Shown piece after piece: positions 1 to 63,427 of a DNA stretch of 63,427 nt. The position numbers were made by a program, and so were the translations under genes. How positions within the stretch are numbered: the stretch's first letter is position 1; every line of letters begins with the position of its first letter. The notes under the pieces are model-generated. The model had not been told where the DNA came from. It saw nothing but the letters and a program-made list of their open reading frames with translations, and made no database searches. Source of the stretch: an uncultured Clostridia bacterium (lineage in GTDB: Bacteria; Bacillota; Clostridia; Christensenellales; Borkfalkiaceae); the NCBI GenBank assembly GCA_947174415.1, contig CAMWIW010000008.1, positions 1-63,427 of the forward strand. Direction: 5' to 3'.

Positions 1-44
1 GTAAAGATTTTCTTCCAAAACCAGTTCTGAGAAAGATTAAAATT

Positions 45-1559
45 TTATTTAATTAATTCTTTTATAAATTGTGTATCTAATAATGTTAGGCTGTATTTTT
101 TAAAAAGCTGATTGTCAACATCTGTTGGAGTACACTTCCAGTCAATAATAGATTCATTTCTAAAATCTTGCATAGGCACGAATTGATAAACTTGTTTTGT
201 TGTGTGTTGGGTGTTCTTTTTAAGCCCTAACATAAAGTGAAAAAATTTGGTTTTTATATAAGTTTCACAATTTAATGCTTCTTCCTTTGTATCAAAAGGT
301 CCAACGACCAAATATGTTTCTGTGCAAATCGTATTATCCCCGACCACTATCGGGTTAACCTTGTCCGTGCGAGTGTCGCCACTTCCGATAGCTTCTGGAA
401 TGAGTATTTTCCACTTATCTTTCCACTCCTCATTTTTCGGAATTATAAAGTCCGCACCTATAAAACCTACTTGCTTGTTTGCGTAAATTTTTGTAACGCC
501 GTTTTTTTCTATCGCATTAAAATTCGTAGGCAAACCAAACGGTTTACGCGAGCTTACAATTTCACTGAACGACGGTTCACCCAATGCCATAACTTTATGT
601 AAAATTGATATTGCCTCGTTATATCTAATAAAAATATCTCTGTTTTCTTCTAACAGTTGTCTTTCTGCAACAGAGATAATTTTTCCGTCCTCGTGCGTAT
701 TTACTTTGCAAAGTCCGCGGTTATCCCTATCCCAAAGGAAATAGCAAACGCCGCCCTTTATTTCAACACCGGGGAAACAATCGCCCGCATTTAAAAAATC
801 GTGCAATTCCCGCAACCTGTCGTCGTGCAACATACTATCCCTGAAATCGTCCAAGCCTTTACCGCCTGCAAACCAACGCGACGGAATAATCATAACCAGA
901 TAGCGCGGATTTAATTTCTTTGCCGTATTCACAAAATAGTGATATATGGGCGCGGCACTTGCCTGCGCTCCGCCGTCCGAAAGCTGATACGGCGGGTTGC
1001 CGATTATTACGTCAAACTTCATATTGAAAATTTCCTCTGGGGTTAAAGTATGTATAAACTGATAGGCGTGGCTTTCTAAATTTTCTCTTGCCTTTTCGCC
1101 GTACTTTTCTTCCGTCGCACCGCAAAAATCGCATTTGCCGTTTTTAAATGTGTGCTTTATTTCGTTGAAAATTATATTGCCGCTTTCGTCCGTGAATTTT
1201 GTACAAACCGAATATTTGCCGTTTGCGTGCTTTGAGCAATACACGCTTCGCCGCGAAAGCATACCCGTCATTTCGGTTATGGAAATTCCGTAAAGCTGAC
1301 TACTAAAAATGTGGTCTATGCGCTGTTGTTCGTCGGGAAATTTATCCTTTAAGCCGACGATAAGCCTTTTTGCGATTTCCCTTAAAAATACGCCCGATTT
1401 ACAGCACGGGTCTAAAAAAGTTGCGTTTTCGTCCTGCCATATTTCTTTGGGAAGGGTGTCGAGCATTGCGTTTGCAAGCTCGGGCGGGGTAAATACTTCG
1501 TCGTTGGATAGGTTGGCAAGGCACGAGAGCACATCGGGATTGTATTTGGGTTTAAGCAT
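45..1559 (-). CDS. Adenine-specific DNA methyltransferase, Eco57I-like, C-terminal part of a divided R-M enzyme
   Basis: This 504-residue protein has an amino-methyltransferase core. A SAM-binding motif I-like stretch ([10 protein letters not shown], about residue 50) is followed by the catalytic motif [10 protein letters not shown] near residue 185, which is the N6-adenine signature NPPY. The region after residue 370 resembles a TaqI/Eco57I-type target-recognition domain. Two Cys pairs (CDFCG and an earlier CSKH) suggest a zinc knuckle inserted between motifs I and IV. It overlaps the upstream methyltransferase-like gene by 8 bp, so the two are translationally coupled and probably form one enzyme. 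No endonuclease or helicase partner lies inside the window; it would be expected to the left of position 1. Family membership is well supported; the target sequence cannot be read. Confidence 0.85.
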
Positions 1560-2202
1560 AGTTTTTTATCTCCAGGTAACTTACGACGGGGTATTGCCTT
1601 ACGGGTACGGGCAATTTTTCTTCGGGCTGTAAATTAAACAGTGTGTCTTGCGACTGCTTTTGGCTGCTTTCCAAAAGGTTGCTCATAGTGAAATCCCTTC
1701 GTGTAACTTTGCTGCCCGCAAAGCCCCATTCGCAAAAGATTATCGGCGTTCCGTCGGCTTGCAAAAGAGTGAGCGCGTCGCCGCAAACGATATTTTTCTG
1801 AAAAATAAACAAAACGTTTTCAAGGTATCTGTTTGAAATTTTGGTTTTGTACAGCGTTTTGTATCTTTGTTTAAAGTAGTCAAAAAGGCGGGTTTGACAT
1901 TCGGTTACGTTGTCAGGCAAAAGCTCCACGCCGTACAGGCTTGACGCCGCCACCATTGCGTGAATTTCCCAATCCCACTGGCTGCGCTTGTATGCGCTAT
2001 CAACAATATTGAGTTTGCGTTCAAGAATTTTTATAAGGAAATTGCCGTTGCCACAAGCGGGTTCTAAAAAGCGGCTGTCAATGCGCTCAGTTTCGTTTTT
2101 AACGAGGTCAAGCATTGCATTTACTTCCCTTTCCGCCGTAAACACTTCGCCGTGATCTCTTACTCGGCTTTTCGATTTTGTCTGTTTTTCGTTTGTTGTC
2201 AT
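1552..2202 (-). CDS. Small DNA methyltransferase subunit with SAM-binding domain (R-M associated)
   Basis: This 216-residue protein carries a SAM-binding motif ([11 protein letters not shown], about residue 45) and the N-terminal phrase [17 protein letters not shown], typical of short modification subunits paired with Eco57I-like methylases. It lacks the NPPY catalytic motif, so alone it should not methylate. The following gene supplies NPPY, and its own motif I is less canonical. It is the first gene of the leftward operon, behind the promoter at 2226-2254, and overlaps the next gene by 8 bp. The start at 2202 fits the promoter and leaves a short leader. It may be the SAM-binding or structural subunit of a split enzyme; the division of labour is inferred. 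Confidence 0.8.
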
Positions 2203-2225
2203 AATTTTTAAACTATTGTATAGGT

Positions 2226-2254
2226 ATTATAGTACAATTGTCTTGATAAATCAA
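2226..2254 (-). promoter_or_regulatory. Promoter of the methyltransferase operon
   Basis: Read leftward, TTGATT (2249-2254) and TATAAT (2226-2231) are separated by exactly 17 bp, close to the sigma-A consensus. The inverted-repeat half at 2210-2222 lies just after the -10 box, where a bound repressor would block initiation. Confidence 0.8.
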
Positions 2255-2270
2255 CCCAATAGTTTAAATA

Positions 2271-2299
2271 TTGACCCTAAAATTAACATAAACTATATA
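2271..2299 (+). promoter_or_regulatory. Promoter of the HTH controller gene
   Basis: TTGACC (2271-2276) and TATATA (2294-2299) are spaced by 17 bp. The -10 box overlaps the operator-like repeat at 2296-2308, which suggests autoregulation. A purine-rich AGGGG ribosome site precedes the ATG at 2325. Confidence 0.75.
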
Positions 2300-2324
2300 C
2301 AATAGTTTAAATTTAGGGGTTATT

Positions 2325-2630
2325 ATGACAGCAAAAGAAGTTGGGCAACGAATTAAGTATTTGCGCGAAAAGAATCATTTAAAGAAAAATGCGTTGGCTA
2401 ACCTTGCAGGGGTTTCGCCAACGTACATCGATAAATTAGAAAACGGTGAGCGTTGCCCCACCGTGGAATATTTAAGTTATATTTGCAACAACGGTTTTGG
2501 AATTACCCTTGCTGAATTTTTTCGCGAATCAGACGAACAAAAGGAACTAAACACAACCATTCAAAACCTAACCGCCCGCCTTTCCCCCAAACAACAAACA
2601 ATACTCCTTGACTTTTTAAAAACTTTATAA
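2325..2630 (+). CDS. XRE-family helix-turn-helix regulator, probable R-M controller protein
   Basis: This 101-residue protein has a Cro/CI-type HTH covering about residues 8-62: RIKYLREKNHLKKNALA, then the recognition helix region VSPTYIDKLENGERCPTV. A short C-terminal helical tail follows that may dimerise. Its size, divergent orientation and the operator repeats in the spacer fit a controller protein that times methylase expression. The start is fixed by AGGGG eight bases upstream and by the promoter at 2271-2299. It could instead be an unrelated XRE regulator, but the shared repeats favour control of the methylase operon. A terminator follows immediately. Confidence 0.85.
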   Translation: MTAKEVGQRIKYLREKNHLKKNALANLAGVSPTYIDKLENGERCPTVEYLSYICNNGFGITLAEFFRESDEQKELNTTIQNLTARLSPKQQTILLDFLKTL

Positions 2631-2640
2631 ATAAAAACCA

Positions 2641-2680
2641 CGGCGGAGAGTTCTTCAACTCTCCGCCGGCTTTGATTTTA
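2641..2680 (+). terminator. Rho-independent terminator after the controller gene
   Basis: A perfect 12-bp stem (CGGCGGAGAGTT, 2641-2652, with its complement at 2657-2668) closes a CTTC loop. A T-rich stretch follows the stem. Confidence 0.85.
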
Positions 2681-2683
2681 TAA

Positions 2684-2914
2684 CTAATTATCTAATTTCT
2701 CATAAGATACCAAACGATATTTTTCTTCTATTTCATTAGCATTAGTAATTTTTATTGTCTTTTTAACTCTAATCTTTGCATGAGATTTAACCGTAAATTT
2801 AGTTTCTTTAAGAGAAGCGTCAATCACGCCTTTTATTTCCTCTTGGGCATCTGTTATAAACCCAAAATTATTTTGTTTGGTTGATACAGAATATAAAGGA
2901 ACTGAATACGATGT
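2684..2914 (-). pseudogene. Gene remnant, C-terminal 77 codons without a start
   Basis: An open frame with coding character ends in TAG at 2684 and reads KVKKTIKIT-like and EEKYRLVSYEKLDN text at its C terminus. It has no usable start before the in-frame TGA at 2915-2917, where the sequence switches abruptly to unrelated DNA. It looks like the tail of a gene truncated by a rearrangement. I do not recognise the family. Confidence 0.4.
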
Positions 2915-3140
2915 TCACAAAAGCGTAGATCCACAATGTCTTTGATCATACCGGCACATTGAACTTGATTGCTTTGACTGAAAAAGGAGTAGACTTGGAG
3001 AGTGGACAGAGGCTATACAACCTACTCGCAAGAGTACATCTTGCAAGAAATTAACAAAATAGACTTTGAACTGTAAATAACGCACAAAAACACCTGTTTT
3101 GGGCTAAAATCGGGCAAAAATCACTTCCCAAAGATAACAA

Positions 3141-3171
3141 AATGGGAGAAATTCTGTGAATTTCTCCCATT
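3141..3171 (-). terminator. Perfect hairpin, probable tRNA-type terminator
   Basis: AATGGGAGAAATTC (3141-3154) pairs perfectly over 14 bp with 3158-3171 around a TGT loop. Read leftward, the stem is followed by TTTGTTATC. It lies directly downstream of the orphan tRNA 3' end, as a tRNA terminator would. Confidence 0.6.
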
Positions 3172-3175
3172 CCGA

Positions 3176-3194
3176 TGGTGCCCGAAGCCGGACT
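3176..3194 (-). repeat. Orphan tRNA 3' end, possible attachment-site relic
   Basis: Leftward, this reads AGTCCGGCTTCGGGCACCA. It has the form of the last 19 nt of a tRNA: a T-stem strand CCGGC, a 7-nt acceptor strand, discriminator A and encoded CCA. The rest of the tRNA is missing; AT-rich DNA replaces it from 3195. This is what remains at one edge when an element integrates into a tRNA 3' end and the partner is lost. Confidence 0.45.
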
Positions 3195-3407
3195 ATTTTA
3201 AGGCATATGCATCAAAAATTGACCTTAACAAAAACCACAAAAATAAGGGCATTTTCAGCCGAAAACCGCCTAAAAACGCCCCAAAATCAATATTTTCTTA
3301 AATTATCCGTTTGTTAAAATCACCTTAAAATCAGCAACTTCACAAAAACTTCCCAAATTTTTTCACAAAAATTGTCATATCCTAAAACAATACTATTGAT
3401 ATTTCTG

Positions 3408-6400
3408 CTATTTCGTTTTGAACTGTTCTGAAAGAATTAGCAAGTCTGCAGATTTAGATTTTACACTATTCTCAATATTATCTAGCACGTAATTAGCAAC
3501 CTCTGGTTGCCAATAAATTTTCAATTTGTTCTTTGCTCTGGTAACAGCCGTATAAAAAATATTTTTCGTTACAAGTTCATCGGTCTCTTTCGTTATAACA
3601 ACTTTAACAGAATCAAATTCTAGTCCTTGCGCTTTATGAATTGACATAGCGTATGATATCTGAAAAGGCAATTTTGTTCTTGTGTCCATATCTGAATCAT
3701 ACTTGTCAGTATAATACTTTAATTTTTCGACAATAGCGTAACATTTTGAATCTCCTTCTACAACTTCGACTTCCGATGATAACTTGCCTATATAACTCAT
3801 TTTATCAAACAATTCTATTTTAAAAGTGATAATTTCATCCTTGTCATTTATTTCAACAATTTTACCGTTCAAGTTGTTATATATTCCATATTGACTATAA
3901 TCATTCGTGATAAAAACAACCGGATCGCCGACTTTATACAAGTTCTGCTGATATTCATAAGCAACATTAAAATTGGATGCCTGTAAATATCGATTAATAT
4001 TATTTATTCCATATAAGCCATCATAATTCAAACAAAGTACAACCTCATTCTCTTTGACATTGAAGATTGCATCGTTAATCTCTTCAGTCATCTCATAGGC
4101 TGCAAGCAGTTCTAATATGCCTTTCTTTTTGCCCAACCTTACTACATTCCAAATATTAGCCATTTCTTCAACATTGGTTCTGTGCCCAATATCAAGAGTA
4201 AAAACAACATTTTTGTTTTTTAGCAAATTTAACAATAAGTCAAACCAGTTACCAAATTCGATAGATTCAATTTGCTCAGGATCTCCAACAAGCAAAAAAG
4301 CTGATCCGCTGTATATTCTTAAAATAGAGCTTATTGATTGTGTTGAAACAACGCTTGCTTCATCGACAATAATTATGTCGTAGCATTCATGACACTTTTC
4401 TTTTTCGAATTGGGATATGTTTTTGTATGCAACTTCACCAGCATAGTCTTTAATTTTCAAATTGTTGTTTGCAGTGTTTGTAGTTGTCAAACATAAAACT
4501 CTTTTAGAATAATTGTTTTTTATAAATTCCTTTATTATCGTAGTTTTTCCGGTACCTGCCGCACCAGTAATCAATGCAATAGAGGCATTCACAAAACAAT
4601 CAGTCAGTACATTTTTCTGTTTATCAGATAAAATGCCGTTATCAGAATAATCATTGTTTACCTCTATGTTCTTTATGTCGCACAAGTCTAATGCTTTAAA
4701 AATAACGTCTTGAGTCGAGTTGTAGTATGATTCAACCGTATAATATCCGTTCAGTTCAATTATTTTGTAATTCGAATAATATGAATTTACTCTTAAAAGT
4801 TTTTCATTAAATAGATTTTTCAAATCAATAAATGTCTTATCTGAATACCCTATATCTTGAGGTTTTACAAAAAGTGTATTATTCTGATTTATGTAGTTTA
4901 CTAAATAGTAATATAAGATATCCTCCGCCGAATCGGATGAATCATATAATTCCAATAATGTATGTAGCGATGGTCTTGCCTCTTTGGGAGAAAAAGCAAA
5001 AGGCATCAACTCAAAAGCTTTTGTAGCTAACCGAATTCTCAAACCGTCAAATTTTTCATTATACGGTGGCATACTTCCGTGCGGTTTATAAGTCTGAGCC
5101 TTTATAGTACTGTTTCTCATGTTTAACAATAAAAGCCTAATTATATTTGTACCAAGATTTTTTGCTTTTACAAACTTTTTGACAGTAATTAAAAACCTGC
5201 CATAGTATCCGTTGGATGATAGATTATCTAGTGTATCATTATCAATCAAATCAACCAATGACTTTTTACTGTCTTTAATGAATTTCATAAGAGATAAGTA
5301 TTCTTTATCCCTTTCACAACGCGATTTGTCAATGTTGATTAAATGTAGTAAATTTTGAAACGCACACGGTCTTATTGAATATTCGTAGTCATAAATGATA
5401 TTGATAATTATTTTTGTATTAAGGTAAGTAATCTCCTTCTTGGAAAGTAAAAGTTTAAGATCGTAATCAAATCTTATATTTTTAAAGCTATAACAGACAA
5501 ACGTATTAAATTTGTTAGCTTTATCGTCTGAAACATCAAATACATACTCATAAAAAATATGACCGTTTATGTATTTCATCGACCTTTTCCTGACAAAATA
5601 TTGATTGCGCGTAAATTTTGTATGCCCTGATTTTGAATTAAGTAATACATAAAGTATTTTCTCATAAAAAGAAACAATACTTTTATCTAAATCCAAAGGG
5701 TATCTATCTATATTTTCTAAAATGCTTATTCCGTACTCTTTAAGCAAAAAATCTTTTATTACCACAAGCGTAGATATATACTTTATGGTCAATGCTTCCG
5801 ACTGCATTGGGCCAAAATCCATATGACCAACGCTAGAGTCCAACAAAGCATGAAATTTCCATATGTCAAAATAGTTATTTTTAAAATAAATTCTTACTTT
5901 CTTTAAGTTATCTTGTGTTTGGTATAAATCTTCAAAGTTTTCTTCGTCATAGACTTTGTACATAAATGCTTCACAGAAATTCCTGATATGAGACAGTATA
6001 TCAGCAGATATCTCACAACGCGATTTGTCAATGTTGATTAAATGTAGTAAATTTTGAAACGCACACGGTCTTATTGAATATTCGTAGTCATAAATGATAT
6101 TGATAATTATTTTTGTATTAAGGTAAGTAATCTCCTTCTTGGAAAGTAAAAGTTTAAGATCGTAATCAAATCTTATATTTTTAAAGCTATAACAGACAAA
6201 CGTATTAAATTTGTTAGCTTTATCGTCTGAAACATCAAATACATACTCATAAAAAATATGACCGTTTATGTATTTCATCGACCTTTTCCTGACAAAATAT
6301 TGATTGCGCGTAAATTTTGTATGCCCTGATTTTGAATTAAGTAATACATAAAGTATTTTCTCATAAAAAGAAACAATACTTTTATCTAAATCCAAAGGGT

Positions 6401-6809
6401 ATCTATCTATATTTTCTAAAATGCTTATTCCGTACTCTTTAAGCAAAAAATCTTTTATTACCACAAGCGTAGATATATACTTTATGGTCAATGCTTCCGA
6501 CTGCATTGGGCCAAAATCCATATGACCAACGCTAGAGTCCAACAAAGCATGAAATTTCCATATGTCAAAATAGTTATTTTTAAAATAAATTCTTACTTTC
6601 TTTAAGTTATCTTGTGTTTGGTATAAATCTTCAAAGTTTTCTTCGTCATAGACTTTGTACATAAATGCTTCACAGAAATTCCTGATATGAGACAGTATAT
6701 CAGCAGATATCTCACTTCTGTTTTCCTCATTGACTTTAGCAAATTTACCATCAATAAGATCAGCAGTTTCTTTAAGTCTTTTATCTATAATTTTCATAAG
6801 TAAACCCAT
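3408..6809 (-). CDS. RecD-like SF1 helicase with a duplicated N-terminal region
   Basis: The C-terminal half is a superfamily 1B helicase. It has Walker A GAAGTGKTT (about residue 748), Walker B IIIVDEAS (about 810), a motif III-like VGDPEQIE, and the late motifs SYAMSIHKAQGLEFDSV (about 1050) and FYTAVTRAKNKL. The N-terminal 500 residues are not recognised. They consist of a 233-residue segment present twice with no visible change, so the ancestral protein would be about 900 residues. The frame stays open across the duplication. It lies 71 bp downstream of the ATPase gene on the same strand and probably shares its transcript. The protein starts MGLLMKII; the second Met may be the true start. 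A role in phage defence is inferred from context. Confidence 0.8.
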   Translation of the reverse strand: MGLLMKIIDKRLKETADLIDGKFAKVNEENRSEISADILSHIRNFCEAFMYKVYDEENFEDLYQTQDNLKKVRIYFKNNYFDIWKFHALLDSSVGHMDFGPMQSEALTIKYISTLVVIKDFLLKEYGISILENIDRYPLDLDKSIVSFYEKILYVLLNSKSGHTKFTRNQYFVRKRSMKYINGHIFYEYVFDVSDDKANKFNTFVCYSFKNIRFDYDLKLLLSKKEITYLNTKIIINIIYDYEYSIRPCAFQNLLHLINIDKSRCEISADILSHIRNFCEAFMYKVYDEENFEDLYQTQDNLKKVRIYFKNNYFDIWKFHALLDSSVGHMDFGPMQSEALTIKYISTLVVIKDFLLKEYGISILENIDRYPLDLDKSIVSFYEKILYVLLNSKSGHTKFTRNQYFVRKRSMKYINGHIFYEYVFDVSDDKANKFNTFVCYSFKNIRFDYDLKLLLSKKEITYLNTKIIINIIYDYEYSIRPCAFQNLLHLINIDKSRCERDKEYLSLMKFIKDSKKSLVDLIDNDTLDNLSSNGYYGRFLITVKKFVKAKNLGTNIIRLLLLNMRNSTIKAQTYKPHGSMPPYNEKFDGLRIRLATKAFELMPFAFSPKEARPSLHTLLELYDSSDSAEDILYYYLVNYINQNNTLFVKPQDIGYSDKTFIDLKNLFNEKLLRVNSYYSNYKIIELNGYYTVESYYNSTQDVIFKALDLCDIKNIEVNNDYSDNGILSDKQKNVLTDCFVNASIALITGAAGTGKTTIIKEFIKNNYSKRVLCLTTTNTANNNLKIKDYAGEVAYKNISQFEKEKCHECYDIIIVDEASVVSTQSISSILRIYSGSAFLLVGDPEQIESIEFGNWFDLLLNLLKNKNVVFTLDIGHRTNVEEMANIWNVVRLGKKKGILELLAAYEMTEEINDAIFNVKENEVVLCLNYDGLYGINNINRYLQASNFNVAYEYQQNLYKVGDPVVFITNDYSQYGIYNNLNGKIVEINDKDEIITFKIELFDKMSYIGKLSSEVEVVEGDSKCYAIVEKLKYYTDKYDSDMDTRTKLPFQISYAMSIHKAQGLEFDSVKVVITKETDELVTKNIFYTAVTRAKNKLKIYWQPEVANYVLDNIENSVKSKSADLLILSEQFKTK
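5314..6012. repeat. Tandem direct duplication inside the helicase gene, copy 1
   Basis: This 699-bp unit is followed immediately by an apparently identical copy at 6013-6711. The unit length is a multiple of three, so the reading frame is preserved. TCAC occurs at 5314, 6013 and 6712, a 4-bp microhomology at the junctions. Confidence 0.9.
6013..6711. repeat. Tandem direct duplication inside the helicase gene, copy 2
   Basis: This is the second copy of the 699-bp unit. All stretches I compared base by base match copy 1, and the two translated copies are identical, which implies a very recent event or strong homogenisation. Confidence 0.9.
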
Positions 6810-6880
6810 TTGTGTTACAGAATAGTAGTTTTTTCGTAATATTACAAAGCATCAGCAGCTTCACAATTATTTTCACAAAA

Positions 6881-8242
6881 TTAATATAATTCCTCTCCGC
6901 TAATGCAATCATATTCAGAAGAAATTTCCTCAAAGCTGTTCACAGAAATAAATCCAATATTCCTAACATCAATTCCCTTAATATTTCTAATTTGCTCTTC
7001 TTCTGCTTGCATCTCTTTTAAAGACAGTGGCTTAGAATAGTACTTGACTTCATAAATATCGAAGTTATCTTTTCTTTGTATTACCACGTCAAACTCTCCG
7101 TTTGTCTTTGTGCCGCTGTCGTCATAGTAATAAGTTCCTATACGGAATATTCCGTTCCGCTTCCCCTCTTTTACTTCCAATGAGAAAAATGTTCTCGCTA
7201 TCTCTTCAAATCTGTGAGAGATAAAAGTTGTAATAGACGGTTCAATATAGTTATCATAAAACGCCTCTGCGCCTAACATCTGTAACGTGCTTTTATTCCT
7301 ATAAACATAGGTGTACCAAAACCGCAAAAGGTTGTCTGTCATTTCATAGGAAACCTTTTTGTTGTCATCTTCCTTATTAATCGGATAAACTTTTGAAACC
7401 ATATCCATATCAAGTAAAGTTTTTAACTGTTTACTCAAAAGTCCGTTATTTGTCAATCCTAACTTGCTTTCAATTTCGCCATACTTCTTCTTTCCATTTG
7501 CTATAACGTTTAAAATCCGCTCCGCATTAACACTTCCTGACAAATCGGAAACAAGAAGGTTTTCCGCATAGGAATAGACAGCGTTTAACGGATTCAACAC
7601 GGTTTTCAAAATATTTTGTTTTAAATCAGACTTGCTGTCAAGCTGCTCATTAACGAAAGGCGAACCGCCAAATACAGAATAAAATGCAATTTTATCATAG
7701 ACAGTTTTATCGCTGTAAAACACTGAAGCTTCCCTGTAATTAAGTTCTTTCAACTTGATATTCAGCGAAAATCTACCATACAAAGCATTCTTCTCTTCCA
7801 ACAAATCTTTCATCATGCCAACATGTGAACCTGATATAAATAACCTTATGTTCGTTATGTTGTTGTCAATGATTGTTTGGAAAACCGAATCAACCGTTTC
7901 CCCTTTGTTGAACTGCTTTAAATAAGGATACTCGTCGATAATAATATTTAAAGTTTTATCCAACGTATTCAGATATTGAAATACTTCCTGAAAAGATGAA
8001 AAACCTATTTGTACGGGCAACACCTTTGTCTTGACAAGTACAGAAACAAATCCGTTGATATTATCCTGCATTGAAGATTTAAGGCACTCATAATAAACAG
8101 TAGTGTCTTTACTACTTTTAAGTGCCTCTAAAATGAGAGTTGTCTTGCCTACTTTTCTCTTCCCATATACAAGCACACTTCCGCTTTTTTTATCAAGAAC
8201 GACTTGTATGGCTTTCAATTCTTCTTGTCTTCCTACAAACAT
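6881..8242 (-). CDS. AAA ATPase with C-terminal DUF234 nuclease-like domain
   Basis: The 453-residue protein begins MFVGRQEELKAI. It has Walker A YGKRKVGKTTL (about residues 26-37), Walker B NIIIDEYPYL (about 110) and a sensor-like LFISGSHVG. A winged-helix segment (about 240-300) is followed by a DUF234-type C terminus. That part includes GEFDVVIQRKDNFDIYEVKYYSK, whose D and ExK pattern suits a PD-(D/E)XK fold. This family is often mobile or linked to selfish or defence modules; the substrate is unknown. It has its own strong promoter with a palindromic operator and is followed by the RecD-like helicase gene. The start at 8242 follows a GAGGTG ribosome site. Confidence 0.85.
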   Translation of the reverse strand: MFVGRQEELKAIQVVLDKKSGSVLVYGKRKVGKTTLILEALKSSKDTTVYYECLKSSMQDNINGFVSVLVKTKVLPVQIGFSSFQEVFQYLNTLDKTLNIIIDEYPYLKQFNKGETVDSVFQTIIDNNITNIRLFISGSHVGMMKDLLEEKNALYGRFSLNIKLKELNYREASVFYSDKTVYDKIAFYSVFGGSPFVNEQLDSKSDLKQNILKTVLNPLNAVYSYAENLLVSDLSGSVNAERILNVIANGKKKYGEIESKLGLTNNGLLSKQLKTLLDMDMVSKVYPINKEDDNKKVSYEMTDNLLRFWYTYVYRNKSTLQMLGAEAFYDNYIEPSITTFISHRFEEIARTFFSLEVKEGKRNGIFRIGTYYYDDSGTKTNGEFDVVIQRKDNFDIYEVKYYSKPLSLKEMQAEEEQIRNIKGIDVRNIGFISVNSFEEISSEYDCISGEELY

Positions 8243-8270
8243 TTAGCACCTCTTTACTGAATTAATTTTC

Positions 8271-8288
8271 ACTGAATTCAAATTCAGT
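8271..8288 (-). promoter_or_regulatory. Palindromic operator upstream of the ATPase gene
   Basis: ACTGAATT-CA-AATTCAGT is a perfect 8+8 bp dyad overlapping the end of the -10 box. A third half-site, ACTGAATT, lies at 8256-8263. The position suggests repression; the cognate regulator is not known. Confidence 0.65.
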
Positions 8289-8314
8289 ATAAATCATTAT
8301 TGTCATTTTGTCAA
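8286..8314 (-). promoter_or_regulatory. Promoter of the ATPase/helicase pair
   Basis: Leftward, TTGACA (8309-8314) and TATACT (8286-8291) are spaced by 17 bp. This is nearly the perfect sigma-A consensus. Confidence 0.85.
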
Positions 8315-8336
8315 GAATAAAACTTTAATACCACAA

Positions 8337-8365
8337 AAAATGAGCCTCATATTGTGGCTCATTTT
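8337..8365 (-). terminator. Terminator at the end of the pPIWI-RE operon
   Basis: AAAATGAGCC (8337-8346) pairs with GGCTCATTTT (8356-8365). Read leftward, the stem ends in six or more T. It would stop the long defence operon before the ATPase promoter. Confidence 0.7.
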
Positions 8366-8416
8366 GCGTTTGATTGTTATTCAATTGTAGTTCAACTATG
8401 GTAACCTCGTTTAATT

Positions 8417-9457
8417 TTATGAATTTTTTCTATTTACTTTTTCTGATAACACACTCATTAAATAAGGGCGGATAGAGTTATAAATGATTGCACGTATTTT
8501 TTTATGCATATTATATGTAATATCTTCTTTTTTCCTTTTGCTAAACATTTTTAAGAAAAAGTTATAATCCTCCTCGCCATCATATCCGTTATAATCAGTA
8601 ATACTTATATGTTAAGCAAGCCTTAACGTCAAGTTTTTCGATACTTAGTACGTCAGCAAAAGCATTCAAAAGAGCATACATAACGGAAAGCATAGTTGCA
8701 TAATCCCACGTATCCGTTTCAAATTCGATTTTTGCAACATCAGTCTTAAATTCATGATGCAAGCTGTACTTATTCAAGTTTGTGTTTATGCAAAATCCTT
8801 TCCCGAATGGACTGGCATGTTTCGGGCCGTCTTTAATGGCTTCAACTTTGCTTTTATAATCAATATATTGAATTAATTTACCCGTTTCGTCTGCAACAAT
8901 TGTATATCCGCACTTTGAACATACGTAAAAATCTTCTGTAGATTTTACTACCAGCGAATCGTTTGCCGTAGATTGTACATTTATCTTGATATCCCCGAAG
9001 TCATACGAATATGTGCTTATTGTATCAGCATTTTTATCTCCGATATAAACGGCTTCTGTTCTGTACTTTAGCTCCTGTGCAGTTAAAGGCACAGCTTTCA
9101 CATCTTGCTCGGCTATAAAACCGGCACGAGGTTCGATATTTTTTTAAAATCCCTTGGGCGCAGAATTTCACCGCAAACTGAACAAGGCTGCCCGTCCAGG
9201 CTGATTAACATATTACTGTAATTTATATGCTCGCATTTAGGGCACCGTGCGATAAATGACACGTCGAAATCGGGCATTTCGCTTTTGTTTACAATAGGTT
9301 TTCTTATGTAACGACTTGTATATAAGTTACCATCGGCAACGACTTCTGCCGACGGAGCATACTCGGCAATAGAGACTGATAAATCTCTGCTCAAATTCAG
9401 CGCTTTAAATTCTTTAGAAGAAATATTCTGTGCCAGTTCAACCGAATCTACGGGGAA
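8417..9457 (-). pseudogene. Decayed DUF1998 / DrmB-like protein gene
   Basis: Three leftward frames join into one protein text. Frame one (9457-9113) reads NLSRDLSVSIAEYAPSAEVV followed by a zinc-ribbon pair CPKC and CSVC. Restoring one A in a short A run near 9131-9137 continues it into NIEPRAGFIAEQDVKAV and the 168-codon frame ending at 8595. That frame carries CSKCGY and TDVAKIEFETDTWDYATMLS. A further one-base shift at 8597 leads to 60 more codons ending at 8417. The SEYAPG-like phrase, zinc ribbon and TDV...YALL pattern match DUF1998 regions of DrmB (DISARM) and related helicase tails. There is no N-terminal part and no helicase motif. It is the last gene of the pPIWI-RE operon and appears inactivated. 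Confidence 0.6.
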
Positions 9458-9505
9458 TTAAATCAAATTTTCCTTGTTATCTTATTGCTTTTGTAAATGA
9501 AAAAG

Positions 9506-10051
9506 TTATATATACCTTTCAATGGGATATCCAAGTAGCGACATTATTTTAAGCTCATCAAGACTATCTTTAAGAGCATTGTGCGTCTCTTGATATGTAA
9601 TATCTCCGGTAAGCATTCTTAAAATTGCTTGAACACCATATCCTGATTTAAGTCGCCCAGTTGAACACATTGGCATTCCACGCGGTATCTTATGATTATA
9701 TTGGATATACGCCGCTAATTTCATTATATCAAACCAACGCATACCCGCAAGTTCCGGCAGATGATTTCTATCGAATACTGCGTTATATGCAAACACTTTA
9801 TTAACGCAGTTATTTTTACACCAATCAATCAGATTATTAAGCGCTTCTGAACGAGAACAAATTATAGGATTTTTAAAATCGCAAGTTAGAAGGACATCTG
9901 AGTACATTCCCCCTGTACGATATTCAGGGTCTAATATGTAATACTTTGATTCAAGTGGCAACATAGTATCACTATTCGCTATAACTGCCCCAATAGACAT
10001 AACCTCATCTGCCCACGTTGTTTCAGTATCTATTACAACAAACTTCTCCAT
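9506..10051 (-). CDS. DEDDh 3'-5' exonuclease (DnaQ-like)
   Basis: The 181-residue protein is a compact DnaQ-fold exonuclease. Exo I is VVIDTETTWADE (D and E at residues 8 and 10), Exo II is NAVFDRNHL, and Exo III is THNALKDSLDEL, where the H-x4-D spacing gives the DEDDh class. No other domain is present. It overlaps the upstream helicase-nuclease gene by 19 bp and so is translated with it. As part of this operon it probably trims single strands or RNA/DNA ends made by the helicases or the PIWI-like protein. That role is inferred. The start lies inside the upstream gene and follows ACAAGC rather than a strong ribosome site, so coupling is likely. Confidence 0.85.
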   Translation of the reverse strand: MEKFVVIDTETTWADEVMSIGAVIANSDTMLPLESKYYILDPEYRTGGMYSDVLLTCDFKNPIICSRSEALNNLIDWCKNNCVNKVFAYNAVFDRNHLPELAGMRWFDIMKLAAYIQYNHKIPRGMPMCSTGRLKSGYGVQAILRMLTGDITYQETHNALKDSLDELKIMSLLGYPIERYI

Positions 10052-11865
10052 TGCTTGTCCTCTGTCGTATAAAATTTATCTATTGCCCTCTTAGTAACTG
10101 TCTTCGCAACAGCATCAAGAAAGGCAGCCCTGTTTGGAATTTTTATCTCAAACTTAGCATTATTTCTTGTATTCCATAAAATACCTTTTGACAAACCTAA
10201 CGCAACAACGTAGCTTGCACATTGCAAAAAATGCACGTGAGAAAGCTCTGATACAAATTTTAATTCATATACTGTATCACCCCTAACCGCATCCGCAAGG
10301 CCTTTGGCAAGAAAAGCTTTTTTACCGCTTCCATAGGCAAAAGTAATTTTACATTCTGACTGCACATCTTCATCGGGTTGTAATGTTGTGTTTAACCTTT
10401 TAATTAGTGCCTTCTTTTCTTTCTTTTGAACGAACGGCGTTGAAACCTGTTGCATATACCTTAGTTGCCTAGTTTCTAATCTCGTTAATAAAAGTATCTT
10501 TCTGTCAAGTGAATCGGCATCTTTTTTTGAATATAATCCCTTTTCTTGTGGATGTAAGGTAAAATAAAACTCAAGACTCTTATCTATATCATATCCGTTG
10601 AAAAATACTGCTTCCTGATATATCCCTATACAGGGAGAAAGGTCAATCAACTCATCCCTGTTTTTAATTTTTATATCTTCTGAATTATTGCTTTCAATCT
10701 CTTTTATATCCAATAATGAGTAGCATTCTTCTATATCCTCAACATATTTAAAATCGAACATAGTAGAAATATCCATATCCTGAAATATTACATTTTCTTC
10801 TGGTTTAGACTTCAATGTATTTTCAGAAAGTTTTTCTTCACCATTTGAAACGAAAATTATTTTCTCTTTTCCCCTGCTAGCTGCAACGCAGAAAATGTTA
10901 CGCAGTATTTCAAATGACTGCTGAGGCTTATCTATGCGCACAGCCCAATAGCTTTCTGTAAAATCAAATACAATACATATATTCCGTTCCAGTCCTTTAC
11001 TGCTGTCATAAGTAGTAAAAATTGCGCATGAACTATCAGGCTCTACAGCCCTATTACCATCATCGTCTTGTATACTTGAATATAAGGTTCTCTTATTGAA
11101 AATATCAGGATAATTATCTTCAAGTTCGTTTTGAACGTCTGACATATCTCCGGTTCTTGAGCCTAGGCATAATATATCTTTTGGATTTTTGTCAGCAAGA
11201 AATGCAATTACCTCTGCAGTATTCATGTTCATTATTTCGCAATTCTCATTTACACCAATGATTGGTTTATCCCAGATACGCCCAAGCAATTCCGCATGAT
11301 TTGCAGAGAGCCTAAAACATTTTGTAAACGTAAGCTTTTCGTAATCGCATAAAAACTTATCTATAAATTCAGGAACGTTGAGTACAGTTTTATCATATAT
11401 TTTCTGTTTCATGTCCCCAACGGCGACTATCTGCATATTAGGATTAGCCGATTTTATATATTCAAGCATTTCGGCAAATTCCTGCTCAATATCTTGATAT
11501 TCGTCCAAAATGAGGATATCAAAATGAGGTATAGGCGGTTTTACTTGTAGAAATTTTTGAACCAAATCATGAATACCCGCACTTATATTTTGTTTCTTAA
11601 GCATTGAAAACGCAAAGCCGTGGTAATTAGTTACGGTAACGAATCGCCTTTTTATCTTCTTACGCGCATCAAGTTTTAAAAGCTTGTTATAAGTAAGATA
11701 TAAAATTTTACAATTTAATGGAAGCTCTTCGCACAAGTGCTGTATAGCAGTTGTTTTACCGCTGCCTATACAGGCATCGACAAGTATATTTTTGCCTTGC
11801 TTAGCAACTTCAATAAATTTAATTTGTTCATCGGATAAGTTAATTTTAAAATTAGATATGCTCAT
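10033..11865 (-). CDS. UvrD/Rep-like helicase fused to a RecB/Cas4-like nuclease domain
   Basis: Residues 1-370 form a superfamily 1A helicase. It has Walker A ACIGSGKTTA (about 33), Walker B ILDEYQDIEQE (about 120), motif III VGDMKQKIYD, and later TTYDSSKGLERN and VAASRGKEKIIFV. The C-terminal 200 residues resemble a RecB/Cas4-type PD-(D/E)XK nuclease: GLADAVRGDTVYELKFVSE gives the D and ExK residues and HFLQCASYV the QxxxY motif. Helicase plus nuclease in one chain suggests unwinding with end processing. The gene starts 9 bp after the pPIWI-RE gene and overlaps the exonuclease gene. The DEYQD box and the nuclease residues look intact. A defence role follows from context. Confidence 0.82.
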   Translation of the reverse strand: MSISNFKINLSDEQIKFIEVAKQGKNILVDACIGSGKTTAIQHLCEELPLNCKILYLTYNKLLKLDARKKIKRRFVTVTNYHGFAFSMLKKQNISAGIHDLVQKFLQVKPPIPHFDILILDEYQDIEQEFAEMLEYIKSANPNMQIVAVGDMKQKIYDKTVLNVPEFIDKFLCDYEKLTFTKCFRLSANHAELLGRIWDKPIIGVNENCEIMNMNTAEVIAFLADKNPKDILCLGSRTGDMSDVQNELEDNYPDIFNKRTLYSSIQDDDGNRAVEPDSSCAIFTTYDSSKGLERNICIVFDFTESYWAVRIDKPQQSFEILRNIFCVAASRGKEKIIFVSNGEEKLSENTLKSKPEENVIFQDMDISTMFDFKYVEDIEECYSLLDIKEIESNNSEDIKIKNRDELIDLSPCIGIYQEAVFFNGYDIDKSLEFYFTLHPQEKGLYSKKDADSLDRKILLLTRLETRQLRYMQQVSTPFVQKKEKKALIKRLNTTLQPDEDVQSECKITFAYGSGKKAFLAKGLADAVRGDTVYELKFVSELSHVHFLQCASYVVALGLSKGILWNTRNNAKFEIKIPNRAAFLDAVAKTVTKRAIDKFYTTEDKQWRSLL

Positions 11866-11874
11866 ACCCTTAAT

Positions 11875-14382
11875 TTACGAAAAATCGATATATTGCTCAA
11901 TCAAATTTAAATAATGCAAAGGCAAAGGTAAGTTTGTGACAGAATTGTATTGAGGAGAAAGATGCCTTAATTGATTCAGGAAATTTATCACTTCAAACGA
12001 ATCATCATTTTCGCATAAACTTAAAGGAAAATATTCTAATAACCTTCTCCCTTTATATGGTTTATTAGAATTAGAATAGCTATATTCTTTATTACCGTCA
12101 ACGTACGCCCTATCATTCTTTTTTTCAGTAACACTTGCGTAATAAACTTCCTTATATTTAAAAATTCCGTCAGCAAACCCGGTTGTATTATATCCATCGG
12201 TAAAGTAATAATTAGGGATCTCATCATTGTCTCTAATTCTTACAACTCGAAGTTTAGAATTATTTAAGTTAAATGAAACGGAACAAAGCTTATTGCCTAT
12301 ATCAATATTGTGGGGTCTATACTCGCCCATATAAGAGTACGTACTTATTTTTTTATTAGAAATTCCCGGCCACAACTCACCTCTAACAAACCCATCACCA
12401 GAGACAATTACAATTGCATCTTGATAGCGGTAATAATTTTCCAAGCCTTTAATTTTCTGCTCTATATATCTTTTTGATGCTTCAAAGCACAGCTTATCGC
12501 AATACCTATTCATTGATAGTTTACAAAATTCTATACAAGCTTGATAATAACTCGTTGGCAATCCATTATTCACCACAGGGCTTTCAACAGTAATTAGTCT
12601 ATCGCTTATATCATACTTTAACAGCATCGGTACAGCACGTATATTTGTACCTGACATAGTTTTAATATTTGAATGTGCGCCAATAGCTAAAATGGGATAT
12701 CTTAAAAATTTATCAAGCTTAGTAGCGCATTTTGTATATCCGAATTGGCGGAGCAAATCATATATTGCAACCGATATTTTATGCTGCAACCCATTAACTT
12801 CTTTAGTGTCGTTTTCATCTATCGGATTAATAAACTGAGTAACGCGATTAGTCAATGCAAATCCACAACGCAACAGATTTTTTGCATCCTTAACGTTTTT
12901 ATAGTCTTGATTTTTTGGCAGAATTATAATACTACCGACCATTAAATTTCTTGAAGCCTGCCCTATACTTTCACTGATTTGCCTAATTCTCTCCGTTCTT
13001 TTAGATACATTATTGTAATCTTGAATTAAAATGGGATCGGCAAAATTTTTTAACGGGAGTTTTTGTATATCAATTCTAAAATCTTCAGTATCCGTATTGA
13101 TTACAACCTTTAACCCATCTTCTATTTTTTTCGCCAGTTCATTATCATTGCTTAACGAATAAATTTCTATTCTTGCCCCACCAAAACCTGTATTGGATAA
13201 ACATTCGCAAATATCAATCCCATTTGGAGCCCACGTATCTTTATCTTCTTTTAATGGTACGGGATTTAATCTTGCGGCTCTTGCTTTTACTTTATTTAAC
13301 GTATCGCTCTTTGATACGAATTCTTTAATCAAGTCATAAATTGCAGTATAAAACGTAACTTTATCAAGGGCACTTATTCCGGTACCGATTTTAGATTCAC
13401 CGGAAAAGCTATTTTCGGTAGAACACGTACAATAAATCTGTGGATCACTTTTTGTTGCATCATTGTAAAACTCTATTCTGTTCATAACGTCATCTGCTTT
13501 CGGTAAACTATTCGGGTATGCAAAGTTGTAACAGTTTTCATCGGCGTCTTTCCATGTTACCTGATTATAGTTAGATAACATAGTAATCTTATAATAAATA
13601 TGCTCGCTATTATGTTTAACGTAAACGCTCATGTTATTTCTTAAATACTTTTTTGAGCGCGCCGACGTGTTTTTAAATATTCTTCTGCTACAGTTTAGAA
13701 GCAACATCGACGAAGTAGTATTCTGTCCCGGAATTGTTTGTAGCCCGAAAGAAAAAACGTAGGCATACATATCACCTTTATATCCTTTAATAACTTGCGA
13801 CATTAACTCATTGCGTCCGGAATAATTCAATACCAATTCTGTATTGTCGTAAACAATAGATTTACCAATCATACTCTCCATCAGTTTAAGGCAAAAGCCG
13901 TTGTAAGCATATTGGCTTACTATTATTCCGTTTTCGTCAATAATCTTCACATTTTCGGTATTAATATAATTTAACAACTCTTGCGAATTTATTAAGTTGA
14001 TAAATTTAGTTAATGCCTCCTGCACTCCATCGTTCTTTAAATACTTAACATAAAATGATTGCGCAGCCGCTTGCAAATTGATGCAAATATCCTGGCATAC
14101 ATTAGCGTCTATTTCCTTTAAGCAAACAATCCACTTTGAATCATCACTTCCCTTACGCATACTGTTAATTTCAATTAACCCATGCACCCAATTGGCACAA
14201 ATTTGGCTAAGTGCGCTACATAAAGGTAAATTATACTTATCATAGTCATATTTGGGGTTCGCAGTAATTGCCAGTTCAGCCAGGCATTCCTTCCATAAAG
14301 GAGGGAATCCAACAGTATAAGTTTTAATCGTTAAAGCTTTCGGGATAAAAGCCATCATCTGAAGTTGTTTCTGTTGACTCAT
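11875..14382 (-). CDS. pPIWI-RE protein (prokaryotic PIWI-like, RNase H fold)
   Basis: The 835-residue protein matches the pPIWI-RE family, whose N-terminal X (DUF3962-like) region precedes a PIWI/RNase H-fold module. In the C-terminal third I see VSGDGFVRGELWPGI, in the place of the family D-x-x-x-R...WP strand. Next come LRVVRIRDNDEIPNYY and VYYASVTEKKND. The last 30 residues contain RHLSPQYNSVTNLPLPLHYL, the strongly conserved arginine-bearing family tail, with a glutamate close behind. The family is proposed to bind nucleic-acid duplexes or R-loops guided by RNA. The gene sits between the DinG-type helicase (59 bp overlap) and the UvrD-like gene, as in the described three-gene island. AAAGGAG lies 12 bases before the ATG at 14382. 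Confidence 0.85.
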   Translation of the reverse strand: MSQQKQLQMMAFIPKALTIKTYTVGFPPLWKECLAELAITANPKYDYDKYNLPLCSALSQICANWVHGLIEINSMRKGSDDSKWIVCLKEIDANVCQDICINLQAAAQSFYVKYLKNDGVQEALTKFINLINSQELLNYINTENVKIIDENGIIVSQYAYNGFCLKLMESMIGKSIVYDNTELVLNYSGRNELMSQVIKGYKGDMYAYVFSFGLQTIPGQNTTSSMLLLNCSRRIFKNTSARSKKYLRNNMSVYVKHNSEHIYYKITMLSNYNQVTWKDADENCYNFAYPNSLPKADDVMNRIEFYNDATKSDPQIYCTCSTENSFSGESKIGTGISALDKVTFYTAIYDLIKEFVSKSDTLNKVKARAARLNPVPLKEDKDTWAPNGIDICECLSNTGFGGARIEIYSLSNDNELAKKIEDGLKVVINTDTEDFRIDIQKLPLKNFADPILIQDYNNVSKRTERIRQISESIGQASRNLMVGSIIILPKNQDYKNVKDAKNLLRCGFALTNRVTQFINPIDENDTKEVNGLQHKISVAIYDLLRQFGYTKCATKLDKFLRYPILAIGAHSNIKTMSGTNIRAVPMLLKYDISDRLITVESPVVNNGLPTSYYQACIEFCKLSMNRYCDKLCFEASKRYIEQKIKGLENYYRYQDAIVIVSGDGFVRGELWPGISNKKISTYSYMGEYRPHNIDIGNKLCSVSFNLNNSKLRVVRIRDNDEIPNYYFTDGYNTTGFADGIFKYKEVYYASVTEKKNDRAYVDGNKEYSYSNSNKPYKGRRLLEYFPLSLCENDDSFEVINFLNQLRHLSPQYNSVTNLPLPLHYLNLIEQYIDFS

Positions 14383-17300
14383 AATTTACATTCTCCTTTA
14401 ATGCGTTATAAAATGATTCATATAATGCTTTCGCTATATATCCATCCGTTTTTATCAAATAATCTATATAATCACATATTTCTTTTAATATTTCAAAAGA
14501 CCCGTCTCCTCTTCCGCCGTTAAATGCGCCGTCAGCAAAATATATTCTTGGCGGTTCGCCAATTTTTGATATATCGCTAACTCTGGCAGCCCTACCATAA
14601 ATTTGGTCTAACATAATAAATACCGTTGCAACTACATCTCTCTTGCTTTCATCCGATAAAAATCTAAGCCCCACCGCACTATCTTTCTGCATCATATCCC
14701 AAAATTTTCCTGCTTCCGTTTTTACTTTATCAGAAAACACGCCCAAATCATCAACGATTGCATTGCAAAAGCGCATTGAAATATAGCCGTTTAATTTGCT
14801 GACTTTCAATGATATGTCATCAGGCACAGACATAGGTCTTACTAAAAAGAAAATACTTCTTATTGCTGAATTTGCGTTCTTGTCTAATATGTTATATCCC
14901 CTACATATAACAGCTGCCGGAGCAACAAGAATCTTCTCTTCCGCATTGTCAAAATAAATAAGGTCATTTTTCCTTAACATACAATTTCCCGAACGGGTTT
15001 CGTCATCACGGATTAATACGGCGCATTTATGAGCACTCTTTATATCATTAAGTAGCCTTTTGGTATGAATCCATGTTTCATGCGCTTCGTCGTAACTGTT
15101 GACAATAAACAAAATCTTCCCGGGTTTATTTAACTCTGCTTCTATATCTGGACGTATTTCATAAAGTAATTTTGAAATCCGCTCCGCTCTCCCTTCTTTA
15201 TTTCCGCCAGAAATAACTGTAGTTGCACCACATGTGCGTATTATTGACTTGCTTAAATAATCAGTTGTTTCTTCTGAAGATTCAAGTATATAATTCACCG
15301 GAGCATTTATATGGTATTGTAACGAACCGGGAGCATAACTTGAGCCTGAAAGCAAAATAGTATGTGGTCCCAAAGGGGTACCCTCCTCATTAACTTTTAA
15401 CCACGGCAAAGAAAGCATCAGATATCTACCGCAGGCATATTGCCTGTATATTTTAAGTTTCTCATCAGATTTGGAATACATCATACCGAAAATATTACCC
15501 ATTGGTGCCGACGGTAAGAATTTTTGTTGAGTTATAAATCTTGCTTGCAAAAAATCTGATATATTGTTATTTCGAAGTACTTCTCTGTCAACCGATTTCG
15601 CGGCATCATCTATTCTGTAAACAAATCTATCAAAGAAAATAACCTTTAGAAGTAATTGTATATGACGGTAATCTTTTTTGTCTATATGGATTTTATGATT
15701 CGAAAATAATCTATCAAGCCTTGCGTATACATGACTGTCTTCTCTACAAGAACCATCAATAATCTCAGATAATTGATTTGTCAAATCATTATTATACAAT
15801 ATATCTTCATTTTGCACATTAACGCATTGTCTCAACGCATCTTCTAATTTCTGGTCAATTTTATCAGAATGCATTTTTTCAATTAACGTAAGCGCAGAAA
15901 ATGTTGAAGTAACTAAATTTTTCCAAGCACCTTTTTCTGTCTTTATTAGCTCATCTATATCATAAGATATTGCATCATATACAGATATCGCATCACGAGT
16001 AAGATTAAAGAATCTTCTTTCGTTTCTATCTCTGTCTACCGCCGAATGATTCTTTTTCATATCAACTGCGCTGGCATCTGCTTGTGAATTTATGAAATCA
16101 TTAAATGCTGTATTCGGCGCAAAAAAATCATCTAACGTATTTTGCACCCTGTCACATTCATCAAACATTACCACGTCAAAATTATCTATTACCTCTTCTA
16201 AAAAAAGATGATGGTTTTTACCTATAAATGAAGCCGCTAACCCAGCCACAGTAGTAATTACTATTGAAGATTTTTCAGCCTCCCGAAGCATTGCTGCCCC
16301 TGGACACATTTCAAAAAAGGGACACCTGTATTTTCCGAAATGTTTTTGTTCAGTATCGCATGAATGCAGATTATAACAGGGTCTTTCACTAAATTCCCAA
16401 GCTGTTTTATTTTCGTTATTTAATCCGTTTAAAATACAAGGCGCCGATAAATATCTTGCAATATCTTCTTCAAGATATTTTTCGCCTTTTTTTAATAATG
16501 AATATGAGTATTTCTCTTGATTTGATTTGCCAATCAATGGAGAAACAGATATTGATAATTCCTTAAAATATTTGTAGTATTCAATAACTTCATTTATTGA
16601 ATTCAAAACAATTACTGACCTATATCCGTTTTCAGCAAGATAATAGCTTATGACCTTTAATAACGTACTTTTGCCTGAACCTACCATTCCTACAATGTTA
16701 ACCAAATCTTCTATGTTCAAAATATTACTTCTATTTTTTACGTTTACTAATTTGTTTTTAGTTAAAACATTATAACAATAGTCGTCTGCTTTTATATTTT
16801 TCATTTTTAAAGCAGTGTTTAATAAATCTTCATATTTTATTTCAATTTTCTTTCTCTGCTTTACAAGGCTCTTTTCTTCTACAACACCATCTATTCTATA
16901 ATTAAAGTTATCAGGAATATCAATAGTAACAGCCTGTTTATCTTCTCGATAAAATTTATATCTGCCGGCATTTGCCATTGGCATATTTTTTTGTGTTTTT
17001 TCGCTTGAATTAATATAGTCCCAATAATACTGCTCTCTATCCGAAATAGGAATAACTTTATCTGTTTTTACTAAAATATTATTCTCAACGTTATAAAGTC
17101 TAATATTCTCATACCGCTTGTCCATATATAAGCAAAAATCTTTCTCCCACTGCATTTTTGATGCATATACAAGAAATTTCATTCTTGCTTGCTGTAACCA
17201 AAAAAGCTGTTCACTTTTTAAGCTATGGTTTATTAGTTGATACCCTCTTAAAAGAACATATGCTTTTGATGGGTTTAACTTCGGTGATACTTTTAACAAG

Positions 17301-17404
17301 ATGCACAAAACGTTTTCAATTTTTAAAAAAGCAGAAAGACTTAATTCGCTAAAATCGTCGAAATAGCCTTTTAGGGCTTTTTTGAGTAATTCCATATTAG
17401 CCAT
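14324..17404 (-). CDS. DinG/XPD-type helicase of the pPIWI-RE island
   Basis: This 1026-residue superfamily 2 helicase has Walker A GMVGSGKSTLLKVI (about 238). A cysteine cluster (about 335-375; CYNLHSCD and CPFFEMCPGA) is suited to an Fe-S cluster as in DinG/XPD. The DEAH-type box is MFDECDRVQ (about 412) and motif VI is LDQIYGRAARVSD (about 930). The first 200 residues are not recognised and may be partner-binding. It overlaps the upstream nuclease gene by 8 bp and the pPIWI-RE gene by 59 bp, indicating tight co-expression. In pPIWI-RE islands the DinG-type helicase is proposed to unwind duplexes at the invading replicon. The helicase motifs appear intact. Confidence 0.88.
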   Translation of the reverse strand: MANMELLKKALKGYFDDFSELSLSAFLKIENVLCILLKVSPKLNPSKAYVLLRGYQLINHSLKSEQLFWLQQARMKFLVYASKMQWEKDFCLYMDKRYENIRLYNVENNILVKTDKVIPISDREQYYWDYINSSEKTQKNMPMANAGRYKFYREDKQAVTIDIPDNFNYRIDGVVEEKSLVKQRKKIEIKYEDLLNTALKMKNIKADDYCYNVLTKNKLVNVKNRSNILNIEDLVNIVGMVGSGKSTLLKVISYYLAENGYRSVIVLNSINEVIEYYKYFKELSISVSPLIGKSNQEKYSYSLLKKGEKYLEEDIARYLSAPCILNGLNNENKTAWEFSERPCYNLHSCDTEQKHFGKYRCPFFEMCPGAAMLREAEKSSIVITTVAGLAASFIGKNHHLFLEEVIDNFDVVMFDECDRVQNTLDDFFAPNTAFNDFINSQADASAVDMKKNHSAVDRDRNERRFFNLTRDAISVYDAISYDIDELIKTEKGAWKNLVTSTFSALTLIEKMHSDKIDQKLEDALRQCVNVQNEDILYNNDLTNQLSEIIDGSCREDSHVYARLDRLFSNHKIHIDKKDYRHIQLLLKVIFFDRFVYRIDDAAKSVDREVLRNNNISDFLQARFITQQKFLPSAPMGNIFGMMYSKSDEKLKIYRQYACGRYLMLSLPWLKVNEEGTPLGPHTILLSGSSYAPGSLQYHINAPVNYILESSEETTDYLSKSIIRTCGATTVISGGNKEGRAERISKLLYEIRPDIEAELNKPGKILFIVNSYDEAHETWIHTKRLLNDIKSAHKCAVLIRDDETRSGNCMLRKNDLIYFDNAEEKILVAPAAVICRGYNILDKNANSAIRSIFFLVRPMSVPDDISLKVSKLNGYISMRFCNAIVDDLGVFSDKVKTEAGKFWDMMQKDSAVGLRFLSDESKRDVVATVFIMLDQIYGRAARVSDISKIGEPPRIYFADGAFNGGRGDGSFEILKEICDYIDYLIKTDGYIAKALYESFYNALKENVNYESTETTSDDGFYPESFND

Positions 17405-18515
17405 TTTTCAACTCCGCCTTTATCATCTTCTTTAGCATACTCATAGAAATGCAACTAAAATTGCTATTCTTGATTACACTATTACAAATTTTAAGATATG
17501 CAGTATTTTTCTTTGTGATATTATCTGAAATAACGTAAAACCCTTTATCTATATTTGCGTTATAAAATTTGTTGTCGTTTTTTATCTTCCCACTCAGAGT
17601 ATAAGGGTTTACAATAGTTTTAGCATCGACACCCCAACTTACACCATTTGGAAACACAATCTTTATGTCATAGCGGTCATGTTCAGGCCATAATTCGTTA
17701 TTTAAATTAAATTGCTTACAAAAATCGCGTATCTCAAGTTCCAACTTACCGGGATAGCTTATGTATCTTGCAACACCGTGCTTGAGCCTCAATGCGAATT
17801 CTTCACCTACAACATCTAAATCCGTTCTATTTAATTTCAATCCATCTACACAATCAAAATGACAACATTTGGGTTGAATGCCCTTAAACGATAAAGTCCA
17901 TCCACAATTGGGGCACTTATACAGTTCTTCTGGCATATCTTCATACGCCTTATTGAGAATGTCCTGAATAGCTGAATCTGTATTGTATTTTATTAAAAAA
18001 CTATTTCGCTTTCTAATAGTCAGCAAAGGATTCTCAATTAAAAATTGGCGAACAGCCACATATTTTTCTTGCGGCAACTCTTTCATTAAATTATATACTA
18101 TGTGTTCATCAATTGCTGATAAATCCTTTTCCGTCACTTCAAGATAATCCAAGCACTCATCTGAAAGTTCGTAACTTCGTTCATCTTGATTTAAATAAAT
18201 TAATTGCCCCATTTCCCAAAACGGTTCTTTTTGTAATTTTTCCAATGCAATATTATTCCATTCTTTGAACCATGTTTTTACAGGTAAAGTAAACATATTG
18301 CAAATCATTTCTGTTTCATTTGAAGTAGTTAAATAATTCTTTAAATCCTCACCTTCTTTCGCAACATATTGTAAAGCTAAAGCACAAAACATGTTTATCC
18401 CTTGACGAAGCAATAATCCTGTTCGATACTGCTCGGGATCATCGCTTGAAAGTTTTTCTTTAAGCCCGAAAGCAATATGTGCAAACATTTTTTCAAATAT
18501 AGCATCTTGTTCCAT
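17397..18515 (-). CDS. Zinc-ribbon REase-fold nuclease of the pPIWI-RE island
   Basis: The 372-residue protein is the first gene of the operon. A zinc ribbon occupies about residues 205-230 (CPNCGW...CCHFDC). The C-terminal part has a restriction-endonuclease-like pattern: RYDIKIVFPNGVSWGVDAKT, with the acidic residues and Lys of a PD-(D/E)XK site near residues 288-307, followed by a strand reading FYVISDN. The N-terminal helical domain would correspond to the family-specific island domain. Order and content match the nuclease component of pPIWI-RE three-gene islands. AAGGAG sits seven bases before the ATG at 18515 and directly touches the T tract of a terminator in the leader. The nuclease assignment rests on motif spacing, not on a database match. 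Confidence 0.75.
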   Translation of the reverse strand: MEQDAIFEKMFAHIAFGLKEKLSSDDPEQYRTGLLLRQGINMFCALALQYVAKEGEDLKNYLTTSNETEMICNMFTLPVKTWFKEWNNIALEKLQKEPFWEMGQLIYLNQDERSYELSDECLDYLEVTEKDLSAIDEHIVYNLMKELPQEKYVAVRQFLIENPLLTIRKRNSFLIKYNTDSAIQDILNKAYEDMPEELYKCPNCGWTLSFKGIQPKCCHFDCVDGLKLNRTDLDVVGEEFALRLKHGVARYISYPGKLELEIRDFCKQFNLNNELWPEHDRYDIKIVFPNGVSWGVDAKTIVNPYTLSGKIKNDNKFYNANIDKGFYVISDNITKKNTAYLKICNSVIKNSNFSCISMSMLKKMIKAELKNG

Positions 18516-18528
18516 CTATTTTCTCCTT

Positions 18529-18566
18529 AAAAAAAATCCGTCCTTCAAAACACTGAAGGACGGATT
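18529..18566 (-). terminator. Leader terminator abutting the operon ribosome site
   Basis: Leftward, AATCCGTCCTTC pairs perfectly with GAAGGACGGATT (12 bp). An uninterrupted T tract follows and runs straight into AAGGAG, the ribosome site of the first gene. Everything downstream therefore needs readthrough or antitermination, unless another promoter exists. Confidence 0.85.
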
Positions 18567-18687
18567 ATTGTTTATCTTTGATAATTCAAAGTACTAATCG
18601 CATCTAAAGTAAGTTGCCGTGGCTCATTCACTTGAATGGCTGTCTACAAGATTACTTATACTACATATGGTGTTTTGTCTAAGACAA
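18529..18687 (-). ncRNA. Leader RNA / candidate small RNA upstream of the pPIWI-RE operon
   Basis: A transcript starting about seven bases past the -10 box would run about 155 nt. It contains small dyads (TTGTC/GACAA at 18675-18687, CATTCA/TGAATG at 18625-18638, CTTTGA/TCAAAG at 18576-18591) and ends in the terminator at 18529-18566. A seven-codon reading frame, MSHGNLL, is present in the middle. It may be an attenuator leader or a stand-alone small RNA. Confidence 0.45.
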
Positions 18688-18691
18688 TTGC

Positions 18692-18720
18692 ATACTAACA
18701 TATAAACACTTCCTTGTCAA
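18692..18720 (-). promoter_or_regulatory. Promoter of the pPIWI-RE leader/operon
   Basis: Leftward, TTGACA (18715-18720) and TAGTAT (18692-18697) are separated by 17 bp. The -35 is perfect and the -10 matches 4 of 6. A small dyad at 18675-18687 lies at the expected start site. Confidence 0.7.
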
Positions 18721-19102
18721 GCCTTTTCTAAAAATAAAATCTTAGGATGTGTATAAAATTTGCAAAAACTGAATTGTAATCGGAATGCCGCCAATAATGG
18801 CATATCAAAAAAAACAGGTCCTTGAAATTCAATCCCCTGTTTTTTTCGTAAAGACTACACATATAAACAAAAAGTATATTTAATTTTCTTGCGTTCGGCT
18901 TAAATCCTTTTAGTTGCACGTCATCATCCGAATTTGAACTTTTTATGTATCAAGAGCAGTTCGGTACCCAGAAGTATTATATATTCTTGCATATCGCCTA
19001 AAAATAATATTCTCCAACCTTATCTACCTACCGAGGAGGAACTGCAAAAAGAAATAAACGCTGAAAAAAAGGCTCTTGACAGTTGAAAAAAGGAGAACCC
19101 CA
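18721..19102. other. Intergenic debris upstream of the NYN ORF
   Basis: No intact gene is seen. The end of a rightward reading frame at about 19020-19087 reads LPTEEELQKEINAEKKALDS and stops at TGA. It resembles the C-terminal tail of DUF1016/YhcG-like nucleases and is probably a gene relic. A bidirectional terminator is listed separately. Confidence 0.4.
18808..18846. terminator. Bidirectional terminator-like hairpin
   Basis: AAAAAAACAGG (about 18808-18818) pairs with CCTGTTTTTTT (18836-18846) around a 17-base loop. Runs of A and T flank it, so it could work on either strand. Confidence 0.55.
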
Positions 19103-19666
19103 ATGGAAATCAAAGACAGAACGATTGCTTTGCTTATTGATTCAGACAATGTATCTGCAAAATATTTTTCGATTATTTTGGACGAACTAAGCCAGTATGG
19201 GAAAGTTACATATCGCAGATTATACGGCGATTTTACAAACCCGAAAGCTAACGGGTGGAAACAAGCATTATTAGATTACTCAATAGAGCAAATACAACAA
19301 GTTGCCTTTACTACAGGTAAAAACGCCACCGATTCTAAAATGATTATAGATGCGATGGATATTTTGTATAAGGGCAATGTTGATTGTTTTTGCCTTGCCA
19401 CAAGCGATAGCGACTTCACTAATTTAGCTATGCGGTTTAGAAACGATAATCTCGTAGTAATAGGCGCAGGAGAACAAAAAACGCCGTCTTCATTTATCAT
19501 CCACCATATGTTAAAGAATAGGCGTTACTTAGGTGAATACCGCTTCCGCGATATCGTCCACCCCAACGCTTTTCCTGCAATTATATTGGAAGAACTGTTT
19601 GAGCGCGTTCAACAGAAAATAAAAAAGCGCCGGCACGACACAAAGCCGAAGATGATTACATATTGA
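19103..19666 (+). CDS. NYN-domain protein fused in frame to a serine-recombinase segment
   Basis: Residues 1-131 are a NYN (LabA/DUF88-like, PIN-fold) domain: IALLIDSDNVSAKY, KNATDSKMIIDAMDIL and LATSDSDFTNLAMRFR supply the conserved acidic residues of this putative RNase fold. From about residue 132 the text changes to NRRYLGEYRFRDI and FPAIILEELFERVQQKIKK. That is the middle of a large serine recombinase, just before its zinc ribbon. The NYN gene has thus lost its own C terminus by fusion at about 19,496-19,505. The frame then ends because of a shift relative to the recombinase. AAGGAG 8 bases before the ATG at 19103 makes this start better than the upstream TTG. Function after fusion is doubtful. 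Confidence 0.7.
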   Translation: MEIKDRTIALLIDSDNVSAKYFSIILDELSQYGKVTYRRLYGDFTNPKANGWKQALLDYSIEQIQQVAFTTGKNATDSKMIIDAMDILYKGNVDCFCLATSDSDFTNLAMRFRNDNLVVIGAGEQKTPSSFIIHHMLKNRRYLGEYRFRDIVHPNAFPAIILEELFERVQQKIKKRRHDTKPKMITY

Positions 19667-20279
19667 CTACAAAATTAAAATGTGGCAAGTATGGCGTGTT
19701 TATGGTCGGCGAAAGCGGCACAAGCAAAACCGGCGCGGTACTCCATTACTACAAATGCGCTACTGTTAAATGACGAAAAGGTTGAGATAAAAAACAGTCA
19801 AGAAAGAATGGATAGAAGATTTAGTCGTCAACTACACAATGAAAATCGTAATGGATGACGAACTGATAGATACGATTGCAGATAGAATTTTGGACTTGCT
19901 TTCACACGGCTACATAAACAACACTCTTGACGCTATACATCAAGGCTTATTCAATGCGGCGGCAAAGAAACGGCTTGACAATTTGGAACAAACGAAAGCG
20001 GAAATAGAAACAGCAATTTACAGCGAACAGCTACAAAGACCTGAAATAACGAAAGAGCATATACTTTGGTACATAGAGAAATACCGCACAATCAACGTCA
20101 ACGATTTAGAGAGAAGAAAGCGGCTCATAAACACCTTTGTAAACAGCATCTACCTTTATGATGACAAGATAGTGTTCATATTCAACTACAAAGACAGCAC
20201 AAAATCTGTATCTTTGGCAGAATTGGAAGAAGATTTGAGTTTGGATTTGGAAGGAACAACTCCACCAATAGCAACCTAA
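19500..20279 (+). pseudogene. C-terminal part of a large serine recombinase, degraded
   Basis: Rightward, several frames join into recombinase text: NRRYLGEYRFRD (fused to NYN), then after a frameshift HKAEDDYILTTKLKCGKYG and VGESGTSKTG, then stop codons. The final 146-codon frame (19839-20279) includes DDELIDTIADRILDLL and VNSIYLYDDKIVFIFNYK. These match the end of Tn4451/TnpX-like large serine recombinases, where the coiled coil follows the zinc ribbon. One zinc-ribbon cysteine is replaced by Tyr. The catalytic N-terminal domain is absent. It marks a dead mobile element at the right side of the defence island. Confidence 0.85.
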
Positions 20280-20319
20280 AACGAACCACTTTTTAGTAGT
20301 AAAGTTTAGGTTGCTTTTT
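20271..20319 (+). terminator. Terminator after the recombinase remnant
   Basis: GCAACCTAAA (20271-20280) pairs with TTTAGGTTGC (20305-20314), followed by TTTTTC. The next promoter's -35 box begins inside the downstream arm. Confidence 0.7.
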
Positions 20320-20339
20320 CTTTTGAAAATAGGTATAAT
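20311..20339 (+). promoter_or_regulatory. Promoter of the IMPase/membrane-protein pair
   Basis: TTGCTT (20311-20316) and TATAAT (20334-20339) are spaced by 17 bp. The ATG at 20366 follows after a short leader. Confidence 0.65.
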
Positions 20340-20365
20340 ATTTAAAAATAAAGTTGTGAGATAAA

Positions 20366-21175
20366 ATGGACAATTATATAGTATTAATCAAAGATATAAT
20401 AAAAACTGTTAAAAAAGCTTATGGAATTGCAAAAGAACGTGATTTTACTATTCAAAAAAAATCAACGAACGAAGATATAGTAACTTCCGCAGATATTGAA
20501 GTGCAAAATTATCTATGTACTGAATTAAAAAAATTATTACCGTCATCCGGTTTTTTATGTGAAGAAAATCATCTTTTTGACAATAACTATGATTATACTT
20601 GGGTGATAGACCCGATTGACGGCACAACAAATTTTTCAAGAGGTATTTCAGATTATGTAATTTCAGTTGCACTACTTTACAATAATATGCCTATTGCAGG
20701 AGTTGTATATGCCCCACTTAAAAATTATTTATTTTCTGCTGTAGCTGGGCATGGGGCAAAATTAAACGGGAAACGTATTCATACTTCAAATAAAACATTT
20801 AATAATGCTTTGTTTTGCACAGCTTTGAGTCTTTATCGCAAGGAGTATGCGGAAGTTTGTCGAGATATAATTTTTGAAACTTACAATAAATGTAACGATT
20901 TTCGTCGTTTTGGCAGTTGCGCATTAGAACTTTGTTACATTGCTGCAGGTAAATGCGATTTGTATTTTGAAATCCGCGTTTTTCCTTGGGACTACGCAGC
21001 ATCGTATCTTATATTAAAAGAAGCTGGTGGAATTTTAAAAGGGTTAAACGGTGAAACTCTTTCATTCAATAAACCTACGGCATTAGTCGGTGCAAATAAT
21101 GTAGAGAACTATAAAATGTTAAACGCCATAGTAAATAAGTATTTAACAAAACTGCCCTATACGGAGAGCATATAA
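20366..21175 (+). CDS. Inositol-monophosphatase-family phosphatase
   Basis: The 269-residue protein has the full Mg2+/Li+-sensitive phosphatase signature: CEENH (about residue 65), the metal-binding DPIDGTTNFSRG (about 84-95) and the late WDYAAS motif (about 208). The fold covers inositol monophosphatases, 3'(2'),5'-bisphosphate nucleotidases (CysQ) and sugar bisphosphatases, and sequence alone does not decide the substrate. Its stop codon overlaps the ATG of the following membrane-protein gene (TAATG), so both are made together. No sulfur or inositol pathway gene is nearby. Its place among mobile-element relics hints that it belongs to an accessory two-gene module acting on a nucleotide or other small phosphate. 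Confidence 0.85.
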   Translation: MDNYIVLIKDIIKTVKKAYGIAKERDFTIQKKSTNEDIVTSADIEVQNYLCTELKKLLPSSGFLCEENHLFDNNYDYTWVIDPIDGTTNFSRGISDYVISVALLYNNMPIAGVVYAPLKNYLFSAVAGHGAKLNGKRIHTSNKTFNNALFCTALSLYRKEYAEVCRDIIFETYNKCNDFRRFGSCALELCYIAAGKCDLYFEIRVFPWDYAASYLILKEAGGILKGLNGETLSFNKPTALVGANNVENYKMLNAIVNKYLTKLPYTESI

Positions 21176-21936
21176 TGGATAAAAGTACAAAAGAAAAAAG
21201 ATTTAAATATAATGAGATTACTGATAATTACATCAACCGCGAAAGCAAATTTGACCTTTCCAAATTATATGAGCAAACCCATAGCGAACTTACTTTACAA
21301 CAATCAAAGCGCGACCAAATAATTACATTATATCTTTCTATTTTTTCCTTATTAATTCCAATAGCCTTTTCGATTGAAGGTTTTTCAAACTTGGACAAAG
21401 GTCTTATTTTTCTTGCGGTAGCTGTTGTAGGAGTAATATTTTCCGTAATAACTGTAAGGTATCGTATTTATAAAGAGGTATACTGGCTGTGCTGCGAAAC
21501 CATTACTTGTATGATGAACATTAAGAACGAAAAATTGAATAAGGATACTGTGCAATCACTATTTTATAGGTCTCTTTCTAAAAAAGGAAATAATTTTTGC
21601 ATTAATGGTAAATGGAGTTCGTATCTGTATTTCAAAAAGAATTTATTTAGTTCTGAAACTTTGCATTACCTTATAATAACGTTATTAACTTCCGCGCTTT
21701 TCGGCCTTGGTATATTCTTGACTTTGCCTTTAAAATTAGGAGTTGCGCTCGCTATTTCAGTTGCTTCAGGTGCTGTTTTAATGACCATGCTCATGTTAAG
21801 TTATTTTTATAACTGTATTGCCGTATATGCTGTGTTGAAAGATGGATTAGACAAATCATTTAATAGAACATTTGGAAAAGCGTGGTTTTTACATATTTAT
21901 ATCGACGATTACAAGGAAGATAAGATAAAGTCATAA
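21175..21936 (+). CDS. Membrane protein, SLATT-like, paired with the phosphatase
   Basis: The 253-residue protein has a charged N terminus of about 60 residues. Two hydrophobic segments follow (about 65-80 and 85-103), then a soluble stretch and two more membrane segments near 165-185 and 190-215. The spacing, with a helical pair followed by a cytosolic part, resembles SLATT-type membrane proteins, which are often effectors beside nucleotide-acting enzymes. That assignment is tentative. It is translated by stop-start overlap from the phosphatase gene. I do not recognise a named family with certainty. Confidence 0.6.
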   Translation: MDKSTKEKRFKYNEITDNYINRESKFDLSKLYEQTHSELTLQQSKRDQIITLYLSIFSLLIPIAFSIEGFSNLDKGLIFLAVAVVGVIFSVITVRYRIYKEVYWLCCETITCMMNIKNEKLNKDTVQSLFYRSLSKKGNNFCINGKWSSYLYFKKNLFSSETLHYLIITLLTSALFGLGIFLTLPLKLGVALAISVASGAVLMTMLMLSYFYNCIAVYAVLKDGLDKSFNRTFGKAWFLHIYIDDYKEDKIKS

Positions 21937-22085
21937 ATATTATTTATTATGGGTTTAATCCAAGAATTCGTTTTAGGTTAAGTCCACTCCAAAAAAGGCA
22001 ACCAGCGAACATTTCATTGCGTGCCGAATTACTTATTTTTAGCGGAAACATAAAATTTATCAGAACGCAGAAAAGGTGCATAACT
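21937..22085. other. Intergenic stretch without a recognised gene
   Basis: I see no terminator with a clear T tract and no intact ORF here. The sequence is of mixed composition and probably includes rearrangement debris. Confidence 0.4.
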
Positions 22086-22316
22086 ATGAACGTTTGCGAA
22101 TTAAAATCTCAATTAAAATAAGCGGGTATACCTCCATACTTATACAATTTAGACGGCTCGGGCAGAAATGACGAACGACTATGTTTACAATATGCAAACG
22201 GTATCGGTTGGCGGGTATATTTCATCGAACGAGGAATTAAAACAACGAATATTGTATTCGAAACCGAAGATGAAGCGTGTGAATTCATTTACCACAATCT
22301 GCTCAGCTCAACATAA
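22086..22316 (+). pseudogene. Small protein gene broken by an early stop codon
   Basis: From ATG at 22086 the frame reads MNVCELKSQLK, then TAA (22119-22121). It continues in the same frame as AGIPPYLYNLDGSGRNDERL and GWRVYFIERGIKTTNIVFET to TAA at 22314-22316, 77 codons in all. The continuous coding text on both sides of the stop, where Lys (AAA) or Glu (GAA) would fit, points to a nonsense mutation. It looks like a short immunity-type protein. Reinitiation could still produce a shorter form. Confidence 0.6.
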
Positions 22317-22354
22317 CACAATGCGTAATTATACGATAGTAACACTTTAGAGTG

Positions 22355-22383
22355 TTGCAAAGTTAAGACTGTTGTGATATAAT
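22355..22383 (+). promoter_or_regulatory. Promoter placing transcription start at the ATG of the next gene
   Basis: TTGCAA (22355-22360) and TATAAT (22378-22383) have a 17-bp spacer. The ATG starts at 22390, seven bases after the -10, so the mRNA would be leaderless. Confidence 0.7.
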
Positions 22384-22389
22384 CGTTTC

Positions 22390-22836
22390 ATGGATTGGTT
22401 CAATTATTACGGTCTTGCATTTATGGTGATTATTATGATACCGAATATCATTTACGCCATAAAGAATAAAACCCTCGTTTCCGATACTTATAAAAACAAA
22501 GCTCTTATAATTTCAGAGCAAATCGGCAGATACGGCTGTTTTGTTTTTATGATTTTCAATATTCCGTATACTTGGTTTGGCTTTTATTTTTCATTTGCCG
22601 AATTTGTTTATTTAATAGTAAACAGTATTTTGGTTCTTGCCTATTGCTTGATATGGTTGATTTTATGGAAGAAGGCAGGAATTGTAAAAGCAGTGTTGCT
22701 TTCCGTAATCCCTTCAGTTGTATTTCTGTTTTCAGGCATAATGATTGCAAGTATTCCCCTTACTGTTTTTGCAATTATTTTTGCGGTAACTCATATCCTC
22801 ATTTCAGTAAAAGACGCTACCGCGCAAAAAATTTAA
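22390..22836 (+). CDS. Small integral membrane protein, unknown function
   Basis: The 148-residue protein is almost entirely hydrophobic. Four membrane segments lie at about residues 6-22, 48-70, 75-93 and 100-140. A short charged loop around residues 25-40 reads KNKTLVSDTYKNK. No catalytic motif is visible. No ribosome site precedes the ATG, and the promoter at 22355-22383 suggests a leaderless transcript. Similar four-helix proteins are common and uncharacterised in Clostridia. It is followed closely by another small membrane-protein gene with its own promoter. Confidence 0.7.
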   Translation: MDWFNYYGLAFMVIIMIPNIIYAIKNKTLVSDTYKNKALIISEQIGRYGCFVFMIFNIPYTWFGFYFSFAEFVYLIVNSILVLAYCLIWLILWKKAGIVKAVLLSVIPSVVFLFSGIMIASIPLTVFAIIFAVTHILISVKDATAQKI

Positions 22837-22890
22837 CTCAACGCCCAAAGAACTGTTCGGGTGTTTAAAAACCTCGTTATTTTCAAAATC

Positions 22891-22919
22891 TTGACAATAA
22901 AACCGCAGTTTGATATATT
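22891..22919 (+). promoter_or_regulatory. Promoter of the zinc-ribbon membrane protein gene
   Basis: TTGACA (22891-22896) and TATATT (22914-22919) have a 17-bp spacer. An AAGGAG ribosome site follows at about 22927-22932. Confidence 0.75.
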
Positions 22920-22939
22920 ATATAACAAGGAGAGAAATT

Positions 22940-23272
22940 ATGAAATTTTGCAAATATTGCGGCTCGCAAGTTGCAGACGAGGCTGTCGTTTGCACAAATT
23001 GCGGTTGCGCAACCGATAACTACGTTCCAAAAACAACAGCACCGTCAAACTCCACTTACAAAACGGTAGCAAAAATCTTTATGATTATAGGTTGCGTTTT
23101 AAGCGCTTTTTACCTTTTGATACCCCTCTGCTGGACAATTCCGATGACCATAAAATATTGCCACTCAATAGAAAATAACCAACCCGTCAGCACAGGCTTT
23201 AAAGTATGCTCGCTTTTATTCGTAAGCTTAATAGCCGGCATTTTTATGCTTTGCGACAATGACAATAACTAA
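22940..23272 (+). CDS. Zinc-ribbon membrane protein
   Basis: The 110-residue protein opens with a zinc ribbon, MKFCKYCGSQVADEAVVCTNCG, whose two CxxC pairs bind one metal ion. A polar linker and two membrane segments follow (about residues 47-70 and 90-108). The start at 22940 is chosen because AAGGAG lies eight bases upstream. The preceding in-frame codons overlap the promoter and are unlikely to be translated. Such small DUF-type zinc-ribbon membrane proteins are frequent in Firmicutes and of unknown role. Confidence 0.75.
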   Translation: MKFCKYCGSQVADEAVVCTNCGCATDNYVPKTTAPSNSTYKTVAKIFMIIGCVLSAFYLLIPLCWTIPMTIKYCHSIENNQPVSTGFKVCSLLFVSLIAGIFMLCDNDNN

Positions 23273-23284
23273 AATACATAATTA

Positions 23285-23317
23285 AAAGCGCCCGCCGTAT
23301 TAAACGGCGGGCGCTTT
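23285..23317. terminator. Bidirectional terminator between convergent genes
   Basis: AAAGCGCCCGCCGT (23285-23298) pairs perfectly over 14 bp with 23304-23317 around ATTAA. A/T runs flank both sides. Confidence 0.9.
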
Positions 23318-23328
23318 ATTATTTGCAA

Positions 23329-25986
23329 TTACTTCTCTTTTACGCGTTTTTTTGCGATAGACCCCAATATATGCTGCGAATAACGCTGTTTTTGCCTTGA
23401 AAATTTGCGCAATAAAAATTTATAAATTTCACCCAAAGGAATGATGGAAATTGCTACGGCAAACACCGTTACCCACTGCACCGCTGAGAGTTTGACAAGC
23501 CCGAACGCTGCCGATAACGGACTTACGCACAGCAAGACGTTCAAAATTACGCCAACCAAAACGGTTAAAAGGAGTATTTTATTCGAGAAAAAGTGTTTAA
23601 ACGCAGACTGCCTTTCCGAACGGATATTGAAAGCTTGGAAAAGTTCAAGGAAGGATAAAGTCATAAAAGTCATCGTAGTTGCCGCTTCGTTGCCCCATAT
23701 ATTGAGGGCAATCACAAATACGCCTATAGTTGCAACCGTCATAAACAGCCCGTAGAATCCAATTGACACAAGGGAAGTTTTCGAGAATAAACTTTTCTCT
23801 GCTCGTTCGGGCGGGCGCGTCATCACGTCGTCGTCCGACTTTTCCATACCGAGGGCAAGCACGGGGAAACTGTCAGTAATCAGGTTCAGCCAAAGGAGCT
23901 GTGTTGAAAGTAAAAAGTCAAACCTGAAAAGGAACAGCGAAGCAATAAGAATTGCAAGCACTTCCGCAAGATTTGTGGACAAGAAGAACTGTATCGTCTT
24001 TTTTATGTTGGTTGAAATTCTTCTTCCCTCTTTCACCGCCGAAACTATCGTCGTAAAGTTATCGTCAGAAATTACCATATCCGACGCGCTTTTTGTTACG
24101 TCCGTGCCTGATATGCCCATAGCGATTCCGATGTCCGCGCTCTTTATGCTCGGCGCGTCGTTTATACCGTCGCCCGTCATTGCAACGACTTTTCCGCGAC
24201 TCTTTAAAGAATTAACAATAATATTTTTATGCTTTGGCGAAACACGCGCGAATACTCTGCACCTTGCAATTGCGTCGTCAAGCTCGCTGCCTTCGAGGGA
24301 ATCCAAATCGTCGCCCGTCATAACTTCCGACTTATCGCTTGCGATGTGCAGTTTTTTCGCTATCGAAAGCGCAGTTCTTACGTGGTCTCCCGTTATCATA
24401 ACGGTTGAAATGCCTGCACCGCGGCACTCTTCAACGGCATCGCCAGCTCCCTCTTTAAGCCCGTCGGTCAAGCCGCACAGTCCCAAAAAGATTAGTCCTT
24501 CTTCCTCTATTTTGCCGTTGAACGGTTTATAGGCAAAGCCGAGAACCCTCAACGCCTCGTCGGACATTCTATCGTTTTCCCCGATCACGGCTTTTTTCTC
24601 TGCGGAAGAAAATTCTTTAACTCCGCTTGCCGTGAGGAAGTGCGTGCATTTATTTATAAGAATGTCAGGCGCACCCTTGGTAAAGCTGAGACACTCGCCA
24701 CCCACCTCAGCAGCAACAGTCATCATCTTTCTTTCCGAAGTAAACGGAAGTTCGGCAAGCCTTATAAAATCAAGACTGAAATTACTCTCGTCGGCGCAGT
24801 TTTTCAAAGCGACTTCGGTAGGGTCGCCGATGTAGTTCCCCCTGTCTCCTTTAACCGAAGTGCAAACCGTCATACATTGCAGTAATTTTTCGTTTGCCCC
24901 CCGAATATCCTCGATTGAACGCGTTTTTCCATAGAAAAAAGACGTTACAGCTTTCAACTTGTTTTGCGTTAATGTACCCGTTTTATCGGAGCAAATTACA
25001 GTACAGCTTCCAAGGGTTTCAACCGATTTCAGCTTTCTTATAACAACGCCCTTTTTGCTCATTTTTTGCACGCCCATTGCCATAATTATGGTTACGACTG
25101 CGGGCAAGCCTTCGGGTATTGCAGCCACCGCGATTGCAACGGAAGTCATAAAATTCTTTAAAATACCGTCGTCCCGCACGAAAATTCCCATTATAAAAAT
25201 TACGGCGGTAACGGCAAGCACGAACGCGGATATTATCTTGCCGAGCTTATCGAGACTGTTTTCAAGGGGCGTTTTCGTCGCCTTGCCGCCTTGAAGCATA
25301 GCGGCGATTTTGCCCATTTCGGTCTGCATACCGACGGCGGTTACTACTGCGCTTGCATTACCGCGGACTACGTACGTTGAACCGAACAGTGTATTAGTCA
25401 TATTCCCGAGCGCTACGTTATTGCCGTGAATACGCTTTTCGTTTTTCTCTACGCTCGCGCTTTCACCCGTCAAAGCGGATTCGTCGCAGGTTAAAGAATT
25501 GCTTTCAATTACGCGGCAATCTGCGGGTATTACGTCCCCCTCTTCCAAAAGAACGATATCCCCCACTGTTACATCGTCGTTTGGAATCACTATTTCTTTC
25601 CCGTCGCGGCGCACTTTGCACGTGCTTGCGGAAAGTTTTTTAAGATTTTCTATTGCTTTGTCCGCCCTGAACTGTTGAACAGTGCCTACGAGCGCGTTCA
25701 AAAATATTATTGCAAGAATAATAAAAGTGTCCGTCAAATCGTTTTTATCCTTGGATAAAAAGGCAATGAGCCCCGAAACGGCAGCCGCGACTATCAGAAG
25801 TACGGTCATAAAGTCCTTGAACTGCGAAAAAAACAGCTTTACTATACCCGTGCTTTTGCCCTTGTCGAGTTCGTTTTTGCCGTAATTTTTTAATCTTTCC
25901 TCGGCTTCGCGCCCGCTAAGCCCCGCAGTTGACGTTTTCAGCTTTTTTAGCGTCTGATCCGCCTCTTCAAAGCAAAAATTAGCCAT
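23329..25986 (-). CDS. P-type calcium-transporting ATPase (P2A)
   Basis: This 885-residue pump starts at ATG 25986 (MANFCFEEADQTL), with GAGGT upstream; an extra eight-codon N-terminal extension is unlikely. It has the cation-ATPase N domain, the actuator motif TGES, the M4 motif VAAIPEGLPAVV of calcium pumps, the phosphorylation site CSDKTGTLTQ (about residue 340), and the hinge MTGDGINDAP. About ten membrane segments are present, six of them in the last third. The PEGLP motif with the conserved acidic residue in later helices supports Ca2+ export or Ca2+/Mn2+ homeostasis at the cytoplasmic membrane. It appears monocistronic, with terminators on both sides. Confidence 0.93.
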   Translation of the reverse strand: MANFCFEEADQTLKKLKTSTAGLSGREAEERLKNYGKNELDKGKSTGIVKLFFSQFKDFMTVLLIVAAAVSGLIAFLSKDKNDLTDTFIILAIIFLNALVGTVQQFRADKAIENLKKLSASTCKVRRDGKEIVIPNDDVTVGDIVLLEEGDVIPADCRVIESNSLTCDESALTGESASVEKNEKRIHGNNVALGNMTNTLFGSTYVVRGNASAVVTAVGMQTEMGKIAAMLQGGKATKTPLENSLDKLGKIISAFVLAVTAVIFIMGIFVRDDGILKNFMTSVAIAVAAIPEGLPAVVTIIMAMGVQKMSKKGVVIRKLKSVETLGSCTVICSDKTGTLTQNKLKAVTSFFYGKTRSIEDIRGANEKLLQCMTVCTSVKGDRGNYIGDPTEVALKNCADESNFSLDFIRLAELPFTSERKMMTVAAEVGGECLSFTKGAPDILINKCTHFLTASGVKEFSSAEKKAVIGENDRMSDEALRVLGFAYKPFNGKIEEEGLIFLGLCGLTDGLKEGAGDAVEECRGAGISTVMITGDHVRTALSIAKKLHIASDKSEVMTGDDLDSLEGSELDDAIARCRVFARVSPKHKNIIVNSLKSRGKVVAMTGDGINDAPSIKSADIGIAMGISGTDVTKSASDMVISDDNFTTIVSAVKEGRRISTNIKKTIQFFLSTNLAEVLAILIASLFLFRFDFLLSTQLLWLNLITDSFPVLALGMEKSDDDVMTRPPERAEKSLFSKTSLVSIGFYGLFMTVATIGVFVIALNIWGNEAATTMTFMTLSFLELFQAFNIRSERQSAFKHFFSNKILLLTVLVGVILNVLLCVSPLSAAFGLVKLSAVQWVTVFAVAISIIPLGEIYKFLLRKFSRQKQRYSQHILGSIAKKRVKEK

Positions 25987-26058
25987 AAAATACCTCAATT
26001 TGTCTCTCAACTAAGGTATTCGGGTTTGTCCCGTTTTATTCGCTATACAATAAAAAAT

Positions 26059-26089
26059 GCCTCCTGCGGAGTTGCGGTCCGCAGGAGGC
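26059..26089 (-). terminator. Terminator after the iron-sulfur genes
   Basis: GCCTCCTGCGGA (26059-26070) pairs with TCCGCAGGAGGC (26078-26089) around GTTGCGG. Read leftward, the stem is followed by a T-rich tract ATTTTTTATTG. Confidence 0.88.
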
Positions 26090-26113
26090 TGATTTTGACT
26101 AATCTCAGTACGC

Positions 26114-26554
26114 TTAATCTTCTTCGATATGATGCTCGTCCTCGTCGGTAGGGTCGGGGAATTCCGCCTTATCGTAGGCTATTCCGTTCTTATCGTAGTA
26201 ATCTTTAATTGCGGAACGGATAGCTTCTTCCGCCAAAACGGAGCAGTGCATCTTATGCGCAGGCAACCCGTCCAACGCTTCGGCAACTGCCTTGTTAGTA
26301 AGTGCCAACGCCTCTTTTAAAGGCTTGCCTTTTATAAGCTCGGTAGCCATCGAGCTTGACGCAATTGCGCTGCCGCAACCGAACGTATTAAACTTTACGT
26401 CAACGATAATATCGTTATCAATCTTCAAATAAATTTTCATTATGTCGCCGCATTTGGCGTTTCCGACTTCGCCTATTCCGTCTGCGTCTTCAATCTTTCC
26501 TACGTTCCTCGGATTAGTGAAGTGGTCCATAACTTTCTCGCTGTACAGTGCCAT
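26114..26554 (-). CDS. nifU: Iron-sulfur cluster scaffold protein NifU/IscU
   Basis: The 146-residue protein has the three conserved scaffold cysteines: GNAKCGDIM, NTFGCGSAIASSS and HKMHCSVLAEEAI, with the Asp next to the first Cys. It is about 20 residues longer than the minimal IscU because of an acidic C-terminal tail (DPTDEDEHHIEED). It accepts sulfur from the cysteine desulfurase encoded just upstream and assembles clusters for transfer. AAGGAG lies before the ATG at 26554. The cluster machinery here is the short clostridial form without chaperone genes alongside. Confidence 0.93.
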   Translation of the reverse strand: MALYSEKVMDHFTNPRNVGKIEDADGIGEVGNAKCGDIMKIYLKIDNDIIVDVKFNTFGCGSAIASSSMATELIKGKPLKEALALTNKAVAEALDGLPAHKMHCSVLAEEAIRSAIKDYYDKNGIAYDKAEFPDPTDEDEHHIEED

Positions 26555-26624
26555 GATTTTCTCCTTTTAATTATCAAATTTAGCGTTATTTCAAGCATAT
26601 ATGGGGGTCTATCGCATTTTACGG

Positions 26625-27815
26625 TTAAATTAAATGCGGTTTCAAACCCTTTTCGAGTTCTTCCCAAACGGGAGAAATATTTCGTAAATACTCCACAACT
26701 TTGGGAACTTCTTCGATTATATATTCAACCTCTTCGGCGGTATTGTATTCGGACAGACTTAATCTTAAAGAGCCGTGCGCAATCTCGTGCGGAAGCCCCA
26801 AAGCAAGCAAAACGTGCGAAGGGTCTAAAGAACCCGAAGTACAAGCCGAACCGCTTGAAGCACATATTCCCTTTGCGTCCAAAAGAAGTAGCAGGCTTTC
26901 ACCTTCGATACCCTCAAAGCAAACGTTGACGTTTGACGGAAGCCTTTTGGCTCTGTCTCCGTTCAGCTTAGAGTGCGGAACTTTCAAAAGCCCTTCGATT
27001 AGCCTGTCCCTGAGCGCGGCAAGCTTCTTGCAGTTGACAGACATATTAGCGCAAGCCTCTTCCAACGCTGCCGCCATCGAAGCTATGCCCGCAAGATTTT
27101 CCGTGCCCGCACGCTTGTTTCTCTCCTGCGCGCCGCCGTCTATAAAGGTGTTTAAAGGAATACCGCGCTTGACGTACAGTGCGCCCACGCCTTTTGCTCC
27201 GTGGAATTTATGCGCCGAGAGTGAGAGCATATCGATATTCTGTGCCTTAACGTCTACGGGGATATGCCCCACGGCTTGGACGGCGTCGGTGTGAAAAACA
27301 ACACCTTTTTTGCGGCAGACCGCGCCTATTTCGGCTATGGGAAGAACAGTTCCTACTTCGTTATTGGCAAACATAACGGTAACGAGGGCGGTGTCGGGTC
27401 GGATTGCCGCCGCCACTTCTTCCGCAGTAATCAGTCCGTCTTTGTCCACAGGCAGATAAGTTACCTCGTACCCCTCTTTTTCAAGTTTTTTGAGGGTGTG
27501 CAGTACGGCGTGATGCTCGAACGCAGTAGTAACAATATGCTTTTTGCCCTTGCGCGCGCCGTTTTGTGCGGCGGAGCGTATCGCCTGATTATCCGCCTCA
27601 GAGCCCCCCGAGGTGAAGAAAATTTCCCTCGGCTCGCAGTTTAAACACTTTGCAATTCTTTCGCGCGCGTCCTCCAAGTGTTCCTTTGCTACCTGCCCCA
27701 CAGTATGCAGTGAAGACGGGTTGCCGTAAACTCCCTTTAAAAAGGGCGTCATTGCCTCGATTGCTTTATCGCTCATTGCGGTAGTTGCCGCATTATCAAC
27801 GTAAACAGTTTTCAA
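26625..27815 (-). CDS. nifS: Cysteine desulfurase NifS/IscS
   Basis: The 396-residue PLP enzyme has [11 protein letters not shown] at the N terminus, the cofactor lysine motif [14 protein letters not shown] (about residue 200) and the mobile-loop cysteine [16 protein letters not shown] (about 325). It belongs to the group I (NifS/IscS) desulfurases, which take sulfur from cysteine and pass it as persulfide to the scaffold protein. Spacing to nifU is 70 bp on the same strand. Transcription starts at a promoter overlapped by an IscR-like palindrome (27848-27883). Confidence 0.93.
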
Positions 27816-27847
27816 AATTTTAAATCCTATTCGTTTAGTATGATTTA

Positions 27848-27883
27848 ATTATAAAAATAAATTCCTACTTTGTCAATAGGAAT
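27848..27883 (-). promoter_or_regulatory. Promoter of nifS-nifU with an Rrf2-type operator
   Basis: Leftward, TTGACA (27871-27876) and TATAAT (27848-27853) have a 17-bp spacer. An ATTCCTA-N9-TAGGAAT dyad (27861-27883) brackets the -35. IscR, encoded just upstream, is the likely repressor. Confidence 0.8.
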
Positions 27884-27912
27884 TAATATGATTTATAAAA
27901 TTAGTCTGTGGA

Positions 27913-28302
27913 TTATATCAAATCTTTAAGCGTTTTAGAGTTTAAGAAATTCATTATAACCTCGTCAAGTTCTTTAAAAAGAGGTAAAGTTTGACAAGTG
28001 CCCGCATTTTCGCAGCCGCTTATAAGGCAAGATACGGGCGCAAGCGAGCCTTCGCCCTTCAAAAGAATTTCTGCCACGCTGTAATCTTCTGCGGAGCGCG
28101 CAAGCTTATACCCGCCGCTTTTGCCGCGCGCGCTTAACACGAAGCCCGCCGCAGTAAGCTGTGCCGCTGAAGCTTCGAGGTATTTTACAGATTCTTTCTG
28201 ACGCTCGGCAATATCGTTGAGGGACACAAACCCCTCGCCCTCGTGCTGAGCCAAATCAATCATAATTTTAAGAGCGTTTCTGCCCTTGGTCGTAATCATC
28301 AT
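27913..28302 (-). CDS. iscR: Rrf2-family iron-sulfur regulator IscR
   Basis: The 129-residue protein has an Rrf2 winged helix (MITTKGRNALKIMIDLAQ to GKSGGYKLAR). A cysteine cluster, CLISGCENAGTC (about residues 95-106), is the [2Fe-2S]-binding region of IscR-like regulators. It sits between nadA and nifS on the same strand. The palindrome in the nifS promoter immediately downstream is the expected binding site, giving feedback from cluster status to cluster assembly. The gene is 28 bp from the nadA stop and may be read from the nadA promoter. Confidence 0.88.
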   Translation of the reverse strand: MMITTKGRNALKIMIDLAQHEGEGFVSLNDIAERQKESVKYLEASAAQLTAAGFVLSARGKSGGYKLARSAEDYSVAEILLKGEGSLAPVSCLISGCENAGTCQTLPLFKELDEVIMNFLNSKTLKDLI

Positions 28303-28330
28303 AAATCAGTTACCGTTCCCCCTATGCGTT

Positions 28331-29245
28331 TTAACCGCCGAGTTCAATCATTTTTTCAATACACTTGACAGCTTGCGCGCGTAAATTCTCTTCCATAACT
28401 ATCTCTTCGCCGCCGCAACCTAATATACAGTTTAAAACGTCGGGAAGCGTCGTTAACTTCATATTATGGCAAACCAAATCTTTCGAAAGGGGATAAAACC
28501 TCTTTTCAGGGCATTTATACTGCAAATGCTGTACGATAGAGTTTTCAGTGCCGATAATAAACTCTTTTTTATCCGACTTTTCGGCAAAATCCATAATTCC
28601 CGAAGTTGAACCGACGAAATCCGCAAGCTCCACCACCTCGGGTCTGCACTCGGGATGAACCAAAAAAAGCGCGTCAGGGTGGGCGCGTTTTGCCGCAATC
28701 ACCTCCGCCTTTTCGATTTTGGCGTGCGTGGGACAACCTCCCGACAAAAGTTTAAAGTTTTTTTCGGGCACTTGTTTACTGACGTAAGTTCCCAAATTTA
28801 TATCGGGGATAAACAAAATATTTTTATCAGGCAGTGCACGGCAGATTTTGACTGCGCTTGAAGAGGTTACGCAGACGTCGGCAACCGTTTTAAGCTCTGC
28901 CGTGGTGTTGACGTATGCAACCACGGCGTAATCCCCGTACATCTTTTTTACCTGTTCTATTACCTCTCTATCGAACTGTTCCGCCATAGGGCAGCCCGCG
29001 TCGGGGCTTGCAAGAATAACCTTTTTTTGCGGCGAAAGCATTTTAACGGTTTCCGCCATAAACCGAACGCCGCACATAATAACGGTGCTTTGAGGCGCGG
29101 TCTTAGCCTTAACAGAAAGGGCGTAACTGTCCCCCGTAAAATCCGCTACCTCGCATATTTCTTCGGACATATAGCTGTGAGCGAGTATACAGACGTCCCG
29201 CTCTTTTTTTAATTTTATTATCTGCTGCTGTAAATCTTTTATCAT
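28331..29245 (-). CDS. nadA: Quinolinate synthase NadA
   Basis: The 304-residue enzyme condenses iminoaspartate with dihydroxyacetone phosphate to quinolinate in NAD synthesis, using a [4Fe-4S] cluster. Visible motifs are ILAHSYMSEEI, FTGDSYALS, MCGVRFMAETVKML, the Cys of AGCPMAEQ, FLVHPECRPEV and the late Cys in ILGCGGEEI. MIKDLQQ is taken as the start (29245) because NadA proteins begin there. The longer upstream frame reads through the promoter. The -10 box ends seven bases before the ATG, so the mRNA is probably leaderless. No nadB or nadC lies nearby; the neighbours are the Fe-S genes that supply its cofactor. Confidence 0.93.
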   Translation of the reverse strand: MIKDLQQQIIKLKKERDVCILAHSYMSEEICEVADFTGDSYALSVKAKTAPQSTVIMCGVRFMAETVKMLSPQKKVILASPDAGCPMAEQFDREVIEQVKKMYGDYAVVAYVNTTAELKTVADVCVTSSSAVKICRALPDKNILFIPDINLGTYVSKQVPEKNFKLLSGGCPTHAKIEKAEVIAAKRAHPDALFLVHPECRPEVVELADFVGSTSGIMDFAEKSDKKEFIIGTENSIVQHLQYKCPEKRFYPLSKDLVCHNMKLTTLPDVLNCILGCGGEEIVMEENLRAQAVKCIEKMIELGG

Positions 29246-29252
29246 CGTATAA

Positions 29253-29281
29253 ATTATACAACAACCGTCGCAAGCGGTCAA
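29253..29281 (-). promoter_or_regulatory. Promoter of nadA
   Basis: Leftward, TTGACC (29276-29281) and TATAAT (29253-29258) have a 17-bp spacer. Initiation would fall on or next to the A of the nadA ATG at 29245. Confidence 0.8.
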
Positions 29282-29362
29282 GCATTTAAAAACACGGCAC
29301 AATTTATAAAATTCAGTCATATTTGCAAAACGCATCGAATATAAATATTTTGGAGAAATTTT

Positions 29363-30415
29363 ATGAAAAGACGGTTTTTATTTTTAGCTGCGGCGCTTTC
29401 GACCGTTTTAGCGTTGGGGCTGACTGCGTGCAACGGCGACACGGCAAACGGCGAGGAACATACCCACACTTACGGCGAAGAATGGACTTACAATCCGGAA
29501 TACCATTGGCACACGCCCGACTGCGGACACAATTTAGAAATTTCAGACAAGGCGGAACACACCTTTATTGACGACGTTTGCGTGGTCTGCGGATATCAAA
29601 AAGCTAACGGGCTTGACTTTATTCTAAACGCCGACGAAAACAGCTATACTGTTACGGGTAACGACAATACGGTAAAAGAAATTACTATTCCCGCCGAATA
29701 TTACGGCTTACCCGTAACCGAAATCGGGAACAGCGCGTTCAGAAACTACGAAAATCTTGAAAAGGTTAATATTCCCAACAGTATAGAAAAAATATGCGAT
29801 TTAGCCTTTTACGGCTGTGAAGCTTTAACCGAAGTAGTATTACCGCAATCCTTGACTACGCTCTGCCGATGCGCGTTTGCGAACTGTACGGCTTTGAAAA
29901 GCGTCAATCTTCCCGACAGTTTAACAACGCTTGAATATTCCGTATTCGACGGAACTGCGTACTTTGGTAATTTGGAAAATTGGACTGACGGCGTTTTATA
30001 TATAGGCAGACACCTTGTCCGTGCTATGAACGTAATAAGCGGGCATTACGCCGTGCGCGAAAACACGTTGACCGTTGCCGCTCTGTCTTTCGATGGTTGT
30101 GGCAAAATTACCGAAATAGAGTTGCCGAACACCGTAAAATATATAGGTACTCTTGCCTTTAAAGACTGCTATTCTTTAAACAAGATTGCGCTTTCCGACA
30201 GCCTTGGCTGTCTCGGCGCGCTTGCATTTCACGGTTGCGAAAATCTGCAAGAACTGACTTTACCCGCAAGCTTAACTAAAATAGGCATGTTTGCCTTGTT
30301 CCATTTCACACAACTAAATTATCTCGGCACTGCCGACGAATGGGAAACCGTAGATAAAGACGAATACAGTGTTTCCGAAAATTGTGAAATAGTTTATATT
30401 GACAGAGTAGCTTAA
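29363..30415 (+). CDS. Secreted lipoprotein with BspA-type leucine-rich repeats
   Basis: The 350-residue protein has a lipoprotein signal peptide with lipobox LGLTAC (Cys about residue 23). A His/Cys-rich segment follows (HTHTYGEEWTYNPEYHWH and CVVCGY), a short module common at the start of clostridial surface proteins. At least six LRR_5 repeats come next, such as ITIPAEYYGLPVTEIGNSAF and KVNIPNSIEKICDLAFYGC. These proteins sit on the cell surface and usually mediate binding; no enzyme motif is present. GGAGA precedes the ATG at 29363. It is convergent with glgB and separated by a strong terminator. Confidence 0.88.
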   Translation: MKRRFLFLAAALSTVLALGLTACNGDTANGEEHTHTYGEEWTYNPEYHWHTPDCGHNLEISDKAEHTFIDDVCVVCGYQKANGLDFILNADENSYTVTGNDNTVKEITIPAEYYGLPVTEIGNSAFRNYENLEKVNIPNSIEKICDLAFYGCEALTEVVLPQSLTTLCRCAFANCTALKSVNLPDSLTTLEYSVFDGTAYFGNLENWTDGVLYIGRHLVRAMNVISGHYAVRENTLTVAALSFDGCGKITEIELPNTVKYIGTLAFKDCYSLNKIALSDSLGCLGALAFHGCENLQELTLPASLTKIGMFALFHFTQLNYLGTADEWETVDKDEYSVSENCEIVYIDRVA

Positions 30416-30514
30416 ATACTAAACCATTTAAACAAAGCCGCCCGCGCAAGCGTTCCGCTTGACCAAGTATCTTAATTACTGAACCATAATCAAACCTACT
30501 CACAATTCAAACAA

Positions 30515-30543
30515 AGCCGCCCGCGCAAATTGCGCGGGCGGCT
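30515..30543. terminator. Bidirectional terminator between the LRR gene and glgB
   Basis: AGCCGCCCGCGCA (30515-30527) pairs with TGCGCGGGCGGCT (30531-30543). A second copy of its left arm (CAAAGCCGCCCGCGCAA) lies at about 30434-30450, next to a small CAAGCG/CGCTTG hairpin. This suggests a duplicated and partly decayed terminator. Confidence 0.85.
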
Positions 30544-30558
30544 ATTGGTTTATTTACT

Positions 30559-32667
30559 TTACTTTTTCTTTGCAGGCGCTTTTCTTACCGCGGGTTTTGC
30601 CGCGTCCGCATCGCCTGCTTTTTTTGCAGCAGTCTTTGCGGGTGCTTTCTTCACTGCCGCAGGTTTCTCGACTTTCAACTCGTCAGGCACTTCAACTTGG
30701 GGGATATGCGACAAGTCGTTTTTAACTCCCTCGAACTCCTTCTTTATGCTCGACTTTATCTTCTTTTCCTTTTTCTTCTCTTCCTCGGTTTCCTCTTTAA
30801 AAGGCACTTCGAAGATAATAGACTCGTAAGGTCTTAAATCGAAGATAAGTTTATACTTTCTCCCGTCGCAAAGCTCTTCGACGGTGTCAATTTCCATAAG
30901 ATTGTCTTCGGAGTAAGTCGTGAAAATTCTCTTATATCTTCCCTCTACGGGCGCGCCAACACCCATATCGTGCCGCTCTACGGGCGCAAAGTTGCACACG
31001 AAAATCAGCGCGTTGTTATAGTTCCAAGGGTTGCGCCTTATAAAGGTGAAAATATTCCTGTTATAGTCTCCGCTGTTTATCCACTCACAGGTAACAGGTC
31101 CGCCGCAATCGTTATACAAAACGGGATAATTTCTGTAAATATGCAACAGCGTACGGTAACAGTTCATAACGTCGCGATGTCCCTCGTCGTCGCAAAGCCA
31201 CCAATCAAGCCCCGTCTTAAAGTTCCATTCGCGCTCCTGCGCAAAATCCTGACCCATAAACAACAGCTTCTTGCCGGGGTGTCCCATCATCATAGTGTAG
31301 CAGGTTTTAAGGCTGCCCATCTTATCCATCTTGTTGCCGACTTGCTTGTTAATCATAGTGCCCTTGCCGTACACCACTTCGTCGTGGGACAGCACGAGCA
31401 TATAATTCTCGTCAAACGCGTACTCGAAAGTATGCGTCATAAGGTGGTGATGATAGGGTCTGAAAATGGGGTCGGTATTGTAATACTTTATTCCGTCGTT
31501 CATCCAGCCCATATTCCATTTAAGTCCGAACCCGAACCCGCCGTCCTTTGCGGGTTTCGTTACGCCTGCGATAATTGAGCTGTCCTCGGCAATTAAAAAT
31601 GCGTCCGTTCTCTGCCTTAAAACGCTGTTAAGGTGGCGGAAAAATTCAAAGCTTTCAAGGTTTTCGTTGCCGCCGTAGACGTTTGGACGGTACTGCTCCC
31701 TTCCGAAACTGTTATAGAACATAGCTGCGACCGCATCCGCGCGCAGCGCGTCGATATGGTATTTTTCAACCCAGAAGAACGCCGAAGCAATCAGGAAGTT
31801 GGAAATTTCCTTTTTGCCCAAATCGAATGCTTTCGTACCCCACTCGGGATATTCGGCGCGCAAGGGGTCGCCGTATTCGTAAAGAGGCGTACCGTCAAAG
31901 TTTGCAAGTCCCCAATCGTCCTTGGGGAAGTGAGCAGGAACCCAATCCAAAATAACGCCTATTCCGTTTTTATGCATATGGTCTACGAAGTACATAAAGT
32001 CTTCGGGTGAGCCGTAACGCGCGGTCGGGCAGAAATAGCCCGTAACCTGATACCCCCAGCTCGGGTCAAACGGATATTCGCATATACCCATAAGCTCTAT
32101 ATGGGTATACCCCATATAGTTCACGTATTCTGCAAGCTCGTGCGCAAGACGGCGATAGTCGAAGAATTGGTCCTCGTCCCATTTGGATAAATCCTTTTTC
32201 CAGCTCCCGAGGTGAACCTCGTAAACAGCCATAGGCTTTTCAAGGAAATTTTCGCCCTTCTTTTCCTTGCGCCACGCGGCATCGCCCCACTTGTAATTAT
32301 CAAGGTTGGTAACGACGGACGCGTTTGCGGGACGCTTTTCAGAGCCGAACGCGTAAGGGTCGATTTTGTAAACCTCGCTTCCGTCCGCACGAACTACGAG
32401 GTATTTGTACTTTACGCCCTCGCACATACCGGGAATGAACAGCTCCCAGATAGCGTCGTCCACTTTCTGCATAACGTCCGCCCACGGCGTCCAGCCGTTG
32501 CCGTCCGAAACCACGCAAACGGCTTTTGCATTAGGCGCAAACAAAACGAAGTGAACCCCGCGTACACCGTTTTCTTCGCGAATATGCGCGCCCATCTTAT
32601 TGTAAAGCTCGTAATGAGTGCCGTGATGGAACAGATATCTGTCCAAGTCCCCGAAAAATTTATCCAT
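30559..32667 (-). CDS. glgB: 1,4-alpha-glucan branching enzyme with a Lys/Ala-rich tail
   Basis: The 702-residue GH13 enzyme has an N-terminal CBM48-like domain. Its catalytic motifs are HIDALRADAVAAM (nucleophile Asp), FLIAEDSSI (acid Glu) and LSHDEVVYGKGTM. The beta-sandwich ends near residue 615. A tail of about 85 residues follows, first acidic/basic (EETEEEKKKEKKIK), then KPAAVKKAPAKTAAKKAG and KPAVRKAPAKKK, which looks like histone H1 or bacterial Hc1 tails. ATG 32667 is preferred because GGGGGAA precedes it. The gene follows the neopullulanase gene by a few bases in the same operon, so the pair serves glycogen or starch turnover. Confidence 0.92.
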   Translation of the reverse strand: MDKFFGDLDRYLFHHGTHYELYNKMGAHIREENGVRGVHFVLFAPNAKAVCVVSDGNGWTPWADVMQKVDDAIWELFIPGMCEGVKYKYLVVRADGSEVYKIDPYAFGSEKRPANASVVTNLDNYKWGDAAWRKEKKGENFLEKPMAVYEVHLGSWKKDLSKWDEDQFFDYRRLAHELAEYVNYMGYTHIELMGICEYPFDPSWGYQVTGYFCPTARYGSPEDFMYFVDHMHKNGIGVILDWVPAHFPKDDWGLANFDGTPLYEYGDPLRAEYPEWGTKAFDLGKKEISNFLIASAFFWVEKYHIDALRADAVAAMFYNSFGREQYRPNVYGGNENLESFEFFRHLNSVLRQRTDAFLIAEDSSIIAGVTKPAKDGGFGFGLKWNMGWMNDGIKYYNTDPIFRPYHHHLMTHTFEYAFDENYMLVLSHDEVVYGKGTMINKQVGNKMDKMGSLKTCYTMMMGHPGKKLLFMGQDFAQEREWNFKTGLDWWLCDDEGHRDVMNCYRTLLHIYRNYPVLYNDCGGPVTCEWINSGDYNRNIFTFIRRNPWNYNNALIFVCNFAPVERHDMGVGAPVEGRYKRIFTTYSEDNLMEIDTVEELCDGRKYKLIFDLRPYESIIFEVPFKEETEEEKKKEKKIKSSIKKEFEGVKNDLSHIPQVEVPDELKVEKPAAVKKAPAKTAAKKAGDADAAKPAVRKAPAKKK

Positions 32668-32682
32668 AATTCCCCCCATATT

Positions 32683-34725
32683 TTAATCTTCGTTGAACGA
32701 ATAATAATACACCAACCCGCACTTTTCGGGCAAGGTAGCAAAAAGTCTGCCGTGCTTGACGTCGCTTTCCTCTTCGTGTTCGGTAAAGCCCCAATTCCCG
32801 CAAGCAAATTTCAGCTTCATTTTAACGCCGTCGTGCGGAACGCCAAGCTCCCACACGGGCACGGTCAAAGAGATTTCCCCGTCCGTGCAGTTTATAATCA
32901 CTGCGCAGCACTCGTTGCCGTCAAATCTGCCGTAAGCAATATATCCGTTGCCCGCGTCCAGACGTTTGACGCTGCCCATTTTAAGACACGGTATACGCTT
33001 TCTCAGCGCGATTGCTCTTTTATGGAACTCGATAAGCTCCCCGTCCTCGTGCCCCCAAGGGTAAGTTCTGCGGCTGTCGGGGTCGGTCCAACCGACTTGC
33101 CCCGCCTCATCCGCGTAGTAAATACCGGGTGAACCCACCCAAGTCATCTGCATAAGCACGGCAAGCTGCATAACGCGCTTATCCACCCCGTAGCCCGCCG
33201 CGTGCGGTCCTTTTGTGCGGGTTGTGCCCACCGTTCCGTTAGTGCGCGTCAGAAAGCGCGAATGGTCGTGGTTGGAGAGTTGGTTTAAAGCCGTATCCAG
33301 CGCGGGACGCGGAAACTTTGACATTGCCTTGAATATACTATCGAAGAACTGCTTACCGTCCCAAAGCTTACCGCCGTCGAACGCCTCGCTGTGCTTATCC
33401 ATGCCCGTCAGAAACCAAGTTACGGGCTCCATAAACGCGTCGTAGTTCATTACCGAGTCCCACTCCTTGCCGTTAAACCAAGGCTCGGGCGAACCGTAAT
33501 GCTCTGCGAAAATGAACGCTTCGGGATTAGCCTGTCTTACTCTCGCGCGGAATTTCTGCCAGAATTTATGATTGTAATTTTCGCTGTGTCCCAAATCGGC
33601 GGCAACGTCAAGCCGCCAGCCGTCAACGCCGTACGGCTCGGAAACCCACTTAGCGCCGAGGTTGAGGATATATTCTTCAAGCTCGCGGCTCTTCTCGTAA
33701 TTGAGTTTTGGAAGGGTAGGGAAGCCCCACCACCCCTCGTACTCGCTGTGCGCCTCGTTGGGTTTATTGAATTTGAAATAACTTCTGTACGGGCTCTTCG
33801 CAGCCTGAAAAGCTCCGTCTTCGTAACCGTCTTTATTGAGGTAAATCCCCTCTCTGTCAAGCCATTTATTGAAAGAACCGCAATGATTGAACACGCCGTC
33901 GATAACGACTTTCATTCCGCGTGAATGAATTTCCTTGACCAAGTCCGCAAAAAAGGCGTTACTCTTTTCAAGGTTCTTTTTGGAAGTGGTGCGGATAATG
34001 TATTTCGGCGCAAAGCCGTTGTGAGTTTCCCAATACTGCAAAGCGTGCTGAACGTCGTCCTCTATCACGGCAAGATGCGGGTCGATATAATCGTAGTCCT
34101 GCGTGTCGTACTTATGGTTGGAGGGCGAAACGAATATGGGGTTGAAATAGATAGCCTCAACGCCAAGCTCTTGAAGGTAATCGAGCTTTTCCCTTACGCC
34201 CTGCAAATCGCCGCCGTAGAAGTTGCGAACGTCCAACTCGTCGGGGAGTTTATCCCATTCACGAATTCGGCGCGAGTGTCCGCCCGTATAAAAATATTCG
34301 TTATCCTCCACGTCGTTTTGAGGGTTACCGTTGCAAAACCTGTCGGGGAAAATCTGATAAAAAACCGTACCCTTTGCCCAATCGGGCACTTTGAAGTTGG
34401 GCACGAAAGAAAAGTCGTATTCCGCCTGAGTATTTTCCACGCAACCCAAACGGTTATAGCAGATAATATCATCCTCGTCGGTCGCGCAGAAATGGTAGCT
34501 TACCTGCTTTTGAGTACATTTAAAAGAAAATTTGTAGAAATCGAAGTGCTCGTCGGTTTTGAATTTGGACATCTTATGCCGAATTCCGTTAATTACCGCC
34601 CAAGCCTGCAACACGTCGTTTGAAAGAGTTCTGAATATTAGCGTAACAGTATCGCCGACGACAGGCTCGTAAGGAGTTTTGAAATTCGCCGTTTCGTCCG
34701 CGAACAGTGCGTTTCTGTTAATCAT
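32683..34725 (-). CDS. GH13 neopullulanase / maltogenic amylase-like enzyme
   Basis: The 680-residue protein has an N-terminal beta domain (about 1-125) typical of neopullulanase and cyclomaltodextrinase. The GH13 barrel starts at VFYQIFPDRFCNGN. Motifs seen are VIDGVFNHCG (region I), VDGWRLDVAADLG (nucleophile Asp), FIFAEHYGSPEPW (acid Glu) and LSNHDHSRFLTR. There is no signal peptide, so it acts in the cytoplasm on imported or stored alpha-glucans. It is first in an operon with glgB behind a consensus promoter. The exact specificity is not fixed by these motifs. Confidence 0.9.
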   Translation of the reverse strand: MINRNALFADETANFKTPYEPVVGDTVTLIFRTLSNDVLQAWAVINGIRHKMSKFKTDEHFDFYKFSFKCTQKQVSYHFCATDEDDIICYNRLGCVENTQAEYDFSFVPNFKVPDWAKGTVFYQIFPDRFCNGNPQNDVEDNEYFYTGGHSRRIREWDKLPDELDVRNFYGGDLQGVREKLDYLQELGVEAIYFNPIFVSPSNHKYDTQDYDYIDPHLAVIEDDVQHALQYWETHNGFAPKYIIRTTSKKNLEKSNAFFADLVKEIHSRGMKVVIDGVFNHCGSFNKWLDREGIYLNKDGYEDGAFQAAKSPYRSYFKFNKPNEAHSEYEGWWGFPTLPKLNYEKSRELEEYILNLGAKWVSEPYGVDGWRLDVAADLGHSENYNHKFWQKFRARVRQANPEAFIFAEHYGSPEPWFNGKEWDSVMNYDAFMEPVTWFLTGMDKHSEAFDGGKLWDGKQFFDSIFKAMSKFPRPALDTALNQLSNHDHSRFLTRTNGTVGTTRTKGPHAAGYGVDKRVMQLAVLMQMTWVGSPGIYYADEAGQVGWTDPDSRRTYPWGHEDGELIEFHKRAIALRKRIPCLKMGSVKRLDAGNGYIAYGRFDGNECCAVIINCTDGEISLTVPVWELGVPHDGVKMKLKFACGNWGFTEHEEESDVKHGRLFATLPEKCGLVYYYSFNED

Positions 34726-34761
34726 AGTTAGTCCTTATAATAAGCTGAGTTTCTATGGAAA

Positions 34762-34790
34762 ATTATACCACGCCCACGCTTTAAAGTCAA
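34762..34790 (-). promoter_or_regulatory. Promoter of the neopullulanase-glgB operon
   Basis: Leftward, TTGACT (34785-34790) and TATAAT (34762-34767) have a 17-bp spacer. Confidence 0.82.
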
Positions 34791-34807
34791 TATGCAAGTT
34801 AAAAAAC

Positions 34808-34840
34808 GCCGCCCCGCGGACATTATGCCCGCGGGGCGGC
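34808..34840 (-). terminator. Orphan terminator between divergent genes
   Basis: GCCGCCCCGCGG (34808-34819) pairs with CCGCGGGGCGGC (34829-34840). The T tract (GTTTTTTAAC) lies on the leftward side. No leftward gene precedes it within the divergent spacer, so what it terminates is unclear. Confidence 0.75.
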
Positions 34841-34903
34841 TCAATAATTAAAATTACTAAACTTTGGCATAAAGAAATATGAACTTTATTCGTCGGTTTG
34901 GGA

Positions 34904-34932
34904 TTGACTTTATTTTCGGGTTATGATATTAT
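34904..34932 (+). promoter_or_regulatory. Promoter of the two YitT-family genes
   Basis: TTGACT (34904-34909) and TATTAT (34927-34932) have a 17-bp spacer and lead into the ATG at 34966. Confidence 0.75.
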
Positions 34933-34965
34933 TCATTGTGCTAATATACTATAAGAGAGTTTATA

Positions 34966-36069
34966 ATGAAAACCGAGAAGAAAGCTAAAAACGGGAACGC
35001 AGTTCCCGAACCCGAAACGCCCGTAGCGGCAGAAGAAACCGCCGCAACCGACGCCGCGGTTTTACCGCCCGACTTACAACCAGCCCCCGACGGAAGCGAG
35101 CTTCCCTCCCAACCGCAGGCTAAGGACGGAAAACCCGTAGTTTACGGCGATAAGGTTTTAACGAAAAGCCAGAAACAGAAACGCACCGCTTTAAGGTGGT
35201 CGCTTATGATAGGCGGCATAATTTTAATGTCGTTCAGCGTTTACTTTTTCCAAACGCCTAACGAATTCACCCTCGGCGGTATGGCAGGTCTTGCGCTCGT
35301 TTTAAGCAGCTTCATTACCCCTGCCGTTCCCTTTTTGTCGTACGAAGTTATTCTTGCGATAATAAACGTATTGCTTCTTATAATCGGGCTTATCGTTCTT
35401 GGCAAACAATGTACGGTTAAAACTATTTTCTGCTCGTTGTTATATACAGGCATAATTTTTCTTTTCGAGCACTTTAAAATCATTTCGCTTATAAACGAAG
35501 TTGCAGGCAGAGCGGGCGCGGCAACCCTGACAGACCAACCCCTTTTAGAGCTCGTTTACGCAATTCTCCTTTTCGGAATAGGCGGTGCGCTAGTATTCAA
35601 CAGCGGCGCTTCTTCGGGCGGAACGGACATAATCGCACTGATTTTAAAGAAGTACACAAGGCTCAACGTCGGTATGGCGCTTATGATAATCGATATGATT
35701 ATCGTACTTATCTCGTTCTACACCTTTACCGTAGACAAGGGTCTGTTCTCCGTTCTCGGCTTGTTCACTAAGTCTTTCCTTTTAGACGGTGTAATTGAGA
35801 GTATCGGCAAGACAAAATACATAACCGTTATAACCGAAAACGTGGAGGTTATTTCGGACTACATTCTGAAAGTCATTAATCACGGCTACACTATGTACGA
35901 CGCTGAGGGCGGCTACACCCACAACAAAAAGAAAGTACTCGTAACCGTATGCAAAAGAAACGAAGCGTTGAAAATCAAAATGAAACTGCACGAAGTAGAC
36001 CCTACTGCCTTCGTGATAATAACAGACGCTAACGAAATACTGGGGAAAGGCTTCGGCGGGACGCTGTAA
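34966..36069 (+). CDS. YitT-family membrane protein with a long N-terminal tail
   Basis: The 367-residue protein has a Pro/Ala/Glu-rich, probably disordered cytosolic tail of about 75 residues. A YitT core of about five membrane segments (about 80-260) follows and includes the family phrase NSGASSGGTDIIALILKKYT. The C-terminal cytosolic DUF2179 domain ends in DPTAFVIITDANEILGKGF. YitT proteins are widespread in Firmicutes and their transported or sensed molecule is unknown. The downstream gene encodes a close paralogue three bases away, so they are co-transcribed. The tail is absent from the paralogue. Confidence 0.9.
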   Translation: MKTEKKAKNGNAVPEPETPVAAEETAATDAAVLPPDLQPAPDGSELPSQPQAKDGKPVVYGDKVLTKSQKQKRTALRWSLMIGGIILMSFSVYFFQTPNEFTLGGMAGLALVLSSFITPAVPFLSYEVILAIINVLLLIIGLIVLGKQCTVKTIFCSLLYTGIIFLFEHFKIISLINEVAGRAGAATLTDQPLLELVYAILLFGIGGALVFNSGASSGGTDIIALILKKYTRLNVGMALMIIDMIIVLISFYTFTVDKGLFSVLGLFTKSFLLDGVIESIGKTKYITVITENVEVISDYILKVINHGYTMYDAEGGYTHNKKKVLVTVCKRNEALKIKMKLHEVDPTAFVIITDANEILGKGFGGTL

Positions 36070-36072
36070 ATT

Positions 36073-37029
36073 ATGAAAAAGGAAAAAAAGCAGCGCGAAT
36101 TAAAGACGGTTAACCCCGAAAAACGCAAGAAAATACGGGGCGTTGCGCTGGATTGGACAATGCTGAATATCGGCGTGCTTATGCTCGCCATAGGTGTATT
36201 CCTGTTCAAAGGACCGAACAATTTCGCAACGGGCGGAGTAAGCGGTATCGCTATAATCATTGCCAGATACACTGTTGAAACCGTTCCGTTTTTAACGCAG
36301 TCCGTTTTAAATTTTATTTTGAACGGATTACTGCTCATATTGGGTTTCATATTTTTGGGTAAGGGCTGCACGTTTAAAACAGCTTATTGCAGTATCGTGT
36401 ACACGCTTGAAATGTATGCTATGGAATGGATATTCAAAGCCGGCGGCATAGAATTTATCGACGGCTTGACGCTGACTGGTATGACGGGACGCCCCCAACC
36501 GTTCCTCGAATTCGTCTACGCAATGCTCCTTACGGGCATAGCCACGGCAATTCTTTTCAACTGCCGCGCTTCGTCGGGCGGAACGGACATCGTCGCACTG
36601 ATAATAAAAAAATACTCCAAAATGGACATAGGCAAGGCTATGGTCGTAACCGACCTGCTTATCGCCGCCTCCACTTTCATTATTTTCGACGTAACGACGG
36701 GGCTGTTCTCTATCCTCGGCTTGTTCTTTAAATCCTTCCTCGTGGACGGCGTTATCGAAAGCATAGGCAAGAGTAAGTTCGTAACAATAATCACCTCCGC
36801 TCCCGAATTAATTACGCCGTTCATTATCGAAGGACTGCATAGAAGCTACACCTCATACAAGGCGACGGGCGGTTACACGGGCGAAGAAAAAACGGTGCTT
36901 TTAACCGTTTGCAACCGCAGGGAAGCTATTAAACTTAAATTGAAAATACACGCAGCCGACCCCACTGCGTTCGTTATTCTTACAGACACCAACGAAATTT
37001 TAGGCAAGGGCTTCCGCCCCTCCTTCTAA
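36073..37029 (+). CDS. YitT-family membrane protein, tandem paralogue
   Basis: The 318-residue protein repeats the organisation of its neighbour: a short basic N terminus (KKEKKQRELKTVNPEKRKK), about five membrane segments, NCRASSGGTDIVALIIKKYS, and a DUF2179 end (DPTAFVILTDTNEILGKGF). The two proteins share long identical or near-identical blocks, especially in the GGTDI and C-terminal regions, indicating a gene duplication. The gene starts three bases after the first stop, consistent with one mRNA and perhaps a hetero-oligomer. A terminator follows. Confidence 0.9.
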   Translation: MKKEKKQRELKTVNPEKRKKIRGVALDWTMLNIGVLMLAIGVFLFKGPNNFATGGVSGIAIIIARYTVETVPFLTQSVLNFILNGLLLILGFIFLGKGCTFKTAYCSIVYTLEMYAMEWIFKAGGIEFIDGLTLTGMTGRPQPFLEFVYAMLLTGIATAILFNCRASSGGTDIVALIIKKYSKMDIGKAMVVTDLLIAASTFIIFDVTTGLFSILGLFFKSFLVDGVIESIGKSKFVTIITSAPELITPFIIEGLHRSYTSYKATGGYTGEEKTVLLTVCNRREAIKLKLKIHAADPTAFVILTDTNEILGKGFRPSF

Positions 37030-37097
37030 GCGTCAGGCTCGACTTCGCGTAATAATTACCGAATTCTAATCAAGCCGTTCGCTTGTCAAAAAGAAAG

Positions 37098-37121
37098 CCC
37101 CCGCGCCGGTCGGCGCGGGGG
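37098..37121. terminator. Bidirectional terminator between YitT genes and eda
   Basis: CCCCCGCGCC (37098-37107) pairs with GGCGCGGGGG (37112-37121). T-rich sequence lies on the right and AAAGAAAG on the left. Confidence 0.85.
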
Positions 37122-37136
37122 AGTTATTTTATTCGA

Positions 37137-37757
37137 TTATTTGTTATTGACTAACTCAACCGCCGCTTTCGTTTTAGCTTCGATTTCTTCGGGCGTGCCG
37201 TTCATCATCCAGCTTCCGCCGCAAGCGATAATCTTGTCGTACGCAAGGTATTCGAGGATATTGTCCGCAGAGATACCGCCCGTAGGCATAATTTTAAGAT
37301 AAGGGAATGCAGCGCATATTGCCTTAATGGTTTTAAGCCCGCCGTAGTTGGACGCGGGGAAGAACTTCAAAGTAGTAAGTCCGCACGCGATTGCCGCCAT
37401 AGCTTCGGTGGGGGTTACGATACCGGGGAGATAAAGCATACCGTGCTTTTTGCAGCATTTAGCAACTTCCTCGGAAAATCCGGGTGAAACGATAAATTTC
37501 GAGCCCGCTTTAATTGCCTTTTCGCACTGTTCCTTGTTAATGACAGTACCCGCGCCGACAAGCATATCAGGATAGGTTTTAACGGTCAAAGCAATAGCCT
37601 CGGCTGCGCAAGGCGTACGGAAAGTGATTTCCGCGCAAGGCAATCCGCCGTTAACGAGCGCCTGCATTTTGGGCAGCGTTTCTTCGATTGAATTGAGTAC
37701 CACTACGGGCACGATTTTGGTCTGTTTGATTTTTTCAAGAAGTTCTTGTTCGGTCAT
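37137..37757 (-). CDS. eda: 2-keto-3-deoxy-6-phosphogluconate / 4-hydroxy-2-oxoglutarate aldolase
   Basis: The 206-residue class I aldolase shows CAEITFRTPCAAEA, GAGTVINKEQCEKA, the lysine region TTLKFFPASNYGG (Schiff-base Lys) and MPTGGISADN. Family length is about 205-215. Start MTEQELL at 37757 is chosen because GGAG lies just before it. It would cleave KDPG to pyruvate and glyceraldehyde-3-phosphate, linking sugar-acid breakdown to glycolysis. No kdgK or uronate gene is adjacent. A consensus promoter with a long operator-like dyad precedes it, so it is probably induced by a sugar acid. Confidence 0.92.
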   Translation of the reverse strand: MTEQELLEKIKQTKIVPVVVLNSIEETLPKMQALVNGGLPCAEITFRTPCAAEAIALTVKTYPDMLVGAGTVINKEQCEKAIKAGSKFIVSPGFSEEVAKCCKKHGMLYLPGIVTPTEAMAAIACGLTTLKFFPASNYGGLKTIKAICAAFPYLKIMPTGGISADNILEYLAYDKIIACGGSWMMNGTPEEIEAKTKAAVELVNNK

Positions 37758-37780
37758 AATTTTCTCCATAATTAATAAAT

Positions 37781-37837
37781 TAAGTTCGTAAGCATAGCTT
37801 GCGAACTTATTATATCACGCGATTTTATGAAAATCAA
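37781..37837 (-). promoter_or_regulatory. eda promoter with a 29-bp operator-like dyad
   Basis: Leftward, TTGATT (37832-37837) and TATAAT (37809-37814) have a 17-bp spacer. A near-perfect palindrome follows at 37781-37809: TAAGTTCG, then AAGC, then complementary GCTT and CGAACTTA. It covers the expected start site. It may be a repressor site or a leader hairpin. Confidence 0.75.
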
Positions 37838-37851
37838 TAGTGCAAAATAAA

Positions 37852-38460
37852 TTATTTGGCTTCCTCTTCTTGCACTTCTTTAATATCGTCGTCGTCAAGG
37901 TCGATAACTTCGGTCTCGGGTCTTGCTTTTAAATCCTTGACAAAGCCTATTGCAACCATATCCATAACGCCCGCAACGATTAAAGAAATTCCCGCAAAAA
38001 TCATAATCGTATTGCCGAACGGGTCGAACACGATTAAAATCCCCAAAACGAGAGCAACTACCGCAAACGCAAGCACCGCCCAGCGGGACTTTATTTTCAG
38101 TCTGTTCATTGCAACGAACTGTTGCAGCTTCACCGCACCGTCAACTATCAGCGCGATACCGAACAGCACAGTAATAATCCCCGTAATCACCCACGGCTTT
38201 ATAAACAGAATAAGGGCGATTATCACAAGGGTAAGCCCCAACGCAAGGTCGCCAGCGTCCGCTTTGCCCATTCCCGTTGCAAAGAAAGTAAAAAGGCACA
38301 AAGCGCCCCAAAGCATAATAAGCGCGCCCGCAACGTAGCAGATAACTTCCAACGACGTATCGCGAAAAATTATAAACATAAGCCCTATAACTATCAGCGC
38401 GATAGCCGCAACGCTCGCCTTGATTTTCAGCTTTTTCAATGCATTTTTCAATTTATCCAT
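37852..38460 (-). CDS. HdeD-like membrane protein (DUF308)
   Basis: The 202-residue protein has six closely spaced hydrophobic segments (from AIALIVIGLMFIIF to IMIFAGISLIVAGVMDMVAI) in DUF308 (HdeD) style. An acidic C-terminal tail (EVIDLDDDDIKEVQEEE) faces the cytosol. The family is linked to acid stress in enterobacteria, but its function in Firmicutes is unknown. AGAGGT precedes the ATG at 38460. It has its own terminators on both sides. Confidence 0.8.
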   Translation of the reverse strand: MDKLKNALKKLKIKASVAAIALIVIGLMFIIFRDTSLEVICYVAGALIMLWGALCLFTFFATGMGKADAGDLALGLTLVIIALILFIKPWVITGIITVLFGIALIVDGAVKLQQFVAMNRLKIKSRWAVLAFAVVALVLGILIVFDPFGNTIMIFAGISLIVAGVMDMVAIGFVKDLKARPETEVIDLDDDDIKEVQEEEAK

Positions 38461-38505
38461 AATAACCTCTATTTATATATATAAACCTTCCCCCGAAAAT
38501 TAAAC

Positions 38506-38532
38506 GCCGCCCGCACAGAATGTGCGGGCGGC
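38506..38532. terminator. Terminator between two membrane-protein genes
   Basis: GCCGCCCGCACA (38506-38517) pairs with TGTGCGGGCGGC (38521-38532) around GAA. It lies downstream of the gene at 38552-39658 and ahead of the DUF308 gene. Confidence 0.85.
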
Positions 38533-38551
38533 TATTATTTAAAATATTCGT

Positions 38552-39658
38552 TTATCTGCCTTTTCTGATTTTTCTTATCTTGTGCTTTATGGGGAAAGCC
38601 CAGAAAATGGACAACGCCCAAATAAGAAGGTAGCAAATACCGCTTATCCAAGTGAACGACGAGAACGCTGCAAACAAGCCCGCAAACGGCGCGATAACCG
38701 AAATCATAGTTGCAAGCTTACTCAACCCGAACGAGAGCAGACACCAGAAGATAATGCACGGCCAACAGCTTACGAGCTTTACGTACCACATAGTGAACCG
38801 CTTGTTTTTTGCGAACATACGGAAGAACGCAAACAAAAACAGTATCACCCACATAAGAACGTGGAAGGCAACGTAAATAAAGGCGTAACCGTAGTATGTA
38901 GCGACGGAATTTACAGTTTCTGCAATTTCAGCTAAAGAACGCATTTCTTCGGAATCTGCGAAATCGCCCTTCAACATACCCATGATAAACTCGGAATAAG
39001 AGGTATAAGCCTTGCCCTCGGGCGAAAAGTTTACGCAAAACATTTCCTCAACCGAAAAGCTTCCGCCCGTCGCCGCCACCGTTTTATCGTAAATTTCAAG
39101 AGTGTTCTCTCTTGCCGCCTCTTTCATATCCTCGGTTAAGGTTGTATCGATTTGTTGTTCCAAAACGGACAGATAACCGTCAAGTACTTTAAGCACGTCG
39201 TCGGAAGACTTTGCGCTATCGACTTTTAAAAGTGCTTCCCTAAGAACGGAAAAATCGATTTCGCCAAGCTCGGACGCCTCCACTTCCTCGGTAGCAAGCA
39301 CCAGAGCCGTATTTACAAACGAAACCAACATCGTCTCAAAAACGTTGTTTTTAAGAAGAAGCTCATCCATAAAAACAACGCCTTTTTGGTCAGCGGGAGC
39401 AAAAAGAACCTTAGCCATACCCAAGGGCGCAATTTCCAGCTCCGCGTCTATATCGTCAACTAAAAAAATATATTCGTCAAATCCGCTGTCTTCGCCGAAA
39501 TCGTAAGACGATACGGCTTTACCGAAGTTGATTTTTAAAAGCGGGGTTATCAACAACGAAATGGCTGCAACCAACGCAACGATTGCAACTACTATGTTTA
39601 AAGGTATAAGTTTTCTCTGCAGTCTTTTCTCTTCGTCGGAATATAATTTATAGCTCAT
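38552..39658 (-). CDS. Membrane protein with a large extracytoplasmic domain, unknown function
   Basis: The 368-residue protein has one N-terminal membrane segment (about 17-40). A predominantly acidic, helical extracytoplasmic domain of about 200 residues follows, then three or four membrane segments in the last 130 residues. A basic end reads KHKIRKIRKGR. No enzymatic motif or known family is visible. It is preceded by AGAGGTC and is monocistronic between GCCGCCCG-type terminators. The topology resembles a small sensor or transporter accessory protein, but I assign no function. Confidence 0.7.
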   Translation of the reverse strand: MSYKLYSDEEKRLQRKLIPLNIVVAIVALVAAISLLITPLLKINFGKAVSSYDFGEDSGFDEYIFLVDDIDAELEIAPLGMAKVLFAPADQKGVVFMDELLLKNNVFETMLVSFVNTALVLATEEVEASELGEIDFSVLREALLKVDSAKSSDDVLKVLDGYLSVLEQQIDTTLTEDMKEAARENTLEIYDKTVAATGGSFSVEEMFCVNFSPEGKAYTSYSEFIMGMLKGDFADSEEMRSLAEIAETVNSVATYYGYAFIYVAFHVLMWVILFLFAFFRMFAKNKRFTMWYVKLVSCWPCIIFWCLLSFGLSKLATMISVIAPFAGLFAAFSSFTWISGICYLLIWALSIFWAFPIKHKIRKIRKGR

Positions 39659-39712
39659 AATCGACCTCTGTTATAAATACTCTAACATTATAATATTTAT
39701 TTTATTACAAGT

Positions 39713-39749
39713 CAAGCCGCCCGCGGCAATCTCGTCCGCGGGCGGCTTG
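39713..39749. terminator. Terminator downstream of the HTH membrane regulator
   Basis: CAAGCCGCCCGCGG (39713-39726) pairs perfectly with CCGCGGGCGGCTTG (39736-39749) around a 9-base loop. Confidence 0.87.
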
Positions 39750-39772
39750 AAGTTTGTTTTTTAACGTAACGG

Positions 39773-40627
39773 TTAATCGCTGTCGTCTTTACCCATACTC
39801 ATTCGTATAACTTTAGGAATAAATATTACTGGCGAGGCGCAAATTGCGACGATAGAAGTAATAAGCCCGAACGCCAGCCAAAGGAACACCGATAAAAAGC
39901 CGAACAGCAGTTTAACGAAAATAAAGAAAAATATTCCGTCAATATCCAACGAGAAAATTATCCCGGGGAAATTGACCTTGATAAACCCGAACGTACAAAT
40001 CTCACTTACAAGCCCGCCCCAAAACATTTGAGAAACGAAAGTGAACGCAAACACGGTCATTATAGCCCAGGCAACGATATTGAAAGTATAAGGCTCGAAA
40101 GTGCCTATCCCGAAGCAAACGCCTCCGACAACTGCGAGCGCCGCAAACACCGCCGCGGCAACGATAAGCCCTATATTGCGCTTGCGCCTGACGGAGCGTT
40201 TTTCGCTTTCCTCTTGCCATTTTCTTTGGTCCTCGACGCGCTTCGCCTCCGCCTTGCGCGTTTGCTCGTTGCGGTTATGGCACTCTTCACAAAGAATAAA
40301 CGGCTTTGTCTGATGCTCCTCCCCCTCGTGTAATACGCGCCCGCACACCTTACAAAAACCGAGCATGGCGGGAGCGTTGTCTGCGGCGGGTTCTACGGCT
40401 TGCTCCGTTGCTTCAACGGCGGCAGCCTCTTCCTCCCCGTCCTCGAAGTAAGTTATAGGCACGCCGAACAACTTTGCAATTTTTGACAGTGTTGCAAAAT
40501 CAGGGCTTGATTCTCCGCGCTCCCATTTCGATACCGCCTGATAAGTTACGTTCAGATTTTCGCCGAGCTCCGCCTGCGTCATACCGTTTGACTTTCTCAA
40601 CGAAACGATTTTTTCACCGAAATTCAT
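39773..40627 (-). CDS. HTH regulator with zinc ribbon and membrane domain
   Basis: The 284-residue protein combines three parts. An XRE HTH (about 1-65; MTQAELGENLNVTYQAVSKW and ERGESSPDFATL) comes first. A Cys-rich zinc ribbon (about 90-120; CKVCGRVL and CEECHNRN) follows. The C-terminal half carries four membrane segments from about residue 148. Such architecture tethers a DNA-binding domain at the membrane and suggests direct sensing of an envelope signal. GGAGGA precedes the ATG. The upstream spacer has AACTCAACTAA and its complement TTAGTTGAGTT (about 40686-40735), a possible autoregulatory site. Confidence 0.85.
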   Translation of the reverse strand: MNFGEKIVSLRKSNGMTQAELGENLNVTYQAVSKWERGESSPDFATLSKIAKLFGVPITYFEDGEEEAAAVEATEQAVEPAADNAPAMLGFCKVCGRVLHEGEEHQTKPFILCEECHNRNEQTRKAEAKRVEDQRKWQEESEKRSVRRKRNIGLIVAAAVFAALAVVGGVCFGIGTFEPYTFNIVAWAIMTVFAFTFVSQMFWGGLVSEICTFGFIKVNFPGIIFSLDIDGIFFFIFVKLLFGFLSVFLWLAFGLITSIVAICASPVIFIPKVIRMSMGKDDSD

Positions 40628-40683
40628 ATTCTTCCTCCATAGTTTTCAAGAAAAATTATACCACTTATACGCCGAAATGCTAA

Positions 40684-40736
40684 GCAACTCAACTAAAAGT
40701 TTTGTTGAATTTTCTAAACAGTTAGTTGAGTTACTG
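40684..40736. promoter_or_regulatory. Inverted repeat upstream of the HTH membrane regulator
   Basis: AACTCAACTAA near 40687 has its reverse complement TTAGTTGAGTT near 40725. They are about 38 bp apart and lie upstream of a leftward TATAAT box. The spacing fits two dimer sites or a looped operator. Confidence 0.5.
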
Positions 40737-40771
40737 AAAAACCCGCTATTAACCGCCGCAAAAAGAATAGC

Positions 40772-40801
40772 AAAAGAGTTCGGCATCCGCCGAACTCTTT
40801 T
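40772..40801. terminator. Terminator after the HAD phosphatase gene
   Basis: AAAAGAGTTCGGC (40772-40784) pairs with GCCGAACTCTTTT (40789-40801), a perfect 13-bp stem with a 4-base loop. Either strand has a T-rich exit. Confidence 0.88.
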
Positions 40802-40811
40802 GTTTCTGCCT

Positions 40812-41285
40812 CTATTCATTATTGAGTATCCGTATTGCCGTTTGAACGTGCTCTTCCTCTAAGCCCAGCCCTAAGTTCGGGTTAGTTTTGACAAAGTTAT
40901 CCGAAAGCTTCCCCCAAGCGTAACGGTAATCGTCGATTATTACAAATCTTTCTATCGTTTCCGGCGTGGAATTAAGCCAAGACTTTATTTCGTCGGGTCT
41001 GTCAAAGTCAATGCCGAGGTCGGGAGTTTTATCGTAAATTTCAAGCCCGAACTTTACAAAGGTTCGGTTAATATATTCGCCGTCGGCATCGCACTTTGCG
41101 GGTTCTTTACCCCAATGCACGCGCCACGTTGAACTTAAAACAATCTTAGCGCCCGTTTCGTTCACTATATTTTTGACGAGAGGAAGTCGGGTTTCGTCTA
41201 TATCGCTTTGTTCGTTCCAATTGCGTTTTCTGTCATAGATGCGTGAATTCAACACACCGTCGATATCCAAAAAAATCACCTTCAT
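40812..41285 (-). CDS. HAD-superfamily phosphatase-like protein
   Basis: The 157-residue protein begins MKVIFLDIDGVLNSR, the HAD motif I (DxDG), with SSTWR as motif II and FVIIDDYR as the late acidic motif. These match the small HAD domain found in RNA-repair Swiss Army Knife proteins and in stand-alone bacterial phosphatases of unknown substrate. A motif III lysine is not obvious. The stop is followed by a strong terminator. The preceding gene on this strand is a truncated metallophosphatase, so a two-phosphatase unit may have been present once. Confidence 0.8.
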   Translation of the reverse strand: MKVIFLDIDGVLNSRIYDRKRNWNEQSDIDETRLPLVKNIVNETGAKIVLSSTWRVHWGKEPAKCDADGEYINRTFVKFGLEIYDKTPDLGIDFDRPDEIKSWLNSTPETIERFVIIDDYRYAWGKLSDNFVKTNPNLGLGLEEEHVQTAIRILNNE

Positions 41286-41303
41286 TATTTCACCTCAACC
41301 ACG

Positions 41304-41426
41304 TTATGCAAGAGCGCGACATGCTATAATAATATAGTCGTTTTTTGTAAGTTCGGGGTGGTTATCGCAAAAGTTGTGAACGCAGAGTAAATCCGTGCCG
41401 TGAGTGTCGCCCGTAATATAAATCAT
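41304..41426 (-). pseudogene. Truncated metallophosphoesterase, 40 codons
   Basis: A frame starting at 41426 behind AGGAGG reads MIYITGDTHGTDLL, the metal-binding start of calcineurin-like phosphoesterases (GDTHG). It continues to NDYIIIA, where the family would go on with GD. Instead it reads CRALA and stops. The rest of the enzyme (about 200 residues) is missing, so this is a deletion relic. Confidence 0.6.
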
Positions 41427-41467
41427 AAATTCCCTCCTTTTATATCTATGCCGTTCATAAAATTTAC

Positions 41468-42373
41468 TTAACTTAAAAACTTTTTTTTAAGCTGTGCATA
41501 TCGGTATGCACTGAGATTTTTAATTTCGTAAACTAAGCGTTCGTATACCTCGATTGTTCTTTTATCCTGAGTTTCGTTTACCGCCAATAAACAGAATTCG
41601 GCTTTTTTTAATGCACTCTGTCTGCCCATTTTTTTATCCGAGCAGATAAGCCGTTTGATACGTTCGCATACGGCGGACAAAAAATCGTATTCGTTATTCC
41701 ACGAGTTGTGTTCGGGAGCTTCTTCTCCGCCGTTATCGTACTGACAGTCGATTTCTTCGGTATTTTCGCGAACATACCGTAAATATTCTTCGAATTTTTT
41801 ATCCGTTTCGCTATCCTCGTCTTCACTGTCGGAACAATCCGCTAAAAAGAACTTGCTTTCGAATTCCTGTTCCGTTATCAGCATTTTATGGGGACGGGGA
41901 GGCTTTCCGTCGCTGTCATAGGAAGAAATGTAGCCTTCGTTTTCCATCCACTCTACGGTTTTACATGCTCTGTAAAAGCCTATCGGAAACGCCCTTTGCA
42001 GGAGAGACACCGAAGCATAACCCTTGTCAATGCAATACCTTAACGCTTTAATTCTAAGTTCTTCCTCTTCGTCCTCGTCGAATTCGTCCGTATCCTCTTC
42101 GCTATCGGCTCTAAGGCGGTCTAACCTTTCAACTATTCTACCCTCGTCGAAAAGGCTGCGTTTATCAAAAAATTTCGGACGCCGCGCACGGTCGTCGGGT
42201 TTGTTGATATAATAATATTTTACACCGCCGCCATAGACCAGCTCGCCTTTTGCGATAAGTTCGTCCACGACGGATTTAGCTTCTTTATACGAAACGTCGT
42301 AGCGGGATTGAAGAACGGCAATCTCCGCCCCCTTATTACTCCTTATGTACTCTGTTATTTCGGTTTTGTTCAT
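41468..42373 (-). CDS. Winged-helix protein with a stand-alone FtsK-gamma-like domain
   Basis: The 301-residue protein has an N-terminal winged-helix-like region (about 1-55; EIAVLQSRYDVSYKEAKSVVDELI). An acidic linker and an FtsK gamma-type domain (about 105-170) follow. In that domain, ALRYCIDKGYASVSLLQRAF and GFYRACKTVEWMENEGYIS follow the pattern by which FtsK/SpoIIIE reads KOPS/SRS polar sequences. No ATPase motor is present. The C-terminal 100 residues are helical and unrecognised. GGAGG precedes the ATG. It could be a DNA-binding regulator derived from the translocase; function unknown. Confidence 0.75.
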   Translation of the reverse strand: MNKTEITEYIRSNKGAEIAVLQSRYDVSYKEAKSVVDELIAKGELVYGGGVKYYYINKPDDRARRPKFFDKRSLFDEGRIVERLDRLRADSEEDTDEFDEDEEEELRIKALRYCIDKGYASVSLLQRAFPIGFYRACKTVEWMENEGYISSYDSDGKPPRPHKMLITEQEFESKFFLADCSDSEDEDSETDKKFEEYLRYVRENTEEIDCQYDNGGEEAPEHNSWNNEYDFLSAVCERIKRLICSDKKMGRQSALKKAEFCLLAVNETQDKRTIEVYERLVYEIKNLSAYRYAQLKKKFLS

Positions 42374-42383
42374 AACTTCCTCC

Positions 42384-42539
42384 TCAAAAATCGAACGGAT
42401 TGCGCCTTCTTTTTGACGGCATTACGTACGTGTAACGCTTATCGAACGGATTTACCGCGCAAGTATAGTCCTTTTCAGATGCAAGGGTCAAATTTTTGAA
42501 CTCGTCGCAGAGGAAAAATCTTTCAAGTTTGGAATACAT
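42384..42539 (-). CDS. Small basic protein upstream of the FtsK-gamma protein
   Basis: An open frame of 51 codons begins MYSKLERFFLCDEF and ends NPFDKRYTYVMPSKRRRNPF-DF. Its stop lies directly before the GGAGG of the next gene, so the two would be co-translated. Coding character extends a further 15-20 codons upstream without an ATG, so a different start is possible. No family is recognised. The Arg/Lys-rich tail may bind nucleic acid. Confidence 0.45.
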   Translation of the reverse strand: MYSKLERFFLCDEFKNLTLASEKDYTCAVNPFDKRYTYVMPSKRRRNPFDF

Positions 42540-42586
42540 AACGTATCCGCTGTTCGCCTCGGTTATTATACACTCTCCCTCTAAAC

Positions 42587-42611
42587 AAAAAACACCCTCG
42601 TGGGTGTTTTT
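42587..42611 (-). terminator. Terminator at the end of the fructan operon
   Basis: AAAAAACACCC (42587-42597) pairs with GGGTGTTTTT (42602-42611). Read leftward, a T run follows within the last stem bases. It lies just after the intracellular GH32 gene. Confidence 0.8.
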
Positions 42612-42620
42612 GTTTTATAC

Positions 42621-43982
42621 TTATCTGACAACTGACATAAACTCAGAGATATCATAACGTGTATAAACGCAGGATTCGGCTTGAACGGACAGTTCGATGC
42701 CGTCTGATTCCAACTTAGGACATACCGTTGCAGAAAGCGCTCTGCCGTCGGCAAACACTTCCACGGAAAACAAATCTAACACCACGGTTATTTTGTGCTT
42801 TGCCGTATCGTCAAGCGGCATTTTCCTTATGCCCGCAAGCGAGTATTCGTCGTTTTCTTTGCCCGTTATAAGCTCTCCCGAACGTGAACGGTCGAATACG
42901 AGCCCGTCTTGCGTTGCTGTAATTACCGTTTGCTCTTTGCCCCCTACCCTCAATTTCAAGTTAAGGCTTTGAAGATTTTCGACAGACAATTCTATAACCC
43001 CGACATTAGCCCTGTCCGTTAAATTCAAGGCACAACTTTCGGCTATTTTTTTACCGTCAAACAGAGGTTCTTGCCAAAGTCTGCCGTCTCTTACCGCTAT
43101 TTTGCGCGGCACGGTCAGCATACCCGAAAAGCCGTATTTGTCGTAAGGCACGGTTCTGTCCCACATACTAAGCCAACCTATCATAACGGGGACGTCTGCA
43201 AAAATCTGCGCGGCATAAAAGTCGAAACCGTAATCAATAATTTCGCTTTTGCCGAATTTCGATTTTCCCGTACCCAAGCCAAGCTCGCCCAAGCGGTAAA
43301 ACGTGCTGTGAATATTTAAGTGCTTATCACCTTGTGCGGGTTGAAACTGTTCGCAATAGGTAAGCAAGCCCAAAGATTCAACGTAATCGGGGCACTCCGT
43401 CATAATACCGCCGCAATCCGTGCCCAGCACGTCGCGCTCGAATTTCCATTTGAATAAATCTTCGGACGAAAAAAGCAACAGTCTGCCCCTACCTTGCTTT
43501 CGGCGGGCGGCAACAAGACAATAAAAAGTTTCGCCGCGTCTGAACACCTTCGGGTCGCGGAAGTCGCAAGGGGAATATTCGGGCGGCAAATCCTTTTCTC
43601 CGATAACAATGCCGTGCTTTGTAAAATGAACGCCGTCGTCGGAAGAAGCGAGTGCTTGCAGCTGCCTTATGTTTTCTCCGCCTCCGTTTTCCTTAAAGCT
43701 CGTATACATCAGCCAAAGTTTATCCTTCCAAACAATAGCCGTGCCCGAAAAGCAACCGTCGTCTTGTTCGTCGGGGCAAATTGCAACGGGAAGATGCTGC
43801 CACTTTAAAAGGTCGCGGCTTTTGACGTGTCCCCAATGCATAGGTCCCCAATAGACGTTGCTTGAATAATATTGAAAAAATACGTGATATTCGTCCTTGA
43901 ACTTAACGAGCCCGTTAGGGTCGTTTATCCAGCCTTGTTGTCCTGTGATGTGAAATGCGGGTCTTACAATGTTGTCTTTCAT
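42621..43982 (-). CDS. Intracellular GH32 beta-fructosidase
   Basis: The 453-residue protein lacks a signal peptide. It has the full GH32 triad: GWINDPNGLV (nucleophile Asp, about residue 21), CDFRDPKVF (transition-state Asp) and MTECPDYVE (acid/base Glu). A C-terminal beta-sandwich follows. It would release fructose from imported fructo-oligosaccharides or split sucrose(-6-phosphate). The nearby ATP-dependent fructokinase and ABC importer favour unphosphorylated oligosaccharides. It is the last gene of the operon, separated from the preceding lipoprotein gene by an RNA hairpin. AAGGA precedes the ATG. Confidence 0.92.
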   Translation of the reverse strand: MKDNIVRPAFHITGQQGWINDPNGLVKFKDEYHVFFQYYSSNVYWGPMHWGHVKSRDLLKWQHLPVAICPDEQDDGCFSGTAIVWKDKLWLMYTSFKENGGGENIRQLQALASSDDGVHFTKHGIVIGEKDLPPEYSPCDFRDPKVFRRGETFYCLVAARRKQGRGRLLLFSSEDLFKWKFERDVLGTDCGGIMTECPDYVESLGLLTYCEQFQPAQGDKHLNIHSTFYRLGELGLGTGKSKFGKSEIIDYGFDFYAAQIFADVPVMIGWLSMWDRTVPYDKYGFSGMLTVPRKIAVRDGRLWQEPLFDGKKIAESCALNLTDRANVGVIELSVENLQSLNLKLRVGGKEQTVITATQDGLVFDRSRSGELITGKENDEYSLAGIRKMPLDDTAKHKITVVLDLFSVEVFADGRALSATVCPKLESDGIELSVQAESCVYTRYDISEFMSVVR

Positions 43983-43996
43983 ATTTCCTTCGTTGT

Positions 43997-44022
43997 CCGC
44001 CCCGCTTTAGTTTGCGGGGCGG
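43997..44022 (-). other. Intergenic GC-rich hairpin before the last operon gene
   Basis: CCGCCCCGC (43997-44005) pairs with GCGGGGCGG (44014-44022). No T tract follows on the leftward strand, so it is more likely an mRNA-stabilising or processing element than a terminator. Confidence 0.55.
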
Positions 44023-44038
44023 AAATCAGTATTGAATT

Positions 44039-46966
44039 TTAGTTGTTGTATTCGTTTTCGGCGATTATCCAAGAAACTTCCAAAGTTTCTCCGTCGTTAT
44101 GGGTTACGTCCTTGCCCGTGCAGGTTAAAAGCACGTTATCCTTTTTGGCTGCCATATCCTCGCCCTCTGCGTAGTAAGTAACTATATCGTCAAAGTGCGC
44201 AAAATTGAAACCGCCCGTACTGCCGTTATTGCCTATTGTAATATAAAGTTCTTGCCCTTTGTAAGCGGTTAAATCCGCGTAATGGGTAAGCATAGTAATA
44301 TAGTTTGCGCCTTGTTCGAAATGAGGGAAAGCAGCGTCGTCGGCGTGATAGGTTTTGCAAGTATATTCGTAAATTTGTGTGCCGTCCGCAAGGAATACCT
44401 TTACGACTGCGTTGTGCGACCCCATTTTGAACGAAACGTGCCCGTTACCCGACAGGGTAAACACCGAAGATTTAAGCTCCCAAGCCTCGCCTTCGGCAAC
44501 GCCCGCGTTCTTGCAGAAGTACTCGCCCGATTTGTTATAGGGCATATGTTCGCCCCATTCGTGATACGCTTCTCCGCTAATTCCGCCGCTAATGTCTATA
44601 TTGCCCGAAACTACCGTCCAGCCCGTCAAATCCCCCGTTTCGAAGCCGCCGTTGACAATTTGATAATTGTCTTTGACGGTGATTATGAAAGTCGCCTCCG
44701 CTTCGTATTCACCCGAAACGAGTTTATAAGTTACGGTGTATTGCTTGCCCGCAACAAGGGTAAACGCAGTAAAGCCTTCCGTGTACAAGGTGTCGCTTTC
44801 TTGCACTTTCACTATCTGCTTATTAACGGTTGCGTTTGCGTCGCCCGCTACTTTACCGTTAGCCTCGGCAAGATACGAAGTTAAGTTCACAGTGCCGTTT
44901 TCCGCTACGGAGTTTTGAATTTTATCTGTAAACTGCAAACGGTTTACGGGCACTTGGTTTGTTGCCTTTATCCAATTGATTACTGCGGTTTCTCCGTTAT
45001 GTTCGGAGCATTTTTCAATAACTTCGTCATACTTTGCCGTAGTGGGCGCTTTATCGTAATAGGTAACGACTTCGTCCATTACCGAGTGTCCCCAACCGCC
45101 GTCAAGCGCGTCTTCGAGTACGAGATACACTTCCAAGCCCTTGTAAGCGCTTAAATCGGCGAAGTAAGGCAACAGAGTTAAGTTGTACTTGCCGTCCTTT
45201 ATACATCCGACGGGTTCGCCCTTATCCGCCCAAGCGGTGTTTGCGAACTCTGCAAGAAGTACGCCCGTAGCGTTATCGTATATTTTAACTACTGCCGCGC
45301 GCCCGCCTATTTTATACGAGATATATCCGCTTCCGCCGATTGTGAAAGGAGTAGACGTCAGTTTATATGTTAACGCTTCGGGTATGCCGCCGTCAAGTCC
45401 GTTGAAGTGATATCCCGTATTGTTATAAGCCGCCGAACCGCTCCAATAAGCGTCGGTGTTCTGAACAACGTTCCAAGACGCTTCGATATTAAAAGCGCTG
45501 CCGTCAAGTGCTGAAACAGTCCAACCGTTCAAGCCGTCCTCAAAGCCGCCGTTTATTATGCGGAAAGCCGTTGTATCGAATACGTTTACTGTTACCGTAA
45601 ACGTTGCGTGCTCTACCGCGCCCGTAGCAGTATCCGTTGCGGTAACGTTTACCGTTAAGGTTTGAGTGCCGACAACGCTTGCGGTGTATGAAAGCACGCC
45701 GTCCGAAACGGTTGCGCCGCTTACGGAATACTCGTAAGTAAAGGTATCCGCGCCGTTGGGCTTTATTTCGAAAGTGCCCGTAGGCGAGTATAAATCAATA
45801 CTCATAGTGCCGTTTTCAAACGTGGGCGCGTCGTTTTTAACCGTAACGTCAAAAGTGATTTCAATGTCTTTACAGGTAAGTTTTACTTCGGTTTTGCCCG
45901 CCGCAACCGCAGTTACGGTTACAACCCCGCTGCTTTCGCTTACGGTTGCGACTTCTTCATCGGACGAGGATACCGAAACGGCGTGCCCGTTGGTGTTGAT
46001 ATATTCCGCTACGTTGACTGTGGCGCTGCTTTCCGACAACAGGAAAGTAATCGCCGTACCGTCTTTAATCTTTTCGGGCGCAGCTTGGGGCTCATCCCCG
46101 ATAACCGCCGTAATTTCCAAAGGTCCGGTAACGGTAATGACCGAGCCGCCCGATTTGATTTCTTGCCCGACTTGCCAACCCTTGAATTCCTTTCCGCTTT
46201 CTATTTCTTGCTTGGGTCTGTCGGGAAGTTTTAAGGTTGCGCCGTGTTCTACTTGCCTTGCTTCGCCGTCGATAACCACAGTGTAATAGACGGGAACTAC
46301 GTTTTCGGTAACGGTTATTTTAACCTTAAAGTTTACGTCGTAAACGTTCTGCGCGTTATCTTTATCCACGCACTTTGCGTTGACGGAAATTTCCACGTTA
46401 CCCTTTGCAGACGGGGTGTATTTCAGTTTGCCGTCCTTAATCTCCGCCCCCTCTATAAGGTTATTAGCAAGTGTATAGGTAATGTCGAAGTCCTCCCCGC
46501 CCGACTTGGGCGCAAGCGTAACTTCCAAAGCGTCTTCGTGCAAGTCAACGCTCTTTTCCAAATCTTCGAATACGGGCGCGGGCTTTTCTTGTGTAGCCTC
46601 GGTTACGGTTACGCTGAAACTTAACTCCACCGCGCCGCACTTAATATTTACCGTTGCCACACCTTTTGCCTTGCCTTGCACCGAAACGACCCCGCCGCTT
46701 TCGCTTACGGTCAACACGCTTCCGTTCGCCGCCGACGAGACGGTAACCGCGTTGCCGTTAGCCGTTACGTATTCGCTTAACGTTATCGTTTGAGTTTCGC
46801 CCACCTCTAAGGACATATCGGCAATATTTTTAATCTTCACCGCGCCCTCGGTTTTAGACGTATCCGAGCCGTCGTCGCCGTCGTTACAGCCCGCCAAAAA
46901 GGCGGGAACAGAACAAACCATACAAGCGGACATAGCAATAGCCGCTAATTTTTTTATACTTTTCAT
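44039..46966 (-). CDS. Surface lipoprotein with Ig-like domains and two carbohydrate-binding-like modules
   Basis: The 975-residue protein has a lipoprotein signal with lipobox FLAGC (Cys 27). Ig-like (BIG2/cadherin-like) domains with alternating repeats such as VSSAANGSVLTVSESGGVVS and the similar VSSSDEEVATVSESSGVVTV follow. Two copies of a beta-sandwich module come next, beginning NGGFEDGLNGWTVSALDG and NGGFETGDLTGWTVVSGN and ending in an FDDIVTYY-type strand. That N-terminal pattern resembles CBM4/9-type jelly rolls. No catalytic residues are visible. Within a levan/inulin operon it probably binds polysaccharide at the cell surface. It starts 18 bp after the preceding lipoprotein gene. 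Confidence 0.8.
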   Translation of the reverse strand: MKSIKKLAAIAMSACMVCSVPAFLAGCNDGDDGSDTSKTEGAVKIKNIADMSLEVGETQTITLSEYVTANGNAVTVSSAANGSVLTVSESGGVVSVQGKAKGVATVNIKCGAVELSFSVTVTEATQEKPAPVFEDLEKSVDLHEDALEVTLAPKSGGEDFDITYTLANNLIEGAEIKDGKLKYTPSAKGNVEISVNAKCVDKDNAQNVYDVNFKVKITVTENVVPVYYTVVIDGEARQVEHGATLKLPDRPKQEIESGKEFKGWQVGQEIKSGGSVITVTGPLEITAVIGDEPQAAPEKIKDGTAITFLLSESSATVNVAEYINTNGHAVSVSSSDEEVATVSESSGVVTVTAVAAGKTEVKLTCKDIEITFDVTVKNDAPTFENGTMSIDLYSPTGTFEIKPNGADTFTYEYSVSGATVSDGVLSYTASVVGTQTLTVNVTATDTATGAVEHATFTVTVNVFDTTAFRIINGGFEDGLNGWTVSALDGSAFNIEASWNVVQNTDAYWSGSAAYNNTGYHFNGLDGGIPEALTYKLTSTPFTIGGSGYISYKIGGRAAVVKIYDNATGVLLAEFANTAWADKGEPVGCIKDGKYNLTLLPYFADLSAYKGLEVYLVLEDALDGGWGHSVMDEVVTYYDKAPTTAKYDEVIEKCSEHNGETAVINWIKATNQVPVNRLQFTDKIQNSVAENGTVNLTSYLAEANGKVAGDANATVNKQIVKVQESDTLYTEGFTAFTLVAGKQYTVTYKLVSGEYEAEATFIITVKDNYQIVNGGFETGDLTGWTVVSGNIDISGGISGEAYHEWGEHMPYNKSGEYFCKNAGVAEGEAWELKSSVFTLSGNGHVSFKMGSHNAVVKVFLADGTQIYEYTCKTYHADDAAFPHFEQGANYITMLTHYADLTAYKGQELYITIGNNGSTGGFNFAHFDDIVTYYAEGEDMAAKKDNVLLTCTGKDVTHNDGETLEVSWIIAENEYNN

Positions 46967-46984
46967 AATTTTCCCCCTATGAAA

Positions 46985-49900
46985 TTATTGAATTATATTG
47001 ATTGCGGTTACCCAATTAAGTTCGTAATCACATTCGGTTTCCGTTTTCGAAGTAATTGCGTTTAGGTGCACCACGTCTTTTGAGTTCTCCACGTCGGGCG
47101 CGGTTTCGTAGTAAGTAACTATATCGTCGAAGAACGCTACGCCCCAATTACCGCCCTCTTTGCCGTCGCAAATTTCTATATACAGCTTTTCGCCGATATA
47201 ATCCGACAAATCCGCGACAAAGGTTACCATAGTTGCCTGACGGCTGCCTTCGTCAATGTGAGGATATTTCACGTCGGCAAACTGCGTGTTTTCGTACTCC
47301 GCTATCTGCGTGCCGTCCGCTTTGAACACCTTTAACACCGCCGCGCGCCCCGCCATTTTAAAGCTTATAAAGCCGCTTCCGCCAAGCGTAAAGGTTTCAG
47401 ACTTCAAAGCATAGGTTTCGGCTTCTGCGTACTGTGCGCCCCAACCGTCGAAGTGGAATTTTCCCTCTTTGTTGTACGGAAGTTGCTCGTCAAAGAAGGT
47501 TTCCGCCCTCTCTATCGCAGTGTCCTCGTGTACGTTACCGCTGACCACCGTCCAACCCGTTAAGTCGCCCGTTTCGAAGTTGCCGTTCAAAATATACCTA
47601 TCGTCGTTGATTGCGCTTAATGTAACCTTAAACGTTATCTCGGTATCCTCGTTTAACAGCGTAAACGTTACCTTTGCTTTTATTGAAATTTCGTAAGTCT
47701 TTCCGTAATCGCTCACCGTCAGCACGTTGCCGTTAACCGTTACCCCTTCGTACTCTTCGGCAAGGGTAAATTCGTAAGCGTAATAGTTCAGATAGGTTTT
47801 CGGCTTTAATGCCAAGGAATTTTGTCCGTATGCTAAGTTCAAGGTCAAATCTACGTCTTCAAACTCGGGAACGGGTAAAATATTCGTTGCTTGTACCGCT
47901 CCGTACGGAATTTGCGCTTCGTTTTCGTAATAAGTTACAAAATCGTCCGCAAATATAAGTCCCCAATCTTTGGTAGCATTGTCAACAAGACGAAGTTTTA
48001 CTCTTTTACCTAAAAGCTTGCTTAAATCAACTTTGTAAAGCACCATTTTAGCGCCGAAGCCGTCGCAACCGACTACAATCGGAGAACCCGTGAATACTCC
48101 GCCTTTGGTAGTGAACGCTTCGTTGCCGAAACGGTAATAAACCGCGTCGGGGTTATCCGCGTCGAAAACTTCCAAATAGCAAAGCGAAGAATCCATACCC
48201 CCGCCCAAGCGGTAAGTTATAATGCCCGAACCGCCCACGGTGAACGCAGAGCTTGTAAGCGTACCCTTAGCGCCCTCGTTGCCGGCAAAACCGCTGAAAA
48301 AGAACAAGCCGTTTTTATTAAAGGTGTACCACTCGTTCCACCACAGATAGTCGTAAGAAACGTTGCCTATATTCCCCTCTATCGTCCAACCGTCAAGGTT
48401 ACCGTTTTCGAAACTGCCGTTGGGAATTTGGTATTCCGATTGCTCGGGATTTTTACAGTCGATAAGGTTGATTGCCTCAACGCTGTTTGCGGGGAAGCGG
48501 CTTACGTCGGTATCCTCGTAATAGGTTACGAAGCTGTCAACCGTTACTAAGCCGTAGTTGCTGTCTGCGTCGTCAACTATTCTTATACACAGCTCTTGCC
48601 CGAACCACTTAGAAAGGTCTGCCCTATACGTTACCATATTATAGATATTTGTTCCGCGGTTTATTGCGCCAAGCCCGTCGCCGTGGATATAGAACATATG
48701 ATTGCCGTATTTTGCAACCGTGTTGTTACTTCTGTCAATCAGCAAAATATAGCAAAACCTCGGGTCGGGCGCGCCGCCGAACTTGAAAGTCATCCAGCCG
48801 CTTCCGCCGACGGTGAAATATTCGCTTGTCAAACTGCCCTTGCCGCCCTCGTTATTTATTCCCGAGAAAAGGTTTTTGCCGCTTTTGTTGTAGGGAAGCC
48901 TTTCCGCCCACCAGGTATCGTCCGAAGTTACTTCGCCGATATTGCCGCTCATCGTCCAATTTCGAAGTCCGTTTTCAAACCCGCCGTTATTTACTTGGTA
49001 ACGGCTGTCGGGCAGAACTTCTTCTACTTCGTACTCAACGTCGAACCAATCGGTAAATTGCGGTACGGTTTGGTGATACGTTATGACGCTGTCCAAAACA
49101 ACGCAGCCCGCCATATTGTCAGAAGCGTTTTCGTCAACTACCTCTATGTACAGCTTTTGTCCTAAAAACTGCGAAAGGTTCAGGCGGTATTGGTTCATAT
49201 TCAGCACGCGCATACCGTTTTGCACGTTGGGGAACTGCATATCCTTAAAAGCGAAGTTGGAAACTTTTAAAATTTGTTCTCCGCTGTCCGCGTTAACGAA
49301 ACGCAGATACGCAGTATTGTTGTCGGCGCATCCGCCGAGTTTATAGGTTACGTAGCCCGTTCCGCCGACGGTGAACGTTGTAGAGCGCATACGTCCCGTT
49401 GCCGTGGGGTTATAGTAGCCGTAATGGAAGTTGCCTTCCCGTTCGTAAGGGATTTGCTCCGCCCACCAATACGGGTTACAGTTTACGCCGTCGTCCGAAA
49501 AAGCCAAGCCCTCGGTTACTTCCCAACCCGCAAGGTTGCCCGTTTCGAAGTCGCCGTTGGCAATATCGTACTCGGTTGCGGGGGTTGCGGTTTTACGCTC
49601 TGCCGACTTCGCAAAGTATGCGCCCTCGCTTTGGGCTTCCGCCGTCTTGCCGATGCGGATATCGTCAACGCTTAAATATCCGTAATAATAGCTTGTATCG
49701 TTGTCCACGATTCGTATGTACAGCTCTTCGCCGATATACGCCGATAAATCGATAGTGTACTGACAGAAGTTATCTGTAAAGCAAGTACCGTTTTCATAGT
49801 CGACTAATTCAATATTCGACGCGTCCTCAGCAAAATAATCGTTTGCTTGGCGTGCAATCATCTTGTCGTCCGAAGCGCGGTATATGCCCACATAGCAAAT

Positions 49901-50326
49901 TTCCGCCTCGGACTTACGCGCCGCAGTATCCGAACGCGCCGTAACCTGTGCGCCGCCTGCAAGCTTCAAAGAAACCGTTCCGTCGCCGCTAAGCACGAAA
50001 TTTTGCGAACGTATCGCGCCCGTACAAGTCGAAGGTCGGTTATTGTCAAAGCCCTTTCCGCTTAAATACCAATTCCCCGTTTGGTTTACGGGTATGACGT
50101 ATCCGTGCGGGTCAACGTCGGCAGAATATGAGAACGTTTTGCGTGAAGATACGCTGTCGTCGTCGTACGCGTCGCCGTACTCCACCGTCCAACCGCTTAA
50201 ATCCGCCGATTCGAAACCGCCGTTAACGACGACAGCGGGCAGCGTATCCTTTTCAGCGCAACCGATAGCCGCGCCGAGCGACGCCACAGCAACCACAGAA
50301 AGCACGCCTAAAATCAACTTTTTCAT
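46985..50326 (-). CDS. Surface lipoprotein with five tandem beta-sandwich binding modules
   Basis: The 1113-residue protein has a lipoprotein signal (AAIGC, Cys 23). Five modules of about 160-190 residues each begin NGGFESADLSGWTVEYG (35), NGDFETGNLAGWEVTEG (257), NGGFENGLRNWTMSG (447), NGSFENGNLDGWTIEG (636) and NGNFETGDLTGWTVVSG (914). Each closes with LSxxxGxxLYIxIVD and a DxxVTYY strand. An Ig-like segment (about 820-905) separates the last. There is no catalytic motif. It looks like a multivalent polysaccharide-binding protein, functionally similar to glycan-binding lipoproteins of other fructan loci. Its ATG overlaps the previous stop by 4 bp. Confidence 0.82.
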   Translation of the reverse strand: MKKLILGVLSVVAVASLGAAIGCAEKDTLPAVVVNGGFESADLSGWTVEYGDAYDDDSVSSRKTFSYSADVDPHGYVIPVNQTGNWYLSGKGFDNNRPSTCTGAIRSQNFVLSGDGTVSLKLAGGAQVTARSDTAARKSEAEICYVGIYRASDDKMIARQANDYFAEDASNIELVDYENGTCFTDNFCQYTIDLSAYIGEELYIRIVDNDTSYYYGYLSVDDIRIGKTAEAQSEGAYFAKSAERKTATPATEYDIANGDFETGNLAGWEVTEGLAFSDDGVNCNPYWWAEQIPYEREGNFHYGYYNPTATGRMRSTTFTVGGTGYVTYKLGGCADNNTAYLRFVNADSGEQILKVSNFAFKDMQFPNVQNGMRVLNMNQYRLNLSQFLGQKLYIEVVDENASDNMAGCVVLDSVITYHQTVPQFTDWFDVEYEVEEVLPDSRYQVNNGGFENGLRNWTMSGNIGEVTSDDTWWAERLPYNKSGKNLFSGINNEGGKGSLTSEYFTVGGSGWMTFKFGGAPDPRFCYILLIDRSNNTVAKYGNHMFYIHGDGLGAINRGTNIYNMVTYRADLSKWFGQELCIRIVDDADSNYGLVTVDSFVTYYEDTDVSRFPANSVEAINLIDCKNPEQSEYQIPNGSFENGNLDGWTIEGNIGNVSYDYLWWNEWYTFNKNGLFFFSGFAGNEGAKGTLTSSAFTVGGSGIITYRLGGGMDSSLCYLEVFDADNPDAVYYRFGNEAFTTKGGVFTGSPIVVGCDGFGAKMVLYKVDLSKLLGKRVKLRLVDNATKDWGLIFADDFVTYYENEAQIPYGAVQATNILPVPEFEDVDLTLNLAYGQNSLALKPKTYLNYYAYEFTLAEEYEGVTVNGNVLTVSDYGKTYEISIKAKVTFTLLNEDTEITFKVTLSAINDDRYILNGNFETGDLTGWTVVSGNVHEDTAIERAETFFDEQLPYNKEGKFHFDGWGAQYAEAETYALKSETFTLGGSGFISFKMAGRAAVLKVFKADGTQIAEYENTQFADVKYPHIDEGSRQATMVTFVADLSDYIGEKLYIEICDGKEGGNWGVAFFDDIVTYYETAPDVENSKDVVHLNAITSKTETECDYELNWVTAINIIQ

Positions 50327-52788
50327 TTTGCCGCCTCCCGTAAAAGTCCTGTATTGCCGTAGTAAGCGGGCGTAACCGTATCGCTGTATGCACTCTTCAT
50401 TCTGCGGACGGTGAATTGCGTGAAAGTAAGCTCCGCGTTATCCTCGAAGATATGAAGATAGTCCGAATCGCCGTATTGGGGATAAACTCTTGTAGTGAAG
50501 CTCATTACGTCGTCAACGTAAACTTCCAACGTTGAACGGTCGAGGAGAATTGTTACCCGATAAGAATTTTTTGCAACTTCCCAAACGTTTGAGTCGGGAT
50601 ATTTGGCGTTTGTTGCCGCCGTATGAGAGCGGTCGATATACACGCCGTTGCCGCCGAAAACAACGTTCGTCTGCTCGGTCATAGTCGGCGTTGAATAAGG
50701 GTTGTATCTTACCGAAATGCCGCCGCTGTAATTTTCGGCTTTGCCGTCAATCGTGAACTCCGCGTCGATACGCAGCAAATCTCCCCTGACTTCCTTTATA
50801 GCCTCGTTAAGTTCGCTTGCCGACGTACTTCCGCCCGAAAGCTCGAACAGCGGAGTTCCGTCGTAAAGGCTTTCTATTTCTTTTATCGGCTTTCTTAAAA
50901 GTGTTTTGCCGTCCGCGGATAAGCTAAGTTCAAGCGGGAACGCGAAGTTGTGCGCCCAACCCGAATTTACAGTCGATTCGGCTTCCGTGCCTTGCACTAT
51001 TCCGTAAAGAATGGTTCTGTTCGTGTTCGTATCGTAAAAACCCGCCTGACCGTTAAAGTGTCCGTCGCCCAAATCGAACATATGCAAGGTGTCCCTATAC
51101 TCTTCGTCGGGGATAAACCTACAAGTCAGTTTATCGAAAGTGCCTATCCAATAAAACGTATCTATACTCGTTTTGGAGTTTTCGGCAAACTGAGGAATTA
51201 CCATTAAAACGTATTTGTTGTCGCTACCGTTTGTTACGGGCAGCATGGCTGCACATTCCCAATGAATACCGAGTTGCGGCGCGTCGTTTTCGTAAAGATA
51301 ACCGCGATACTCCCACGTGCGCATATCCTTTGAAGTATAAACGGGTATCGCCCCGCCCGCGTTGGGGTCAGAGCTTGAAACCGTCAGATAATAGGTATCG
51401 CCGTCCTTCCAACAAGTGCTGTCTCTGAACTGGTTCACCTCGCCTTGCGAGTTGTCGGGTGCTTGGGCGATTACAACCTTGTCTTCCACTACCCAATCGA
51501 CAAGATACGGGTCGTCGGGGTCAGCGGGGTGAGCGTAAGCGATATTTTGTCCGCTACCCGAATTACCCGGAACAGAGCCCGCCGTAATCAGTAGCCATGG
51601 AGTGCCGTCCGGTCCAATAACCGAGCCGCCCGTCCATACTCCCTTTTCGCATACGCCCGAGGGCACAACAGCGTCCTTGACGTATTCCCAATGAATCATA
51701 TCGTCGCTTACGATATGCCCCCACCGCATCATAGAACCCGTAAATCTAGGCCCTGCGGGGTTGTGCTGATAAAATACGTGATATTTACCTTTATAATAGA
51801 ACGGCGCGTGCGGCTCGTTCATCCATACGCCCGGCGGCAACGCGTGATATTGCGCGCGGTATCTGTCGCCCTCGTATTGAGAGCTGTCTATTGCAACCTC
51901 TTTCCAATCGAGCGTCGGGTGAACGCCGCCTTGCGCTCCCTCCTCGTATAAGGCTTTCAACGCCGAGGGCGTAAGGCTTTCGCCGTAAATTTTTACCTCG
52001 TCTACAAGCCCCGCGGGCATTTGCGTCTGTACGCCGTTTTCGTCTTGTTGGGCTTTGGTATAGCCGAGGAAAAGCGGTTCTTCCACGCTTCCTACGAAAT
52101 TCGAATACGAAAGCTCGGGCATAACCGTTTCGTAAGAAACTTTGCCGTTATAAGCCAAAGCAAGATAACCCTCGTTTAAATTTATACTGACGGCTATATG
52201 CGTCCACTCATATAAAGGTAAAGTGTTTATAGGGTCGTAGAAGCCCCAAACGACGTCGTTGCCCGCCTCGTTGGTAATGGCGAACTCGACGCCCCAAAGT
52301 CCTTGCGTTCCGTAGCCGAATGAAAATCCTTCCGCAATTTCAACCGAGCTTTGCCCAAGCACGGTTGTAAGTCTTTTATAGCCTTCAGCGTCGCCCGTGT
52401 AATCGCCCAGGTCCTCGAAAACTCTCGGTGCAACCCAAGCTGACATCGTAATTTCCTTTTTGGGCATAGTGAAATCGCCGTTTTCTATACACACGGAAAA
52501 TCCGTCCATATACAGCGAGCTGCCTATAACCCCTTTCTTTAAAAGCGGGTCGCTTGCGGGCTTGTAGATAATATCTTGATTTTCCGCGTTGAAAACGTAA
52601 TCTATTTTGTACTGTTTGCCGTTTGCGCCGTTTAAGGTCTTGTTCCCGTCCGTACTGTCAAACGAATAGGAAACCAAAAGAGAGGTATTCTCTTCCGCGC
52701 AGCCCGCAAACGCAAATGCCGCAACTCCCGCAACGAGGACGGTTGCCGCCGACAGCGCGACAATTCTTTTTGAGCTTGAATTTTTCAT
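50323..52788 (-). CDS. Secreted GH32 lipoprotein with LamG domain and atypical nucleophile motif
   Basis: From ATG 52788 (MKNSSSKRIVALS) the protein has 821 residues. It opens with a lipoprotein signal (AFAGC, Cys about 28) and a LamG/concanavalin-like domain (about 40-270). A GH32 five-bladed propeller and beta-sandwich follow. The first motif reads GVWMNEPHAPFYY (about residue 320) in place of WMNDPNG, so the nucleophile position is Glu. The second reads NQFRDSTCW (RDS rather than RDP); the acid/base is HWECAAML. It is therefore a divergent fructan hydrolase or transferase. The start overlaps the upstream permease stop by 4 bp and the end overlaps the next gene by 4 bp. Confidence 0.85.
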   Translation of the reverse strand: MKNSSSKRIVALSAATVLVAGVAAFAFAGCAEENTSLLVSYSFDSTDGNKTLNGANGKQYKIDYVFNAENQDIIYKPASDPLLKKGVIGSSLYMDGFSVCIENGDFTMPKKEITMSAWVAPRVFEDLGDYTGDAEGYKRLTTVLGQSSVEIAEGFSFGYGTQGLWGVEFAITNEAGNDVVWGFYDPINTLPLYEWTHIAVSINLNEGYLALAYNGKVSYETVMPELSYSNFVGSVEEPLFLGYTKAQQDENGVQTQMPAGLVDEVKIYGESLTPSALKALYEEGAQGGVHPTLDWKEVAIDSSQYEGDRYRAQYHALPPGVWMNEPHAPFYYKGKYHVFYQHNPAGPRFTGSMMRWGHIVSDDMIHWEYVKDAVVPSGVCEKGVWTGGSVIGPDGTPWLLITAGSVPGNSGSGQNIAYAHPADPDDPYLVDWVVEDKVVIAQAPDNSQGEVNQFRDSTCWKDGDTYYLTVSSSDPNAGGAIPVYTSKDMRTWEYRGYLYENDAPQLGIHWECAAMLPVTNGSDNKYVLMVIPQFAENSKTSIDTFYWIGTFDKLTCRFIPDEEYRDTLHMFDLGDGHFNGQAGFYDTNTNRTILYGIVQGTEAESTVNSGWAHNFAFPLELSLSADGKTLLRKPIKEIESLYDGTPLFELSGGSTSASELNEAIKEVRGDLLRIDAEFTIDGKAENYSGGISVRYNPYSTPTMTEQTNVVFGGNGVYIDRSHTAATNAKYPDSNVWEVAKNSYRVTILLDRSTLEVYVDDVMSFTTRVYPQYGDSDYLHIFEDNAELTFTQFTVRRMKSAYSDTVTPAYYGNTGLLREAAK

Positions 52789-53705
52789 ACCTTTAAACCC
52801 GCCGTTCCGAAACCTTGTACTATGTATTTTTGCGCCGCAACGTATACTATGAAAATAGGGATACTCGTAACCACCAAAGAAGCCATCTTTGCGCCCGCCG
52901 ACAATTCGGTATCCTGTTGAATTATCGTCAAAGCCGCTTGAACGGGCATCAGGTCCTGATTGTTGGTTAATAGTAACGACGGCCAAAGATAGTCGTTCCA
53001 TACGCCGATAAAACAGAACACGGCAACCGTTGCAACAATAGGCTTAGAAAGGGGCAAAATAATTTTGAAGAATATTTTAAGGTTGCCCGCGCCGTCTATC
53101 CTTGCCGCCTCTTCGTAGTCCTTGGGGATACCTTGGAAAAACTGCATAAAAAGGAACATATTGAATACGCTTATCGCCGCGGGGAAAACTATACCCAAAA
53201 TCGTTGCTGCGCCGTTAAGCCCCAACATCTGTTTTACGACGATAAACAAGGGAATTATCGAAGTTTCCACGGGTACGACTATCAAAAACAGAATAATAAA
53301 GGTAAAAAATCTTTTGCCGGGTATTCTGAATTTAGCAAGAACGTAGCCCGCAAGTCCGTTAATTATGACGTTTAAAACGATAGATATAATCGCATAGCGG
53401 ACGCTGTTTAAAGCGTATTTTGCAACGTCGTAGTCAACCAATACTTTTTTGTAGTTGTCGAACGCCGCACCGAGATTTGAAAAATCGGGTAAGAACATTC
53501 CGAGCGTTCCCGCGCTTTCGGCTATTGCCGCCTCCGTTTTGGTAGAATACGCAAGCATATATATGAGAGGAAACAGGAAGAACAGCGACATTACCGCGCC
53601 GCAAACGTAGTAAACGACGTTCTTAGCAATTTTCGAGGTGTTTTGCTTGACGACGGTAATTTCGTTGCCGTCCGCGTCAAGTAACGGAAGTTTCTTTTTA
53701 GCCAC
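52785..53705 (-). CDS. ABC transporter permease, MalG/CUT1 type
   Basis: The protein starts at GTG 53705 (VAKKKLPLLD), overlapping the stop of the upstream permease gene, and has 306 residues. Six membrane segments are visible. The EAA loop reads DYEEAARIDGAGNLKIFFKIILP, the site where the ATPase docks. It pairs with the MalF-like permease to form the channel of a CUT1 oligosaccharide importer. The N-terminal 30 residues are hydrophilic. Context makes fructo-oligosaccharides the likely cargo. Confidence 0.9.
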   Translation of the reverse strand: MAKKKLPLLDADGNEITVVKQNTSKIAKNVVYYVCGAVMSLFFLFPLIYMLAYSTKTEAAIAESAGTLGMFLPDFSNLGAAFDNYKKVLVDYDVAKYALNSVRYAIISIVLNVIINGLAGYVLAKFRIPGKRFFTFIILFLIVVPVETSIIPLFIVVKQMLGLNGAATILGIVFPAAISVFNMFLFMQFFQGIPKDYEEAARIDGAGNLKIFFKIILPLSKPIVATVAVFCFIGVWNDYLWPSLLLTNNQDLMPVQAALTIIQQDTELSAGAKMASLVVTSIPIFIVYVAAQKYIVQGFGTAGLKV

Positions 53706-54678
53706 TTTTCTTTTCCCCCAAAACTTTTTTCTGAATAAACGTAACCAAACCAATGAATATAGTCATAAGTAACGCGATTGCCGAAGATTTGCCTACAAGG
53801 CTGTATTCCGTACCTTGCATATACATGTAGTAGCTCAGCGTCCAACCCTCGGGATAAGGACCTATCATTAGCATCGGCTGAACCATTATTCGGCAAGCGC
53901 CTATAAATACCGTTATCGTTATGTATAAAACCGACGATTTAAGCCCGGGGACTGTGATATGTATAAATCTATACCAAGCGTTTGCGCCGTCAAGCCTTGC
54001 CGCCTCGTACAAGTCGCTTCTTATGTTTGTAAGTCCCGATAGGAAAATCAACATCTGATAGCCGCAGCCTTGCCAAGCGCTTATTATCACTATCCACAGC
54101 ATCGCCGTATCGGGATTGCTTAAAAAGTCTTGTTCGGGTATGCCGAAAAGCGCCAAAAAAGAGTTTAAAAGTCCGTCCGCTTCGGGAGACAGAATCGTAA
54201 CCCAAAGATACGACGTTACAGTAAGCGAAATTACCACGGGTGCGAAGAAGCAAACTTTGAAAATCGCCACTCCCCTGACCTTACGGTTGCAAAACAGCGC
54301 AAGCCCCAAAGCAAGAAGAATTTGTAAGGGCACAACGCCGACGACGAATATCGCCGTGTTTTTAAGCGCCGAAAGCATATCTCCGCCCGCGCCGATTTCC
54401 CTGAAAATTTCCTTGAAGTTATTAAAACCGACAAAGTTCACCTCATCGGGGCGCATTTGGTTAAAGTCCGTAAACGCGTAACCTAAGGAGAAAAGCATAG
54501 GCAAAAGTATGAACAAAAACGTAAGAAGTACTGCGGGCGCAACCATCAGGAAACCGACAACGCAGTTCTTTATGCGGAAATTAGTCCCATTCTTTTTCGA
54601 CTTATACAAGTCATACGTAACTACGCCGAGGAATACCGCCAAAAATACGGCGAATATCAGTATTGAAATAGTCCCCAT
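53698..54678 (-). CDS. ABC transporter permease, MalF/CUT1 type
   Basis: The 326-residue protein starts at ATG 54678 (MGTISI) behind AGGAG. It has seven or eight membrane segments and an EAA loop reading DLYEAARLDGANAWYRFIHI, typical of the first CUT1 permease. The short extra N-terminal helix before the FRIKN segment is common in clostridial members. It follows the solute-binding protein gene closely and overlaps the second permease gene. It forms the import channel for oligosaccharides made by the surface GH32 enzymes. Confidence 0.9.
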   Translation of the reverse strand: MGTISILIFAVFLAVFLGVVTYDLYKSKKNGTNFRIKNCVVGFLMVAPAVLLTFLFILLPMLFSLGYAFTDFNQMRPDEVNFVGFNNFKEIFREIGAGGDMLSALKNTAIFVVGVVPLQILLALGLALFCNRKVRGVAIFKVCFFAPVVISLTVTSYLWVTILSPEADGLLNSFLALFGIPEQDFLSNPDTAMLWIVIISAWQGCGYQMLIFLSGLTNIRSDLYEAARLDGANAWYRFIHITVPGLKSSVLYITITVFIGACRIMVQPMLMIGPYPEGWTLSYYMYMQGTEYSLVGKSSAIALLMTIFIGLVTFIQKKVLGEKKSG

Positions 54679-54692
54679 TATCAAATCTCCTC

Positions 54693-56021
54693 TTAGTATT
54701 TATCGATGGTTTCCTGTAAGGTAACCGTTCTTTCGGTAATTAAATCTCTTAAATTATTAGTTCTGCCAAGCTCGTGAATTATCTGGTTAAATGTCGTTGA
54801 CAGCACCGAGTACCCCACCATCGGCGGGCGGGCTTTGCCCGTATTTGCAAGCTGTTGTAAAAGCATAGCCTCGGGAGAATCGGCGTCATACCTGCCCTCG
54901 TTGACGGCTTTCTTTGCGGAAATCATTCCCGTGTGTTCGGTTATAACCCTCGAACTTTCGTCGTTTACAAGCCACTTTAAAAGTTCCCTTGCGGCGGCTT
55001 TATCCTGATGGTGATTCTGTGTTATTCCGAAAGACCAACTGCCCGTTGCGCTTGCCGCACAGCCTTCTTCGCCGTACGGGTAAGGAAGAAGTCCCCAATT
55101 ACTGCCGTTCGGGAAAGCCGAATAATTTTTATTGCGAAGGTCTGCAATGGTCCAACCCGAAGAAAGATACATCGCCGTTTCGCCGTTGTAGAAAGCGTTT
55201 GCGTCTACCTTGTCGTCCGTGTAGCCCTCGTTTATCAGCTCTTGAAAGAACTCAAACGTGGAAATGGTTTTTTCGCTGTCAAGATAGCCCTTTACCGTAT
55301 TGCCGTCCTCAGACGCGAACTGCCCGCCCGACGCATATACGAAAGGATATAAAAGATAGGGCGCGGTTTCGTCCGAAGTGCCGCCTATACTCATATTGAC
55401 GGGTACTTTGCTGCATACCGATTTCAGCCTTGAACAAACAGACTTAAACTCTTCGTAAGTCCAAGGGCTTTCGTCGCTATATTCCGAAATTTCCTTGTCG
55501 GAAATTCCCGCTTTTTTGAACAAATCCTTGTTGTAATAGAACCCGGCGCTGGATTCTTGTATGGGCAGCCCGTAAATATAACCGTTATAATAATTGATGC
55601 TGCCCTCGAAAAACTCGTCCTTTATGTCCGCAACCATATTTGTTATGTTGTAAAGGTAGTTGTTGGCTGCGTAATACGAACATTTAGGCGAGTCGAACGT
55701 TATTATATCGGGAAGCTTATTTGAAATTTTCATTGAAATAAGGGCCGTCTCGTACGCGCTCGAACCGTCCGTTCTCGGTATGTAATTTGCGGTGGCTTTT
55801 ATTTTCTTGTCTTTGTAAGCTTCGTTAAAGGCGTCTATACGTTTTTTATACGCTTGCCCTTCCTTTGAGGAAGAAGAAACGTGGAACATAACGGACACAA
55901 CGGTATTGCCGTTCAGTCCGTCCGCGTCGGAATCGTTTATTACCCAACCGGGAATACCCGAAGCAACTATTGCGGCGCAAGCGACCACGCCTATTATTTT
56001 GAAAATTTTCTTTACGCTCAT
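54693..56021 (-). CDS. Extracellular solute-binding protein family 1 of the fructan importer
   Basis: The 442-residue protein has a basic N terminus and a hydrophobic stretch (IIGVVACAAIVASGIPGWV). A family 1 binding-protein fold follows, recognisable by YGLPIQESSAGFYYNKDLFKK, AMYLSSGWTIADL and the late ELLKWLVNDE. There is no cysteine at a lipobox position after the hydrophobic stretch, so it seems to be held by an uncleaved N-terminal helix or released by signal peptidase I. It would deliver fructo-oligosaccharides to the two permeases. The ATG at 56021 follows a small intergenic region with hairpins. Confidence 0.88.
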   Translation of the reverse strand: MSVKKIFKIIGVVACAAIVASGIPGWVINDSDADGLNGNTVVSVMFHVSSSSKEGQAYKKRIDAFNEAYKDKKIKATANYIPRTDGSSAYETALISMKISNKLPDIITFDSPKCSYYAANNYLYNITNMVADIKDEFFEGSINYYNGYIYGLPIQESSAGFYYNKDLFKKAGISDKEISEYSDESPWTYEEFKSVCSRLKSVCSKVPVNMSIGGTSDETAPYLLYPFVYASGGQFASEDGNTVKGYLDSEKTISTFEFFQELINEGYTDDKVDANAFYNGETAMYLSSGWTIADLRNKNYSAFPNGSNWGLLPYPYGEEGCAASATGSWSFGITQNHHQDKAAARELLKWLVNDESSRVITEHTGMISAKKAVNEGRYDADSPEAMLLQQLANTGKARPPMVGYSVLSTTFNQIIHELGRTNNLRDLITERTVTLQETIDKY

Positions 56022-56051
56022 ACTTTTCCCTCTTTTCAGTTAACGTTTTTT

Positions 56052-56088
56052 CTTACTGTGTAACAGTAAGAAGCCCTTTAAAGGGCTT
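56052..56088 (-). other. Two hairpins between the LacI and binding-protein genes
   Basis: CTTACTGT/ACAGTAAG (56052-56070) and AAGCCCTTT/AAAGGGCTT (56071-56088) are adjacent stems in the leader of the binding-protein gene. A tract of A follows leftward rather than T. They may protect or differentially stabilise the downstream mRNA, as often seen before binding-protein genes. Confidence 0.55.
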
Positions 56089-56107
56089 GAAATTTTTGAA
56101 ATTTTAA

Positions 56108-57076
56108 TTACTTCGTGGTGTTTCCCTTTACAAACTTCGCTTCAAGTACGGTTCTAACGGGCACGTCTTTGCCGTCTATCACGTCAGCCAAAAGTTTGAC
56201 TATGGTCCTTGCCATTTCCGCAATCGGCTGTTCGACCGCCGTCAAAGAGTAACTGCTGCCCCACTTTTGAAACGAGCCGTCATAAGCAACTATCTGCAAC
56301 CCGTTGGGGACGGAGTATCCCTTTTCTTTTGCGACGTTATACGTCATCTGCGCCATAGTGAAGCCTGCGGCGAAAATGCCGTCCACGTCGGGATAGTCCG
56401 AAAAGAAAGTATCCACAACCTTACGCTCGTCGCCGTGAATTATCACGTCGTTCACTATTCTCGGCGGCAATCCGTATTTTGCCATAGTGTCGAGATACGC
56501 CTTTTCCCTATGCATAACCTCGGAATCAACTATGGGTTTTGACCCGACGTAGCCGATTTTTTTACAGCCTTTCGAAATTAAGTACTCCAAAGCGTTCGCC
56601 GTGGATTGATAGTTGTCAGAGGTAACGTAAGGAATACTTTCGCTAAGCGGTCTGTCAATCGAAACGAACGGACAACCCACTAAATCGGCTTTGTCGTGCT
56701 TATAATGCGTAACGAAAATCGCCCCGTCTATTTCCTTGCGGTGTATTTTTTCTATTATGCTCTTTTCCTTGTTGATTTTCTGCTGGCTCGAAACGATTAA
56801 AACCGACCAACCGAACTTTTCCGCCTCGTCTTCCACCACTTCGACGAATTCCGAAAAGAAAGGGTGATTTATTATGGGAACAAGCACGGCGATTACGCCC
56901 GTTCTGTTTTTACGCAGACGGTGCGCCGCGCTGTTCGGTGTGAACTGCAATTCTTTTATCGCCTTCATAACAAGGTCTTTCGTGCTATCGTTTACGCACC
57001 CGCCGTTAAGCACCCTTGAAACCGTGCCCACGCCAACGTTTGCGTATCTCGCTACGTCCTTAATCGTTACTGCCAT
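56108..57076 (-). CDS. LacI-family transcriptional regulator of the fructan operon
   Basis: The 322-residue protein has a classic LacI HTH (VTIKDVARYANVGVGTVSRV, about 3-22) and hinge (AAHRLRKNRTG). A periplasmic-binding-protein-like effector domain follows, with VDGIFAAGFTMAQM and QIVAYDGS. It is encoded inside the operon, overlapping the preceding GH32 gene by 17 bp, so it regulates its own synthesis. The palindrome TTGGAAACGTTTCCAA at the operon start fits a LacI-type site. The effector is probably fructose, sucrose or a fructo-oligosaccharide. Confidence 0.9.
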   Translation of the reverse strand: MAVTIKDVARYANVGVGTVSRVLNGGCVNDSTKDLVMKAIKELQFTPNSAAHRLRKNRTGVIAVLVPIINHPFFSEFVEVVEDEAEKFGWSVLIVSSQQKINKEKSIIEKIHRKEIDGAIFVTHYKHDKADLVGCPFVSIDRPLSESIPYVTSDNYQSTANALEYLISKGCKKIGYVGSKPIVDSEVMHREKAYLDTMAKYGLPPRIVNDVIIHGDERKVVDTFFSDYPDVDGIFAAGFTMAQMTYNVAKEKGYSVPNGLQIVAYDGSFQKWGSSYSLTAVEQPIAEMARTIVKLLADVIDGKDVPVRTVLEAKFVKGNTTK

Positions 57077-60000
57077 CTTCTTTTCCTTTTTTCAATAAAA
57101 TTACCGTAATTAAAACTATTTCGGCAAATATAACCGCTCCGATTATTACAAACAGCACCGTATAAATAACCGTTCCGTTGCCTTCGTTGAAGTGCGGCTC
57201 TAACTTCGTTACTGAGTTTACGGTAACTTTAGCGTGCAAATTTTCCGTAAAAGAGATTTCGTTTTCTCCCGCACGGAACGCCGCGGCGTACACGGTAAGA
57301 TGCATACCCTCTATTTTGTAAAGCGAAGTATCCGCCTCTTGCCCGTTTACTGTAAGCGTGCCCGAAGTTATATTGCCGATAAAGAATACCGCGTTGCTGT
57401 TTTCTTGCAGCTCTACGTCTTGCCACACCGCCGACGGCACGCTTTCTACGTTAAGCACGATATGGTATAAACTGTTTTGTCCCCTGACTTCCAAAAGATA
57501 CTCTCCCGCACGAGGCAACGACGCCATATAGTTTTGTGAAATAGTAACCCGTCTGCCCTCTACCGTATAAAATCCGCTGTCCACCGACTCGTTATTAAGA
57601 CTGCGGTTTACCACAGTAAACACGGCAGCGTCGGTATGACTCCAACAAATATCGCCCGTAGTGTAGGTTGTGTTTAAACCCTCGGATACGGAAACGTATT
57701 TAAAAAGCACGTTTGCCGCACACACGTTAAGCCCGAAAACTCCGCTTGTAGGAGCGTTTTCGCAAAGGGTGCAGTCAATTACAAGCTCTTGGTTAAGATA
57801 TACCTTAACCGAATAGCCCTCCGCTATTACCGTCAACACTACGTCAGATAAATCACCAACGCGTTTAGCGACGTTAACCGAGTCGCCGGCACTTGACCAA
57901 AGTTTTACAAGCCCCGCGCCGTTGTCGTAATTTGCAACTATGTATTGCGACATATCGGCTTTTGCGCGGAATACAAGCGCGGCGGCAATTCCGCTATTCA
58001 AATCGAACTTGGCGGAATACATAAAGTCTTGACCTTCCCTTTCCGAGAAGATAAACGCGTCGCCCGCAGCAATATAACCGATATATCCGTCCGACGATTC
58101 GTACCAATCGCCCGAAGTAATATTGTTAAAATCACAGTCGGAATCGGCTTCGCCGCCGTAAACCGTTACGGAAATGTAAGCAACTTTATCGCCGCAAGTT
58201 ACTTTAATAACCGCCTCGCCCGCGCTCTCTCCGAACACGGTTAAGCCCGTTGCGGTTTCCATATAAGATACTGCGTTTTTACCCGAAACAACTTCATAAT
58301 CGATTTCACCCGCGCCGTAAACGTTTATATCCTTACTGCGGCAAAGGTTTAAGTCTATTTCGACGTTATCGCGCACTACGTTCAGGTATGAAGTAGCGGC
58401 GTAATCTCTCCACGCGGTATTGATTTTGTTAATTTCGAGTTTGGTAAATTCAACGTCCTTTTCCGCTATAAACGAAACACCCGACGATTGCGGCGCGGAG
58501 AAAGTTACCGCATAGAAAGGCGCAACTCCGTCGCCGCAGAACACTTCAACGCTGCCCTCGTCGCATAAAACGTAAAATTTCAGCTCCGCTCCGTCGCCTA
58601 AGTGCGAAGAGAATTTGTCTGCATAGTTCGGCAACGATATAGTGCCGCTTGCCGTATGCGTACGGTCAAGATAATATCCATCCTCTTCGTTCCAACCGAT
58701 TTCGGTATATTCGTTTTCGCCTACCCGTACGCGGAAAGCAACCGCGCCGCACTCGGGATTTTTAATTACCGCGTCAATTTCAAAATCGGTTGCCGACAGG
58801 TTGTTAAGAATATTTTTTCCCGCTTCCGCCGCATAGTCGGTAACGGAAGCTATTGTCGTCTTGTTCGCGGCATTATCCTTTGTAATCGGCGTCTGAGTCA
58901 GCAAATATCTGTTACCGTCAAAGTGCAAGCCCCATATTACGGGTATAGTCATTCCGCAGTTCCAACGGCTGCGAAGTTGGGTAAGAATACCGCTGTCCAC
59001 AGACGCGCTTGCTCCGGGTACGCCCGAAAACCAACTGACCGAAACCGTCTTGCCCGCATACTCGCCGTCGTCGATATAGAACGTCTGCGTAGCGTAAGAA
59101 TCAGGCCCGAAATCCATTTGCTGAACGGGTACTTCGGTCAAATTCAAAGTAGAAACATCTTTACCGTCAACTTTAAAGACAAAGTTGTTGTTTTCATAGG
59201 TCAGGTCGCCGACGAGATACCCTCTGCCCGCAAGGGTGATAACAGCCTTTGTTACTCCGTTATCCGCCTCGATAAAGGCAATATCGGGGCACTCAGGTCC
59301 GTTTGTCGCGTCCGTATTTACAAGCGGAACTTTTGCGTTAAACCCGCCTGCCTTGCGCCAATTTACCATATCGTAAGAGCTTAAAAACCATACGTTGTAG
59401 GGTTCGCACATTCCTGTAAGCAACATTCCGAAAACCGTCGTGCCGTTATCGTCGTAAGTAAAAACCTTGGGGTCGCGGCAGTCCGTCTTGTTATCGCCTA
59501 AGCCTAAAATTTGTTGCGAAGGAATATATTTACGTTTCGTCCAAGTAAGTCCGCCGTCGTCGGAAGACATTACCATTTGGTCTTGCTTGCCGCCGTCCCT
59601 CGTGTAAAAACCTATAAGTCCCGCGCCGTCGCCGTCTTTCAAGCCCGACAAATCGCCGAACCAATTCTCGCTTTCTATAAGCGTGCTTTCGCCCTTGTGA
59701 TATATCCGTACCGAGCCCGACCACATATAGCCGTCGCTGTTGTCGAAACTGCCGTTGTCAACGCCTGCCTTTTCGGGATACAGGCATATGGGAAGATTTT
59801 CCCAATGAATTAAATCGGTACTTCTTGCGTGCCCCCAATACATATCCCCCCAAGTACTGCCAAAGGGATAGTGCTGATAATACAGGTGATAATAACCGTT
59901 GTAATAAACCAAGCCGTTGGGGTCGTTGTTCCAATGAGCAAACGGGCTGAAATGGAATTGATTGCGGTACATTTCGGTGTAGTACGAGCAGTCGTGCGCG

Positions 60001-60641
60001 CCTATCTCAACGTCGGTAAAAGCCACGTCCGCATTGCAAACGTTATAACCGAGATTGCCGCCCGTATATTTCAAATCTCCGAACGCCGCGTTCAAGTCCA
60101 AATCGTTTGCGGGCGCACTGCCGTCGGTATACGCGTAGCGGCGTATACCGTCCGCATAGAACTCCGCAAACACGCTATCTTCCTGCGGGGTTATCACAAC
60201 TTTAAGCCTTACTGCGGAAACTTGCCTTACCTTGGGGTTGACAATTTCCTGTTCGGCTTTGGTCATTTTATCGTTGCCGATAAAATACTCCGTCAAAAGT
60301 TCTTTTGCGGAGAAGCCTTCTTCCGTCTTAGTAAAATACAGCAGCTTAACCCGATTTCCCACTCTGTCTATATTAAAAGCCCACAAGCCCTCTTCCGTTT
60401 CGCCGAAAGTAAGCGCCGCCGCGTCGCCGTTACTGAAATTTACGGTAGCGGAAAACACGAAAGCCGCGTCCTTGTCGAATGACGCGTCTTCCGCTTTGAA
60501 AGTGTCGCCCGTATTGGAAGTTATTTCAACGGCGTCGGTATAGGCGAACGCCTTGAACTGTGCCGTACAAAGTCCCGCGATCAAGCATACCGCCATCAAC
60601 GCCAACGTTAAGCTCAGAGCAATTTTCCGTCTGATACTCAT
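57060..60641 (-). CDS. Cell-surface GH32 fructanase with C-terminal membrane anchor
   Basis: The 1193-residue protein has a signal peptide (about 1-33). A CBM66-like beta-sandwich (about 37-215) is followed by a GH32 domain with HWNNDPNGLVYY (nucleophile Asp, about 237), DCRDPKVF and GPECPDIAF (acid/base Glu). After the GH32 beta-sandwich come an Ig-like domain, a second CBM66-like module (MYSAKFDLNSGIAAALVFRA and YIVANYDNGAGLVKLW) and another Ig-like domain. A transmembrane helix near the C terminus (VLFVIIGAVIFAEIVLITVI) is followed by KKGKEDGSND. No LPXTG motif is seen. It would cleave levan or inulin outside the membrane. It starts 18 bp after the fructokinase gene and ends inside the LacI gene. 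Confidence 0.9.
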   Translation of the reverse strand: MSIRRKIALSLTLALMAVCLIAGLCTAQFKAFAYTDAVEITSNTGDTFKAEDASFDKDAAFVFSATVNFSNGDAAALTFGETEEGLWAFNIDRVGNRVKLLYFTKTEEGFSAKELLTEYFIGNDKMTKAEQEIVNPKVRQVSAVRLKVVITPQEDSVFAEFYADGIRRYAYTDGSAPANDLDLNAAFGDLKYTGGNLGYNVCNADVAFTDVEIGAHDCSYYTEMYRNQFHFSPFAHWNNDPNGLVYYNGYYHLYYQHYPFGSTWGDMYWGHARSTDLIHWENLPICLYPEKAGVDNGSFDNSDGYMWSGSVRIYHKGESTLIESENWFGDLSGLKDGDGAGLIGFYTRDGGKQDQMVMSSDDGGLTWTKRKYIPSQQILGLGDNKTDCRDPKVFTYDDNGTTVFGMLLTGMCEPYNVWFLSSYDMVNWRKAGGFNAKVPLVNTDATNGPECPDIAFIEADNGVTKAVITLAGRGYLVGDLTYENNNFVFKVDGKDVSTLNLTEVPVQQMDFGPDSYATQTFYIDDGEYAGKTVSVSWFSGVPGASASVDSGILTQLRSRWNCGMTIPVIWGLHFDGNRYLLTQTPITKDNAANKTTIASVTDYAAEAGKNILNNLSATDFEIDAVIKNPECGAVAFRVRVGENEYTEIGWNEEDGYYLDRTHTASGTISLPNYADKFSSHLGDGAELKFYVLCDEGSVEVFCGDGVAPFYAVTFSAPQSSGVSFIAEKDVEFTKLEINKINTAWRDYAATSYLNVVRDNVEIDLNLCRSKDINVYGAGEIDYEVVSGKNAVSYMETATGLTVFGESAGEAVIKVTCGDKVAYISVTVYGGEADSDCDFNNITSGDWYESSDGYIGYIAAGDAFIFSEREGQDFMYSAKFDLNSGIAAALVFRAKADMSQYIVANYDNGAGLVKLWSSAGDSVNVAKRVGDLSDVVLTVIAEGYSVKVYLNQELVIDCTLCENAPTSGVFGLNVCAANVLFKYVSVSEGLNTTYTTGDICWSHTDAAVFTVVNRSLNNESVDSGFYTVEGRRVTISQNYMASLPRAGEYLLEVRGQNSLYHIVLNVESVPSAVWQDVELQENSNAVFFIGNITSGTLTVNGQEADTSLYKIEGMHLTVYAAAFRAGENEISFTENLHAKVTVNSVTKLEPHFNEGNGTVIYTVLFVIIGAVIFAEIVLITVILLKKGKEDGSND

Positions 60642-60659
60642 AATTCCCCCTATTCTCTC

Positions 60660-61577
60660 TCACCGCGAAGCTTGCTTTAACGCTATCTCTATCTGCTTCC
60701 TGTCAGGCAAGCAGTCAATCGCACCACGACCAAGCGTGTTTAAAGCCCCGCAAACGTTGGCTTCTGCAAATACGCCGTTTAAAAATTCTGTCGTCCACTC
60801 GGTTTTCGCCGTGCCGTCCAAGCCTTTTAATACTCCCGCGAAGAAAGCATCGCCCGCGCCCGTGGTGTCAACGGGTTTAACGGGAATAGTGCCAATTCTA
60901 CTATTCTTGCCGCAGTAACGCCATTCGCTGCCCTTTTCGCCCAAGCTTATGCAAAGCAATTTATCTTGCAATTTGCCGTTTAAATATTCTTCGCCGAAAA
61001 TTGCAACCTCGTCCTCGGAAAATTTTATTATATCCGCAAGCTCCAAAATTTTCAAATACCGTTCTTTCGCAAACTCGGGGTTACGGAATATATCGGTGCG
61101 GAAATTGACGTCGAAGCATACCGTTTTATTCAACCCGTGCGCACGCTTAGCCAAATTTATTGCGTATGTAAATCCGCAGTCCTCCGAAAGCATTAACGAA
61201 CCGACGTAGATTAAATCCGCCTTTTTAAGCGTTTCGTCCGAAAGCTCGGGCAAGCGGTAGTCCGCCGTATTTTTGCGGTAGAAACAGAACGACCGCTCTC
61301 CGTTTTTATCCAATTGAACGAACGCAAGCGTAGTGTTTTCGTTTTGACGCTTATCTATAACAAGTCCGTCCAAATTCCTTTCTTTTGCGAAATTAATTAA
61401 AAACTCGCCAATCAAGTCGTCGCCAACGCTGCCCGCAAAGATTGCGTGCCCGCCGAACTTCTGTATTCCGCAAGCAACGTTAAACGGCGCGCCGCCCGCC
61501 TTGCGCTCGTAAAAATACGAGCCGCCGTTTTCAGATCCTATCATATCGGCAAGGATTTCTCCCACACATAAAATCAT
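60660..61577 (-). CDS. PfkB-family fructokinase
   Basis: The protein from ATG 61577 (MILCVGEILADMIG) has 305 residues. The PfkB motif 1 is KAGGAPFNVACGIQKFGG and the anion-hole/catalytic motif 2 is VDTTGAGDAFFAGVL (base Asp near residue 245). The start is chosen because upstream codons overlap the ABC-ATPase gene and GGAG precedes this ATG. It phosphorylates cytosolic fructose to fructose-6-phosphate. It sits directly after the importer ATPase and before the surface fructanase, which supports the pathway: import, hydrolysis, phosphorylation. Confidence 0.92.
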   Translation of the reverse strand: MILCVGEILADMIGSENGGSYFYERKAGGAPFNVACGIQKFGGHAIFAGSVGDDLIGEFLINFAKERNLDGLVIDKRQNENTTLAFVQLDKNGERSFCFYRKNTADYRLPELSDETLKKADLIYVGSLMLSEDCGFTYAINLAKRAHGLNKTVCFDVNFRTDIFRNPEFAKERYLKILELADIIKFSEDEVAIFGEEYLNGKLQDKLLCISLGEKGSEWRYCGKNSRIGTIPVKPVDTTGAGDAFFAGVLKGLDGTAKTEWTTEFLNGVFAEANVCGALNTLGRGAIDCLPDRKQIEIALKQASR

Positions 61578-61581
61578 AGTC

Positions 61582-62841
61582 CTACTCCGCTTTGCCAAGA
61601 ATAGATTTTTCAGTTTCCGCATCAAACAAATGAACGTTCTTTTCCGAAAAATTAACGTAAAGTTTGTCGTTAGCGTTTAACGGCGTGCGTCCGCTCACGC
61701 AAGCGATAAACTCTCCCTCCTCCCCGTCTATGCGGAAGAAGATGTGCATATCGCTGCCCAAAATTTCCGTGATGCTTACGTTTACGGAAATACCCGTTGA
61801 GCAGACCTGAACGTGTTCGCCCCTTAAACCCAAATAAACCTCATGCGGCTGCCCGTCCAAATATTCTTCTTTAACGGGGCGCAATTTATCAAGGCTGAGT
61901 TTGATTGACTCGCCGTTTGCAAACGTTGCATAAAGATACTTAACCTTTGCAACAATCGTAACGCGGAAAAAGTTCATCTGCGGCGTACCGATAAAGCCCG
62001 CTACGAACTTATTTTCGGGGTAGTCGAAAAGGTTTGTAGGACTGTCTATCTGCTGAACGTAGCCGTCCTTCATAACTACTATTCTCGAGCCCATTGTCAT
62101 TGCCTCGACTTGGTCGTGCGTAACGTAAATAAACGTCGTCTTTAACGCCTTGTGAAGTTTAACGATTTCCGAGCGCATAGTTGTTCGCAGCTTTGCGTCA
62201 AGGTTGGATAACGGTTCGTCTAAAAGGAAAACTTTCGGTCCACGCACCATTGCTCTGCCGAGGGCGATACGCTGCCTCTGTCCGCCCGACATATCCGAAG
62301 GCTTGCTTTGCAACAGCTCTTTTATGCCTAAGATTCCCGCAGCCCACTGCACCTTTTCGTCTATTTCCGCTCTCGTATGGTGGCGCATAATATGTATTTC
62401 GTTGCCGTCCTTGTCAAGAACGGGGTTTCCGTTTTTATCGCGCTTAATATCAGGGATTTTCCGCATCTTCAAGCCGAAAGATATGTTTTCGTATGACGTC
62501 ATATGGGGGTACAACGCATAGCTTTGGAAAACCATTGCAATATCCCTGTCCTTTGCATCCACGTTATTTACAAGCCTATCGTCTATGTACAGCTCCCCCG
62601 CAGAAATATCTTCAAGCCCCGCTATCATTCTAAGCGTGGTAGACTTGCCGCAGCCCGAAGGCCCGACGAAAACTATAAACTCGCCGTCCTCGATTTCCAT
62701 ATTGAAATCTTTTACGGCAATAAAATCCCCCACTCTCGCGTTGCTTTCAGCCTTTTTCTTCTTGAAATTAAATATGGATTTTTTAGCTCCGCCTCTTGCG
62801 GGATAAATTTTACATACGTGCCTTAACGATAAGTTTGCCAT
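61582..62841 (-). CDS. ABC transporter ATPase, MsmK/MalK type
   Basis: The protein starts at MANLSLRHVCKIYP (ATG 62841), because the longer reading frame runs through the promoter. It has 419 residues, with Walker A FVGPSGCGKSTTLRM, signature SDMSGGQRQRIALGRA, Walker B KVFLLDEPLSNLDAK and the H-loop VTHDQVEAMT. A C-terminal TOBE/OB domain follows, as in MalK. An insert of about 25 residues (RDKNGNPVLDKDGNEI) extends the helical region. It drives the CUT1 importer encoded six genes downstream and may serve several importers. GGGGGAG precedes the ATG. Confidence 0.92.
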   Translation of the reverse strand: MANLSLRHVCKIYPARGGAKKSIFNFKKKKAESNARVGDFIAVKDFNMEIEDGEFIVFVGPSGCGKSTTLRMIAGLEDISAGELYIDDRLVNNVDAKDRDIAMVFQSYALYPHMTSYENISFGLKMRKIPDIKRDKNGNPVLDKDGNEIHIMRHHTRAEIDEKVQWAAGILGIKELLQSKPSDMSGGQRQRIALGRAMVRGPKVFLLDEPLSNLDAKLRTTMRSEIVKLHKALKTTFIYVTHDQVEAMTMGSRIVVMKDGYVQQIDSPTNLFDYPENKFVAGFIGTPQMNFFRVTIVAKVKYLYATFANGESIKLSLDKLRPVKEEYLDGQPHEVYLGLRGEHVQVCSTGISVNVSITEILGSDMHIFFRIDGEEGEFIACVSGRTPLNANDKLYVNFSEKNVHLFDAETEKSILGKAE

Positions 62842-62869
62842 GCGCTCCCCCTCAAAAAAATAACATTTC

Positions 62870-62885
62870 TTGGAAACGTTTCCAA
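62870..62885 (-). promoter_or_regulatory. LacI-type operator of the fructan operon
   Basis: TTGGAAACGTTTCCAA is a perfect 16-bp palindrome with the central CG typical of LacI-family (and CcpA-like) sites. It begins five bases after the -10 box, so bound repressor would block initiation. Confidence 0.88.
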
Positions 62886-62889
62886 TGCT

Positions 62890-62918
62890 ATTATAATACA
62901 TATATGCCAAAGTGTCAA
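62890..62918 (-). promoter_or_regulatory. Promoter of the fructan operon
   Basis: Leftward, TTGACA (62913-62918) and TATAAT (62890-62895) have a 17-bp spacer, the full sigma-A consensus. No terminator with a T tract is seen until 42587, so about 20 kb may be one transcript. Confidence 0.9.
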
Positions 62919-63040
62919 TACATTTTACAGTAATTTTCATTTTTTGAAAATTATTAACAGCCTGTCTTGATTAAGAAATAGACTTTTACATTATCGCCAA
63001 CGGTAGCCCCAACAATGTTGGCGCTCATATTTTTTTGAAA

Positions 63041-63100
63041 TCCGGCAAACTTATCTCCCAGCCTTAAAAGGTAAGTACTTCTGGCGCAAGTGAGCTTAAC
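63041..63100 (-). pseudogene. 5S rRNA 3' fragment
   Basis: The sequence reads, with a few changes, as the 3' half of the intact 5S at 63267-63380: the shared parts include TTGAAATCCGGCAA and CTGGCGCAAGTGAGCTTAAC. The 5' half is absent. It is a partial duplication. Confidence 0.75.
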
Positions 63101-63176
63101 GGGACGTGTAAAGCCGCAATTGGTTTTAACAAAGAAACTCACCGCTCTCGTGCGGCTTGCCCCAGAAGTTAAGCTC
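63090..63176. repeat. Inverted-repeat element attached to the 5S fragment
   Basis: GTGAGCTTAAC (about 63090-63100) recurs reversed as GTTAAGCTCAC (about 63168-63178). AAGCCGCA and TGCGGCTT form an inner stem. The arms are 5S-derived. Confidence 0.5.
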
Positions 63177-63227
63177 ACGCCATTAACCGTTGCTTTTCAA
63201 CCGTTAAATTTTCGTAGCACAAAAAAA

Positions 63228-63255
63228 CACAGCCACCACTTTTGTGGTAACTGTG
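63228..63255 (-). terminator. rRNA operon terminator
   Basis: CACAGCCACCAC (63228-63239) pairs, with small mismatches, with GTGGTAACTGTG (63244-63255). Leftward, a run of seven T follows directly after the stem. Confidence 0.85.
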
Positions 63256-63266
63256 CTTTTTTGAAA

Positions 63267-63380
63267 TCCGGCAACTACCTTATCTCCCAGCCTTAAAAGG
63301 CAAGTACTTCTGGCGCAAGTGAGCTTAACTTCTGTGTTCGGTATGGGAACAGGTGGATCCTCACCGCCATCATCACCGGA
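63267..63380 (-). rRNA. rrf: 5S ribosomal RNA
   Basis: The 114-nt leftward sequence starts TCCGGTGATGATGGCGGTGA and ends with a complementary TGCCGGA, forming helix I. The conserved loop segment CCCATACCGAACACAGAAG is present. It is followed by a terminator and preceded, one base away, by a tRNA gene. The 16S and 23S genes would lie to the right of the window. Confidence 0.95.
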
Positions 63381-63381
63381 A

Positions 63382-63427
63382 TGGCTCCGCTTGTAGGACT
63401 TGAACCTACGACACTTCGGTTAACAGC
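63382..63427 (-). tRNA. tRNA-Asn (GTT), 3' part, cut by the window end
   Basis: Leftward, the sequence gives an anticodon loop CTGTTAA (anticodon GTT), T-arm GTAGG-TTCAAGT-CCTAC, an acceptor strand AAGCGGA, discriminator G and an encoded CCA. The 5' half lies beyond the window. Confidence 0.9.

Follow-up and report, generated by a model that had tools for sequence, protein, structure and literature searches.

The window, the 63,427-nucleotide stretch of DNA analyzed here, carries a five-gene operon in which a pPIWI-RE triad is directly followed by a helicase-nuclease gene and a DEDDh exonuclease gene. The best explanation for this arrangement, for which we see about as much reason to believe as to doubt, is a pPIWI-RE restriction operon with an appended portable DNA-end-processing module, held behind a leader attenuator. 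pPIWI-RE proteins are among the least understood Argonaute-like families, and the locus offers two handles on them: a helicase-nuclease/exonuclease module that can be cleanly deleted and a conserved predicted leader attenuator that predicts the mode in which the operon is switched on. The features of the locus, in the direction of transcription, are:

18692..18720, minus strand: predicted operon promoter, TTGACA-17-TAGTAT (promoter scan, 10/12 matches)
18670..18686, minus strand: predicted antiterminator strand, the predicted transcript 5' end, complementary to terminator loop and 3' arm
18535..18566, minus strand: predicted intrinsic-terminator hairpin and T-run, directly ahead of the ribosome binding site (RBS) of the REase gene
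about 18523-18528, minus strand: RBS AAGGAG of the REase gene, just past the terminator
17397..18515, minus strand: gene 1, PprRE, REase-fold protein with a candidate zinc ribbon (PF18154 74.2 bits, PADLOC PprRE 73.2 bits)
14324..17404, minus strand: gene 2, PprDinG, DinG-type helicase with Z domain (PprDinG 368.5 bits, PF18155 57.3 bits)
11875..14382, minus strand: gene 3, pPIWI-RE, 835 aa, X-MID-RNase H (PF13111, PF18157, PF13032, PprPIWI), first catalytic Asp replaced by Gly
10033..11865, minus strand: gene 4, UvrD-type SF1 helicase with C-terminal PD-(D/E)XK nuclease (PF00580, PF13366, motifs kept)
9506..10051, minus strand: gene 5, DEDDh exonuclease (PADLOC DEDDh 35.8 bits, 2.7e-9; D-E-D-H-D residues)
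8417..9457, minus strand: frame-broken remnant like the C-terminal part of Druantia DruE (PADLOC DruE profile matches)

The leftward orientation of genes 1 to 5 given in a preliminary description agrees with the ORF list of the window. The genes had also been described as overlapping, which holds for the REase/DinG (8 bp), DinG/PIWI (59 bp) and UvrD/DEDDh (19 bp) junctions; at PIWI/UvrD the ORF coordinates leave a 9 bp gap. Judged by profile matches, genes 1 to 3 are a pPIWI-RE triad, and their order (REase, DinG helicase, pPIWI-RE) is the strict order of the three-gene island of overlapping genes set out in the available part of Burroughs, Iyer and Aravind 2013 (PMC3702460). The REase fold that the preliminary description read in gene 1 and the DinG-type helicase that it read in gene 2 are borne out by the scores listed above. 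The Y domain match of gene 1 (15.4 bits) lies under the Pfam cut-off of 26.7, and its Cys pairs, suggestive of a zinc ribbon, were noticed by eye, as was, by eye only, a Cys cluster in the iron region of gene 2; the PprDinG match spans residues 30-1004 of the gene 2 product. For gene 3, whose pPIWI-RE identity had been proposed earlier, the profile search gave full support, with PF13032 (65.9 bits), the X domain PF13111 (58.1 bits) and the MID domain PF18157 (56.5 bits) each above cut-off and a PADLOC PprPIWI match of 206.4 bits over residues 4-833. R712, R715, R717 and E721 are invariant in alignments of five and six proteins and are candidates for the Arg and Glu from which the family takes its name. 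By our own alignment-based assignment, the first RNase H Asp is Gly in the window, L032, L030 and L074 and Asp in L031 and L033. The window protein therefore departs from the full set of RNase H catalytic residues, which is kept only in a subset of the pPIWI-RE family and so does not define it. Because of this Gly, the pPIWI-RE here would be a binder rather than a cutter. Its structure model was useless (pLDDT 40.3), and a sequence search of solved structures returned no significant match for the products of genes 3, 4 and 5 (P0003, P0004 and P0005).

Gene 4 had been taken for a UvrD-like helicase fused to a nuclease, in keeping with a PF00580 match above cut-off (37.3 bits), a PF13366 (PDDEXK_3) match that just misses its cut-off of 22 (20.4 bits), and SF1 helicase and PD-(D/E)XK active-site motifs that are kept in the alignment. 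Its model (pLDDT 59.6) gave weak fold matches to GajB, Rep and UvrD with TM-scores of ~0.2-0.5. The proposed DEDDh exonuclease was likewise recovered as gene 5: all Pfam matches are below cut-off, and besides the PADLOC match, the window protein has the DxE, D and HxxxxD residues, as do the aligned copies of full length, the truncated ones being the stand-alone L063 and the linked L032. SF1 helicase motifs, a PD-(D/E)XK nuclease and a coupled DEDDh gene, the marks of what is referred to below as the pair, are thus all found in the window. In genome G709 the helicase-nuclease and DEDDh are joined as a single 833-residue frame, which argues that the two act together.

The triad would recognize a nucleic-acid hybrid, an RNA guide or R-loop, on invading DNA, and DinG and the REase would open and cut it. 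Starting at the cut, the helicase-nuclease would then unwind the DNA, and the strand set free would be degraded by the DEDDh exonuclease, turning a nick or break into loss of the invader; the second unwinding and degradation step suggested by the preliminary description is plausible from domain content. Our literature search found no experiment in which a pPIWI-RE triad restricts phage. Every part of the operon is a DNA-processing enzyme, and according to the accessible part of one report (PMC10991935) deletion of PIWI-RE in P. stutzeri raises ciprofloxacin sensitivity, both of which would suit a replication or repair operon rather than defence. We give this reading very little credence, given the patchy distribution of pPIWI-RE (7 of 398 genomes of the family), the low-GC island in which the operon sits, the location of other triads on plasmids, and the neighbours, which match the PADLOC candidates PDC-S27 and PDC-S53 and include the DruE-like remnant.

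This remnant had been described as a decayed DUF1998 gene and a member of the operon, a view that we reject. At E<=1, Pfam DUF1998 has no match in its two longest pieces, which lie in different frames and have their best matches to portions of PADLOC DruE profiles (1.6e-10 and 3.1e-4; partial matches at 8595-9457). The first piece starts ~49 bp past the DEDDh stop. The remnant was excluded from the operon because its frame is disrupted and its matches are to a different system; no intact DruE was seen, and the nine proteins scanned gave no further Dru match. An RNase III paralogue that L031, L032 and L033 carry close to their five-gene loci was also considered as a partner and left as a neighbour: its position and orientation vary, and the 63-kb window has no copy by tblastn, the one weak match elsewhere in the same genome being probably the housekeeping gene.

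The five-gene order was found in four loci: the window, L031, L032/L068 and L033 (the L033 contig begins inside DinG, with the REase end beyond it, and the L032 DEDDh is cut by a contig end). It holds at pPIWI-RE identities as low as 50%, and gaps or overlaps between the PIWI, helicase-nuclease and DEDDh genes are <=19 bp, save for the L031 DEDDh (24 bp). The assignment of L033 to Candidatus Scatousia is putative; its 1.7 kb downstream are 83.5% identical to L031. Across 398 family genomes the DEDDh gene is present in 3 of 7 pPIWI-RE carriers vs 16 of 391 others (Fisher p 0.0029; p = 0.026 after dropping the window's own genome), so the co-occurrence above chance that the preliminary description called for is seen. 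Its broader claim of an extended pPIWI-RE version stands in part. The shared order and the enrichment support it, but of the 16 pPIWI-RE loci examined only 4 are followed by the pair, and another six pairs have no pPIWI-RE beside them. The 16 include G750 (L073), where a contig end leaves only the PIWI 3' part and downstream sequence, and G871 (L074), with DinG split across two frames; G354/L011 was left out (PF13032 7.3e-4, under cut-off, no REase/DinG match). G060 is without the pair even though its pPIWI-RE is 71% identical to that of the window, nearer than those of two of the three other five-gene loci. Hence the pair lies outside the pPIWI-RE core, and the extended form is a modular add-on that is enriched beside pPIWI-RE and not exclusive to it.

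The stand-alone pairs include one fused into a single gene and one adjoining an EcoRI-type methylase and an HNH restriction gene; the L026 pair lies 10 bp behind an unrelated gene and close to restriction-modification genes, and the L035 contig also has a SIR2-type pAgo and a caspase-like gene. Among the 19 DEDDh genomes, the helicase-nuclease adjoins in 8 and not in 11 of the stretches fetched, at least 2 of these 11 being near a contig end; G050 has both genes on different contigs. Beyond these genomes, plasmids yielded two full-length helicase-nuclease matches without DEDDh (Gordonia and Rhodococcus) and no match to gene 3 or DEDDh. Viral contigs yielded one pair and, by the search patterns used, no pPIWI-RE or DEDDh relative; phage records had no helicase-nuclease match. 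The census was drawn from genome and plasmid searches, less than the whole database.

Such stand-alone contexts, together with a tree in which linked and stand-alone helicase-nucleases are intermixed without strong support, fit two separate defence units on a common transcript, the pair being a stand-alone system that lands 3' of operons with no functional link to pPIWI-RE. We regard this as a possible reading, and one that we tend to doubt: it sits less well with the enrichment and with the position of the pair immediately 3' of the triad in 4 of 4 linked loci across two pPIWI-RE lineages. The pair joined pPIWI-RE operons at least once. A Streptomyces triad has a different nuclease pair at the same 3' place, which suggests that pPIWI-RE triads recruit accessory nucleases there. 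The contig shared with a SIR2-type pAgo bears on guide-making, in which the pair would trim DNA ends to short single strands for loading into pPIWI-RE, much as RecBCD influences the guide pool of some pAgos. The available part of PMC10269773 describes RecBCD as shaping the small DNAs of SeAgo, LrAgo and CbAgo; however, the same source gives it as dispensable for guide biogenesis or loading, and the pair is absent from most triads, making this account improbable.

The evolution of the parts speaks partly for and partly against the preferred reading. In its favour, between the window and L032 dN/dS is 0.105 for REase, 0.081 for DinG, 0.101 for pPIWI-RE and 0.094 for the helicase-nuclease, and genes 1 to 4 are shown to be under purifying selection (0.081-0.105). 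Against it, the dS values drop along the operon (0.80, 0.65, 0.54, 0.40 and 0.04 for genes 1-5), and on this tiny dS gene 5 gives a dN/dS of 0.655 over 81 DEDDh codons; gene 5 is therefore without a sign of selection and may stem from a recent exchange. On the same side, the L031 DEDDh is 91-92% identical to the DEDDh in two genomes without pPIWI-RE, indicating that parts are exchanged freely. Also against it, a single clade of five-gene pPIWI-REs was rejected (p 1.6e-39), and linked helicase-nucleases form no supported clade (p 0.33 against) in the final tree, which excludes L028 and two plasmid copies.

Upstream of gene 1 there appears to be a conserved RNA off-switch for the operon. The leader is conserved and predicted to adopt two mutually exclusive RNA structures, making it a putative attenuator. 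In five loci a 13-14-pair terminator lies immediately upstream of the first gene's ribosome site, and a distant triad has a matching leader layout of different sequence. The hairpin of G023 (L007) was found by eye and then checked; the automatic count missed it, the ORF start being called upstream of the hairpin. Inspection by eye saw no attenuator at L010 (G290), and no Rfam family matched the leader at gathering score. TTGACAA occurs at the same place in five aligned leaders; overall, promoter-like sites in the scan are no more numerous than in shuffles. Counted from an inferred transcription start, the duplex between 5' end and terminator is predicted at -13.9 to -16.5 kcal/mol in 5 of 5 loci, equalled by 0-4 of 1000 mononucleotide shuffles. 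The default state of the operon would be off, with transcription ending before the first gene, and the leader 5' end would switch it on by pairing with the terminator loop and 3' arm. In a more specific version, the MID domain of pPIWI-RE would hold the leader 5' end as a resident guide with the terminator closed, until competing invader RNA or hybrids free the 5' end and the terminator opens. This own-guide gate is a long shot; if true, terminator opening would switch on the triad and the appended degradation module jointly.

Compared with the pPIWI-RE island of PMC3702460, genes 1-3 are alike in families, order and overlaps, and the window adds two 3' genes and the predicted leader attenuator; the available main text does not mention DEDD, DUF1998 or Cas4, and its sole UvrD is in the reference list. 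The helicase domain of gene 4 resembles Gabija GajB (PADLOC GajB 47.5 bits, weak fold match), UvrD/Rep (weak fold matches) and AddA (NCBIfam AddA 36.6 bits, far below the cut-off of 707.65 bits). Gene 4 differs in bearing a C-terminal PD-(D/E)XK nuclease of its own, and the GajA that stands beside GajB in Gabija had no match among the nine proteins scanned. Gene 5 resembles ExoX/DnaQ-type exonucleases, with weak ExoX matches and 27.6 bits to the PHROG DNA polymerase exonuclease subunit, and differs in that the window-type DEDDh is coupled to, and once fused with, a helicase-nuclease. Finally, the predicted leader has two features of terminator/antiterminator attenuators such as Bacillus leaders, an intrinsic terminator ahead of gene 1 and an upstream strand that competes with it; in the window leader that strand would be the extreme 5' end of the predicted transcript.

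The pPIWI-RE genes lie in a five-gene operon within a low-GC stretch (GC 0.29-0.36 between ~2 and 23 kb and 0.43-0.52 beyond, in 2-kb windows). Judged from the ORF coordinates, all gene junctions are overlaps except for one 9-bp gap. The features considered are:

18720-18692 (predicted promoter) to 9506 (DEDDh stop), (-): five-gene operon
18535-18720, upstream of the pPIWI-RE operon: conserved leader with predicted terminator and 5'-end antiterminator
18566-18535, (-): terminator hairpin of 14 pairs plus T-run, immediately ahead of gene 1's ribosome-binding site
17397-18515, (-): gene 1, REase
14324-17404, (-): gene 2, DinG
11875-14382, (-): gene 3, pPIWI-RE
10033-11865, (-): gene 4, helicase-nuclease
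9506-10051, (-): gene 5, DEDDh exonuclease

Family profile searches bore out the preliminary description of genes 1-3 as a pPIWI-RE triad: gene 1 matches PF18154 and PprRE, gene 2 PF18155 and PprDinG (the latter at 368.5 bits) and gene 3 PF13111, PF18157, PF13032 and PprPIWI (206.4 bits). In the remaining pair, gene 4 joins a UvrD-type SF1 helicase to a PD-(D/E)XK nuclease at its C-terminus, and gene 5 encodes a DEDDh exonuclease. Active-site motifs of both are conserved across homologues in the alignment.

This set of genes, in this order, was found in the window, L031 (genome G025), L032/L068 (genome G644, where the contig end cuts the DEDDh gene) and L033, a 12-kb contig beginning within DinG. 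Between the window and L032, dN/dS is 0.105, 0.081, 0.101 and 0.094 for genes 1-4, while the DEDDh value (0.655 over 81 codons) is uninformative because dS is only 0.04. Along the operon dS declines from gene 1 to gene 5 (0.80, 0.65, 0.54, 0.40, 0.04) and DNA identity climbs from ~0.83 to 0.97, a gradient which hints that the DEDDh end may have been exchanged recently.

Among 398 same-family genomes, PF13032 is present in 7 and the DEDDh gene in 19, the two co-occurring in 3 (Fisher 0.0029; 0.026 without the window's genome). The helicase-nuclease adjoins DEDDh in 8 of the 19 DEDDh genomes, 3 of these 8 with pPIWI-RE, and a search with gene 4 in 200 relatives yielded 12 matches at E<=0.001, 5 of them strong. 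The co-occurrence, together with the recurrence of the gene order at four loci, agrees with the earlier reading of genes 4 and 5 as an extension of the pPIWI-RE system; however, the pair is not part of the system's core. It is present at only 4 of 16 pPIWI-RE loci examined, and is missing from five loci in genomes (L030 in G060, L034 in G023, L074 in G871, the partial L073 in G750 and L010 in G290) and from seven on plasmids, six cyanobacterial and one from Streptomyces. DNA similarity between the window and L030 spans 18739 to 11870 and stops 5 bp beyond the PIWI stop. Soon after PIWI in L030, an apparent IS200/IS605-type transposase end was seen by eye (L030:12650-12898); this putative piece is possibly a scar of pair loss.

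Pairs without pPIWI-RE occur at six loci: L026, L027, L065, L067, L066, where helicase-nuclease and DEDDh are fused in a single 833-residue frame, and L035. PF13032 was not found in the five genomes carrying the first five; L035, a viral contig, was judged from 13 kb of its sequence. The L026 pair has an EcoRI-type methylase and an HNH restriction gene nearby, and L035:2726-12350 combines the pair with a caspase-like gene and a SIR2-type pAgo (PADLOC Aga_SIR2, 1495.6 bits). Some DEDDh genes lack a gene 4 partner, including one that follows an RmrA gene. Full-length helicase-nuclease relatives (35-38% identity) reside on Gordonia and Rhodococcus plasmids (L024:11773-13884; L025:11911-13872), with no DEDDh match nearby. 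Weighing the recurring order against these separate occurrences, we favour with moderate confidence a functional link between pair and triad, and regard two independent units sharing one transcript as a possible, more tentative explanation.

The leader has a fold z of -4.5 and its terminator hairpin is the top site of the terminator scan. The leader core pattern occurs once each in 5 of 231 family genomes (G000, G025, G060, G644, G871), all of them pPIWI-RE carriers; a reversed control pattern gave zero among the matches listed. The 231 include two more carriers: G023 has another hairpin, and the G750 contig stops within PIWI. In a control covering 311 ORFs (>=100 aa, 20 loci), such a hairpin lies <=60 nt upstream of 6, and all six are pPIWI-RE REase genes; L009 and L075 represent one and the same site, which leaves five distinct genes. 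As it is seen at both three-gene and five-gene loci, the hairpin belongs to the triad. By eye, no such leader was seen in G290. No Rfam family matched the operon's leader at its gathering score.

At -21.5 to -23.8 kcal/mol the terminator should keep the operon off by default. The predicted transcript 5' end can pair with the terminator loop and 3' arm at 5/5 loci (-13.9 to -16.5 kcal/mol), and 4, 1, 2, 4 and 0 of 1000 mononucleotide shuffles were as good. In G023, whose pPIWI-RE is ~27% identical, a terminator of other sequence sits in the same place and the 5' end pairs with its left arm and loop (-11.2 kcal/mol, 1/1000 shuffles); pairing with loop and right arm is not notable (-4.3, 174/1000). 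A 5'-end antiterminator is likely, because two different sequences follow the same logic. Counting against it are the little covariation in five related sequences, a transcription start that is itself a prediction and the very strong conservation of the stem, which could reflect another constraint (a protein site). Among the matches listed for attenuation together with antiphage defence, none holds "antiphage defense", a weak absence as only openly licensed papers were covered.

The first catalytic strand of pPIWI-RE reads AIGAHS in the window and AIDVVS in L031. As Gly replaces the first catalytic Asp, the window protein is predicted not to cut; D663, the second Asp, is retained there, as is the C-terminal His. 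We place these residues in the PIWI tetrad on the basis of the alignment. L031 and L033 have the Asp as well as the pair, which therefore does not track catalytic loss.

The model of PMC3702460 has the triad recognise, open and cut a hybrid on invader DNA. The triad here would most likely act likewise, after which the pair would unwind from the cut and degrade the invader DNA. At least two of the papers listed for PIWI-RE are devoted to the family. Among openly licensed papers, none was found under the names of the system, the operon or its genes, again a weak absence.

Several further genes were observed nearby. Three of the four five-gene loci have a long RNase III paralogue with a dsRNA-binding domain nearby:

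L032:2914-4588: RNase III paralogue
L031:15437-16746: RNase III paralogue
L033:10462-11571: RNase III paralogue

Of 121 relatives, only 8 hold a strong match to this paralogue (E<1e-40), whereas an RNase III match of any strength is found in 111. A Thg1-like gene adjoins it in L032, and L031 has a weak Thg1-like match. The window also encodes a PADLOC candidate PDC-S53 helicase (3408-6809, 843 bits) in which ~233 residues appear to be duplicated exactly, through a recent event or an assembly artefact; an ATPase_2/DUF234 protein (6881-8242, candidate PDC-S27, 136.6 bits) just past a frame-broken DruE-like remnant; and, upstream of the operon on the opposite strand, a NYN-domain ORF (19076-19666, 106 bits) that also has a short match (30 bits) to a serine-recombinase (Recombinase) tail.

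In pPIWI-RE trees, the window and L032 stand beside the pair-less L030, and L031 groups with L033. Grouping all five-gene pPIWI-REs in one clade was rejected (p 1.6e-39), and the tree implies two or more state changes; in the helicase-nuclease tree, one clade of linked copies was neither supported nor rejected (p 0.33). The pair would have joined either once, followed by at least two losses, or on more than one occasion. On the Streptomyces plasmid (L099:9606-11359), a 227-residue protein without significant family match and then an Mrr-type nuclease are encoded directly behind the triad, with junction overlaps of 4 bp and 1 bp. This triad bears a different add-on in the same position as the pair.
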